From assembly GCA_018897435.1 (NCBI GenBank), contig JAHIKI010000085.1, positions 1 to 41,690 on the forward strand: a DNA stretch of 41,690 bases, read 5' to 3'. Positions within the stretch are counted from its first letter, which is position 1, and the number at the start of each line of letters is the position of its first letter. The notes below the pieces were generated by a model. The model was not told the origin of the DNA. It did not search any database and saw nothing but the letters and a program-made list of their open reading frames with translations. Below, in pieces: positions 1-41,690 of the stretch. Source of the stretch: Acidobacteriota bacterium. GTDB lineage: Bacteria > Acidobacteriota > Aminicenantia > UBA2199. Both the position numbers and the translations under genes were made by a program.

Positions 1-86
1 AGCTCTCTCGCCTCAGACCTCTTAATGTAAGGAGCAAACATCGCCATGTAATCGTCAATCCCGAAAAATACGTTTTTAGTTTCCAT
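1..86 (-). CDS. 5' end of a gene cut by the window edge, possibly an IS701-type transposase
   Basis: An ATG at 84-86 opens a frame without stops to the window edge (28 codons). It reads METKNVFFGIDDYMAMFAPY followed by IKRSEARE. The spacing of aromatic residues and the 'FAPYxxRSEARE' pattern resemble the N-terminus of IS701-group DDE transposases, which typically begin with 'F..F.RREPRERA'. This comes from memory of the family and only the N-terminus is visible, so it is tentative. The catalytic DDE part lies outside the window. No clear Shine-Dalgarno precedes the ATG. The 76 bases between it and the tRNA hold nothing recognisable. Confidence 0.35.
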   Translation of the reverse strand, partial: METKNVFFGIDDYMAMFAPYIKRSEARE

Positions 87-162
87 GAAGAATGCATATC
101 ACAACCTTAACAACTTTTCAAGAAATATGTCGGAGTAGAATTAGTTTGGAGTTTTTTTTAAG

Positions 163-237
163 TCGGGGCGAGTGGATTCGAACCACCGACCACACGCACC
201 CCAAGCGTGTACGCTAACCAGACTGCGCTACGCCCCG
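163..237 (-). tRNA. tRNA-Pro (anticodon GGG)
   Basis: The minus strand folds into a complete cloverleaf of 75 nt. The acceptor stem CGGGGCG pairs with CGCCCCG and the discriminator is A. The D stem is GCGC/GCGT. The anticodon stem CACGC/GCGTG encloses loop TTGGGGT, giving anticodon GGG. The T arm is GGTGG-TTCGAAT-CCACT. CCA is not encoded. It reads CCC and CCU proline codons. The tRNA lies just downstream of the MerR-like gene on the same strand and may be cotranscribed with it. Confidence 0.96.
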
Positions 238-243
238 GCTCAA

Positions 244-615
244 TCAGTTTTTATCATCTTTGGCGAGTAAAGTCAATATTTCGCTGAGGCCGCGGCGGAT
301 CCTTTTTAGTTTTTCCGGATTGACCGGCTCCTGATTTGAACCCGGTTGGCTATTGGCCAAATCGCCGAAATTCTGCAACAACAGGTTTCTGATTTTGCCC
401 TTATCGCACTTCTCATGAATCAGCCATTGTTTAATGGCCATGATGATCTCGATATCGCGGCGGCTATAAAATTTTTCGCCGCTTTGGTTGACCACGGAAG
501 CAAAAGCGGCGAACTCCTTTTCCCAGTAATCCAGCACCCGGCCGTCAAGTTTGACCAGTTGCATGACCTCCTTGCGGCGGAAAGTCAGTTTATCGGGGAT
601 ATTGTTTTCAGCCAT
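244..615 (-). CDS. MerR-family DNA-binding regulator
   Basis: This 123-residue protein has an N-terminal MerR-type winged helix at about residues 10-75. Visible hallmarks are 'FRRKEVMQLVKLD', 'VLDYWEKEF' and 'FYSRRDIEIIMAIKQWL', matching the helix-turn-helix and wing of MerR_1 proteins. The C-terminal part is a short basic helix with no effector domain, so it is likely a compact constitutive or nucleoid-associated type like those found near IHF genes in deltaproteobacteria. The start is supported by a purine-rich site (GGAGAGGAAAAGGG) just upstream and a TATAAT at 640-645. Target and ligand are unknown. Confidence 0.8.
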   Translation of the reverse strand: MAENNIPDKLTFRRKEVMQLVKLDGRVLDYWEKEFAAFASVVNQSGEKFYSRRDIEIIMAIKQWLIHEKCDKGKIRNLLLQNFGDLANSQPGSNQEPVNPEKLKRIRRGLSEILTLLAKDDKN

Positions 616-694
616 TCACCCTTTTCCTCTCCAGATCAAATTATAACGGAATTCGGGAGCAAATGAAATAAGCAATAAAATATTTTTGTCGATT

Positions 695-1306
695 CTAGAA
701 ATTGATCGCTACGCTAGCGCCGAAATAAAAACCGTTCTTGAATCCGGCTTCGGCTCTGAGCAGAAATTTGTCCCTAATATTGCCAGTGACGCCCACCGGG
801 AGATGGCCCACGGGTACAATGAGTTTTTTCTGGTATGAATCGCGGATGGTCGTGCCCAGCTCATCCTGGTATGACCCTTCGGCGAAGATGCTCATGCGGC
901 CGATGCCGATGCCCGCGCCGATATATGGATGAATTGGCGAGGCTGGAAAAATGTGCATAAGGATCGTGGCGGTGATGTTCAGTTGCGTGATTTCGCCTGA
1001 GCCGAATAAACGGTTGTTGTATTGTTCCACCCGGAAATAACCTTCTCCGGAAATGTGGCTGTATTCCAGGCTGTACACCCCGCTGAATACCGAGCGTGGC
1101 CCTTTGTCTCCATAAGAATAGGTTTCGAAGGATATGGCGGTTCCGGTCAATTGCGGGTGTTCGTAGAGAGCCAAGTCCAACAGGGCGTTGGGGATGCCGA
1201 ATGAACTGATCCTGATTCCCGCGCCGTAGCGGAACACATTGTTGTCGGCAGCAGGCAAGATTATGGACAGGGAAATGATAAAAAAAAGAAGTGCTTTTGC
1301 TTTCAT
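695..1306 (-). CDS. Predicted outer-membrane beta-barrel protein
   Basis: This 203-residue protein starts with a clear signal peptide (MKAKALLFFIISLSIILPA). The rest alternates polar and hydrophobic residues with many glycines and aromatics, for example 'HPYIGAGIGIGRMSIF' and 'AGFKNGFYFGASVAINF'. It ends in Phe, the usual C-terminal signature of BAM-inserted barrels. The size fits an OmpW/OmpX-like eight-stranded barrel, but I recognise no specific family. It begins eight bases after the guaB stop and has no convincing Shine-Dalgarno, so it is probably read from the secA-guaB transcript. Function unknown. Confidence 0.75.
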   Translation of the reverse strand: MKAKALLFFIISLSIILPAADNNVFRYGAGIRISSFGIPNALLDLALYEHPQLTGTAISFETYSYGDKGPRSVFSGVYSLEYSHISGEGYFRVEQYNNRLFGSGEITQLNITATILMHIFPASPIHPYIGAGIGIGRMSIFAEGSYQDELGTTIRDSYQKKLIVPVGHLPVGVTGNIRDKFLLRAEAGFKNGFYFGASVAINF

Positions 1307-1314
1307 GGTACTAC

Positions 1315-2787
1315 TCAGTCCATTCGGTAATTTGGAGATTCTTCGGTGATGATCACGTCGTGGACGTGACTTTCCTTTAGGCTGGCGTTGCTGATGCGGA
1401 TAAAGCGGGATTTGTCGCGAAGCTCATTAATGCTGCGGCAGCCGGTCAAACCCATGCCGGCCCTGACGCCGCCAATAAGCAGCGGAATCAGGTTCATAAC
1501 CGAACCGCGGTATGGAACCCGCCCCTCAATGCCCTCGGGGACCAGCTTGGATTCAGTATATTCATCGTCCTGGAAATAGCGGTCGCGGCTTCCGGCCTTC
1601 ATGGCGGCGATCGACCCCATGCCGCGATATTTTTTATATGATCGACCCTGATAAATAACCATTTCACCTGGACTTTCGTCGGTTCCGGCCAGAATGGAAC
1701 CGATCATGACCGAATTGGCTCCGGCGGCAAGGGCTTTGGTGATATCCCCGGAAAACTTGATGCCGCCGTCGGCAATAACCGGCACGCGGCCGTCGACTTC
1801 GGCTGCTACAGCCATGATGGCCGATATTTGCGGGACCCCGGCTCCGGTCACTACGCGAGTGGTGCAGATCGATCCGGGGCCGATGCCGACTTTCAGACCG
1901 TCCACTCCCAGAGCCAGCAGCTCCCTGGCTGCGGCGGCTGTGGCGATATTGCCCACGACCAGATCCACCCCGCTTGCAGCAGCTCGAACATTTTCTATGG
2001 TCTGCATCACTTTACGGGAGTGGGCATGCGAGGTGTCGATGACCAGAGCGTCCACTTTGGCGGCGATCAGGGCACTGACCCTTTCCATGGTGTCAGCGCC
2101 CGTACCCACGGCGGCGCCTACCTGCAGACGGCCCATTTTATCCTTAGAAGCAGTGGGGAATTTTTCAGTTTTAATTATGTCCTTGAATGTGATCAGCCCT
2201 TTAAGAAAATTATTTTTATCGACCACGGGAAGTTTTTCAATGCGGTTAATGTGTAAAAGCTGTTTGGCTTCGGCCATTTTGATGTTCTCGCCAGCGGTGA
2301 TTAAATTGACAGACTTCATAATGGTAGAAATTTTATCACTGAAATTGCCGGCAAAACGCAGATCACGATTGGTCAAGATGCCGACCAGTTTCCCCTGCTT
2401 ATCGACGATGGGCAAACCCGAAATACCTTTTTCTCTGACAAGTTGCAAGGCCTCTTGGATGGTATTGTCCGGGTGCAGGGTTATGGGGTTGACGATCATG
2501 CCCGATTCCGACCGTTTAACTTTGAGCACTTCGCCGGCCTGTTCGTCGATGGTCAAATTTTTATGAATGATGGCCATACCGCCAAGCTGGGCCATGGCAA
2601 TGGCCATTCGCGATTCAGAAACGGTATCCATGGCCGCCGAAACCAGGGGGATGCGCAGTTGAATGCGGCGGGAGAACATGGTCGCCGTATCTGTCTGGTT
2701 GGGCAGCACTTCGGAATATGCGGGAACCAGCAGCACGTCGTCGAAGGTCAGGCCCTGATCGGCAATTATTTTTTCTTCTGTGTTCAT
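1315..2787 (-). CDS. guaB: Inosine-5'-monophosphate dehydrogenase
   Basis: GuaB oxidises IMP to XMP with NAD+, the first committed step of guanine nucleotide synthesis in the cytosol. The 490-residue protein has the N-terminal '[17 protein letters not shown]' and a CBS pair at about residues 90-210. The active-site loop is [11 protein letters not shown], with the catalytic Cys at about residue 308. The mobile flap includes '[16 protein letters not shown]'. I chose the ATG at 2785-2787, which overlaps the secA stop as ATGA. A longer in-frame extension to 2862 only reads through the secA tail and does not look like GuaB. Translation is probably coupled to secA. Confidence 0.97.
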
Positions 2788-5360
2788 CGTCTTTTTTTGT
2801 GTTTGCCTCCGGGCATCTTGAATGCCGGAGCGGACATTTTTGGTTTCTTCTTTTTGCGCCAATCCTCGATTTCCTCGTCGCTTACCGGCCTGAACAGGAA
2901 CAGGAAGCGCAGGACCTCTTCATCGATCCGGTTCAGCAATGCTTCATACATCTGGTAACTTTCTTTCTTGTATTCGATGAGTGGGTCCTTCTGGGCGTAG
3001 CCGCGCAAGCCGATGCCCTCTTTCAGGTGATCGATGTTGAGTAAATGGTCTTTCCATTGCGAATCGATCACTTGGAGCAGGATCATCCTTTCCAACTCGC
3101 GCATCTGGGTGGAGCCGACAAGCGCTTCCTTTTCCTGGTAGAGGGCCTTGATTTGCTCAAGAACGTTTTCCTTCAGGAGCAGGGGCGGGGAATCGCGGAA
3201 ATCACCCTGGGGAACTTGCCTGAGATCTAAACCGAATTGCAGGAGGATTTCTTTTTGGAATGCCTCCACGTCCCATTGATCGGATTCCTTGTTTTCATCG
3301 ATGTAGAAGGAGAATATATCGTCATAAAGATCTTGAAGAAGTTCCTGAATATAATCTTTAAAATCCTTGCCGAAAAGAATGTCCCGGCGCAGGGAGTAAA
3401 TGTGCTGGCGCTGCTTGTTCATTACGTCATCGTACTCGAGCAAGTGTTTGCGGATGGAAAAATTCTGCCCTTCGATCTGCTTTTGCGCATTTTCAATTGC
3501 CCGGGAAACCAGTCGGTTCTCCAGAGGAACGCCATTGCTCATGCCGGCGCGAACCAGCATGCTGCGGATGCGATCCGAACCGAGTATTTTCATCAGGTCG
3601 TCTTCCAGGGAAATATAGAAACGCGAGGAGCCGGGGTCGCCCTGGCGTCCCGAACGCCCGCGCAACTGGTTGTCGATGCGGCGGGCCTCGTGGCGTTCGG
3701 TGCCCAGGATATGCAGGCCGCCGCGTTCGATCACCGCCTGGTGCTCAAGGTTTACCTGCTCGTTAATTTCGGCTTGCGCTTTTTCTTTGACCACAGGAGG
3801 CGCCGTTTCCAGGCTAAAACCCTTTTTCTTTAATTCTTCCCGAAGCAGGGATTCCGGGTTTCCGCCCAGGAGAATATCGGTGCCGCGGCCGGCCATATTG
3901 GTGGCCAGGGTCACCGAATTGAGCCGCCCGGCCTGGGCAACGATCTCCGCTTCCGATTCGTGGTATTTGGCGTTGAGCACCACGTGGCGGACTTTTTCCC
4001 GCTGCAGTCTGCGGCTGAGCAGTTCAGAATTCTCAATGGATATCGTCCCGACCAGCACCGGCTGGCCTTTTTCGTTAAGAGCTTTGATTTCACTGGCCAC
4101 CGCTTGCCATTTTTCCTCCTTGCTGCCATAGATCATGTCGGAAAACTCGGTGCGAATCAAGACTCTGTTGGTTGGGAGCTCGGTGACGTCGAGGTGATAA
4201 ATATGTGAGAATTCGGCCGCTTCGGTTATGGCGGTTCCGGTCATGCCGGAAAGCTTTTTATACATGCGGAAATAATTTTGGAAGGTGATGGTGGCCAGGG
4301 TTTGGTACTCCTGTTCGACTTTGACGTTTTCCTTGGCTTCCAGGGCCTGGTGCAGGCCGTCAGAATAACGGCGACCCGGCATGATGCGACCGGTGAATTC
4401 ATCGACGATCAGCACCTGGTCGTCCTTGACCAGGTAGTCCACGTCGCGGTTGAAGATCAGATGGGCTTTGAGCGACTGATATATCTGATGAAGGAGGTCC
4501 ATGTTTGGCAGGTCGTAGAGATTGTCGATTCGGAAAAATTTCTCGGCTTCGTTAATGCCGGTTTCAGTCAGGATCACGGTTTTCGTTTTCTCGTCATGGT
4601 CGTATAATTCCTTGCTGCGCTTGATCCTGGTTACGAATTCATTGACCCTGTAAAAAAAGGAGGTGGACTGCTCGGTGGGGCCGGAAATGATAAGGGGTGT
4701 CCGGGCCTCGTCTATAAGAATGGAGTCCACTTCGTCGACAATGGCGAAGTTAAACTCCCGCTGACTCAAACTATGCACATCGAATTTCATGTTGTCGCGC
4801 AGATAATCGAAACCGAATTCATTGTTAGTGCCGTAGGTGACGTCGCAGGCATAGGCTTGCTTGCGCTGTTGATCATCCATCTCGTGCTGGATGACACCGA
4901 CCGACAGACCTAAGAATTTATATATTTTGCCCATCCATTCCGAGTCCCTTTTGGCCAGATAATCGTTGACGGTGACGACGTGTACGCCTTTGCCGGTTAG
5001 TGAATTCAGATAAGCCGGCAGGGTGGCGGCCAGAGTTTTTCCTTCTCCGGTTTTCATTTCAGCGATCTTGCCTTGATGAAGGATCATGCCGCCCATCAGC
5101 TGCACGTCGAAATGCCTCATGTCCAAGGTGCGGCGGGCTGCTTCACGCACGACCGCAAAAGTTTCCGGTAAAAGCGCATCCTGATCTTCGCCGGCAAGCG
5201 CCCTTTTTTTGAATTCATCGGTCTTGGCGCGCAACTGCTCGTCGTTAAGCGGCAGCAATGCAGATTCGTAAGCGTTGATGCGGGCCACCAGCGGCTGCAA
5301 GCGTTTCAGGTCTCTTTCGTTCTGGGTGCCGAAAATTTTGCGCAGGATAAATTTAAGCAT
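2784..5360 (-). CDS. secA: Preprotein translocase ATPase SecA
   Basis: SecA drives proteins through SecYEG using ATP, at the cytoplasmic face of the inner membrane. The 858-residue protein starts [20 protein letters not shown]. It has Walker A '[11 protein letters not shown]', the DEAD-type '[16 protein letters not shown]', the preprotein cross-linking region, the second motor domain ('[15 protein letters not shown]', '[16 protein letters not shown]') and the helical scaffold. The C-terminus ends '[14 protein letters not shown]' and lacks the usual zinc-binding CxCxSGKKYKxCHG tail. I chose the ATG at 5358-5360. Upstream codons to 5459 are not SecA-like and overlap its promoter. guaB follows with an ATGA overlap. 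Confidence 0.97.
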
Positions 5361-5369
5361 GGTGTCCGT

Positions 5370-5399
5370 ATTATAACAGAGATGGATGTTTTTAATCAA
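5370..5399 (-). promoter_or_regulatory. secA promoter, nearly leaderless
   Basis: On the minus strand, TTGATT (5394-5399) and TATAAT (5370-5375) are separated by 18 bases. The -10 ends nine bases before the secA ATG. Transcription should begin two or three bases before the start codon, and no Shine-Dalgarno is present. This is a promoter inferred from sequence only. Confidence 0.65.
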
Positions 5400-5430
5400 A
5401 TGGTGCGCGCAGCTCCGGCGTGAGGCGGCA

Positions 5431-5459
5431 TTGACTTTCCGCATGCGGCGACATACCAT
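5431..5459 (+). promoter_or_regulatory. ppsR promoter, predicted leaderless
   Basis: TTGACT (5431-5436), a 17-base spacer and TACCAT (5454-5459) stand six bases before the ppsR ATG. The predicted transcription start falls on the start codon. It faces the secA promoter, so the two genes share a roughly 100-base divergent control region. Confidence 0.55.
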
Positions 5460-5465
5460 TTTTTC

Positions 5466-6317
5466 ATGGAGAATTCGGAAAAGGAATTCAAGCGTTACGT
5501 GTTCGCGGTTTCCGACGCAACAGGAAAGACCTGCGAAACGGTCGTCCTGGCGGCCCTGAGCCAGTTTAAAACGACCCAGATCGTCCTGGAAACCTTCTCC
5601 AACATCCGCACCCTGCAGCAGGTGCAGAATATTTTTCTGCGGGCCACCAAGGTCAACGGCGTGATCATCTATACCATGGCCTCAGCGGAGCTGCGCCACA
5701 AGGTTACCGAATTGGGCCGATTGCACGGCGTATCCACTGTGGATATTCTGGGGCCGGTTCTGACCCGCCTGTCCGATCTTCTGGAAATTTCCCCCCTGGC
5801 CAAGCCGGGACTGTTCCACCAGTTGGACAGCGATTATTTCAAACGCATTGAGGCAGTGGACTTCACCATCAAGCATGATGACGGGCAGGGGCTGGCCAGC
5901 AGCGGCGCCGCCGAGATCGTCCTGCTGGGAGTTTCCCGGACTTCCAAGACGCCGGTCAGCATTTACCTTTCCTACCGGGGCTGGAAAGTGGCCAATATCC
6001 CGGTTGTTGTGGATGAAAATCTCCCCGCGGAAATTCACGCCATCGATCAGAAAAAGATCATCGCCCTGACCATCAACCCCATGCGTCTGGAAGCGATCCG
6101 CAGTGAACGGCAGTTCAAAATGAAAGCCGGAGAGGGCTTTGCCTATGCCCGGATCGAGCATATCCGCCGTGAAGTGCTTTTCGCCCTGCGCCAGTACGAA
6201 CGCTGGCATTGGCCCATCCTGGACGTCACTTACAAATCAATTGAGGAAACGGCCACCGAAATCATGCGCTTGATTTACGCCCAATCGGGATTGAAAAAAG
6301 GAAATATTCCCTATTGA
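5466..6317 (+). CDS. ppsR: PEP synthase regulatory protein (bifunctional kinase/pyrophosphorylase, DUF299)
   Basis: PpsR-family proteins inactivate and reactivate PEP synthase or pyruvate phosphate dikinase by ADP-dependent phosphorylation and Pi-dependent dephosphorylation of a Thr. The 283-residue length is normal. It begins with the family's 'VFAVSDATGKTCETVV' segment. It carries the P-loop-like GVSRTSKTPVSIYLSYRG at about residues 155-172, followed by 'KVANIPVV'. The substrate enzyme gene is not in the window, so whether it acts on PpsA or PpdK is open. The ATG is six bases after a predicted -10 and has no Shine-Dalgarno. Confidence 0.93.
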   Translation: MENSEKEFKRYVFAVSDATGKTCETVVLAALSQFKTTQIVLETFSNIRTLQQVQNIFLRATKVNGVIIYTMASAELRHKVTELGRLHGVSTVDILGPVLTRLSDLLEISPLAKPGLFHQLDSDYFKRIEAVDFTIKHDDGQGLASSGAAEIVLLGVSRTSKTPVSIYLSYRGWKVANIPVVVDENLPAEIHAIDQKKIIALTINPMRLEAIRSERQFKMKAGEGFAYARIEHIRREVLFALRQYERWHWPILDVTYKSIEETATEIMRLIYAQSGLKKGNIPY

Positions 6318-6347
6318 TAGGTTCTGCCGTCAACAGGCGCGGCTATA

Positions 6348-7574
6348 TTATTTTTCGAGAATAGCGGAATCGAGCAGCGCGGCCATGGTGCCGCTGCCCG
6401 TTTTCAGATCCTGTTCCTGTTTTTCTTTCAGCCGGGTGAGTTCGCAGCTGAAATCTTCCTCGGGTTCTTCCATGGTAAGGGACAGGGTTTTGCGCTCCGC
6501 ATCGACCGCCAGAATGTGCACGTTGACCGTAGCGCCGATCTCCAGGATCTCTTTGGGATGATTGACGCGGCGGTCTGTGCCCAGACGGGATATGTGCAGC
6601 AGGCCGGTCACTCCGGGAAAAAGTTCAATGAAAGCCCCAAAGGGTTTCATGTGGACGACCTTGCCGGCGAATTCGGCACCCACGTCCAGCTTGTCGCCGG
6701 CAGCGATCCAGGGATCGGCCAGCAGGGCTTTTAGGCTCAAGGAGATCTTGTTGGCTTCCTGGTCCAGCTTGAGAATGGCCACTTTCAGTTTCTGTCCGGG
6801 CTGAAGCGCTTCCTGGGCGCTCTGGATTTTCTGGTGGGAAATTTCCGAAACGTGCAACAGCCCTTCTACGCCGCCAATATCAACGAAAGCACCGTAATCA
6901 TGTACTGAGGTCACAGTGCCTTCGCGCACCTGTTTCAATTCGAGTCCCTGCCACAACTGCCGTGCTTTTTCCTTGTCCTCGGCCTGCAGCAGCTCTTTGC
7001 GTCCGATCACGATATTGCGGCCGTCTTCTTCGTACTGGCTGATCAAAAAGGAATAAGTCTGATCCAAATGTATATCCGGATTCTGGCAAAATCTTTTTTC
7101 AATTTGTGATATCGGGCAAAAAGCCTTCTGGCTCATGACTTGGACTTCGAAACCACCTTTGTTTACGGCCTTGACTCTGCCCTCAACCGGAATGCGCGCC
7201 GCGAAGGCCTCGCGCAGCATGGCCAGTGACGGCGCGTCCTTTGCCTGGCGCCAGTCACTGCGTCCGGACTGGCGCAGCTTTGCCGTGCAAAGGAAGAGCC
7301 CGTCGCGGAATGATGTCACCAGGACCTGAACCGTATCACCCGGCTTGACAGTCAATTGCCCCTGGCGTTCGCATTCGTCGCGGTCGATCATGCCTTCGGC
7401 GCGGGTGCCCAGGTCGAGGAAGATATTGTCTTTGCCGATGGAAATGACCTTGCCCTCGGCCACTTCGCCCACCTTTATGCGCGTGGCGGTGTGGAAAGAG
7501 GCGTTCAGCAGGTCGGCAAAGTTCTCCTCGCTCTTTTTGGCGGGCGCATTTGTTACATTTTTGTTCTCGGTCAT
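6348..7574 (-). CDS. Four-domain S1 RNA-binding protein (ribosomal protein S1-like)
   Basis: The 408-residue protein contains four S1/OB-fold repeats at about residues 30-105, 125-190, 210-285 and 295-370. The best matches to the S1 consensus are 'GTVTSVHDYGAFVDIGGVEG' and 'GKVVHMKPFGAFIELF', each followed by 'GLLHVS' or 'GLLHIS'. Bacterial S1 usually has six repeats and shorter forms have four, so this could be the ribosomal S1 of the organism or an accessory S1 protein. I chose the ATG at 7572-7574, which has an AAGGAAA site seven bases upstream. A TTG 13 codons earlier is less likely. The C-terminal tail is short and charged. Confidence 0.85.
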   Translation of the reverse strand: MTENKNVTNAPAKKSEENFADLLNASFHTATRIKVGEVAEGKVISIGKDNIFLDLGTRAEGMIDRDECERQGQLTVKPGDTVQVLVTSFRDGLFLCTAKLRQSGRSDWRQAKDAPSLAMLREAFAARIPVEGRVKAVNKGGFEVQVMSQKAFCPISQIEKRFCQNPDIHLDQTYSFLISQYEEDGRNIVIGRKELLQAEDKEKARQLWQGLELKQVREGTVTSVHDYGAFVDIGGVEGLLHVSEISHQKIQSAQEALQPGQKLKVAILKLDQEANKISLSLKALLADPWIAAGDKLDVGAEFAGKVVHMKPFGAFIELFPGVTGLLHISRLGTDRRVNHPKEILEIGATVNVHILAVDAERKTLSLTMEEPEEDFSCELTRLKEKQEQDLKTGSGTMAALLDSAILEK

Positions 7575-7685
7575 GGGATTTCCTTGTTTGTTTTTATTTA
7601 ATGATTTTGCCAAGATTCTTGACTCAGTGTAATCCCCTCGTGGGAAAAAGTCAATAGCTTTCCGGGAATTGCTGTTCAGAAAAAT

Positions 7686-9674
7686 TCATTCATCGTCGCT
7701 TGAGTCTAGACCCGTGTCGTTGCCAAGTAGACTGAAGGCCTTGTCCATATTTTCATGGCTGGCGGTCAGGACCATAATGTCTTCCCCCTGAAGAACGAAA
7801 TCGGCGCCGGGGCTGGGATGGGAGTCGTTGCCGCGTACCACCGCCACGATCGTGGTGTGGACCCGGCGGCGAAGGTCAAGCTCATGCAAATTGCGCCCGG
7901 CTAACGGCGAATCCGCCGGCAGCTGAAAGGTCTCGACCGTGCCAGCCTTAAGCAAGGCTGACAGTTTTTCCCATTTGGGTGTTTGGGGGCTGCGGCCGCG
8001 CAGGACAGCGTAGCGCTCGGTGCGCACGATTTTGATCAGGTTGTCGATGACATTGGTGGGGATATGAAAACGGTGCAAGGTTTGGGCAAATATTTCAATG
8101 GAAGTCTCGAATTCTTCGGGTATTACCAGGTTGGCTCCCAGGCGGTAGAGTTCGTCAATTTCCGATAGGTAACGGGTGCGGACGATGATGAACAATTCTC
8201 GGTTGATCTGTCGTGACAACCTGATGCTGCCCAGGGCTGTACGGGCGTCCGAGGTGACGCTGACGAAAACTTTGGCCCGCTCGATACCGGCCTGCTGGAG
8301 GATCTTTGAGCTGGAAACGTCGCCCATGACCACCGGGACGTTTTTGCGCCGGCATTCGCGCACCGTGTCCAGGTTCAATTCGATGACTACGAATGGTATC
8401 GCTGTTTCCTGCAGCACCCGCGCCAGGTTGCGTCCATTCAAGCCGAAACCGGCGATAACCACGTGGTTTTTCAGCTCTTTTTCAGGTTTTTGCCCGGCGG
8501 GACCGACGGCCTTGTTCTTGTTGCCGCTGCTGACGATGTGGGCGGCTGCTTTCAGAAAAAGCGGCGTGATGAATATGGTGATGACGGCAATGCTGATAAA
8601 AATCTGGAAATGATTCTCGGGAAGCAGTTCATATTTTTTGGCGACCCTGGCCAGGACAAAAGAAAACTCCCCTATTTGGAATATGGAGAAAGCGACAAGC
8701 AGCGCCGACCGCGCAGGATATTGCAGGATTTTGGCTACAAGAAAAAGGATGAGCGTTTTCAGGGCGATAACCGCGAACGAATTGATCAGCACGCGGCCGG
8801 CATTGTGCCAGACGAAGGTGAGATCGAGCAGCATGCCCACGGAAATGAAAAAAATGCCGTTAAACACTTCCTTGAAAGGCAAAATGTCGCTTGCCATTTG
8901 AAAGCGCCAATCAGAAGTAGAAATGAGCACGCCGGCAATGAAAGCTCCCAGGGCCAGGGAAAAACCCAGGCTATAGGTCAGCCAGGCCCATGAAAGGCAT
9001 AGAAAAAGAGTGAAGATGATAAACAGTTCACGCAGGCGGCTGCGCACGATGATGCCTGTCAACAGCGGCAGCAGATAAGCAGTGAGAAAAATCGCGGCCA
9101 GCAGCAGAATGATTTTTAAAAGGAATTGCGGCACAAGCACATTGCCCAAGAGCCCGGATGTCGATGCCAGAATTGGAATAGCAATGAGCATGGGGACTAC
9201 GGCCAGGTCCTGGAAGAGCAGAATGCCCACCGTCATGTTGCCGTGTGGCGTGTTTTCTTCGTTTCTGTCCTGGAGCAGCTTGATGGCCACTGCGGTGCTG
9301 GAAAGCGATACCAGGAACCCGTACAGGAGGCTGACCGGTTTTGAAAATCCGGCAAAAGCCAATATCAGAAAAACCGAAACCGACGTAAGCGAGATCTGCA
9401 GAAAACCGCCGACAAAGAAAAATTTCCTTATTTTTTTCAGACGCTGCGGAGAAAATTCCAAGCCGATGGTGAACAGCAGCATGATGACACCAAGTTCGGC
9501 CAGGGCATCGATGCTTTGCAAATCATGGATCAGGGAAAAACCGTGCGGTCCGGCCAACAGCCCTGTTAACAAAAAACCGGTAATTGCCGGCACTTTAATC
9601 TTGTGGCACAAATATACGACCATTGCTGTCAGTCCCAGCAGGATCACCGCTTGGGGGAAAAAAGACAATTCCAT
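7686..9674 (-). CDS. Kef-type monovalent cation:proton antiporter with RCK domains
   Basis: The 662-residue inner-membrane protein has about 12-13 membrane segments of the CPA2 Na+/H+ exchanger fold (residues 1-385), including 'VPAITGFLLTGLLAGPHG'. A cytosolic TrkA-N/RCK domain with the Rossmann motif GFGLNGRNLA lies at about 405-520. A TrkA-C domain (about 570-650) follows, with 'DSPLAGRNLHELDL'. It probably exchanges K+ or Na+ for H+ and senses a nucleotide through RCK; KefB/KefC and RosB are the closest named groups. I chose the inner ATG at 9672-9674 because the predicted -10 covers the upstream ATG region. Confidence 0.92.
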   Translation of the reverse strand: MELSFFPQAVILLGLTAMVVYLCHKIKVPAITGFLLTGLLAGPHGFSLIHDLQSIDALAELGVIMLLFTIGLEFSPQRLKKIRKFFFVGGFLQISLTSVSVFLILAFAGFSKPVSLLYGFLVSLSSTAVAIKLLQDRNEENTPHGNMTVGILLFQDLAVVPMLIAIPILASTSGLLGNVLVPQFLLKIILLLAAIFLTAYLLPLLTGIIVRSRLRELFIIFTLFLCLSWAWLTYSLGFSLALGAFIAGVLISTSDWRFQMASDILPFKEVFNGIFFISVGMLLDLTFVWHNAGRVLINSFAVIALKTLILFLVAKILQYPARSALLVAFSIFQIGEFSFVLARVAKKYELLPENHFQIFISIAVITIFITPLFLKAAAHIVSSGNKNKAVGPAGQKPEKELKNHVVIAGFGLNGRNLARVLQETAIPFVVIELNLDTVRECRRKNVPVVMGDVSSSKILQQAGIERAKVFVSVTSDARTALGSIRLSRQINRELFIIVRTRYLSEIDELYRLGANLVIPEEFETSIEIFAQTLHRFHIPTNVIDNLIKIVRTERYAVLRGRSPQTPKWEKLSALLKAGTVETFQLPADSPLAGRNLHELDLRRRVHTTIVAVVRGNDSHPSPGADFVLQGEDIMVLTASHENMDKAFSLLGNDTGLDSSDDE

Positions 9675-9680
9675 GGTTAA

Positions 9681-9689
9681 AATATAGCA
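9681..9689 (-). promoter_or_regulatory. Extended -10 promoter of the Kef-type antiporter, predicted leaderless
   Basis: The minus strand reads TGCTATATT, an extended -10 (TGn plus TATATT at 9681-9686). It ends six bases before the chosen ATG. The -35 region at 17-base spacing is poor, as expected for a TGn promoter. The predicted transcription start is at the start codon. Confidence 0.5.
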
Positions 9690-9722
9690 CATAGAAGAAA
9701 AAACTTTAAGTTCAATTCGCCC

Positions 9723-9746
9723 GCTGTGTTAGAAGCTGTGTTAGAA
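9723..9746. repeat. Exact 12-bp tandem duplication
   Basis: GCTGTGTTAGAA occurs twice head to tail (9723-9734 and 9735-9746). The second copy, followed by T, contains the extended -10-like TGTTAGAAT in front of the small ORF at 9780. The same TGTGTTAGAAT also stands in front of the B3/4-domain gene on the minus strand. Confidence 0.9.
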
Positions 9747-9779
9747 TAAGTTCACATAAAGATCAGGGCTATTGCGGGC

Positions 9780-9926
9780 ATGCTTGCGGCGGCGCTGTTC
9801 CTGCCGGCTGAAAGCGATCAAAAAAAAATCATGCAGGACGTGGCCATTGTTTCAGCTGTAATTTGCGCCTATGTCCTTGTCTTGTCTCTTTATTATTTGA
9901 ATCCCTTTAAAAAATCAACCGTCTGA
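9780..9926 (+). CDS. Possible 48-residue single-span membrane protein
   Basis: The ATG at 9780 opens 48 codons. The predicted peptide has a short N-terminal hydrophobic stretch (MLAAALFLPAESDQKK), a probable membrane helix (VAIVSAVICAYVLVLSLYYL) and a basic end (NPFKKSTV). The frame extends eight in-frame codons upstream to a stop, giving 'KIRAIAG' before the Met, so a non-ATG start is possible. The 12-bp tandem repeat with a -10-like sequence lies upstream. It sits alone between two minus-strand genes. From 9927 to 10027 only an imperfect CCCCGGC/GCCGGGG hairpin is visible. No family is recognised. Confidence 0.4.
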   Translation: MLAAALFLPAESDQKKIMQDVAIVSAVICAYVLVLSLYYLNPFKKSTV

Positions 9927-10027
9927 TTTTTGGGTCGCGGAAAAATTCCCCGGCATGGCATTTTTCCCCCAGCCGGGGTGGCGTGATTATCGGCATGAGT
10001 TGGATGAAATAACCGCCGATCTGGATA

Positions 10028-10444
10028 CTATTTGTTTCCTGATTGCAAATCTTTTCTCTTTTCAATAAAATAGGCGGGAGCAATGGGATTGCCTTTTTTG
10101 CTTTTCACTTCCCCGTCTAAAAAAGCGCCTTCGGCAATGGCGATCTGCTGGCAGACGATTTTTCCCTGCACATGGCCGCCGGCCCTGATCTCGATCTTGT
10201 CCAACGCCTTGATCCGCCCTTCCACCCGGCCTTCGACGATGATGTGATCGGCTTCGGCCCGGCCTAAAAAGAAGCAATCCTTGCCGATGAACAACAATCC
10301 CTTCAGCGTGATTACGCCGCTCATCTGGTTATCCAGGCGCAAGTCCCCCTTGCCGCTGATTTCGCCGGTGATGGAAGTGGTCTTGGTAATGGATGATTTC
10401 TGTTCGCTAGCGACAGCGTTGTCAACGATTCTCTGGTTTTGCAT
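10028..10444 (-). CDS. Bactofilin-family cytoskeletal protein
   Basis: The 138-residue protein has a bactofilin (DUF583) right-handed beta-helix core at about residues 22-115. Regular short strands with glycine turns are visible in 'SITGEISGKGDLRLDNQMSG' and 'ADHIIVEGRVEGRI'. Bactofilins polymerise without nucleotides and organise cell shape, polar or wall-modifying machinery at the membrane. I chose the ATG at 10442-10444 because AGGAG lies five bases upstream. An earlier ATG at 10483 has no such site. The gene follows the B3/4-domain gene with a 40-base gap. Confidence 0.88.
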   Translation of the reverse strand: MQNQRIVDNAVASEQKSSITKTTSITGEISGKGDLRLDNQMSGVITLKGLLFIGKDCFFLGRAEADHIIVEGRVEGRIKALDKIEIRAGGHVQGKIVCQQIAIAEGAFLDGEVKSKKGNPIAPAYFIEKRKDLQSGNK

Positions 10445-10484
10445 GATCGCTCCTGTTGGTTTGATTTCTTTGTTCATGGGCATT

Positions 10485-11129
10485 TCAGATGAAAAATGAC
10501 CGGCTCTCGGTCATGGTAAAAAATTGCCGAAAAACAGCAAAGGTTTCAGCCAATATGGCTTTTTGCAAAGAATCGTCAGGGTGAAAAAAAAGTACTTGCA
10601 TGACCTCCCGGCTGCTTTTGTTCACACTGGCCCGCAGCGAGTCTGCTGAGGGGTTGCCGAAGGCGCCCTGTTCATCGCGCAGTACGATCTTGCCGTTGAA
10701 ATTCAGGGATTCCTTGCGGATGCCCTGGTACTGATCGTTTTCATTGCCTAGGGTGATGACTGCCGGGCCGTGTACGCGTTCCAGATCGTAGAGCCCGAAG
10801 CAGATCTGGAATTTGAGCGAAAGAAAATTGGTCAGGTCCACTAGAGGATTTACGGCAGGAAAGTCATTCTTGTCGCGGAGCCGGCGCCAGAGGGCTTCAG
10901 AAGAGGGGCGGTGTTTGGTCGGGTCGATGCGGAAGGATTTATACAATTGGCGGGAAAGGGCGAAGCCTGGAGGTAGGGCCGCGGCATGGGCCAGGCGTAT
11001 TCCGGTCGTTTCCCGGCCGATGCATTCGTTTAAAAGTTCTCCGGATTGGAGTGTTAGTTGGCTGTAGACATTGACCCCAGCACACAGTTTACCGGCCAGA
11101 AAATTTTTTATTACAAATGGTTCTTCCAT
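10485..11129 (-). CDS. Stand-alone B3/B4 tRNA-binding domain protein (PheT-like, COG3382)
   Basis: The 214-residue protein resembles the B3/B4 domain that in phenylalanyl-tRNA synthetase beta removes tyrosine from mischarged tRNA-Phe. Visible matches are 'HRPSSEALWRRL', 'PAVNPLVDLTNFLSLKF' and the later 'GNPSADSLRASVN' with 'VMQVLFFHPD'. Free-standing versions are often annotated as B3/4-domain proteins, possibly with trans-editing activity, though this is not shown for most. The ATG at 11127-11129 follows an extended -10 (11143-11151). In-frame codons further upstream cross the promoter and the divergent small gene and are not used. Confidence 0.8.
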   Translation of the reverse strand: MEEPFVIKNFLAGKLCAGVNVYSQLTLQSGELLNECIGRETTGIRLAHAAALPPGFALSRQLYKSFRIDPTKHRPSSEALWRRLRDKNDFPAVNPLVDLTNFLSLKFQICFGLYDLERVHGPAVITLGNENDQYQGIRKESLNFNGKIVLRDEQGAFGNPSADSLRASVNKSSREVMQVLFFHPDDSLQKAILAETFAVFRQFFTMTESRSFFI

Positions 11130-11142
11130 TTCGTGTTTGTAA

Positions 11143-11151
11143 ATTCTAACA
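11143..11151 (-). promoter_or_regulatory. Extended -10 promoter of the B3/4-domain gene
   Basis: The minus strand reads TGTTAGAAT, with the -10 hexamer TAGAAT at 11143-11148. It is preceded by TG, giving the same TGTGTTAGAAT string found at 9738-9747 on the plus strand. Thirteen bases separate it from the ATG, so the leader would be only about six bases. No convincing -35. Confidence 0.45.
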
Positions 11152-11217
11152 CAGTATGGTAAAAAAATCTTGGGAATTTTTTTTGACCGTGAACCATGCC
11201 GCGCCAAGGAGAAGCAG

Positions 11218-11415
11218 ATGACGAAATTTTTATTATGGCTGATCTTGCTGGTCATAAGCTGGCCACTTGCCCTGTTGGCCCTTGTGTTGTATCCCATCGT
11301 CTGGCTATTTCTACTGCCGTTTCGCCTCCTGGGCATTACCGTCAACGCGGTTTTTGAACTGCTGAAGGCTTTGATCACCCTGCCGGCCAGGATACTGCGC
11401 GGGCCCCGGCCCTGA
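11218..11415 (+). CDS. Small two-helix membrane protein
   Basis: The 65-residue protein is almost entirely hydrophobic. It has one long membrane helix at about residues 4-38, probably a hairpin (LLWLILLVISWPLALLALVL and IVWLFLLPFRLLG), followed by an amphipathic segment and a basic PARILRGPRP tail. The ATG at 11218 is set by AAGGAG six bases upstream, so the longer frame from 11170 is not used. It precedes the EamA transporter by 17 bases and may be in its operon. No family is recognised and no function is proposed. Confidence 0.65.
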   Translation: MTKFLLWLILLVISWPLALLALVLYPIVWLFLLPFRLLGITVNAVFELLKALITLPARILRGPRP

Positions 11416-11432
11416 TCAACCTGTAGTCTTGC

Positions 11433-12389
11433 GTGGCCGTGAAAAATAGGCAAGGCCGGAGCTGGCTGCTTTTCGCAGTGGCGGCCTTGCTGTTTTTTGG
11501 CTTGACCAATTTTTTCCTTGGTTTGATATCTGAAAAAAGCGGGGGAGACCTCGCCGCGAGTGGCAAGGCCGCAATGATCCTCTGGCTGGGAACGGGATGC
11601 CTCGGTCTTGGGGGTGCAGTTTATTTCATGGCGTCCGGGCGTGGCTTTTCGGGCCTGCCCAGAAAAAGTTCCCTTGCCTTGCCGCTGGCCGCCGGTGTCA
11701 CCCTGGCTTTGGGAATGTTTGTGCTGAAGATCAGCCTGGCCGTCAACCCGCTGGCCAAAGGTCCGATGGTAGCCATTGCCTCGAGCAATTCTTTGATCGT
11801 CGCCCTCCTGGCCTGGGTGTTTTTAAAAGAAAAACTTTCCCTGGGGCAATGGGCCAGTTTTCTGGTCATCATAGCCGGCATTACCCTCGTGAGTTTGGGG
11901 GGCATGGACAGCGGCCATTTTGGTGCCGTCGCTTACGCGGCTGCAACCATGGTTCTTTTCGGACTCACCAATTTTTTGTTGAAAATTGCCGGAGAACAGG
12001 GCTGTGATTCAATCACTGTAGCTGTCATTCTGTGGCTGACCATGGGCGGGTGCGGTGTACTGGCTTTTGCTTGGCACGGGCTGGTGATGGCGCGCTTGCC
12101 GTGGCTGCAGCCGTCCGGATTTGGTTGGCTGGCACTGCTGGCCGGGGTTTTCTTGGGCCTGGGCATGCTCTGTGTCAAGAAAGCCGTCACTGCAGGACCA
12201 GCCGGTCCGGCCACGGCGGTTTCCGGGTCGAACGCCATTCTGGTCAGCCTTCTCGATTTTGGAATTCTGGGGCATTGGCTGCCCGGCTTGAAGTTGGCAG
12301 GCATGCTGCTGGCAATTTCCGGCATCGTGGCGCTTGCCCTGGCCCGGCCGCTTCGCATCAATCATGGGCAACGGAGGATCGTGACATGA
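11433..12389 (+). CDS. EamA/DMT-superfamily transporter
   Basis: The roughly 318-residue inner-membrane protein has ten predicted helices as two five-helix EamA repeats (about residues 10-135 and 163-305). Repeat hallmarks at the ends are 'VAIASSNSLIVALLAWVFLKEKLS' shortened as SNSLIVALLAWVFLKEKL, and 'VSGSNAILVSLLDFGILG'. DMT exporters move metabolites, amino acids or drugs; the substrate cannot be read from sequence. The start is uncertain: GTG at 11433 or GTG at 11439, neither with a Shine-Dalgarno. It overlaps the cupin gene by ATGA, so the two are translationally linked. Confidence 0.85.
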   Translation: MAVKNRQGRSWLLFAVAALLFFGLTNFFLGLISEKSGGDLAASGKAAMILWLGTGCLGLGGAVYFMASGRGFSGLPRKSSLALPLAAGVTLALGMFVLKISLAVNPLAKGPMVAIASSNSLIVALLAWVFLKEKLSLGQWASFLVIIAGITLVSLGGMDSGHFGAVAYAAATMVLFGLTNFLLKIAGEQGCDSITVAVILWLTMGGCGVLAFAWHGLVMARLPWLQPSGFGWLALLAGVFLGLGMLCVKKAVTAGPAGPATAVSGSNAILVSLLDFGILGHWLPGLKLAGMLLAISGIVALALARPLRINHGQRRIVT

Positions 12390-12700
12390 GAATTCTGCGT
12401 CAACTGCTGCAAAAAGAGGGCTGGCACTTTGCCGAAACCGATCTGCCGGTCCAGATTGGGGTGAAGTCGGCGGAAACACCGTTCGGCGGCAAACATCTGC
12501 ATAAAACCATGGTCGAGTATTTCCTTCTGTTGGAAGGCAACCTGCGGCTCCAGGTGAACGATGAGATCCTGGAAATGGAACAAGGGGACTTGATCTTGGT
12601 CGAGCCGGGCGAGGCGCACCAGGTGCTCCATGGTTCCCCCGATGCCCGCCTCCTCCTTTTAATGCCTACGGTGGTCGCGAATGACAAAGTGAAATTATAA
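12386..12700 (+). CDS. Small cupin-domain protein
   Basis: The 104-residue protein is a single cupin_2 barrel. Motif 1 is visible as 'HLHKTMVEYFLLLEGNLRL' with metal-ligand-like His and Glu residues. Motif 2 is 'GDLILVEPGEAHQVLH' with its His. Such proteins bind a metal and act as small isomerases, dioxygenases or sensors; none can be chosen here. The ATG overlaps the upstream EamA stop (ATGA) and a GGAGG lies inside the end of that gene, so it is the last gene of a short operon. It converges on psd. Confidence 0.85.
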   Translation: MRILRQLLQKEGWHFAETDLPVQIGVKSAETPFGGKHLHKTMVEYFLLLEGNLRLQVNDEILEMEQGDLILVEPGEAHQVLHGSPDARLLLLMPTVVANDKVKL

Positions 12701-12735
12701 GCCGAATTGGTTGCGGAACCTTTAAAAGAATTTGT

Positions 12736-13569
12736 TCAATTTTTAATATGGAACAGGGGCTGTCCGACTCTGACCGGATCTCCTTTTTTGGTCAGCACGG
12801 ATTCTACTCGGTCAGCGGGCACCATCAGGATGATGGTCGAGCCCATGGCGAAATATCCCATCTCGTCCATCTGGGCGACCTCGATATCGAGATTCTGCCA
12901 GCTGTTCAGCATCGGCAAACCGGCGGGCAGGTAGGTCATGCCTATGTTGCCAACGAAAGTGGCGCCGATCGCGGCCAGGTAGAAAAGGCTGCCTTTAAAA
13001 ATGAAGCGGGTCACGACCCTCTCGTTGCGGATGTAGAGGCGTTTGACCCGGTTCACCGAAAAATCGTTGACAGGGAATAGGCGCGTGCCGCCGTGAAAGC
13101 AGCCGTTGATGCGGGCCGAAAGAGGGTAGTGGAAGCGATGGTAGTCGCTGGGCGACAGGTAGATCGTCGCCACATACCATTTTCGTGAGAAATCGAGGCT
13201 TTCGGCCAACAGCTGGCCGAGCGGGTAGTCCCAGCCCTTAACCTGGGTGGCGTGGTCGGTGGAGAGGAGTTCCAATTCGCTCAACCTGCCGTCGGCTGGC
13301 GCCAGCAGGCATTCGTTGTCCATGGGCAGCGGCCTTTTATTTGGATCAAGGGGGCGCAGAAAAAATTCGCAGAGCGATCGGTAATCTTCCGTCCCGCCTC
13401 TGAATTCGTCCATGATGATCCGGTAATGCTTCTGGAAGCGTCGGATCATTGACCGGGCCAAAAAGCGCGGCCGGCGCAGGCGCATGACTTTGCCCCAGAG
13501 ACGGCTCAACGCCGGCAGGGAGATGCAGGCCAACAAAACGCGTCCGACCACAAGTGGAATTTTTTTCAT
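12736..13569 (-). CDS. psd: Phosphatidylserine decarboxylase (pyruvoyl enzyme)
   Basis: Psd makes phosphatidylethanolamine from phosphatidylserine at the inner membrane. The 277-residue proenzyme has an N-terminal membrane-associated stretch, the 'LLAPADGRLSE' segment with the catalytic Asp, 'YLSPSDYHRFHYP' with the catalytic His, and the self-cleavage motif 'AMGSTIIL'. Gly243-Ser244 would be the cleavage site that makes the pyruvoyl group on the alpha chain. The length and the GST motif fit the type I (E. coli Psd) group. It has a good promoter (13596-13624) and a leader of about 20 bases with only a weak GGAA. No pssA neighbour is in the window. Confidence 0.93.
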   Translation of the reverse strand: MKKIPLVVGRVLLACISLPALSRLWGKVMRLRRPRFLARSMIRRFQKHYRIIMDEFRGGTEDYRSLCEFFLRPLDPNKRPLPMDNECLLAPADGRLSELELLSTDHATQVKGWDYPLGQLLAESLDFSRKWYVATIYLSPSDYHRFHYPLSARINGCFHGGTRLFPVNDFSVNRVKRLYIRNERVVTRFIFKGSLFYLAAIGATFVGNIGMTYLPAGLPMLNSWQNLDIEVAQMDEMGYFAMGSTIILMVPADRVESVLTKKGDPVRVGQPLFHIKN

Positions 13570-13595
13570 GAATTTCCAGCGATTTGAACGAAAAA

Positions 13596-13624
13596 ATTAT
13601 AAATCATTCGCTTCGTGAAGTCAA
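13596..13624 (-). promoter_or_regulatory. psd promoter
   Basis: On the minus strand TTGACT (13619-13624), exactly 17 bases, then TATAAT (13596-13601). It is 26 bases before the psd ATG, so the leader is about 20 bases. Near-consensus sigma-70 type. Confidence 0.75.
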
Positions 13625-13646
13625 AAAATCATGATACCCGGGCGGC

Positions 13647-13675
13647 TTGTCAGGTTGGAAAAGTCGTGTTAACCT
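13647..13675 (+). promoter_or_regulatory. Promoter of the ANKH/MATE-like gene, predicted leaderless
   Basis: TTGTCA (13647-13652), 17 bases, then TAACCT (13670-13675) preceded by TGT. The hexamer ends six bases before the ATG at 13682, placing the predicted transcription start on the start codon. It is divergent from the psd promoter. Confidence 0.45.
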
Positions 13676-13681
13676 TGGCGG

Positions 13682-14998
13682 ATGACAATTGAAAAGTCCT
13701 TATTGACCCGCAGAAAGATCGCCGCTTTTTGGCTGCCCCTGTTTTCCACTTGGCTGATGATGGGCATGGAAGGGCCCTTTATTGCGGCCGTCATCGCCCG
13801 CCTGACCGACGCCAAGTTCAATCTGGCCGCATATGGTGTGGCCTTTTCGCTGGGCATGCTTTTCGAGTCTCCGATCATCATGATGCTCAGTGCGGCCAAC
13901 ACCCTGGTAAAAGACCGCCAGACCTATCTTAAATTGAGACGTTTCACCAATACCCTGAACCTATTCATCACCCTGGCCATGTTGCTTGTCCTGATCCCGC
14001 CGGTTTTTTTCTGGCTGACACGCGGCCTGATCAACCTGCCTCTGGAAGTAGCCCAATTAACTCGTCAAGCCACGGTCATACTTCTTCCCTGGCCGGCAGC
14101 CATTGGCTACCGGCGGTTTTACCAGGGCATCCTCATCGGCAACAAAATGCCGCGACGGGTAGCCTACGGCACGGTTGTGCGTTTGGGGTCAATGGCGGCA
14201 ACGGCTCTGCTGCTCTATCTTTTTTCTTCCCTGCCCGGCGCCTGCGTGGGAGCGGCGGCGTTGTCGGCGGGAGTGGTCATGGAAGCATTGGCCAGCCGTT
14301 TTATGGTCAGCCCTGTGTTGCGGCGCTTGCTGTCCGGTCCGGACGCTATGCACGGGAACGGGCAGAAACTGGACACCAGGACCCTGATCTCATTCTATTT
14401 CCCCCTGGCCCTGACGTCGGTCCTGGCTTTGGCCGTGCACCCCCTGATGTCTTTTTTCCTGGGTAAAAGCCGTTTGCCTATTGAATCCCTGGCCGTATTG
14501 CCGGTTGTCAGCGCCCTGGTACTGATATTCCGCAGCGCCGGCCTCTCCTTTCAGGAAGTGGCTATCGCCCTGCTGGGAAAAGACGGAAACAGCTACCGGC
14601 AATTGCGTTCGTTTGCCTGGTTGCTGGGCGGAGCGGCCTCAGGGATCTTGGCCCTACTCACCTTTTCACCTGCTGTGATCTGGTGGTTTCGCAGCATCTC
14701 CGGTTTGTCGGAAGAACTGACCCGCCTGGCGATTTTGCCCATGCGCATCCTCACCGTCATTCCGGCCTTGGAAGTTTACCTGGCATTTCAGCGTGCCCGC
14801 TTCGTCACAGATAAAAAAACCCGATTTATCACCAAGGCCACGGCCCTGGAAGTGGCAATCGTTGCCGGTATCATGCTGCTGGCTGTATCGCGGACCAACC
14901 TTGTCGGTGTCGTAGCCGCAGCCCTGGCGGTTGTCAGCGCCCGTATCAGTGCCGGTGTCTATCTGCTGCTTGCCTACCGGAAAATAAGAAAAATGTAG
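13682..14998 (+). CDS. MOP-superfamily membrane protein, ANKH/MATE-like
   Basis: The 438-residue protein has about 12 membrane helices in two halves, as in MATE and related flippases. The N-terminal part reads 'WLPLFSTWLMMGMEGPFIAA', then 'AYGVAFSLGMLFESPIIMML' and 'LVKDRQTYLKLRRF'. I recall similar 'ESP' and 'KDRQ.YL' patterns in vertebrate ANKH (progressive ankylosis) and its bacterial relatives, which is why I favour that branch over drug-exporting MATE. The substrate is unknown; ANKH handles ATP, pyrophosphate or citrate, but nothing here shows this for a bacterial relative. The gene is monocistronic and converges on the TSUP gene. Confidence 0.75.
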   Translation: MTIEKSLLTRRKIAAFWLPLFSTWLMMGMEGPFIAAVIARLTDAKFNLAAYGVAFSLGMLFESPIIMMLSAANTLVKDRQTYLKLRRFTNTLNLFITLAMLLVLIPPVFFWLTRGLINLPLEVAQLTRQATVILLPWPAAIGYRRFYQGILIGNKMPRRVAYGTVVRLGSMAATALLLYLFSSLPGACVGAAALSAGVVMEALASRFMVSPVLRRLLSGPDAMHGNGQKLDTRTLISFYFPLALTSVLALAVHPLMSFFLGKSRLPIESLAVLPVVSALVLIFRSAGLSFQEVAIALLGKDGNSYRQLRSFAWLLGGAASGILALLTFSPAVIWWFRSISGLSEELTRLAILPMRILTVIPALEVYLAFQRARFVTDKKTRFITKATALEVAIVAGIMLLAVSRTNLVGVVAAALAVVSARISAGVYLLLAYRKIRKM

Positions 14999-15049
14999 CC
15001 GTTCCGCGGGCAGGACTGAAAGGGAACCAGGCAGGTTTTTCTCAGATTC

Positions 15050-15814
15050 TCAGCCGCCAGCCAGAAGATCAAACAGGATCTTTCCGAAGAGCAGAACCAG
15101 GGTAAAAACGAAAATGGGGCGGATGATGGCGCTTCCCTTTTTTATGACCAGTTTGGCTCCGAGCAGGTTACCGGCCACGCCGGCGCAGGCAGCCGGAATG
15201 CCAATAGCATAGATGATCTTACCGTTGATGATGAAGGTGATCACGGCCGCGACATTTGACGCCAGGTTCACCACCTTGGTGTTGGCATTAGCCGTAACAA
15301 AATCGTATTTCAGCACCAGGGTGTAAAAAAAGATCAGGAACATTCCGGTGCCGGGCCCGAAAAAACCGTCGTAAAAACCGATCAGCAATGCCGCTAGAGC
15401 GGCCAGAGAATATTTCCGTTGCCGGGATTGATGTTGCGAGCGGTTTTCCCGGCCCAAAGAACGATTGGCCAGAGTGAGAGTGGCTACCAGAGGGATAAGA
15501 ATGATCAGTAATATGCGCAGAAAATCCGGGCGCAGCAGCAGCACGGTGCTGGTTCCCAGAAAAGACCCGATCAAGGCGAAAAAAGCGCTGAGCAGAGCCA
15601 CGCGGACATCGATCAGCCCGTGCTGGTGATAGCGCAGGCAGGCGCAAAGGGTGCCGAAGCTGGAAGAGAACTTGTTGTTGCCCAGCACATAGTGCGGCGG
15701 CAACCCGGCAGCCATGTATGCGGGAACGGACAATAGGCCACCGCCTCCGGCAATGGAATCGACCAGGCCGGCCAAAAAGACCACCGGCAGTACAATCAGG
15801 TATGTATGCAGCAT
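15050..15814 (-). CDS. TSUP/TauE-SafE-family permease (YfcA-like)
   Basis: The 254-residue inner-membrane protein shows both TSUP repeats. The first holds 'GLVDSIAGGGGLLSVPAY' and 'VLGNNKFSSSFGT'. The second holds 'GFYDGFFGPGTGMFLIFFY' and 'ANANTKVVNLASNVAA'. About eight helices are predicted. The family moves sulfur-containing or organic anions such as sulfite, sulfoacetate or taurine derivatives; the specific substrate is not visible. It starts 38 bases after the asparagine synthetase stop on the same strand and may be cotranscribed. No good Shine-Dalgarno precedes the ATG. Confidence 0.88.
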   Translation of the reverse strand: MLHTYLIVLPVVFLAGLVDSIAGGGGLLSVPAYMAAGLPPHYVLGNNKFSSSFGTLCACLRYHQHGLIDVRVALLSAFFALIGSFLGTSTVLLLRPDFLRILLIILIPLVATLTLANRSLGRENRSQHQSRQRKYSLAALAALLIGFYDGFFGPGTGMFLIFFYTLVLKYDFVTANANTKVVNLASNVAAVITFIINGKIIYAIGIPAACAGVAGNLLGAKLVIKKGSAIIRPIFVFTLVLLFGKILFDLLAGG

Positions 15815-15852
15815 GGCTGGGTCACTGGGGCTGGGGCGCCTGCGGCCGGCGT

Positions 15853-17739
15853 TTATTTTTTTCCGAAATGATCATGCCAAAGATGAAACTGCATTAATGC
15901 CCATAACCGATGCGAATGGTTCTCGCGGTTTTGCAGGTGTTCGCGGATCATGGTCTGCACGTAGGCAGCGTTAAAAAAGCCCAAGGCGGAAATTTTCCTT
16001 TCTGAAAGTGTTTCCAACATCAATTCCTTGAGTTCATTTCTGAGCCAATTTTTAATGGGAATGGAAAAACCCTGTTTCTGGCGGTTGAGTATTTTTGGAT
16101 CCAGGATGCCGGTCATGGCTTTCTTGAAAAACCACTTGCCCGTATTTCCCCGGACCTTCCATTCCGGGGGCAGGGAAAAGGCGAATTCCACCAGTTTGAA
16201 ATCAAGCAGCGGGGCGCGGGTTTCCAGAGACGCGGCCATGCTCATGCGGTCGACTTTGACCATGATGTCGTCAGTCAGGTAGGTTTTCAGGTCCAGGTAT
16301 AGGTCCTGGTTGATTCCGGGAAACTGGCGGCTGCGCTTGAAAAACTCGCGGAATGGCTCCCTTTGGGGCAGATCTTGCAGGAAGCTCTCCTGTAGAAAGG
16401 CCGGGGAATAAAAGCGTGCTTTTTGCTGCCGGGTCAAAAAGAGCATCCAGCGGAAGTGGCGGTTGACCGCGGCATTGACAAATCCTTCGCCGAAACGCTT
16501 GCCGCGGTTGACCAGCCCTTTTTTCAGTTCCGAGGGAGGCAACAGGCGCATGGCCTGTCCGGCCAGGGTTCGCAGGGGGCGCAGGGGAGAAAAATCGACA
16601 AAGCGGGCGAGTTTTTGGGCCAGGTAATGCTCATAGCCGCCGAAGATTTCATCGCCGCCGTCTCCGGACAAAGCCACCGTCACTTTTTCCCTGGCGGTAC
16701 GCGAGACCAGATACGTGGGAAAATTGGAAAAATCGCCCAAGGGCTCGTCCAGGATCGCGGCCAGTTGCAGGACCAGGGCGTGAATGTCGGCGCTCAGCGT
16801 TTTTTCCTGGTGATCGGTTTTGAATTTTGCGGCCACCAGGCGCGAATAAGGCAGTTCGCTGTATGATTTTTCCTCAAAACCGATGGAAAATGTTTTGATG
16901 GGAATAGAGGAGATCCTGGCCATGGTGGCCACAATAGCGCTGGAATCGATGCCGCCGGAAAGAAACGCCCCCAGCGGCACATCGGAGATCATGCGCAAAC
17001 GCACCGATTCCTCGAGCAGGGCCAGGAATTCCTCACGGGCGGCGGGAAATCCGCTGGGGCTCACGCCCGGCCGGACATCCCAATATTCGCTGATGGCAGC
17101 TTTGCCGTTTTCATAAACCAGCATATGCCCGGCTGGAAGCTTTTTAACTGCTGCCAGGATGGAATACGGCGCCGGGATGTATTCCAGGGTCAGAAAAAAA
17201 TCCAGGGCCTCATGGTCCACATCGCGGCCGACTCCCGGATATTGCAGGATGGATTTGATCTCTGATGCGAAAACCAGGTTGCCATTTCTTTTCTGGCAGT
17301 AATAAAGCGGTTTTTTCCCGATATGGTCCCTGGCCAGGATCAGGCGACGGTTTTTTTGGTCGAAGATGGCGAAAGCGAACATGCCGCGCAGTTTTTTTAC
17401 GAATTCCAGTCCGAATTCCTCGTACAGGTTGACCACCACCTCGGTATCGCTCTGGCTGCGAAATGAATAGCCGCGCTGAATAAGTTCACTGCGCAATTCG
17501 CTGAAATTGTACACTTCGCCGTTGTAGGTGATCCAGGAGTTCCCTGACTGTGAACTGAGCGGTTGATGGCCGGTGGCCAGATCGATGATGCTCAGGCGCC
17601 TGGCCGCAAGACCTATGCTGTCTTTTTGAAAAAAACCTTCGTCGTCGGGACCGCGGTGAACGATCTGGTCGTTCATTTTTTTCAGGGTGCCGGCATCGGC
17701 TTCCTTTTCAAACTGGTAATAGCCGCAAATTCCGCACAT
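15853..17739 (-). CDS. asnB: Asparagine synthetase (glutamine-hydrolysing)
   Basis: The 628-residue enzyme makes asparagine from aspartate, glutamine and ATP. It starts MCGICGYYQF, so Cys2 is available as the glutaminase nucleophile after Met removal. The class II amidotransferase domain (about 1-210) has 'RGPDDEG', 'RRLSIIDL' and 'YNGEVYNFSELR'. The synthetase domain has the PP-loop 'SGGIDSSAI' and 'ALSGDGGDEIFGGY'. This length and style also occur in amidotransferases of polysaccharide or exosortase clusters, so the product might be a modified sugar or peptide instead. No Shine-Dalgarno is seen; a CGGTTAA/TTAACCG hairpin lies at 17805-17840. Confidence 0.9.
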   Translation of the reverse strand: MCGICGYYQFEKEADAGTLKKMNDQIVHRGPDDEGFFQKDSIGLAARRLSIIDLATGHQPLSSQSGNSWITYNGEVYNFSELRSELIQRGYSFRSQSDTEVVVNLYEEFGLEFVKKLRGMFAFAIFDQKNRRLILARDHIGKKPLYYCQKRNGNLVFASEIKSILQYPGVGRDVDHEALDFFLTLEYIPAPYSILAAVKKLPAGHMLVYENGKAAISEYWDVRPGVSPSGFPAAREEFLALLEESVRLRMISDVPLGAFLSGGIDSSAIVATMARISSIPIKTFSIGFEEKSYSELPYSRLVAAKFKTDHQEKTLSADIHALVLQLAAILDEPLGDFSNFPTYLVSRTAREKVTVALSGDGGDEIFGGYEHYLAQKLARFVDFSPLRPLRTLAGQAMRLLPPSELKKGLVNRGKRFGEGFVNAAVNRHFRWMLFLTRQQKARFYSPAFLQESFLQDLPQREPFREFFKRSRQFPGINQDLYLDLKTYLTDDIMVKVDRMSMAASLETRAPLLDFKLVEFAFSLPPEWKVRGNTGKWFFKKAMTGILDPKILNRQKQGFSIPIKNWLRNELKELMLETLSERKISALGFFNAAYVQTMIREHLQNRENHSHRLWALMQFHLWHDHFGKK

Positions 17740-17896
17740 GGTTTATTTCTTTTTCCCCGGGGCAAAAATCCTAGCTGCCGAACCTATACTGCAATCCGGA
17801 TAATCGGTTAAAAATTTCAGGAGAAAAAATTTCTTAACCGTATCGCTATACAAGCCTCGCGCCTTTGCTTTTGCAATCCGCTTACCGAGGCAAAAA

Positions 17897-18235
17897 TTAC
17901 TTAAAGCTCTTTACTGCCTCATTCTCGTCTTCGAAAGTTTCAAAAACCGTGATCAGCTTGGTGACCATCATCAGGTCTTTGACTTTGTTGGTCAGGTTGG
18001 TGATCTTGACCGTGCCGCCCTCTTTTTTCAGTGTGGTATAGGAGCGGACTACTTCACCGAGGCCGGTGGAATCGAGGTAAGGTACTTCGGCGAAATTCAA
18101 AATCAGCTGTTTTTCATTTTCCTTGATCGAGGCGTTGACCGATTGTCTGAGTTCATCAATGCCATCGCCGAAAAGTATTTTTCCTTTGAGGTCAAAGATG
18201 GTGACATCGCCATTTTTTCTTTTTTCTATCTTCAT
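17897..18235 (-). CDS. STAS-domain anti-sigma-factor antagonist
   Basis: The 112-residue protein is a single STAS domain like SpoIIAA and RsbV. It contains 'VTIFDLKGKILFGDGIDELR' and the phosphorylation loop 'YLDSTGLGEVV', where the Ser of DSTG is the likely kinase target. Such proteins bind an anti-sigma kinase when dephosphorylated and so free a sigma factor, or act in other partner-switching circuits. No kinase, phosphatase or sigma gene is adjacent. The ATG has a good AGGAG seven bases upstream. It lies 94 bases after the DUF362 gene. Confidence 0.9.
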   Translation of the reverse strand: MKIEKRKNGDVTIFDLKGKILFGDGIDELRQSVNASIKENEKQLILNFAEVPYLDSTGLGEVVRSYTTLKKEGGTVKITNLTNKVKDLMMVTKLITVFETFEDENEAVKSFK

Positions 18236-18329
18236 TTTTTTCTCCTTTAACTAACTCGAGATTATTTTATAGCATATCAAAAAATAAATTTCAATCACTT
18301 TTTTGTTTTTGTGTCCGCCAGGAGATTTT

Positions 18330-19397
18330 TCAAGGGATTTCAACAATCTGGTAATCGGGGTTGCCGAAGCCGATCTCTCTGGCGTAGTCGATCTGCACGC
18401 GGTGGGGTATGTCGTAGGCAATGGCGGTGAGGGGTTTGCCGGCTCTCTTTTCCACCAGGTCCAGTGAGGCGGCGTCCAAAGCGACCGGGTCGAAAGAGAT
18501 TAGCACGCCGATATCGGGGACGATTTTTTTGTAACCGCCCATGCAATCGCAATCCTTGCTGATGCGGTTCAAAAAATTGATATAAAGGGCTTTGTTTTTT
18601 TTGGACGCAGCCACGCCCCAGGCATGTTCGACGATTTTGCGCTGCAGTTGTTCGTATGTTTCCGACCAGTTGTAGCCGATGGCATCGAAGCGGCAGGCGG
18701 TCAGACATTGGGCGCAGCCGATGCATGTCCGTTTTTCGATCTGGGCGACATTCTCCACCATGGTGATGGCCTGGACCGGGCACCACTTGACGCAGGTGCC
18801 GCAGGAGGTGCATTTTTTCTTCTTTACCGACGGCGTGGCGGTCGAATGCTGGGCCAGCTTGCCGCGCCGGCTGGCACAGCCCATGCCCATGTTTTTCAGG
18901 GCTGCCCCGAAACCAGAAGCCAAATGGCCGGTAAAATGGGATACCACGACCAGGGCTTGGGTCTTGACGATCAGGGAAGCGAGTTTGACTTTCGAGTATA
19001 GCCTGCCCGGGATCGGCACTTCCAGCTCTTCATCACCGGTCAGGCCATCGGCCATGATCAGTGGCAGCCCGGTTTTTTCGAAACCGAACCCGTGGCGCTG
19101 GGCCAATTCAATGTGACTGACGGCCTGATTGCGCATGCCGCTGTACAAGGTGGCGGTATCGGTTAGAAAGGGCAGGGCCCGGCGCTGCTTGACCAGGTCA
19201 CCCATCATCTTGAAATTCAGCGGCCGCACATAGCCTTGCGTTTTTTCCTCGCCGAAATGGGTCTTGAAAGCCACCATGTCGTTGGCCTGGACAAAGGAAA
19301 AAAGGTCGTTGGCCAAAATTGCTTTTTCGAGTTTTATACATACTGACTCATCGCTTTCGTTGTCGACGCCGGGGATGAAATATACTTTTGTCTTCAT
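18330..19397 (-). CDS. DUF362 protein with a 2[4Fe-4S] ferredoxin domain
   Basis: The 355-residue protein has a DUF362 domain on both sides of a ferredoxin insert at about residues 190-245. Two cluster motifs are clear: 'CTSCGTCVKWCP' and 'CIGCAQCLTACRF'. DUF362 parts include 'FKTHFGEEKTQGYVRP' and 'DPVALDAASLDLV'. Members occur widely in anaerobes and are of unknown function, probably electron transfer to an unidentified partner. A TATAAT lies at 19441-19446 (minus), giving a leader of about 37 bases. A nine-codon upstream reading frame ends just before the ATG, which is probably chance. Confidence 0.88.
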   Translation of the reverse strand: MKTKVYFIPGVDNESDESVCIKLEKAILANDLFSFVQANDMVAFKTHFGEEKTQGYVRPLNFKMMGDLVKQRRALPFLTDTATLYSGMRNQAVSHIELAQRHGFGFEKTGLPLIMADGLTGDEELEVPIPGRLYSKVKLASLIVKTQALVVVSHFTGHLASGFGAALKNMGMGCASRRGKLAQHSTATPSVKKKKCTSCGTCVKWCPVQAITMVENVAQIEKRTCIGCAQCLTACRFDAIGYNWSETYEQLQRKIVEHAWGVAASKKNKALYINFLNRISKDCDCMGGYKKIVPDIGVLISFDPVALDAASLDLVEKRAGKPLTAIAYDIPHRVQIDYAREIGFGNPDYQIVEIP

Positions 19398-19492
19398 TTT
19401 CTATTTCCATTCAAGCAATTTTGATGTCATTTAATATAGAATTATAGGCCATTTTCGATTGATTTATTCCTTTCCCTGGGACCACTGATCTG

Positions 19493-19504
19493 CTCATATA
19501 TGAG
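19493..19504. promoter_or_regulatory. 12-bp perfect palindrome in the DUF362/HU divergent region
   Basis: CTCATATATGAG is a perfect palindrome about 46 bases upstream of the DUF362 -10 and about 100 bases upstream of the HU promoter. Its size suits a dimeric repressor operator. No regulator is assigned. The rest of the 260-base intergenic region holds the two promoters and nothing else recognised. Confidence 0.4.
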
Positions 19505-19606
19505 AAATGTAACCATTCAGGGTGAAAAAGTCAATTCCACAGGGAAAATTTTTTAAACTCTTTTTTTAACCAGCACGGCCAAAACGCTTGAAAAGGTCAA
19601 TAATAC

Positions 19607-19635
19607 TTGACTTTTTATTTTCCGTATGTTAAATC
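19607..19635 (+). promoter_or_regulatory. Promoter of the HU-dprA-topA operon
   Basis: TTGACT (19607-19612), 17 bases, then TAAATC (19630-19635) with an upstream TGT that makes an extended -10. A perfect AGGAGG (19647-19652) follows, five bases before the HU-like ATG at 19658. It appears to drive the long overlapping operon to 28531. Confidence 0.7.
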
Positions 19636-19657
19636 TTATCACAAGTAGGAGGTCGAC

Positions 19658-19939
19658 ATGAATAAAAAATATCTGGCCGAGGATATAGCCAAGAGAATAT
19701 CCATTAAAAAATACGAGGCCTACAACTTTATTGACCTATTCATCGAAGTCGCCTTGGAAAATCTCGGGAAAGGGCGCAAACTCGTGCTTTCCAAATTTGG
19801 CACCCTGATCATTAAAAAGAAGAATAAAAAGCGGGTGATCAATCCCATCAATCGCCAGCCTATGATCATTCCTCCCACCAAGATCGTGAAATTCATCCCT
19901 TCGGAGAACTTGAAAAAAAAGTTCGAGGGAAATGGCTGA
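19658..19939 (+). CDS. HU/IHF-family DNA-binding protein
   Basis: The 93-residue protein is a full-length HU/IHF fold. The N-terminal helices read 'YLAEDIAKRISIKKYEAYNF', and the core contains 'GKGRKLVLSKFGTLIIKKK'. The DNA-bending arm has 'RVINPINRQPMIIPPTKIVKF', shortened here as NPINRQPMIIPPTKIVKF, with the proline that intercalates in HU and IHF. It is unusually lysine-rich. HU and IHF wrap or bend DNA in the nucleoid. The gene is first in the operon and its last eight bases overlap dprA. Confidence 0.9.
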   Translation: MNKKYLAEDIAKRISIKKYEAYNFIDLFIEVALENLGKGRKLVLSKFGTLIIKKKNKKRVINPINRQPMIIPPTKIVKFIPSENLKKKFEGNG

Positions 19940-21020
19940 CTTCAATGAAGAGCAGTTAAAAAGGATTTCTTTTCACCTGCTGACCGTTAACAATCCCAAG
20001 GCCAGACAGCATCTGCTGAGAAACAAGGTCAAGACAGAAGATTTTTTTTGCCTGGGACCGCGGCAACTTGAATTGACCGGTCTGCTTCCGGCCGAGATCA
20101 AGGTTGTGCGCGAGAAAAACTGGACAGCCGCTGAAAATGAAGTGGCCCGATCGAAAGCCAACCTCATCCAGATCATTTTCAGCGAAGACAGGGATTATCC
20201 GCCGCTGCTGAAAGAAATATTTGACCCGCCTGATTTCATTTATTTTACCGGCAACCGGGAAATTTTAACAAAAACCAAATTGGCCGTAGTAGGATCACGT
20301 CGGGGCAGCAACTACGGCCAATCTGTCATAAACCGCATCCTGCCCGAATGCATCCGGGCCGGTCTGGTGATTGTCTCAGGCATGGCCTATGGGATCGATT
20401 CCATGGCCCATCGGGCGGCGATCCGCGAAAACGGCACCACTATCGGCGTTAATGCCGGCGGACTGCTGCATTTGAATCCCCCCGGCAACAGCGGCCTGAT
20501 CAAAAAGATCATCGATCACGGCGGCATCATCAGTGAATTTCCGCTGGATGTGGTCCCGCGTCCTTTTCTTTTTCCTGTTCGCAACCGGGTCATCGCCGGG
20601 ATTTCCAAGGCGGTGCTGGTCATTGAAGCGGCCCTACGCAGCGGTTCACTGATCACGGCCAGGCTGGCCATTGACCAAAACCGTGACGTCATGGCTGTTC
20701 CGGGCAATATTGACCAGCCTTTGAGCCAGGGGACGAACTATCTGCTGCAGCAGGGCGCCAAATTGATCGCCAGTGCTTCCGATCTGCTGGAAGAATTTGG
20801 ATTGGAGGTGGCGACGCCGGCCAAACGGGAGCTGGTTTTGTCGGTCAAAGAAAAAAAAATACTTGACTTGTGCGGGGAGAATGAGGTAAAAGGGTTCGAT
20901 TTTCTGGTTGAAGCACTTGATCTGTCAACTGCTGAAATTGTTTCGCTTTTGATGGGTTTGATTTTAAAGAACCTGATAGCGGAAGAAGCGGATGGTTACC
21001 GAAGGATAAATTATGCCTAA
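19932..21020 (+). CDS. dprA: DNA processing protein DprA
   Basis: DprA (Smf) loads RecA on incoming single-stranded DNA during natural transformation. The 362-residue protein has an N-terminal SAM-like helical region (1-75), the Rossmann core with 'VVGSRRGSNYGQSV', 'VSGMAYGIDSMAHRAA', 'FPVRNRVIAGIS' and 'EAALRSGSLITARLA', and a C-terminal winged helix (about 295-360). The usual 'G..YP..N' loop after the SGMA segment is altered to 'GGLLHLNPPGNSGL'. The ATG overlaps the HU-like gene and the end overlaps topA by eight bases. Other competence genes are not in the window. Confidence 0.93.
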   Translation: MADFNEEQLKRISFHLLTVNNPKARQHLLRNKVKTEDFFCLGPRQLELTGLLPAEIKVVREKNWTAAENEVARSKANLIQIIFSEDRDYPPLLKEIFDPPDFIYFTGNREILTKTKLAVVGSRRGSNYGQSVINRILPECIRAGLVIVSGMAYGIDSMAHRAAIRENGTTIGVNAGGLLHLNPPGNSGLIKKIIDHGGIISEFPLDVVPRPFLFPVRNRVIAGISKAVLVIEAALRSGSLITARLAIDQNRDVMAVPGNIDQPLSQGTNYLLQQGAKLIASASDLLEEFGLEVATPAKRELVLSVKEKKILDLCGENEVKGFDFLVEALDLSTAEIVSLLMGLILKNLIAEEADGYRRINYA

Positions 21021-23106
21021 AAAAACATTGGTGATTGTCGAATCTCCGGCCAAGTCACACACGATTTCCAAATATCTGGGCGACGACTTTGTGATCAGTT
21101 CCTCGATGGGACATATCCGTGACCTGCCGGCCGCTGTCTTGGGAATTGATCTGAAAAACAACTACAAACCCTGCTACGAGGAGCTGCCCGGGAAAGCCCA
21201 GGTGATCAAGGAGTTGCGCAAGCAGGCTCGGAAGGCGGCTAAAATTTTTCTAGCCTCCGATCCCGACCGTGAAGGTGAAGCTATTGCTTTCCATTTGCAG
21301 CAGATTCTGCAAACGGAAAACCAACATATTTTTCGCGTGCTTTTCAATGAGATCACCCGCCAGTCAATATTGGCGGCGGTAGAAAAACCGCTGCCCATTG
21401 ACGGGCACAAAGTCGATTCCCAACAGATGCGCCGTCTGCTGGATCGTTTGGCCGGGTACAAGATCAGTCCGGTGCTGCAGAGAAAGATCGGCGGGCCGCT
21501 TTCGGCCGGCCGCGTGCAATCCGTAGCCCTGAAACTTATCGTGGAAAGGGAAAAGGAGATCAGGGCTTTCGTTTCCAAAGAGTTTTGGACCATTGCCGTG
21601 GAATTGCTGGGTTCGCGAAAACCATCGTTCATGAGCAAGCTGGAAAAATTCAAAGGCAAGAATATCAAGATCGCCGATAAAAGCAGCTGTGATCAGGTGC
21701 TGAGCGAATTGAAACTGAACGATTACATCCTGGAGCGCATGCAGAAAAAGCTGAAAAAGCGCAAGGCGCCTCCGCCCCTGATCACTTCCACCCTGCAGCA
21801 GGAAGCTTTTCGCCGCTTCAAATTCCCGGTGAAAAAAACCATGCAGCTGGCGCAGCAGCTTTACGAAGGCCTGAATATCCATGGCGGCGAAGCCAGCGGA
21901 TTGATTACCTACATGCGCACTGACTCATTCCGCGTTTCCGACCAGGCCCGCGACCAAGCGCGCGAATACATAGCGGCCGGTTTGGGGAAAGAATATTGCC
22001 CGTCCACCCCCAATGTGTTCAAGAGAAAATCAAAGATCCAGGATGCCCATGAATGCATCCGGCCCACATTCCCTTTTCATGCCCCAGATGATATCAAGAC
22101 CGATCTGAATCCAGGCCAGTTGAAGATCTATCAGCTGATCTGGGAGAGGTTTTTTGCTTCGCAGATGGCCGATGCGGAGATCGAAGAGACCCAGTTAGAT
22201 ATCAAAAACGGGTTGTACTTGTTTGTCTGCAAAGGCGAGATCGTAAAATTCAAGGGTTTTTATGTTATGCTGAAAAACGATAATGAGCAGACGATCCTTC
22301 CGCAGTTACAGGAAAAAGAGATCCTGCAGCTGCTGAAGATCGATGATAAACAGAATTTCACCAAGCCCCCGGCCCGTTTCAGCGAAGCGTCATTGGTAAA
22401 GGTGCTCGAGGAAAAAGGCATCGGCCGCCCTTCTACCTACGCCAAGATCATCGAAACCCTGAATAAACGGGAATACGTCTATAACGAAGAAAAGAGATTC
22501 GTGCCCACCGATCTGGGCATCAATGTGGTCGAATACCTGGAAGAGAATTTTCAGGATATCATGAACTACAATTTTACCGCCGACCTGGAGAAAGAGCTAG
22601 ATCTGGTCGCCGAAGGCAAACTCGACTGGGTGACAGGGATCGACCAATTCTATAAAAAACTGGCGGTCGATCTGGAAAAAGTCAAAGGCGCAAAAAAAGT
22701 GGAAATGCTGACCGGCGGCAAATGCCCCGACTGCGGCGGCGACCTGGTCAAAAAATATTCCCTGAAAACCAGGGGCTGGTTCGTGGGCTGTTCCAACTAT
22801 CCGCAATGCAGGTATACCGAGCGGGTCACGTTGAACAATGAAAGGATCAGCAAAGACGAAATACTGGAAAAACTGTGTCCCCTATGCGGCAAGCCCCTGA
22901 TCAAGAGATATTCCCCCAAGACCAGGCAATATTTTATCGGCTGTTCCGGTTTTCCCGCCTGCAAGCATATCGAAAAAAGCGAGGAAGAATTGGGTGCTTG
23001 CCCGCAGTGCAGCAAACCCTTGACCAAGAGATTTTCCCGCAAGACGCGCCGCTATTTTGTCGGCTGTACAGGGTATCCTGAATGCAAATTCATACAAAAA
23101 GGGTGA
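21013..23106 (+). CDS. topA: DNA topoisomerase I (type IA)
   Basis: TopA relaxes negative supercoils by cutting one strand and holding it through a 5'-phosphotyrosine. The 697-residue protein begins with the Toprim domain ('LVIVESPAKSHTISKYLG', later 'ASDPDREGEAIAFHL'). The active-site segment is 'GLITYMRTDSFR' with Tyr300. 'SAGRVQSVALKLIVERE' and 'GIGRPSTYAKIIETL' are also typical. The C-terminus carries three four-Cys zinc ribbons from about residue 571 to 694, each with a 'FVGC' or 'FIGC' core. It overlaps dprA at its start and trmFO at its end. Somewhat shorter than the E. coli enzyme. Confidence 0.97.
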   Translation: MPKKTLVIVESPAKSHTISKYLGDDFVISSSMGHIRDLPAAVLGIDLKNNYKPCYEELPGKAQVIKELRKQARKAAKIFLASDPDREGEAIAFHLQQILQTENQHIFRVLFNEITRQSILAAVEKPLPIDGHKVDSQQMRRLLDRLAGYKISPVLQRKIGGPLSAGRVQSVALKLIVEREKEIRAFVSKEFWTIAVELLGSRKPSFMSKLEKFKGKNIKIADKSSCDQVLSELKLNDYILERMQKKLKKRKAPPPLITSTLQQEAFRRFKFPVKKTMQLAQQLYEGLNIHGGEASGLITYMRTDSFRVSDQARDQAREYIAAGLGKEYCPSTPNVFKRKSKIQDAHECIRPTFPFHAPDDIKTDLNPGQLKIYQLIWERFFASQMADAEIEETQLDIKNGLYLFVCKGEIVKFKGFYVMLKNDNEQTILPQLQEKEILQLLKIDDKQNFTKPPARFSEASLVKVLEEKGIGRPSTYAKIIETLNKREYVYNEEKRFVPTDLGINVVEYLEENFQDIMNYNFTADLEKELDLVAEGKLDWVTGIDQFYKKLAVDLEKVKGAKKVEMLTGGKCPDCGGDLVKKYSLKTRGWFVGCSNYPQCRYTERVTLNNERISKDEILEKLCPLCGKPLIKRYSPKTRQYFIGCSGFPACKHIEKSEEELGACPQCSKPLTKRFSRKTRRYFVGCTGYPECKFIQKG

Positions 23107-24410
23107 GAAAAAGAGTCACGATTATCGGTGGCGGACTAGCCGGGGCGGAAGCTGCCTATCAGACAGCCAAAAGCGGCATGGATGTCGATCTGTACGAGAT
23201 GCGGCCGCAGGTGATGACCGAAGCCCACGGTGGCGATTCCCTGGCTGAGATGGTATGCTCCAATTCGCTGGGTTCCGAGGAGATCACTTCCGCTTCCGGA
23301 CTGTTGAAGCGGGAAATGAAAATGCTCGATTCCTTTTTTTTGCGCAGCGCTGAAAAAGCCAGGGTTCCGGCCGGAAGCAGCCTTGCGGTCGACCGGCTGC
23401 AATTGGCTGCAAACATTACAGCTGAACTGGAATCCATGCCCGGGATCCGTATCATCCGCCAGGAAATCCGGGAAATCCCGGTCGCAGACATGCCTTTGAT
23501 CATTGCCAGCGGGCCGCTGACCAGTCCTGCTTTCGCCCAGGCCCTTTCCGGTTTGACCATGCGCAAAAACCTCTACTTTTTTGACGCCACTTGCCCGCTG
23601 ATCCGGGCCGAAAGCATTGATTTTTCAAAATTGTTTGCCGCTTGCCGCTACGATAAAGGGGAAGCCGATTTTTTGAATATTCCCCTGGATCAGGTGCAAT
23701 ACGAATCGTTGGTCAAGAGCATGGTCGAAGCCGAACCTGAACAGGCCAGGGACTTTGAAAAAGAAATTTTTTTTGACGCCTGCCTGCCACTGGAAGAAAT
23801 CGCTCGGCGTGGACCGCAATCGCTGGCCTTTGGACCGTTGAAACCGGTCGGCCTGGTCGATCCCCGCTCCCAACGTCGCCCCCACGCTGTTGTGCAACTC
23901 CGCCAAGATGATCTAAAAAAAAATTTCTTTCAACTGGTCGGATTTCAGACGCGTTTGAAGCATGGAGACCAGAAGCGGATCTTCCGCACTCTGCCCGGGT
24001 TGGAAAACGCCGAGTTTGAGCGTTTTGGTCGCATGCATCGCAACACCTATATCAATGCCCCGCTGATCATCAATCAATTTTCCCAGTGTAAAAAAAACAG
24101 CCGCATCTATTTTGCCGGCCAGATCTCCGGAGTGGAAGGCTATGTGGAGTCGGTCGCCTCCGGATTGCTCTGCGGCCTTTTTGCGAGTCGGGAAAAGCCC
24201 TGCAACCCACTCCCGGAAACTACGGCTATCGGCTCGCTGCTTGCTTATATCGCCAATGCCGGCTGGCAGGATTTCCGGCCCAGCAAATTCACTTTTGGCT
24301 TGCTGGCGGACAGCGGGGTGGAATGCTGCGACAAGAAAAGAAAAAAAGAGTTGAAAGCCGAAAGAGCCTGTGAGGCGCTGGAACAATGGATAAAGAAATT
24401 CGCCATCTGA
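23103..24410 (+). CDS. trmFO: tRNA (uracil-54-C5)-methyltransferase, folate/FAD-dependent
   Basis: TrmFO makes ribothymidine at position 54 of tRNA using methylenetetrahydrofolate and FADH2. The roughly 435-residue protein has the dinucleotide motif 'VTIIGGGLAGAEAAYQ', then 'YEMRP', 'EMVCSNSLGSEE' and 'YINAPLIINQF', all typical. The 'AGQISGVEGYVESVASG' segment is the family's C-terminal FAD contact. I favour the GTG at 23103, which overlaps the topA stop as GTGA. An in-frame ATG at 23082 would add seven residues. Neither has a strong Shine-Dalgarno. The end overlaps the recombinase gene by 25 bases. Confidence 0.94.
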   Translation: MRKRVTIIGGGLAGAEAAYQTAKSGMDVDLYEMRPQVMTEAHGGDSLAEMVCSNSLGSEEITSASGLLKREMKMLDSFFLRSAEKARVPAGSSLAVDRLQLAANITAELESMPGIRIIRQEIREIPVADMPLIIASGPLTSPAFAQALSGLTMRKNLYFFDATCPLIRAESIDFSKLFAACRYDKGEADFLNIPLDQVQYESLVKSMVEAEPEQARDFEKEIFFDACLPLEEIARRGPQSLAFGPLKPVGLVDPRSQRRPHAVVQLRQDDLKKNFFQLVGFQTRLKHGDQKRIFRTLPGLENAEFERFGRMHRNTYINAPLIINQFSQCKKNSRIYFAGQISGVEGYVESVASGLLCGLFASREKPCNPLPETTAIGSLLAYIANAGWQDFRPSKFTFGLLADSGVECCDKKRKKELKAERACEALEQWIKKFAI

Positions 24411-25273
24411 ATAATTATATTGGTTATTTGCGTGAAATAAAAAAGTTTTCCGCCAACACGCTCAAGGCCTACGCTATCGATATCCGGCAGTTCTGTGTTT
24501 ATTTTTCGGAACAAAGGTTACCGGTTAGCAAAAACAATATCCGCGACTTCATTGCCCATCTTTATTTGAAAAGCAAAAACAAGGCTACCGTGGCACGGAA
24601 AATATACGCCGTTAAATCTTACTACGGCTATTTGGTGAAAACCGGGATTCAGACCCACAATCCTTTCGATGGTATCGGCACGCCGAAACTGGATAAAAAA
24701 ATTCCCCAGATCCTGACCGAAAGCGAAATGCAGCAATTTCTTGACGCTCTGCCCGCGGAAACTTTTTTACAGTTGCGCAACAAGGCCCTCTTTGAGTTCA
24801 TGTATGCGACCGGCCTGCGCATCTCTGAATTGACCGGATTGCAGGCCGATGACGTTCATTTCGCTGAAAGGCTGGTGCGGGTCATGGGCAAGGGTAAAAA
24901 AGAGCGGATCGTCCCTTTTCATGAGCAGGCCGCCGCGGTCATGACCCAATATATCGCGCAACGGCGGGCCGAGTTTTCCGGCCAGGGTGACCGGGTCTTT
25001 GTTAATTACCGGGGCGGACCCCTGAGCCAGCGTTCAGTCGAGCGTATCCTGAAGCAGGTTTATCAAGATCTGACCCATTCCAGCAAGCATGTGCATCCCC
25101 ATTTGCTGCGTCATTCTTTTGCCACCCACTTGCTGCAAAGGGGGGCAAACCTGCGCATCATCCAGGAATTGCTGGGGCATGCCAATTTAGCTACAACCGA
25201 AAAATATACTACTTTGAATTTCAGCGATCTTCTGAACACCTATAAAAAATTTCATCCCCGGAAACAACCATGA
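24386..25273 (+). CDS. xerC: Tyrosine recombinase of the XerC/XerD type
   Basis: XerC/XerD resolves chromosome dimers at dif. The 295-residue length is typical. The N-terminal SAM-like DNA-binding domain spans about 1-90. Catalytic residues are visible: Arg145 in 'ATGLRISEL', Lys in 'GKGKKERIVPF', 'HLLRHSFATHLL', 'LLGHANLATTEKY' with the nucleophile Tyr274. The topA-trmFO-xer order is the standard chromosomal arrangement, often followed by hslVU, so this is a housekeeping Xer and not an integrase. Here hslVU is absent and membrane genes follow. Whether it is XerC, XerD or a single XerH-like enzyme is not decided. Confidence 0.9.
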   Translation: MDKEIRHLNNYIGYLREIKKFSANTLKAYAIDIRQFCVYFSEQRLPVSKNNIRDFIAHLYLKSKNKATVARKIYAVKSYYGYLVKTGIQTHNPFDGIGTPKLDKKIPQILTESEMQQFLDALPAETFLQLRNKALFEFMYATGLRISELTGLQADDVHFAERLVRVMGKGKKERIVPFHEQAAAVMTQYIAQRRAEFSGQGDRVFVNYRGGPLSQRSVERILKQVYQDLTHSSKHVHPHLLRHSFATHLLQRGANLRIIQELLGHANLATTEKYTTLNFSDLLNTYKKFHPRKQP

Positions 25274-26220
25274 GCAGGAAGACGGTCTTTTTTCTGTTTA
25301 AATTTGTCATTGGTTTCGGCATGATGCTGTACCTGCTGCTGTATATCGCCCGGCCGCGGGAAATCATCGCAGTTTTCCGCAACGTTTCCTGGTCAATGGT
25401 CGTGCTGGCTTTTTGCCTGCATGTGTTCGGATTATTGTTTTCGGCCCGGCGCTGGAAGCTGATCCTCGATGAAAGGGGCGCTGGTTTCTCTATTTCGCAT
25501 TTGATCCGTTTGCTGCTGGTCGGCTCTTTTTTCAATCTCTTTTTGCCCACACGTTTCGGTGGTGACGTGGTCAGGGTTAGCGATACGCGCCATATCGACC
25601 AGGGGGTGACGGCATCCTTGGCGGTGATCGTCTATGAACGCATGAGTGGCATCGTAGCCTTGTTGGTGCTGGCCATGCTGTCCTCGCTTCTAAAATTGAA
25701 TTTTTTAAAAGAGCTGCCTTTGCTTTATGTCTCGCTCCTGGTCAGCCTGCTGGGAATCATCCTCCTGGTGCTGGCCTGGAAGAAACTCCCGCGCGGATTT
25801 CTGGCTAGGTTCAAATGCCGCCAATCCTGGCTGCGCAAGATCCTGGATAAGTTGGACAAGTTCCATGCCATCCTCCTTGATTTTTTGAACCACCGTTCCT
25901 TATCAAAGAAAGTTTTTTTCTGGGCGCTGCTGCTGCAGCTCAACGTGGTGCTTCATTATTATTTGATCGGCCAGGCATTGAAGCTGAGCAGGATCCCTTT
26001 ACTGGATTATTTTTTTTCCATTCCCCTCATGCTGTTCCTACTGTCTTTTCCGGTTTCGATCAATGGTATCGGTGTCCGGGACCTGTTCTTGATCCAGCTT
26101 TTCACGTATTACGGCTACCCGGCTCAAATGGCGATCGCTTTTTCCTTGCTGGATGTGGCCTTCAACCTGTTGCTGGGCATCGGCGGTGGTTTGATCTACG
26201 TTTTTCGCAAAAATGAATAA
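25270..26220 (+). CDS. Lysylphosphatidylglycerol synthase-type transmembrane protein (UPF0104)
   Basis: The 316-residue inner-membrane protein has about eight helices and the family signatures 'SARRWKLILDERG', 'FFNLFLPTRFGGDVVRV' and 'FPVSINGIGVRDLF'. It belongs to the flippase-like domain found in MprF and AglD relatives. It lacks the cytosolic aminoacyl-transfer domain, so it is likely a lipid or glycolipid flippase-like protein and not an LPG synthase. The start ATG overlaps the recombinase stop (ATGA), and the end overlaps the next gene by eight bases, which fixes its place inside the operon. Confidence 0.85.
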   Translation: MSRKTVFFLFKFVIGFGMMLYLLLYIARPREIIAVFRNVSWSMVVLAFCLHVFGLLFSARRWKLILDERGAGFSISHLIRLLLVGSFFNLFLPTRFGGDVVRVSDTRHIDQGVTASLAVIVYERMSGIVALLVLAMLSSLLKLNFLKELPLLYVSLLVSLLGIILLVLAWKKLPRGFLARFKCRQSWLRKILDKLDKFHAILLDFLNHRSLSKKVFFWALLLQLNVVLHYYLIGQALKLSRIPLLDYFFSIPLMLFLLSFPVSINGIGVRDLFLIQLFTYYGYPAQMAIAFSLLDVAFNLLLGIGGGLIYVFRKNE

Positions 26221-27325
26221 AAAACTCATACCACTCTTTACCGCCCTGCTCCTGCTGTTTGCCAGCAGCCAGGAAAAACTCCGTGTAATCAATCTCCGCA
26301 TCGAGGAGATCTCGGCCAAGCTCCTGGCCTGCAAACAGGACAAATCCTCTATTCTTAATGACATTTACGCTTTGGAGCTGCAGACGGAATCGGCCGTCAT
26401 TGAATTGAACAAAGTCGGTTTGCTTATGGCCGACACCCGGGCGCAGATCGCCCGCAAGCAAAAAGAAGAAGAGAGCCTTAAGGCCAAGATCCGCTCCTCG
26501 CAGGACAATGTCAGGCGCATTCTGCGGGTTCTTTACAAAATCGGAGAATTGGGTTACGTGAAACTTTTCATCAATATCGGCAATTTCGATCAGCTCTTCC
26601 GCAACTACCATTTGATCGTTTCCCTGATGGATGAGAGGGTCATGGTCATAAGGGAAATCCGCCAGGGTATCATGAAGCTGCAAAAAATCAAAGCTGAATT
26701 GCAGGTAGAATTTGACCGCCAAAACAGCTTGAGAAAAGAGCAGTCCGGCAAGTTGTCGCGATTGCAGGGCCTGAAACAGGAGAAGCTGGAATTGATCGCT
26801 AAGATCAACCGTCAACGGGATTTCAATGTCCGTTTGCTGGAAGAATTGAAAAGTGAAGGGGAAAACCTGACCCGGTTCCTTGATCAGAAGCAGACGGTGA
26901 TCGTGACCGATCCGGTTGATTTCAAGCTTTTGCAGGGCAAATTGGCCTGGCCGCTGCCCGGGAGCATCATTTCCAGTTTCGGGAAAAAAAAGAGCGCCCA
27001 CTTCAACACCTATACCATAAACAACGGTATTGAAATTAAGCCGGTTTTATCCGATGAGATCAAGGCGATCGGGGCAGGGGAGATCATTTTTTGTGATTAC
27101 TTCAAGGGCTATGGCAACTTGCTCATCATTCAGCATGCGGGGAATTTCCATACCCTTTACGGACACTGCGACAGTTTTCAAAAAAAATTGGGTGACCGTG
27201 TGCAGGCCGGTGAAGTGATCGCCCTGGCCGGCAATTCCGGCAGCCTTTACGGCAAATCTCTTTATTTTGAGATCAGGCAAAAACTGAAACCCCTGGATCC
27301 CTTGCTCTGGTTGAGCAAAAGGTGA
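26213..27325 (+). CDS. EnvC-like protein: coiled coil plus degenerate LytM/M23 domain
   Basis: The 370-residue protein has a signal peptide (MNKKLIPLFTALLLLFASS), long coiled coils at about 22-225 and a C-terminal LytM domain (about 245-370). Four of the five zinc or catalytic positions of active LytM are lost: the HxGxD motif reads Asn270-x-Gly-x-Glu274, and the final HxH reads Ser349-Leu-Tyr351. Only His318 in 'LYGHCDSF' remains. EnvC and NlpD have this kind of dead domain and activate amidases that split septal murein. The next gene is YibQ-like, as in the E. coli envC-yibQ order. It is therefore probably an amidase activator and not a peptidase. Confidence 0.85.
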   Translation: MNKKLIPLFTALLLLFASSQEKLRVINLRIEEISAKLLACKQDKSSILNDIYALELQTESAVIELNKVGLLMADTRAQIARKQKEEESLKAKIRSSQDNVRRILRVLYKIGELGYVKLFINIGNFDQLFRNYHLIVSLMDERVMVIREIRQGIMKLQKIKAELQVEFDRQNSLRKEQSGKLSRLQGLKQEKLELIAKINRQRDFNVRLLEELKSEGENLTRFLDQKQTVIVTDPVDFKLLQGKLAWPLPGSIISSFGKKKSAHFNTYTINNGIEIKPVLSDEIKAIGAGEIIFCDYFKGYGNLLIIQHAGNFHTLYGHCDSFQKKLGDRVQAGEVIALAGNSGSLYGKSLYFEIRQKLKPLDPLLWLSKR

Positions 27326-27331
27326 TAGAAT
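27302..27331 (+). promoter_or_regulatory. Possible internal promoter for the YibQ-like gene
   Basis: TTGCTC (27302-27307), 18 bases, then TAGAAT (27326-27331), which is preceded by TGA as an extended -10. The hexamer ends six bases before an in-frame TTG (27338) and 18 before the ATG at 27350. It lies at the very end of the EnvC-like gene. Confidence 0.35.
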
Positions 27332-27349
27332 CTGCCCTTGAAAAAAACA

Positions 27350-28531
27350 ATGAAACCGAAAAGAAAAACTCTTAAGAAATCCAACCACAAAACTGCTGCG
27401 ATTTCTTTTTTCCTGTTCGGCGCCATCGCCCTGGCCGCTGTGTTTACCCTTGAATTTCTCGATTACCGCTCCGGGAAGTATTCATTCATTTTCAGCAAAC
27501 TGATCCGCCTGCAGCAAAAGATACCGGCAGCTGAAAAATTCAACCGCGAACTAACCGAAATGTTGACCAGGAGAAAAGCCCCTTTTGATTTTTTCAAGGA
27601 CCGTGAAGGGGTCATCCATTTTAAGATTGAGTTGCCTGAACCGCTTTACCCCCCCTTGAGCAAGGACCTGCGTTGGCTGGTGGAAAAATATCGGGGCTTG
27701 TACCGTTTAAGCGAAGTCCAGGGCATGAAGGAGCAGGTCATATATTTGGTCCAGGTGATTTTTGAAAAAAGGTTGACCCATGTTATTTTAATCAGCAAGC
27801 GCTTGGCCGTTCAGCCCTGGCCGGGCGAAGCGCCCGCCGCCCCTCCGGCCAGGATCAGGCCTCCGAAAACACCCCGCCTGGCCTTTATCATCGATGATAT
27901 CGGCTACGCCGATCTGATATCCGATCAATTGCGCGAACTGGGCATCCCCCTGACCGCCGCCATCATCCCCGCTGCGCCCTATGCCCGCAGCGAAGCGCAA
28001 AGGATCCACGAATATGGATTGGAAGCGATCATTCACATGCCCATGCAGCCCAAGGATCCGGCCAATCACCACCCGCGCGACCAATTTGTTTTGATCGACT
28101 CCAGTGCCAACGAGATAACGGCCCTGCTACAAAACGCCCAGGCGGTGGTTCCTTATGCCAAAGGGCTGAACAACCACATGGGATCGCTGCTCACTTCCAA
28201 CCCGCAAGCCATGCGCCGGGTGCTGGAGCTGGTCAAGAGGGCGGGACTTTTTTTTGTGGATTCCAAAACCACCTTCACCACCGTCGCCCACGCCCTGGCC
28301 AGGGAAATGAAGATCAAGACCTTCATGCGCGACGTGTTCCTCGACGACGAACAGTCGTACGAATACAGCAGCAGACAGATCCGGCGCCTGGTGGAATTGG
28401 CCCGGCAGAACAGCCGCGCCCTGGCCATCGGCCATCCCTTCCCTTCCACGCTGGCCGCCTTGCGCGACGCCGTCCCCTGGCTGAAGCAGCAGAAGGTTGA
28501 GGTTGTTTTTGCTTCGGCATTGCTGGAGTAG
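27350..28531 (+). CDS. Divergent polysaccharide deacetylase family protein (YibQ-like)
   Basis: The protein is about 393 residues. It has a basic N-terminus, one membrane anchor (AAISFFLFGAIALAAVFTL) and a periplasmic linker with a proline-rich stretch near residue 170. A divergent polysaccharide deacetylase domain (COG2861, DUF610) follows with 'LAFIIDDIGYADLISDQL', 'ITA'-like strands, 'IHMPMQPKDP', 'GLNNHMGSLLTSN' and 'AIGHPFPSTL'. The chemical role is unproven. The EnvC-YibQ order is seen in many proteobacteria, which supports a role in cell-wall separation. The ATG at 27350 is preferred; a TTG at 27338 is possible. Last gene of the operon. Confidence 0.87.
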   Translation: MKPKRKTLKKSNHKTAAISFFLFGAIALAAVFTLEFLDYRSGKYSFIFSKLIRLQQKIPAAEKFNRELTEMLTRRKAPFDFFKDREGVIHFKIELPEPLYPPLSKDLRWLVEKYRGLYRLSEVQGMKEQVIYLVQVIFEKRLTHVILISKRLAVQPWPGEAPAAPPARIRPPKTPRLAFIIDDIGYADLISDQLRELGIPLTAAIIPAAPYARSEAQRIHEYGLEAIIHMPMQPKDPANHHPRDQFVLIDSSANEITALLQNAQAVVPYAKGLNNHMGSLLTSNPQAMRRVLELVKRAGLFFVDSKTTFTTVAHALAREMKIKTFMRDVFLDDEQSYEYSSRQIRRLVELARQNSRALAIGHPFPSTLAALRDAVPWLKQQKVEVVFASALLE

Positions 28532-28538
28532 TTTAACC

Positions 28539-28749
28539 TTAACCCTCATTTCTCACAAATATTTGCTGCAATTGTGGATATGGGCATGTCTACAGCGTCA
28601 GGCCCTGACTGTGAGCGTCCTCGCTCAGGCAGTTCGGTCGGATACCTCCATCGTACCAACAGTACGTCTGCGGTCTCCTCGGTCGCCTTCCTTGTATCCA
28701 TACCCATCTGCGCAATTTCGTGACAATATCTGTGAGAAATGCGGGTTAA
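28539..28749. mobile_element. MITE-like element with TTAA-flanked terminal inverted repeats
   Basis: The left end reads TTAACCCTCATTTCTCACA and the right end, read on the minus strand, TTAACCCGCATTTCTCACA. The match continues with two mismatches in about 25 bases, then weaker pairing to about 40 bases. If TTAA is the target duplication, the element itself begins CCC. The 211-base span has no credible gene; its centre holds smaller inverted repeats such as TGAGCG/CGCTCA. It could fold as one long hairpin RNA. Size and structure fit a non-autonomous transposable element. TTAA duplication with CC ends recalls IS1380-group elements, but that is a guess. Confidence 0.65.
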
Positions 28750-28788
28750 TTCCTTGATTTCTTCGAGAGTTTTTAAATCGCCGATTTT

Positions 28789-29592
28789 TTATTGTTGAGT
28801 TTGAATTCCATTTCCTTTAACTGTTTTTCTAATAACAAGCATTATGTTCTCATCATACCATGTGATTCTATCCAGATTTTTGAAATGATGGGCAATATTC
28901 TCTTGAAATTCCTGTAAGGCGTCTTTAAACTCTTTTTCATCATATAAATAAAATGTAGAATAATGATGATTGCTGGCTTGTGTTATGAGCCATGCTAAAT
29001 CAGCAATTCGCTTATATTTGAAGTATTCTACAGATTCTAATTTTAGGGCTGGTATTTCATTTAATATTTTTTCTAATTCATTTAGTTCATACAGCCGCTT
29101 CTCCTTTTCATTGAATTTGGGGAAATATCTCCCCCAGATGTTTCTTTTGTTTTGGCTTCGTAAACGGGTGTAAATAAACATGTAACCATTATTTCTTAAA
29201 ACTCTGTATGCTTCTTTAAGAAAATCCAAAAACTTGAAATGATGTACGGCATTGAAAGTAAACATGCAATCCATAGAATTAGCAGATAATGGTAAATCTT
29301 CTGCTGGTGTTTTTATTGCTTTGAAGTTTTTAATTTCGCGTTCTTTTAAATTCGTGGTAAGTTCATCCAACATATCCTTATTATAATCAGTACAGGTGAG
29401 ATGAAATTTATCCCCTAAATGATGGAATAATTTTATGTCATATCTCCCTACACCACAACCAATATCCACTGCTTCAATTTTTGTCAAATTTTGCAGTTTC
29501 TTTTTGATAAATAAAATTGGCTCTAAATCTGTTGTTCTTATATCTTCGTACTTGTGGGCAATCCGTGAAAAATGATGGTGAACTGTTTCCAT
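28789..29592 (-). CDS. SAM-dependent class I methyltransferase
   Basis: The 267-residue protein has a methyltransferase-11-like Rossmann fold. Motif I is 'AVDIGCGVGRYDIKLF', a following acidic post-I strand is 'LTCTDYNKDML', and motif IV region is 'NSMDCMFTFNAVHHF', then 'AYRVLRNNGYMFIYTRL'. The substrate is unknown; the C-terminal 80 residues are lysine-rich and helical. It is 15 bases downstream of the inositol-phosphate synthase gene on the same strand, so it is probably its operon partner and could act on an inositol-derived compound. Base composition and codon use are visibly AT-rich compared with flanking genes. Confidence 0.82.
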   Translation of the reverse strand: METVHHHFSRIAHKYEDIRTTDLEPILFIKKKLQNLTKIEAVDIGCGVGRYDIKLFHHLGDKFHLTCTDYNKDMLDELTTNLKEREIKNFKAIKTPAEDLPLSANSMDCMFTFNAVHHFKFLDFLKEAYRVLRNNGYMFIYTRLRSQNKRNIWGRYFPKFNEKEKRLYELNELEKILNEIPALKLESVEYFKYKRIADLAWLITQASNHHYSTFYLYDEKEFKDALQEFQENIAHHFKNLDRITWYDENIMLVIRKTVKGNGIQTQQ

Positions 29593-29607
29593 AGTTTAAC
29601 TTTTTGT

Positions 29608-30702
29608 TTACCTTTCACGTTTTCCTTGTATAAACTCCTCGACCATCTCTCTGGCTTTTTCATCAGGGAATTGGTGTGGTGGGTGTTTCATTATATATGC
29701 TGAAATTGAAGTAAGTGCACCGCTGACTCCTCTATCTAAGGCTAACTTACAGCACCTAATAGCATCTATGACACAAGCAGCAGAATTTGGTGAATCCTCT
29801 ACACTCAATCTCAACTCCAGATTCAACGGCACACCACCAAACATTCTTCCCTCCATTCTCAAGAAACAGAGTTTATTGTCTTTCTGCCATGGAACATAAT
29901 CAGATGGTCCGATATGGATATTCTCTGATTTTAGTGGTTTATCCAAGACAGACTGAACCGCCTCTGTTTTTGATATCTTTTTTGATTTCAATCTTTCTCT
30001 AGATAACATATTCAAAAAATCTGTGTTTCCACCGGTATTTAATTGATAAGTTCTGTCTAACTTTACGCCTCTATCTGTAAATAATTTCGCCAAAATTCTA
30101 TGAGTAATAGTGGCTCCAATCTGTGCTTTAATATCATCCCCCACAATCGGTATGCCGTTCTTCTCAAATTTTTTTGCAAATTCTCTATCTGAGGCAATAA
30201 ACACAGGCATACAATTTATAAACCCAACTCCTGCATCCAAACAGCATTCTGCATAGAATCTCGTTGCTTCCTCTGAACCAACCGGAAGGTAATTTAAGGC
30301 GATTTCTGTCCCACTTTGTTTTAGAACCTCTACTATATTTTCCTCCTTTTTATTTGAAACTATAAATGTCTGGTCATCTGGATATTCCTTCATATGCGGA
30401 GCAACACCATCCATTATTTTACCCATAGATACCTTAACGCCCATATCTGTGACATCCTCACAGAATACGGTGGTGCAGTTTGGTTTTTCAAAAATAGCCT
30501 CGCTCACATCTTTATCCACTTTTCTTTTGTCTATATCAAAGGCAGCCACAACCTCTATATCTGATGGTTTATGAGCCCCTATATCCCAATGCATTAAACC
30601 AACTGCATCCTCTGGATTTTTATCTTTGTAGTAATGAATTCCTTGCATAAGGGAACTCGCACAATTCCCAACACCAATTATTGCTATTTTTATCTTTTTC
30701 AT
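29608..30702 (-). CDS. ino1: myo-Inositol-1-phosphate synthase
   Basis: Ino1 converts glucose 6-phosphate to myo-inositol 1-phosphate with NAD+ as a bound cofactor. The 364-residue length matches the shorter bacterial and archaeal group. Seen motifs are the N-terminal 'IAIIGVGNCASSLMQG', 'GDDIKAQIGATITHR', 'LNTGGNTDFLNM' and 'EDSPNSAACVIDAIRCCKLA'. Products could feed di-myo-inositol phosphate, phosphoinositides or inositol-based glycolipids. A strong AAGGAGG lies upstream. A promoter with an adjoining 16-bp palindrome stands about 110 bases upstream. The gene is AT-rich unlike its neighbours, which suggests transfer with the methyltransferase. Confidence 0.93.
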   Translation of the reverse strand: MKKIKIAIIGVGNCASSLMQGIHYYKDKNPEDAVGLMHWDIGAHKPSDIEVVAAFDIDKRKVDKDVSEAIFEKPNCTTVFCEDVTDMGVKVSMGKIMDGVAPHMKEYPDDQTFIVSNKKEENIVEVLKQSGTEIALNYLPVGSEEATRFYAECCLDAGVGFINCMPVFIASDREFAKKFEKNGIPIVGDDIKAQIGATITHRILAKLFTDRGVKLDRTYQLNTGGNTDFLNMLSRERLKSKKISKTEAVQSVLDKPLKSENIHIGPSDYVPWQKDNKLCFLRMEGRMFGGVPLNLELRLSVEDSPNSAACVIDAIRCCKLALDRGVSGALTSISAYIMKHPPHQFPDEKAREMVEEFIQGKRER

Positions 30703-30806
30703 TGTATCAATCCTCCTTACTTGTGAATTCCTCTAATTATCTAATTAAATTTTAAAAATTAATTTTTTTCTCAAAAAAGCGATTCAAAAAATTTCGTTCT
30801 CCTTTC

Positions 30807-30848
30807 ATAAAACTAGTTTTATTATAGCAATGTAAAAAAATAAATCAA
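30807..30848 (-). promoter_or_regulatory. ino1 promoter with overlapping operator palindrome
   Basis: On the minus strand TTGATT (30843-30848), 16 bases, then TGC plus TATAAT (30821-30826). Overlapping the -10 edge and the predicted start site is a perfect 16-bp palindrome, ATAAAACTAGTTTTAT (30807-30822). A repressor bound there would block initiation. The leader to ino1 is about 110 bases and holds an 18-codon frame that may be chance. Confidence 0.6.
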
Positions 30849-30944
30849 AGCCCCTCGCCTCGGTGTACTATTTCGCAAGCGCTTTTCAGCGCCTACGGCA
30901 ACATTTGGGAACGGATGCGTATGGCGACAGGAGAAAATGAGATC
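30849..30944. other. Intergenic stretch with no recognised gene
   Basis: The base composition returns to that of the main chromosome here. Only short self-complementary pieces are visible, such as GCGC-TTTTCA-GCGC. No open frame, tRNA or known RNA motif is recognised. Together with the promoter at 31015 it fills the 363-base gap between ino1 and the ferredoxin gene. Confidence 0.5.
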
Positions 30945-31017
30945 CAACTCCTGTTTGGAGTGGAGCAACGCTCGGGATACTTCCGATTTTGAGCTTACAA
31001 TTTACAAACAGGAGTTG
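30945..31017. repeat. 13-bp perfect inverted repeat reaching into the ferredoxin promoter
   Basis: CAACTCCTGTTTG (30945-30957) and its exact reverse complement CAAACAGGAGTTG (31005-31017) are 47 bases apart. The right arm overlaps the first three bases of the -35 TTGACA. It could be a two-site operator or the remains of a small mobile element. Confidence 0.7.
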
Positions 31018-31043
31018 ACAACAATCGTTTTTAATAATAGAAT
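31015..31043 (+). promoter_or_regulatory. Ferredoxin promoter
   Basis: A consensus TTGACA (31015-31020), exactly 17 bases, then TAGAAT (31038-31043). The start would be near 31050, followed by AAAGGAGG just before the ATG at 31066. It is the closest to consensus of the promoters seen here. Confidence 0.8.
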
Positions 31044-31065
31044 TTAGGTCTGCAAAGGAGGAATA

Positions 31066-31254
31066 ATGGCATTAATTATCGATGATACCTGCATCAACTG
31101 CGGTGCCTGCGAAGCGGTTTGCCCGGTGCAAGCGATTTCCCAGGGCGATCAGTATTATGTGATCGATACCAGCCTCTGCCTGGAATGCAAAGGCCATTTT
31201 GACGAACCCCAGTGCGCCTCGGTATGCCCCACCGATTCCTGCGTCAAACAGTAA
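31066..31254 (+). CDS. 2[4Fe-4S] ferredoxin (YfhL-like)
   Basis: The 62-residue protein has two cluster motifs. The first is 'CINCGACEAVCP'. The second has the longer spacing 'CLECKGHFDEPQCASVCP', as in YfhL and Allochromatium-type ferredoxins, which often have very low potentials. It lacks a long C-terminal helix. In this window it could serve the 2-oxoacid oxidoreductase encoded 3.4 kb downstream, but that link is only by proximity. Strong promoter and a strong AGGAGG site suggest high expression. A stem-loop follows the stop. Confidence 0.94.
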   Translation: MALIIDDTCINCGACEAVCPVQAISQGDQYYVIDTSLCLECKGHFDEPQCASVCPTDSCVKQ

Positions 31255-31285
31255 GTTTTTTACGTTTCAACCTAATTGCCAATAG

Positions 31286-31304
31286 CGTTCCCGTTCAGGG
31301 AACG
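31286..31304 (+). terminator. Stem-loop after the ferredoxin gene
   Basis: CGTTCCC-GTTCA-GGGAACG forms a perfect 7-bp stem with a five-base loop. It is followed by GTCGTTTA, a poor U-tract, so it may be a weak terminator or an mRNA-stabilising 3' hairpin. It separates the ferredoxin from the site-2 protease gene. Confidence 0.45.
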
Positions 31305-31337
31305 GTCGTTTAGAAAATCGTCGTTGCCTTGGCCAAT

Positions 31338-32225
31338 ATGATTGTCGATCGCATCAAGCCTTTCGCGGTCAATATCATACTGTTTTTGCTCACCGTGGTT
31401 TTCACCATGATCATCGGCGTGCAGTACCATATCAGTTACCATACCATCACCCTGCCCGCTGGAATCGGGTTATTCGACTTTCTCTGGCAGCAACCCACCG
31501 CCTGGTTGTGGGGCTTTTCCTATTCGTTTTCATTGTTGGGTATTCTGCTGGTTCATGAAATGGGCCATTTCGCAGCCTGCCGTTTTCATCGTATTGAGGC
31601 CACCCTGCCGTTTTTCATCCCGGCCCCGACCCTGATCGGCACCTTTGGCGCTTTCATAAAAGTCAAGTCGCCTTTTTCGTCCAAAAAGGCGCTTTTTGAT
31701 GTGGGCCTGGCCGGTCCCCTGGCCGGTTTTCTGGTCTCCCTGCCGGTCATCGCCCTGGGAATTTCGCAATCGCGGATCGTGGCCAAAGGCGACCTGCAGT
31801 CGGGCCTGACCCTGGGTGAACCGCTGGTTTTCAAATTGATCAGTTGGCTGGTCCTGGGGCCGGCGGCCGGACAGCATGACATCCTGGTCCACCCTATGGC
31901 TTTTGCCGGTTGGTTCGGTCTTTTGGCTACGGCGTTCAATCTCTTTCCCATCGGCCAGTTGGATGGGGGGCACATTCTATACGCCCTGCTTGGCAAAAAA
32001 GCGTACTATGCCGGCGTCGCCTCAATCGCGTTTATAGTGTTAATGGGGATCTTTTTCTGGCAGGGCTGGCTTTTCTGGGCGCTGATCGCCACCCTGATCG
32101 GCCTGCGCCATCCCCCTGTTTTTGAAGATGAAAAACTTGATTTAAAAAGAAAAACATTGGCTGCTGTCGCCCTGCTGATCTTCCTGCTCTCTTTCACCCC
32201 GGCCCCTCTGTCCTTGTCCCGCTGA
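31338..32225 (+). CDS. Site-2 protease family protein (M50 metallopeptidase)
   Basis: The 295-residue membrane protein has about six to seven helices. The zinc-binding motif is 'VHEMGHFAACR' (HEMGH at about residues 73-77). The third ligand lies in 'NLFPIGQLDGGHILYALLG'. Both are canonical, so it should be active. Between them is 'FDVGLAGPLAGFLVSLPVIA', typical of the group. It lacks a PDZ domain, unlike RseP. Bacterial members cut membrane-bound anti-sigma factors or signal-peptide remnants; the substrate here is unknown. I prefer the ATG at 31338; a TTG at 31329 would add three residues. No Shine-Dalgarno is evident. Confidence 0.9.
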   Translation: MIVDRIKPFAVNIILFLLTVVFTMIIGVQYHISYHTITLPAGIGLFDFLWQQPTAWLWGFSYSFSLLGILLVHEMGHFAACRFHRIEATLPFFIPAPTLIGTFGAFIKVKSPFSSKKALFDVGLAGPLAGFLVSLPVIALGISQSRIVAKGDLQSGLTLGEPLVFKLISWLVLGPAAGQHDILVHPMAFAGWFGLLATAFNLFPIGQLDGGHILYALLGKKAYYAGVASIAFIVLMGIFFWQGWLFWALIATLIGLRHPPVFEDEKLDLKRKTLAAVALLIFLLSFTPAPLSLSR

Positions 32226-32233
32226 GCCCGCTT

Positions 32234-32262
32234 TTGAATATGGGCGGCGGCTGTGCTATGAT
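32234..32262 (+). promoter_or_regulatory. lptFG promoter, predicted leaderless
   Basis: TTGAAT (32234-32239), exactly 17 bases, then TATGAT (32257-32262) with TGC in front, an extended -10. Six bases then separate it from the ATG at 32269. No Shine-Dalgarno is possible in a leader of this length. This is the clearest case of the leaderless pattern in the window. Confidence 0.7.
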
Positions 32263-32268
32263 TTCTCG

Positions 32269-34542
32269 ATGAAAAGGGTTTTTGACCGCTATATTCTAAA
32301 GGAAATTGCTTCTCCGTTCGCTATCGGTCTGCTGGTCTATACTTTCACTCTCTTGATCAACCAGATCCTTATCCTTTCCAAAACGCTGATCGCCAAAGGG
32401 GCTACGACCGGAACTGTTTTCAAGATTTTGCTTTATTTGTTGCCTGACTTGTTTTCCTTTACCATTCCCATGGCCACGCTGATGGGAGTGCTGGCCGGGA
32501 TGAGCCGCCTGAGTTCCGACTCTGAGATCGTGGCTTTCCGGACCATGGGCATTCCCAATCGCCAGGTGCTGAAGCCGGTGCTGCTCTTTTCGCTCGCCAC
32601 CTGGTTCGTTTCTTCCTGGCTGATCATGTTCCTGGCCCCGGAAGCCAATTATCGTTTCAGCAAACTGCATACCGGAGTGGTCCTTTCCCAGACGATCTCC
32701 GGGATCAAGCCCGGAATCTTTTACCAGGACCTGCCGTTCTATAGCCTATATTTTCGCGACCAGGACCGCGGCGGTGAATGGCAGGATGTTTTTCTGTGTT
32801 CCATGAAAAACCCGGAGGAAGACACGCTGATCTTTGCCAAAAAAGGCAGATTCATCTACAAGCAGTTTCAAAAAGACAATTACATCGTGCTGTTTGACGG
32901 CGTGGTCCATAGTTTCAAAAAGAAAGATCCGGACAAGTATTCCTTGACTTTTTTTTCCCGGAAAACCGAAAAGATCAGCAATTTGATCACCTTCCGCCAG
33001 ACCCGGCGCAGCACACAATTAGTTTTTTCCGAGCTTTTTCGAAAATTGCGCGCCAACCCGGGCGATGTGCTTTTGAGCCTGGAATTCCACAAGAAATTCG
33101 CTTTGCCGTTCGCCTGTCTGGCGCTGGGCTTTCTGGGCATGTCGCTGGGTATTTCCACCCGCAAAGGCGGTAAAACCAGCGGCTTTGTCATCTCGTTGGG
33201 AATCATCTTCATTTACTATGTGATGATGACGGCCGGGCGCAACCTGATCCTGAAAAAGGTCATCTCCCCGTTCTGGGGTTCATGGATGCCCACTTTCTTT
33301 CTGGTGGCCATCGGCATTTGGCTTTACCGCTTTTCGGTCCGGGAAAAAGAGATCAATTGGGAAAAATTTTTCGCTTGGCGCTGGCTGGGGCGGAGACGGT
33401 CGGGGTCAACCCCTGATGCTGCCGGCAGCTCTAAAAAACCGCTTTTTTTGCGCTGGAATCCTGTCAAAATACTCGATCGCTATGTGCTGCGGCGGATGCT
33501 CCTGATCCTCTTTCTGGTTTTTTCTTCCTTGTTACTGGTCTTTTACATCATTAATATTCTGGAATTGATCGATGAGGTCATTGAAAACAAGATCCCTTTT
33601 TCCTATGTCTTGAAATACGATTACTATGCCACTCCGGAAATTGTCACCATCATTTTGCCCATTTCCATATTGACCGCCGTATTGCTCACTTTTTCCCTGA
33701 TGAGCAAGAACAATGAAGTGACCGCGGTCCAGGTCAGCGGCATCAGTTTGTTCCGCCTGGCGCTGCCGGCGGTTTTTTTGGGCCTCTTTTTGTCGCTGGC
33801 CACTTTTTTTATCCAGGAAAATATCCTCCCCGAAGCCAACCGGCAGTCGGGACGGATGCTGGATGTGATCCACAAGCGCAAATCGTTTACGGACATCGAA
33901 TTTGCCAGGAACTGGGTTTTGGGCAGTGAAAACCAGATCTATTTTTATAATTTTTATGAAAAACGCCGCAAACGCTTTATCAATTTCAATATTCTTTACC
34001 TGGATGGGAAGGGGCGAATGCTCCAGCGCATCTCGGCACTTTCCGCTTCCTGGCAAGGAGAAAATTCACTGCGGCTTAGCGATGGTTTTGTCAGGAGGTT
34101 CAAAGACAATTTTCCCTTGAATCAACAACTTTTTAAGGAAATGCAACTGCAAATCCGCGAAAATCAGGATTATTTCACCCAAAAAATCAAGTTCTCTGGC
34201 GCCATGAACAGTCATGAACTAAAAGAATATATCCGTTTTTTACAAAAAAACCGCAGCGACCCCCTGCGTTACCAGGCCCAGCTCTACAACAATTACGCCT
34301 TCCCTTTTTCCTCGCTGGTCATGGTCTTTATCGCCATCCCCTTTTCGTTCCTGATGGGCAACCGCGGTGCCCTTTTCGGCATCGGTATCGCCGTGGGCAT
34401 TTCCATGATCTACTGGGGGGCGCTGGGCATTTTCAGCTCCATTGGCGCCACCGGGGTATTCTCCCCATTGCTTTCGGCTTTCGCCCCCCTGGTCCTGTTC
34501 TCGACCATATCCGGAATTTTATTCCTGAAGATCAAAACCTGA
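32269..34542 (+). CDS. LptF-LptG fusion, lipopolysaccharide export permease
   Basis: One uninterrupted 757-residue frame holds two YjgP/YjgQ domains. The first (about 1-365) starts 'MKRVFDRYILKEIASPFAIG' and is LptF-like. The second starts near residue 399 with 'KILDRYVLRRMLLILF' and is LptG-like. Each has three N-terminal helices, a periplasmic beta-jellyroll region and three C-terminal helices. The linker around 368-398 is basic and disordered-looking ('RRRSGSTPDAAGSSKK'). In E. coli LptF and LptG are separate and pair with LptB2 to pull LPS out of the inner membrane. LptB, LptC and LptA are not in the window. Confidence 0.9.
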   Translation: MKRVFDRYILKEIASPFAIGLLVYTFTLLINQILILSKTLIAKGATTGTVFKILLYLLPDLFSFTIPMATLMGVLAGMSRLSSDSEIVAFRTMGIPNRQVLKPVLLFSLATWFVSSWLIMFLAPEANYRFSKLHTGVVLSQTISGIKPGIFYQDLPFYSLYFRDQDRGGEWQDVFLCSMKNPEEDTLIFAKKGRFIYKQFQKDNYIVLFDGVVHSFKKKDPDKYSLTFFSRKTEKISNLITFRQTRRSTQLVFSELFRKLRANPGDVLLSLEFHKKFALPFACLALGFLGMSLGISTRKGGKTSGFVISLGIIFIYYVMMTAGRNLILKKVISPFWGSWMPTFFLVAIGIWLYRFSVREKEINWEKFFAWRWLGRRRSGSTPDAAGSSKKPLFLRWNPVKILDRYVLRRMLLILFLVFSSLLLVFYIINILELIDEVIENKIPFSYVLKYDYYATPEIVTIILPISILTAVLLTFSLMSKNNEVTAVQVSGISLFRLALPAVFLGLFLSLATFFIQENILPEANRQSGRMLDVIHKRKSFTDIEFARNWVLGSENQIYFYNFYEKRRKRFINFNILYLDGKGRMLQRISALSASWQGENSLRLSDGFVRRFKDNFPLNQQLFKEMQLQIRENQDYFTQKIKFSGAMNSHELKEYIRFLQKNRSDPLRYQAQLYNNYAFPFSSLVMVFIAIPFSFLMGNRGALFGIGIAVGISMIYWGALGIFSSIGATGVFSPLLSAFAPLVLFSTISGILFLKIKT

Positions 34543-34596
34543 GCGGCCGGCAAACGGGATAAAATGCGTCCCATGTTCCAAATTGGCCGCGAATAT

Positions 34597-34604
34597 GGTA
34601 AGAT
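34597..34604 (+). promoter_or_regulatory. Candidate extended -10 of the kor operon
   Basis: TGG followed by TAAGAT (34599-34604) gives an extended -10 with only a poor -35 (TTCCAA at 34576-34581). The leader would be about 35 bases and contains GAGGTG before the korD ATG. A second candidate, TAAAAT at 34560-34565, is less well placed. Confidence 0.4.
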
Positions 34605-34645
34605 TTAGCATCTTGACAGCCTATCCACAAAAACCGAGGTGAAGC

Positions 34646-34948
34646 ATGGAGAAGGAAGAACTAAAGGCGAACCAGGACGCCCTTGAGCGGCGCGCTAAAA
34701 AAAAGCCGTCAGCAAAAAAGAACAAGCTGACCATGGTACCTCTGTATTGCAAAGGCTGCGGCCTGTGTGTGCATATTTGTCCCACCGGTACCCTGCAGTT
34801 GTACGACGATCCCAAGAACAAATTCGGCGCTTCGGTGAAAATCGATGCCCCTGATTTCTGCATCGGCTGCAAAATGTGCGAACTGCAATGCCCCGATTTC
34901 GCCCTATTCGTCAATTACGAGGAAGAAAAAAAGGAAGGTGGCCAATGA
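34646..34948 (+). CDS. korD: 2-oxoacid:ferredoxin oxidoreductase, delta (ferredoxin) subunit
   Basis: The 100-residue protein starts with a lysine-rich tail of about 30 residues. The two [4Fe-4S] motifs that follow are 'CKGCGLCVHICP' and 'CIGCKMCELQCP'. It passes electrons from the TPP subunit to external ferredoxin. It is the first of four overlapping genes in the order delta, alpha, beta, gamma, which is common for 2-oxoglutarate-type enzymes. The stop overlaps the alpha-subunit ATG as ATGA, and AAGGAAGGTG near its end is the ribosome site for that gene. Confidence 0.9.
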   Translation: MEKEELKANQDALERRAKKKPSAKKNKLTMVPLYCKGCGLCVHICPTGTLQLYDDPKNKFGASVKIDAPDFCIGCKMCELQCPDFALFVNYEEEKKEGGQ

Positions 34949-36072
34949 GTCAGCGCAAGGTTCTACAGGGCAACATCATCATTGCCAAGGCGGCTTTGGC
35001 CGCCGGCTGTGATTTTTTCGCCGGCTATCCCATTACCCCTTCCTCGGAGATAGCCCAATACATGTCCAAGGAAATGCCCAAAATGGAACGGGCCTTCATT
35101 CAAATGGAAGATGAGATCGCCTCGTTGGGCGCTTGCATCGGCGCCTCGCTGGCCGGCAAAAAAGCCCTGACCGCCACCTCGGGCCCGGGCTTTTCCCTGA
35201 TGCAGGAGCATCTCGGCATGGCGGTCATGGCCGAGGTGCCGCTGGTGATCGTCAACGTCATGCGCGGCGGCCCGTCGACCGGCATGCCCACCAAGCCCTC
35301 GCAGGCTGACATGATGCAGGCGCGCTGGGGCACACACGGCGATCACCCGATCATCGCCGTTTACCCGGCGTTTTCCGATGAAATCTTCAGTGAGACGGTC
35401 CGCGCCTTCAACCTGTCGGAAAAGTATTGGAACCCGGTCATCATTCTCTTAGATGAAGTCCTCGCCAAGGCCCATATGGACGTGGAGATCCCCGATCCAG
35501 GCAGCTATGAGGTATACTGGGAGAAGACCCACGAGATCAGCGACTTGAATATCTACGATCGCAATATCGGGGAGAATCCCCCCCGGATCGATTTCTTTCA
35601 CAGCTACCCGATCCATATCGACAGCCTGGAGCATGACGCCCACGGTTGGCCTTCATTCGATGCCAAAACGGTCGACAAAATGCAGAGACTGCGCATGGAG
35701 AAGATCTATTATAACCTGGATGACATCATCAAATACAAGGAATATTTCCTGGATGATGCCGAGGTCCTGGTCTTCAGTTTTGGCATTTCGGCCCGTGCCG
35801 CCCTGGCCGCGGTCAAAATGGCCAGGGAGCAGGGCATCAAGGCGGGGCTATTCCAGGCCCTGACCGTCTGGCCCTTCCCCCGCGCCGCTTTGCAGGAGCG
35901 TTTTAAAAAGACCAAAAAAGTATTGACCGTGGAATTGAACATGGGGCAGATGAAGTACGAGATCGAACGCATTGCCCCGCCCGACGTGAAAAAACAAACC
36001 CTGCTGCGCGCCAACGGCCTGCCCTTTTCCCCGGGTGAAGTCCTGGAAACCATCAAGGAGTTCGTCAAATGA
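34945..36072 (+). CDS. korA: 2-oxoacid:ferredoxin oxidoreductase, alpha subunit
   Basis: The 375-residue subunit carries the pyrimidine-side TPP domain and domain II. Typical segments are 'AGCDFFAGYPITPSSEIAQY', 'QMEDEIASLGACIGASLAG', 'TATSGPGFSLMQEHLGMA' and 'RGGPSTGMPTKPSQADMM'. These match 2-oxoglutarate:ferredoxin oxidoreductase alpha chains better than pyruvate enzymes, but 2-oxoisovalerate or another 2-oxoacid cannot be excluded. The product is an acyl-CoA with CO2 and reduced ferredoxin. The ATG follows a good Shine-Dalgarno in korD. The stop overlaps korB (ATGA). Confidence 0.92.
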   Translation: MSQRKVLQGNIIIAKAALAAGCDFFAGYPITPSSEIAQYMSKEMPKMERAFIQMEDEIASLGACIGASLAGKKALTATSGPGFSLMQEHLGMAVMAEVPLVIVNVMRGGPSTGMPTKPSQADMMQARWGTHGDHPIIAVYPAFSDEIFSETVRAFNLSEKYWNPVIILLDEVLAKAHMDVEIPDPGSYEVYWEKTHEISDLNIYDRNIGENPPRIDFFHSYPIHIDSLEHDAHGWPSFDAKTVDKMQRLRMEKIYYNLDDIIKYKEYFLDDAEVLVFSFGISARAALAAVKMAREQGIKAGLFQALTVWPFPRAALQERFKKTKKVLTVELNMGQMKYEIERIAPPDVKKQTLLRANGLPFSPGEVLETIKEFVK

Positions 36073-36905
36073 GAGACTACGAAAAATACATCCGTTACCG
36101 GACCTTCCCCACTCCCTGGTGCCCGGGTTGCGGGGACGGCGTGATTTTGAAGTCCATTGCCATGGCTTTCGCCGAGTTGAAGCTCGATCCGGACGACATC
36201 ATCGTGATCGCCGGCATCGGCTGCTCCGGCCGCATGCCCACCTACTTCAATACCAACACCCTGCACACCACCCACGGCCGCGCCCTGACCTTTGCCACCG
36301 GCATCAAACTGGCCAAGCCGGAAAAGCTGGTGGTGGTCGTTTCCGGGGACGGTGACGCCACGGCCATCGGCGGCAACCACCTGATCCATGCCGCCCGGCG
36401 CAACATCGGCATCAAGATGATCCTGATCAACAACGGCATATATGGCATGACCGGCGGCCAGGTCTCGCCGCTGACGCCGCCCAAGTTCTTCACCGAGACC
36501 ACCCCCTACGGCAACATCGAGCCGCATTTCAGAATAAGAACGCTGCTCTCCGCGGCTGAGGTCTCGTTCGTGGCCCGTGAGACCGTAAACCGTTTGACGC
36601 AGCTGAAGCAAGTGATCAAGAAATCGTTCCAGCACAAGGGTTTTTCCGTCGTGGAAGTGATGAGCAATTGCCATGTCAACTTGGGGCGGCGCAACAAGAT
36701 GAAGAGTCCGCTGGTCATGACCGAATACATCAAAGACATCACCATGAGCATGGCCGATTACGAGAAACTGTCTCCCGAGGAGCAGGAAAGCAAGTACCCG
36801 CTGGGAATTTTCGTGGAAAACACCCAGAGAGCGGAATACACCGACCTGTATTACAACCAGGTTGTACCTGCAGCCCAGCAGGCGGATGCCCAGGGGGGAA
36901 AATGA
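36069..36905 (+). CDS. korB: 2-oxoacid:ferredoxin oxidoreductase, beta (TPP-binding) subunit
   Basis: The 278-residue subunit binds thiamine diphosphate. It starts with 'FPTPWCPGCGDGVIL', where the Cys pair and the later Cys of 'GIGCSGRM' hold the proximal [4Fe-4S] cluster. The Mg-TPP motif is 'GDGDATAIGGNHLIHAARRN' followed by the NN of 'ILINNGIYGMTGGQ'. Length and motifs are those of KorB. It overlaps korA and korC by four bases each, so the four subunits should be made in equal amounts. Confidence 0.93.
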   Translation: MRDYEKYIRYRTFPTPWCPGCGDGVILKSIAMAFAELKLDPDDIIVIAGIGCSGRMPTYFNTNTLHTTHGRALTFATGIKLAKPEKLVVVVSGDGDATAIGGNHLIHAARRNIGIKMILINNGIYGMTGGQVSPLTPPKFFTETTPYGNIEPHFRIRTLLSAAEVSFVARETVNRLTQLKQVIKKSFQHKGFSVVEVMSNCHVNLGRRNKMKSPLVMTEYIKDITMSMADYEKLSPEEQESKYPLGIFVENTQRAEYTDLYYNQVVPAAQQADAQGGK

Positions 36906-37438
36906 TGAAATATGAAATACGCTATGGCGCCGTCGGCGGCCAGGGCATCATCACCGCCGGGGCGCTGCTGGTGGACATCGCCGTGGAGATGGAAAACAAG
37001 TTTGCCATTGCGAGCCCGACCTATACGGCCGCGGTGCGCGGTGGGCCGACCAAGGTCGACGTCATCATCTCCGATGAAGCGATCGACTTCCCCCACGCCC
37101 AGGCCATCGATTTCTTTCTCTGCACAGATCAGAAACCCTATGATATATACAAGGAGCGCCTGAAGGACGATGCCATCGTGGTGGTGGATTCGCACCTGGT
37201 GCACGAGCTCGGTGATACCAGGAACTGGAAGGTATACCATGTGCCCATTATCAACGAGACCAAGGTGGGGGCGGGGAACGTGGTGCTTACTTCGGTTGTC
37301 AGCCTGGCCCTCACCCAGAAAATGACCAACGTGATCAGCTACGATAATATGGTGGCCCATATCAAGCGCTGGGCCCCGAAAGGCACCGTGGAGATGAACA
37401 TGAAGGCCATCGAGGTCGGGATGAACCTGATCAAATAG
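36902..37438 (+). CDS. korC: 2-oxoacid:ferredoxin oxidoreductase, gamma subunit
   Basis: The 178-residue subunit has the gamma-domain start '[20 protein letters not shown]' and '[20 protein letters not shown]', which bind CoA and contact the beta subunit. I chose the ATG at 36902, which overlaps the korB stop as ATGA; a second ATG follows directly at 36905. The purine-rich GGGGGGAAA just upstream is a plausible ribosome site. tyrS starts one base after its stop, so the two are likely on one mRNA. Confidence 0.92.
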
Positions 37439-37439
37439 G

Positions 37440-38678
37440 ATGAACTTCCCCGCCGTTGCCGAACAGATCGACCTGCTCAGGAAAGGGGCCCTGGAGATCA
37501 TCAGCACCGAGGACCTCGAAAAGAAACTCAGCCGTTCGCTGAAGACGAACAAACCGCTGCTGGTCAAGGTAGGTTTTGATCCCACCGCTCCCGACCTGCA
37601 CCTGGGGCACACCGTCCTGATCCGCAAGATGAAGCATTTCCAGGACTTGGGCCACACCGTCGTTTTCCTGATCGGAGACTTCACCGGACTGATCGGCGAT
37701 CCCAGCGGCAGGAACAAGACCCGGCCGCCGCTAAGCCAGGAGGAGATCGCGGCCAACGCCGAGACCTACAAGGAGCAGATCTTCAAGCTCCTCGACCCGC
37801 AAAAAACGGTGATCGATTTCAACTCGCGTTGGTTAGGCGTCCTGACCCCGGTGGAGATCATCAAGCTGACCGCCGCTTACACGGTGGCTCGCATCCTGGA
37901 GCGCGATGATTTTTCCAAGCGCTACAAGAACGGGGAACCGATATCGGTTCATGAACTGCTCTATCCGCTCATGCAGGGTTATGATTCCGTGGCCCTGGGC
38001 GCCGATGTGGAGCTGGGTGGCAGCGACCAGAAATTCAACCTGTTGGTGGGCCGGGAGCTGCAGCGCAACTACGGCCAGGAGCCCCAGGTGATCATCACCA
38101 TGCCCCTGCTTGCGGGGCTGGACGGCATCCAGAAGATGAGCAAAAGCCTGGGCAACTACATCGGCATCCACGAATCCCCGGCTGAAATGTTCGGCAAGGT
38201 CATGTCGGTAAGCGACGAATTGATGTTCCGCTATTATGAATTGCTGACCGATGTGCCGGCGAAAGAGATCGCCCGCATCAGGAAAGATATTGAAAATGAA
38301 AAACTGAACCCCATGACGGCCAAGATCGACCTGGCCAAATCCATCATCGCCGATTTCCATTCCGCGGCGGCGGCAACGGCGGCCGAAGAAGAGTTCATCA
38401 GAATCTTCCGCAACAAGGAGGCCCCCGCTGACGTCCAGGTCCTGAACCTGACCGCCGACGAAGCGCTGGTTGATTTCATCGTGCGCCACGGCTTCCTGGC
38501 TTCGCGCGGCGAGGTCAAACGCGTCCACGCCCAGGGTGGCATCTACATCGACAACGAGCGCCCCGAATCGATCACCGTCACGCTGCGTAAGGGGAAATCC
38601 TATCTCTTAAAAATAGGAAAGAGAAAGTTCTATAAGATCGAGCCCCCCCAGCCGGGACCTTCAGGGCCCGCCGGTTAG
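37440..38678 (+). CDS. tyrS: Tyrosyl-tRNA synthetase
   Basis: The 412-residue class I synthetase charges tRNA-Tyr. It has the HIGH-type '[17 protein letters not shown]', '[14 protein letters not shown]' and the KMSKS loop '[13 protein letters not shown]'. An S4 RNA-binding domain spans about 340-400 ('[17 protein letters not shown]'). The HLGH form and the overall pattern suit the TyrRZ-type enzymes more than the classical TyrRS. It begins one base after korC. No T-box or attenuator is visible because there is no leader. Its stop overlaps that of the convergent HEAT-like gene by four bases. Confidence 0.96.
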
Positions 38679-39409
38679 ATCGTCGCCAATACCCGCTTGG
38701 CTTCCTTGCTGACCCGCATATGGGCATCCCGGGTCAATTTTGACACGAATTCCTTGACCCGCTCGCGGTCCAGTTTGGTCAGGGCGTCAAGCAATTTCAG
38801 CCTGACTTCGACATTGGCATCGACAAGCAATTCATCGATTTTATTGAAAAGCAGTTCGCTGCGGCGGTTGCCCAGAATCTCGACGATCGCCGCCCGCGTA
38901 AACCAGATGGAATGGGGCAATTGATTCAGCAGCCTGTTTTCATCGAGTTGGGGCCGGGCCGAGAGCTCCTTGACCACCAATTCCCTGATCCTCAGGTTGT
39001 CCTCGGCCAGGAACGAGATCAGCATGTCCTCGCCGGCCTGGCCGGTCTCACTGACAATCAGCTTCACGGTTTGCAGCTTCCTTTCGTTATGCTGCTTTTT
39101 GACCAGCTCGCGCATGGGAAAGAAACCAAAGCCGTTATCAAAACCCTTTTCTTTCAGGGCTTTTTTGCAGGCCATAATCACTGAACTGTCGGGGTGCTGC
39201 AGGAATTGTTTGTAGAAAGAGCGGTCGCGGAATTTTAATTCGCGCAGGATTTTCAGGGCGCTGGCCAGGCATTTGGACGAAACGTTTTTATTGACCGCGA
39301 TCTCCTGTAAAAATTCAATGCGCCGGGTTTGTTCCAACTGGGCAAATTGATCGGTTTTCAGGAATTTAACCTGAGCTGCCGGAGTCAGTTTTAAAAAATC
39401 TTTTATCAT
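38675..39409 (-). CDS. HEAT-repeat-like helical protein
   Basis: The 244-residue protein is all helical by composition. From about residue 110 on it looks like HEAT or armadillo repeats: '[20 protein letters not shown]', '[15 protein letters not shown]' and '[18 protein letters not shown]' have the spaced Asp, Val and Arg of HEAT units. No catalytic motif is seen. Such proteins are scaffolds or, in PBS-lyase-like forms, bind tetrapyrroles; nothing here supports the latter. It starts four bases after the ribBA stop on the same strand and has no Shine-Dalgarno, so it is likely read through from ribBA. Confidence 0.7.
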
Positions 39410-39413
39410 GGAT

Positions 39414-40619
39414 TTACTCTAACTTGTGGAGCAGATGCCCCATTTTCTCTTTCTTGGTCTTCATGTATTTCAGGTTTTCCTTGCCCGGGGCGATTTCCAG
39501 TGGAATGCGCTCGGTGATCTCCAGGCCATAACCGGCCAGAGCGATATACTTGGCGGGATTGTTGGTGATCAGCTTCAGTTTTTTCAGTCCCAAATGGCGC
39601 AGGATCTGAGCGCCGATGCCGTAATCGCGCTGGTCGGCCTTGAATCCCAGTTTGACATTGGCCTGGATGGTATCCAGCCCGGATTCCTGCAGTTTGTAGG
39701 CCTTGATCTTGCTGATCAGGCCGATGCCCCGCCCTTCCTGGTTCAACAGGTAGAGCAGGACCCCCCTTTTTTCATGGCTGATCATTTCCATGGCGGTTTG
39801 CAGCTGCTTGCCGCAATCGCAGCGCAGCGAGCCGAACGTGTCGCCGGTAAGACATTGTGAATGGACCCTGACCAATACCGCTTCTTCACCGCTGAGGTCG
39901 CCCTGGGTCAGGGCGATATGGGTCTCCTTCTGGATATGGTCGACAAAAGCCTTGATGGTGAAATCTCCCCAGCGGGTCGGCAAACTGGCATCGGAAACCA
40001 TTTCCACCAGGGAGTCGGTATGCACCCTGTATTTGATAATCTCCTCGATGGTGATGATGGGAATGGAGAACTTTTCTGAAAAAACGACCAGGTCGGGCAT
40101 GCGCGCCATGGTCCCGTCTTCCTTCATGATCTCGCAGATCACCCCGGCCGGGTAGAGACCGGCGATCTTGGCCAGATCGACAGAGGCCTCGGTTTGCCCG
40201 GTGCGCACCAGGACGCCGCCGTCCCTGGCACGCAGGGGGAAAATATGCCCCGGCCGCGACAAATCCTGCGGTTTGCTCTGCTGATCTATCAGGCACTGAA
40301 TGGTGACGGCCCGGTCGTATGCTGAAATTCCGGTCGTGGTATTGAGCTTGGCATCCACCGAAACTGTGAACGGGGTCTGGAAATGAGAGGTGTTGTCATG
40401 GACCATCAGCGGCAGGTCGAGTTCCTCGCTGCGTTTTTCAGTCATGGAGACGCAGATCAGTCCCCGGGCCTCCTTGGCCATGAAATTAATGCTTGCCGCT
40501 GAGACTTTTTCTGCGGCGATCATCAGGTCGCCTTCGTTCTCGCGTTCTTCATCATCGACGATGATGATCATTTTCCCTTGTTTAAGGGTTTCGACTGCCT
40601 CCGGAACGGTTATGGTCAT
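39414..40619 (-). CDS. ribBA: Bifunctional DHBP synthase / GTP cyclohydrolase II
   Basis: The 401-residue enzyme makes the two riboflavin precursors. The N-terminal DHBP synthase (about 1-200) has '[19 protein letters not shown]' and '[17 protein letters not shown]'. The C-terminal GTP cyclohydrolase II (about 205-400) has the zinc site '[18 protein letters not shown]' and '[16 protein letters not shown]'. Both active sites look intact. No FMN riboswitch is recognised upstream. The ATG directly follows the stop of a 63-codon frame and has an AGGA about eight bases upstream. ribD, ribE and ribH are not in the window. Confidence 0.95.
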
Positions 40620-40811
40620 TTATTTGATCCTGCCTTTGTTCGTCTTGAAAAAATTATATAGGAATTTACCGAAAGTCATTGTATAAAGGGTTTGCAGCGA
40701 AAAAGTATCGAAATAGTAGCGTTTTGCCTGAAAAACAGGGAGATTTCCACAAGCCCAGGGGGGGAGGCAGCTTCCAGTTTCCGCTTGTTTGATCCAGTAT
40801 TGATTTACCAT
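40620..40811 (-). CDS. Possible 63-residue protein directly upstream of ribBA
   Basis: The ATG at 40809-40811 opens 63 codons and the TAA (40620-40622) directly abuts the ribBA ATG. The peptide starts [15 protein letters not shown] and ends [14 protein letters not shown]. It has no signal peptide, membrane helix or known motif. A promoter with TATAAT ends nine bases before the ATG and GAGG lies in between. Its amino-acid make-up is not obviously protein-like, so it may be only a leader. If translated it would couple ribBA to itself. Conservation of the frame would decide. Confidence 0.35.
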
Positions 40812-40820
40812 TTTCGCCTC

Positions 40821-40849
40821 ATTATATGGCAAATAGAAAAGCAAGGCAA
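40821..40849 (-). promoter_or_regulatory. Promoter for the small ORF and ribBA
   Basis: On the minus strand TTGCCT (40844-40849), exactly 17 bases, then TATAAT (40821-40826). The -10 ends nine bases before the small ORF ATG, the same spacing as at secA. Another TATAAT closer to ribBA (40653-40658) has no good -35. Confidence 0.6.
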
Positions 40850-40938
40850 GCAAGACAGGCCCGGTTGATTAGTTTATAAGCTATTGAAATTAATTTGAGT
40901 TGCATTTAAGATTGCTTATAGTTAAAAAGATAGAGAAA

Positions 40939-41517
40939 ATGAAAAAAATCGGAATAATTATATTGGTTTTAGGAATTCTATGTTTTGTTGTTGGATTTTT
41001 TAATTCAGATTTTTATTGGTTATTAAAAATTATTTCATTTCTTTTGCTTGGAATGGGGATATTGATACTAACCATTTCAGCAGTTTCAAAATCAGAAGAG
41101 AAAAAAAAGCTAACAAAAGAATTTCAAATTCCTTTAGATGCAGCGGATGATGATTTAGACAACTACCTTTGGTCTTGGCTGGACATGGGCGATAATAAAG
41201 TTTGCCCGGATTGCAAACGTTATGCAGATATGGAGCCGGCCAGTTTTACGGAGTGGATTCAGAACCGCAGTGAGCCTAGCCGGGGTGATACAGCTTGCGG
41301 CGATAAATGCCGATGCGCTTTGTACCCTGTTGACTTGATTCAAGTATCAACTGGAGATAATAAAGCTATGCATGATTTATCCACTAAGCTGAATGATTTA
41401 ATTGTCAAATATAAGACTGCAACCAATTATGCTAAGTTACCAAAAGAATATTATGCCATTGATAATTTTAAAGGGCAGATTAAATTTTTGACTAATTTTC
41501 TCGAATTGAATAAATAA
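40939..41517 (+). CDS. Two-helix membrane protein with a phage-head-like cysteine motif
   Basis: The roughly 192-residue protein begins with two hydrophobic helices (IGIIILVLGILCFVVGFF and LLLGMGILILTISAVS). A charged linker follows, then a segment with 'WLDMGDNKVCPDCKRYADM' and 'GDKCRCALYP'. The CPxC plus CRC pattern resembles the C-terminal part of phage head morphogenesis proteins (SPP1 gp7 type), which may bind a metal. The middle segment is visibly richer in G+C than both ends, so the gene may be a chimera. The ATG at 40939 is preferred over an upstream TTG. No phage genes lie beside it in the window. Confidence 0.55.
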   Translation: MKKIGIIILVLGILCFVVGFFNSDFYWLLKIISFLLLGMGILILTISAVSKSEEKKKLTKEFQIPLDAADDDLDNYLWSWLDMGDNKVCPDCKRYADMEPASFTEWIQNRSEPSRGDTACGDKCRCALYPVDLIQVSTGDNKAMHDLSTKLNDLIVKYKTATNYAKLPKEYYAIDNFKGQIKFLTNFLELNK

Positions 41518-41540
41518 AGGTGATAGTTATTCACAATAAT

Positions 41541-41561
41541 AAAAAAACCGGGGCTTTTTTT
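41541..41561. terminator. A-tract/T-tract hairpin between convergent genes
   Basis: Seven As, CCGGGGC and seven Ts form an imperfect hairpin that can read as a terminator in both directions, between the gene ending at 41517 and the minus-strand gene ending at 41574. The GC part of the stem is short, so confidence is limited. Confidence 0.4.
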
Positions 41562-41573
41562 ATCGCTAAAATA

Positions 41574-41690
41574 TTATATTTTTTTAGCAACAGCCTTAAA
41601 GAAAAAATGATAATTCCTTTTTTCATCTCCCTTTTTAACATTCAGAATTACTCTAAAAGTTAAATCTTTACCTTTCATTTTTTCAAATTC
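41574..41690 (-). CDS. C-terminal end of an unknown gene cut by the window edge
   Basis: A frame open from the window edge runs 38 codons to a TAA at 41574-41576. The visible residues include 'EFEKMKGKDLTFRVILNVKK' and 'YHFFFKAVAKKI'. The alternating pattern suggests beta strands with basic residues. It is AT-rich like the neighbouring gene. No family can be named from this fragment. It converges on the membrane protein gene with a shared terminator-like hairpin. Confidence 0.5.
   Translation of the reverse strand, partial: EFEKMKGKDLTFRVILNVKKGDEKRNYHFFFKAVAKKI

What the first reader, a model, noticed from the sequence alone, without database searches (positions are those of the whole stretch)
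32234..32271. Recurring promoter geometry predicts leaderless mRNAs: -10 ends exactly six bases before ATG
At lptFG (TTGAAT-17-TATGAT-6-ATG), ppsR (TACCAT, 6), the Kef antiporter (TATATT, 6) and the ANKH/MATE-like gene (TAACCT, 6) the -10 hexamer ends six bases before the start codon, with no Shine-Dalgarno. secA and the small ORF before ribBA have a nine-base gap. A start about seven bases after the -10 would fall on or next to the start codon. In the same window HU, STAS, ferredoxin, ino1 and bactofilin have strong Shine-Dalgarno sites. A lineage using both modes at high frequency would be notable.
Basis: partly seen in the sequence, partly recalled or inferred. Interest (0 to 1): 0.65.

Follow-up and report, generated by a model that had tools for sequence, protein, structure and literature searches.

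The report
Leaderless-mRNA promoters in an Aminicenantes bacterium
In this uncultured bacterium, about one gene in ten that has its own promoter appears to be switched on so that the messenger RNA begins at, or within a few bases of, the start codon, with no ribosome-binding leader; this is a real, genome-wide and evolutionarily conserved signal, but the same kind of promoter is already known in other bacteria, including three genomes of its own phylum.

Summary
In 1.48 Mb of this genome (a Candidatus Aminicenantes MAG) plus the window, TANNNT upstream of 633 operon-first genes peaks sharply at a gap of exactly 6 bases (46 genes; dinucleotide shuffles give 10.7, maximum 20). It is absent before 366 operon-internal genes (5 seen, 4.9 expected). 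An annotation-free scan for TTGNNN-17-TANNNT-gap-ATG gives 62 hits at gap 6 against about 14 at other gaps. The 46 genes were selected on the -10 alone, yet share a -35 (TTGAC) at 17 bp, ATG starts (45/46), and almost no Shine-Dalgarno (3/46 against 259/587). SD usage switches with promoter distance: 4/54 at gaps 6-9, 48/73 at gaps 17-30. The geometry is conserved at lptFG (down to 36% protein identity) and ppsR; secA keeps a gap of 8-9 in all 14 loci. Roughly 7% of first genes are strictly leaderless and 12-14% leaderless or nearly so. This is a known kind: Zheng et al. 2011 reported it in 3/3 Acidobacteria. What is added is this class, the single-base spacing, gene-level conservation and patchy loss within the class. 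No RNA 5' ends were available.

The parts
32234..32239 (+). -35 element TTGAAT of the lptFG promoter
   Evidence: sequence; TTGAAA/TTGAAT in most close relatives
32257..32262 (+). -10 element TATGAT of lptFG, with TG extension (TGC 32254-32256); ends 6 bases before ATG
   Evidence: gap 6 in 17 of 25 loci, down to 36% protein identity
32269..34542 (+). lptFG (LptF and LptG in one 757-aa ORF); predicted mRNA 5' end at A32269
   Evidence: start inferred from the geometry
5431..5436 (+). -35 TTGACT of ppsR
5454..5459 (+). -10 TACCAT of ppsR, gap 6 to ATG 5466
   Evidence: 13 of 15 loci with gap 6
5370..5375 (-). -10 TATAAT of secA, gap 9 to ATG 5360; -35 TTGATT 5394-5399, spacer 18; near-leaderless
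   Evidence: gap 9 in 12 and gap 8 in 2 of the 14 loci, window included
9681..9686 (-). -10 TATATT of the Kef-type antiporter gene, gap 6 to ATG 9674; weak -35, TG extension
   Evidence: not conserved in distant homologues
13647..13652 (+). -35 TTGTCA of the 438-aa gene (reader: ANKH/MATE-like)
13670..13675 (+). -10 TAACCT of the same gene, gap 6 to ATG 13682
   Evidence: -10 kept in most genus members, with spacing 5-7 and TTG/GTG starts in several
40821..40826 (-). TATAAT before a 62-aa ORF (start 40811) upstream of ribBA, gap 9; an SD-like GAGG lies in the gap, so the mode is ambiguous

Best explanation
These are housekeeping-sigma (sigma70-type) promoters placed so that transcription starts on, or 1-3 bases before, the A of the ATG. 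The -10 hexamer ends six bases before ATG, so the seventh base, the usual start position, is the A of AUG, most often preceded by C. The mRNAs are therefore leaderless (gap 6) or nearly so (gaps 7-9, as at secA) and are translated by 5'-terminal AUG recognition without SD pairing. The same genome keeps an intact anti-SD and uses SD-led initiation for genes whose promoter lies at least about 17 bases upstream. Shown here: the geometry, its enrichment and specificity, SD exclusion and conservation. Inferred: the actual RNA 5' ends and the mode of ribosome recruitment.
For: Gap-6 peak 46 against 10.7 in shuffles and none at operon-internal genes. Genes selected on the -10 alone show -35 T.76 T.74 G.59 A.59 C.46 at exactly 17 bp, 45/46 ATG, and SD 3/46 against 259/587 (Fisher p 8e-8). 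EM with a flat starting prior on distance recovers TTGACA-17-TATAAT, with 46.0 expected genes at gap 6 and 12.4, 11.0, 9.3, 4.9 at gaps 7-10. Annotation-free scan: 62 against a mean of 14. SD by promoter gap: 2/31 (gap 6), 2/23 (7-9), 4/14 (10-16), 48/73 (17-30); promoters at gaps 10-16 are rarer than at 17-29 (p 1e-4). Anti-SD CACCTCCTT intact in the 16S gene. Conservation at lptFG, ppsR and secA. Own genome 50 against 4, and own plus genus 713 against 87, for gap 6 against gap 12.
Against: No transcript data were available for this organism. Gene starts come from my own coding-potential caller (it misplaced secA, for example), so per-gene assignments carry error. The gap-6 geometry is not kept at the Kef homologues found, and is only loosely kept at the 13682 gene. 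A 5' end one or two bases upstream of ATG cannot be told apart from an exact leaderless start by sequence.
Confidence: 0.92

Rival explanations
1. Chance: TANNNT hexamers are frequent in AT-rich upstream DNA and the reader picked favourable cases.
For: TANNNT carries only three fixed bases; single cases such as Kef are weak and not conserved.
Against: Shuffles and operon-internal genes show no peak; the -35 at 17 bp was not selected for yet appears; 31 against 0.79 for the pair.
Confidence: 0.02
2. The motifs are real promoters, but the annotated ATG is not the true start: translation begins at a downstream codon and the mRNAs have ordinary leaders.
For: Coding starts are computed, and N-terminal residues 2-6 of ppsR vary between relatives.
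Against: The distance is to an ATG and is fixed to the base across genomes while neighbouring codons change; SD is missing before these ATGs; SD usage switches with promoter distance. At lptFG the N-terminal residues themselves are conserved.
Confidence: 0.04
3. A distal promoter makes a leadered, SD-less mRNA translated by another route (for example unstructured AT-rich leaders), and the near promoter is secondary.
For: Not excluded by sequence for single genes; lptFG lies only 43 bases after an upstream gene and may also be co-transcribed.
Against: A strong -35/-10 pair with TG extension immediately upstream, and depletion of promoters at gaps 10-16.
Confidence: 0.05

Closest known systems
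TA-led (leaderless) genes of bacteria, Zheng et al. 2011 (PMC3160421)
   Same: TANNNT about 12 bp upstream of the start codon (first T to start codon, i.e. the gap of 6 found here), coexisting with SD-led genes; reported in 3 of 3 Acidobacteria at 9.7-19.4% of genes.
   Different: Class Aminicenantia is not named in the passages read; here a -35 at 17 bp, a shoulder at gaps 7-9, depletion at gaps 10-16 and gene-level conservation are added.
-10-motif adjacent to ORFs in Deinococcus-Thermus (PMC12340547)
   Same: -10 element a few bp before the ORF making leaderless mRNA, with classical SD genes alongside; a -35 at 17 bp tested as an addition.
   Different: About 30% of ORFs there against about 7-14% of first genes here; here most cases already have a -35.
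Leaderless transcriptome of Mycobacterium tuberculosis (PMC3898074)
   Same: Leaderless and SD modes coexist. Per the abstract of PMC8485053, toxin-antitoxin transcripts there are predominantly leaderless; two HEPN-domain genes are in the set here.
   Different: Here almost only ATG starts; no transcript data.

Membership tests
Bacterial leaderless genes (TA-led class) | -10-like TANNNT at a fixed short distance (about 12 bp from first T) upstream of the start codon, above shuffled background | tested here: met
   46 against 10.7 (maximum 20) at gap 6
Bacterial leaderless genes (TA-led class) | No Shine-Dalgarno in front of these genes while the genome keeps SD genes and an anti-SD | tested here: met
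   3/46 against 259/587; 16S tail GGATCACCTCCTT
Bacterial leaderless genes (TA-led class) | Preference for ATG as the first codon | tested here: met
   45/46 against 521/633, Fisher p 0.002
Bacterial leaderless genes (TA-led class) | Promoter nature: -35 element at about 17 bp | tested here: met
Bacterial leaderless genes (TA-led class) | Primary mRNA 5' end at the start codon | not testable with these tools
   no RNA data held
Bacterial leaderless genes (TA-led class) | Translation from a 5'-terminal AUG | not testable with these tools
   needs ribosome profiling or reporters

The most novel reading that the evidence does not exclude
Leaderless initiation in this Aminicenantia family is a long-maintained, gene-specific regulatory mode: particular envelope and secretion genes (lptFG, secA, possibly ftsY-like and uppS-like genes) keep a base-exact promoter-to-ATG distance over class-level divergence so that their translation can be tuned apart from SD genes, and other families of the class have lost it.
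Probability: 0.12. Interest if true: 0.55.

Novelty: new member of a known kind. Interest (0 to 1): 0.34.

Why it matters
It gives a clean sequence-only demonstration of mixed SD and leaderless expression in an uncultured class, with a base-exact spacing rule usable to correct gene starts (secA here) and to annotate promoters in Aminicenantia MAGs. The patchy distribution between families of one class makes gain or loss of leaderless initiation testable by comparison.

Tried and rejected
The tool's built-in control for patterns (pattern read backwards) was not used as evidence because its composition differs; gap 12 was used instead. Searches failed in part (loci on the other strand; a bad tblastn option) and were replaced. 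EM on operon-internal genes converged to a meaningless motif, as expected where there is no promoter. Functional enrichment of leaderless genes was only looked at by eye, not tested. A literature search for leaderless together with Aminicenantes found no paper.

Full report
The site. At 32234-32271 the sequence reads TTGAAT, 17 bases, TATGAT, TTCTCG, ATG. The gene encodes LptF and LptG in one 757-residue frame. The ppsR, Kef-type and 13682 genes have the same gap of six, and secA (true start ATG 5360, minus strand) and a 62-residue ORF before ribBA have a gap of nine.

The genome. The window is contig 54 of a 2.19-Mb, 60% complete genome. The nearest named relatives of its LptFG are mostly Candidatus Aminicenantes MAGs. 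The 16S gene ends in GGATCACCTCCTT, so the anti-Shine-Dalgarno is intact.

I took 1.48 Mb of the genome plus the window and called 1,097 genes on coding potential and start-codon type alone, using neither promoter nor SD, so starts are not biased towards the motif. Before 633 genes that look first in their operon, TANNNT occurs 46 times at gap 6 and 4-20 times at every other gap from 0 to 12; before 366 operon-internal genes it occurs 5 times at gap 6 (4.9 expected). Dinucleotide shuffles give 10.7 (maximum 20 of 300). Requiring also TTG 16-18 bases further upstream gives 31 against 0.79 (maximum 4 of 200). Without any gene calls, TTGNNN-17-TANNNT-gap-ATG occurs 62 times at gap 6 and 4-27 times at the other gaps, mean 14. 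ATGs not called as starts also show some excess at gap 6 (51 against about 28), which suggests that my caller misses some true leaderless starts.

What the 46 genes share. Selected only for TANNNT at gap 6, they show TTGAC exactly 17 bases upstream, a TAtaaT -10 with G enriched two bases before it, C at -1 and -2, ATG in 45 of 46, and an SD in 3 of 46 against 259 of 587 for the other first genes. EM with a flat starting prior over distances 0-60 learned TTGACA-17-TATAAT and put 46 genes at gap 6 and 12, 11, 9 and 5 at gaps 7-10.

Two regimes. SD presence depends on promoter distance: 2/31 at gap 6, 2/23 at 7-9, 4/14 at 10-16, 48/73 at 17-30 and 27/43 at 31-45. Promoters at gaps 10-16 are rarer per position than at 17-29 (p 1e-4). 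If transcription starts seven bases after the -10, a leader of at least about ten bases is needed to hold an SD; the data fit a genome in which mRNAs either start at the ATG or carry a leader long enough for an SD.

Conservation. At lptFG the gap of 6 holds in every genus member with a readable start, in three other genera of the family, and in two of the class loci down to 36% identity; in one other family of the class it is 7. ppsR keeps 6 in 13 of 15 loci although residues 2-6 differ. secA keeps gap 9 in 12 and gap 8 in 2 of the 14 loci, mostly with ACC before ATG, a conserved near-leaderless case. The 13682 gene keeps the -10 in most of the genus, with spacing 5-7 and TTG or GTG starts in several; the Kef site is not seen in the homologues found.

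Distribution. Counting TTGA-19-TANNNT-6-ATG against the same with 12: own genome and genus 713 against 87 over 16 genomes; three other genera of the family 227 against 67; within the class some families are strong (69 against 9) and others show nothing (20 against 25; 16 against 21). In the phylum two families are strong (133 against 24; 69 against 11), several weak, some absent (37 against 43; 30 against 36) (the family sums cover a subset and were transcribed by hand). Families with no excess serve as negative controls for the pattern.

Known or new. Zheng et al. 2011 defined the TANNNT signal about 12 bp before the start as leaderless and found it in 3 of 3 Acidobacteria at 9.7-19.4% of genes (PMC3160421). 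GeneMarkS-2 predicted leaderless transcription in 21.6% of bacterial species (as cited in PMC9581028). Deinococcus-Thermus has the same design at about 30% of ORFs (PMC12340547). A search for Aminicenantes together with leaderless found no paper. That Aminicenantes belong to Acidobacteriota in GTDB is from my own knowledge; one of the six named relatives is titled Acidobacteriota. The finding is therefore a new member of a known kind, well supported, of moderate interest.

Limits. No RNA 5' ends, no proteomics; gene starts are computed; the genome is 60% complete and 5.6% of the sampled bases are N.

Noticed in passing
window 32269-34542: LptF and LptG are fused in one 757-aa ORF; a single long frame is found in most family and class relatives, while some class genomes (family f2) have hits in separate frames.
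   Followed up: partly
window 5360-5466: secA and ppsR are divergent with start codons 105 bases apart, each with its own leaderless or near-leaderless promoter, and the arrangement is kept across the genus.
   Followed up: partly
window 40623-40811 (-): 62-aa [18 protein letters not shown]... ending directly before ribBA (TAA then ATG), with its own TTGCCT-17-TATAAT; not called by my coding-potential caller.
   Followed up: no
L048:7729-10716: 996-aa Eco57I-type methylase with an IS200-like Y1 transposase domain match inside it (residues 617-715), preceded by a gap-6 promoter.
   Followed up: no
L014:1688-2071 and L061:6011-6403; L054:10209-11375 and L073:14239-15399: Two HEPN-domain genes and two AAA_14/DUF4143 genes are among the 31 best leaderless candidates, recalling leaderless toxin-antitoxin genes in M. 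tuberculosis.
   Followed up: no
class Aminicenantia genomes G020, G023, G025, G155, G163: Families f3, f6 and f7 of the same class show little or no gap-6 excess, so the leaderless signal is patchy within the class.
   Followed up: partly
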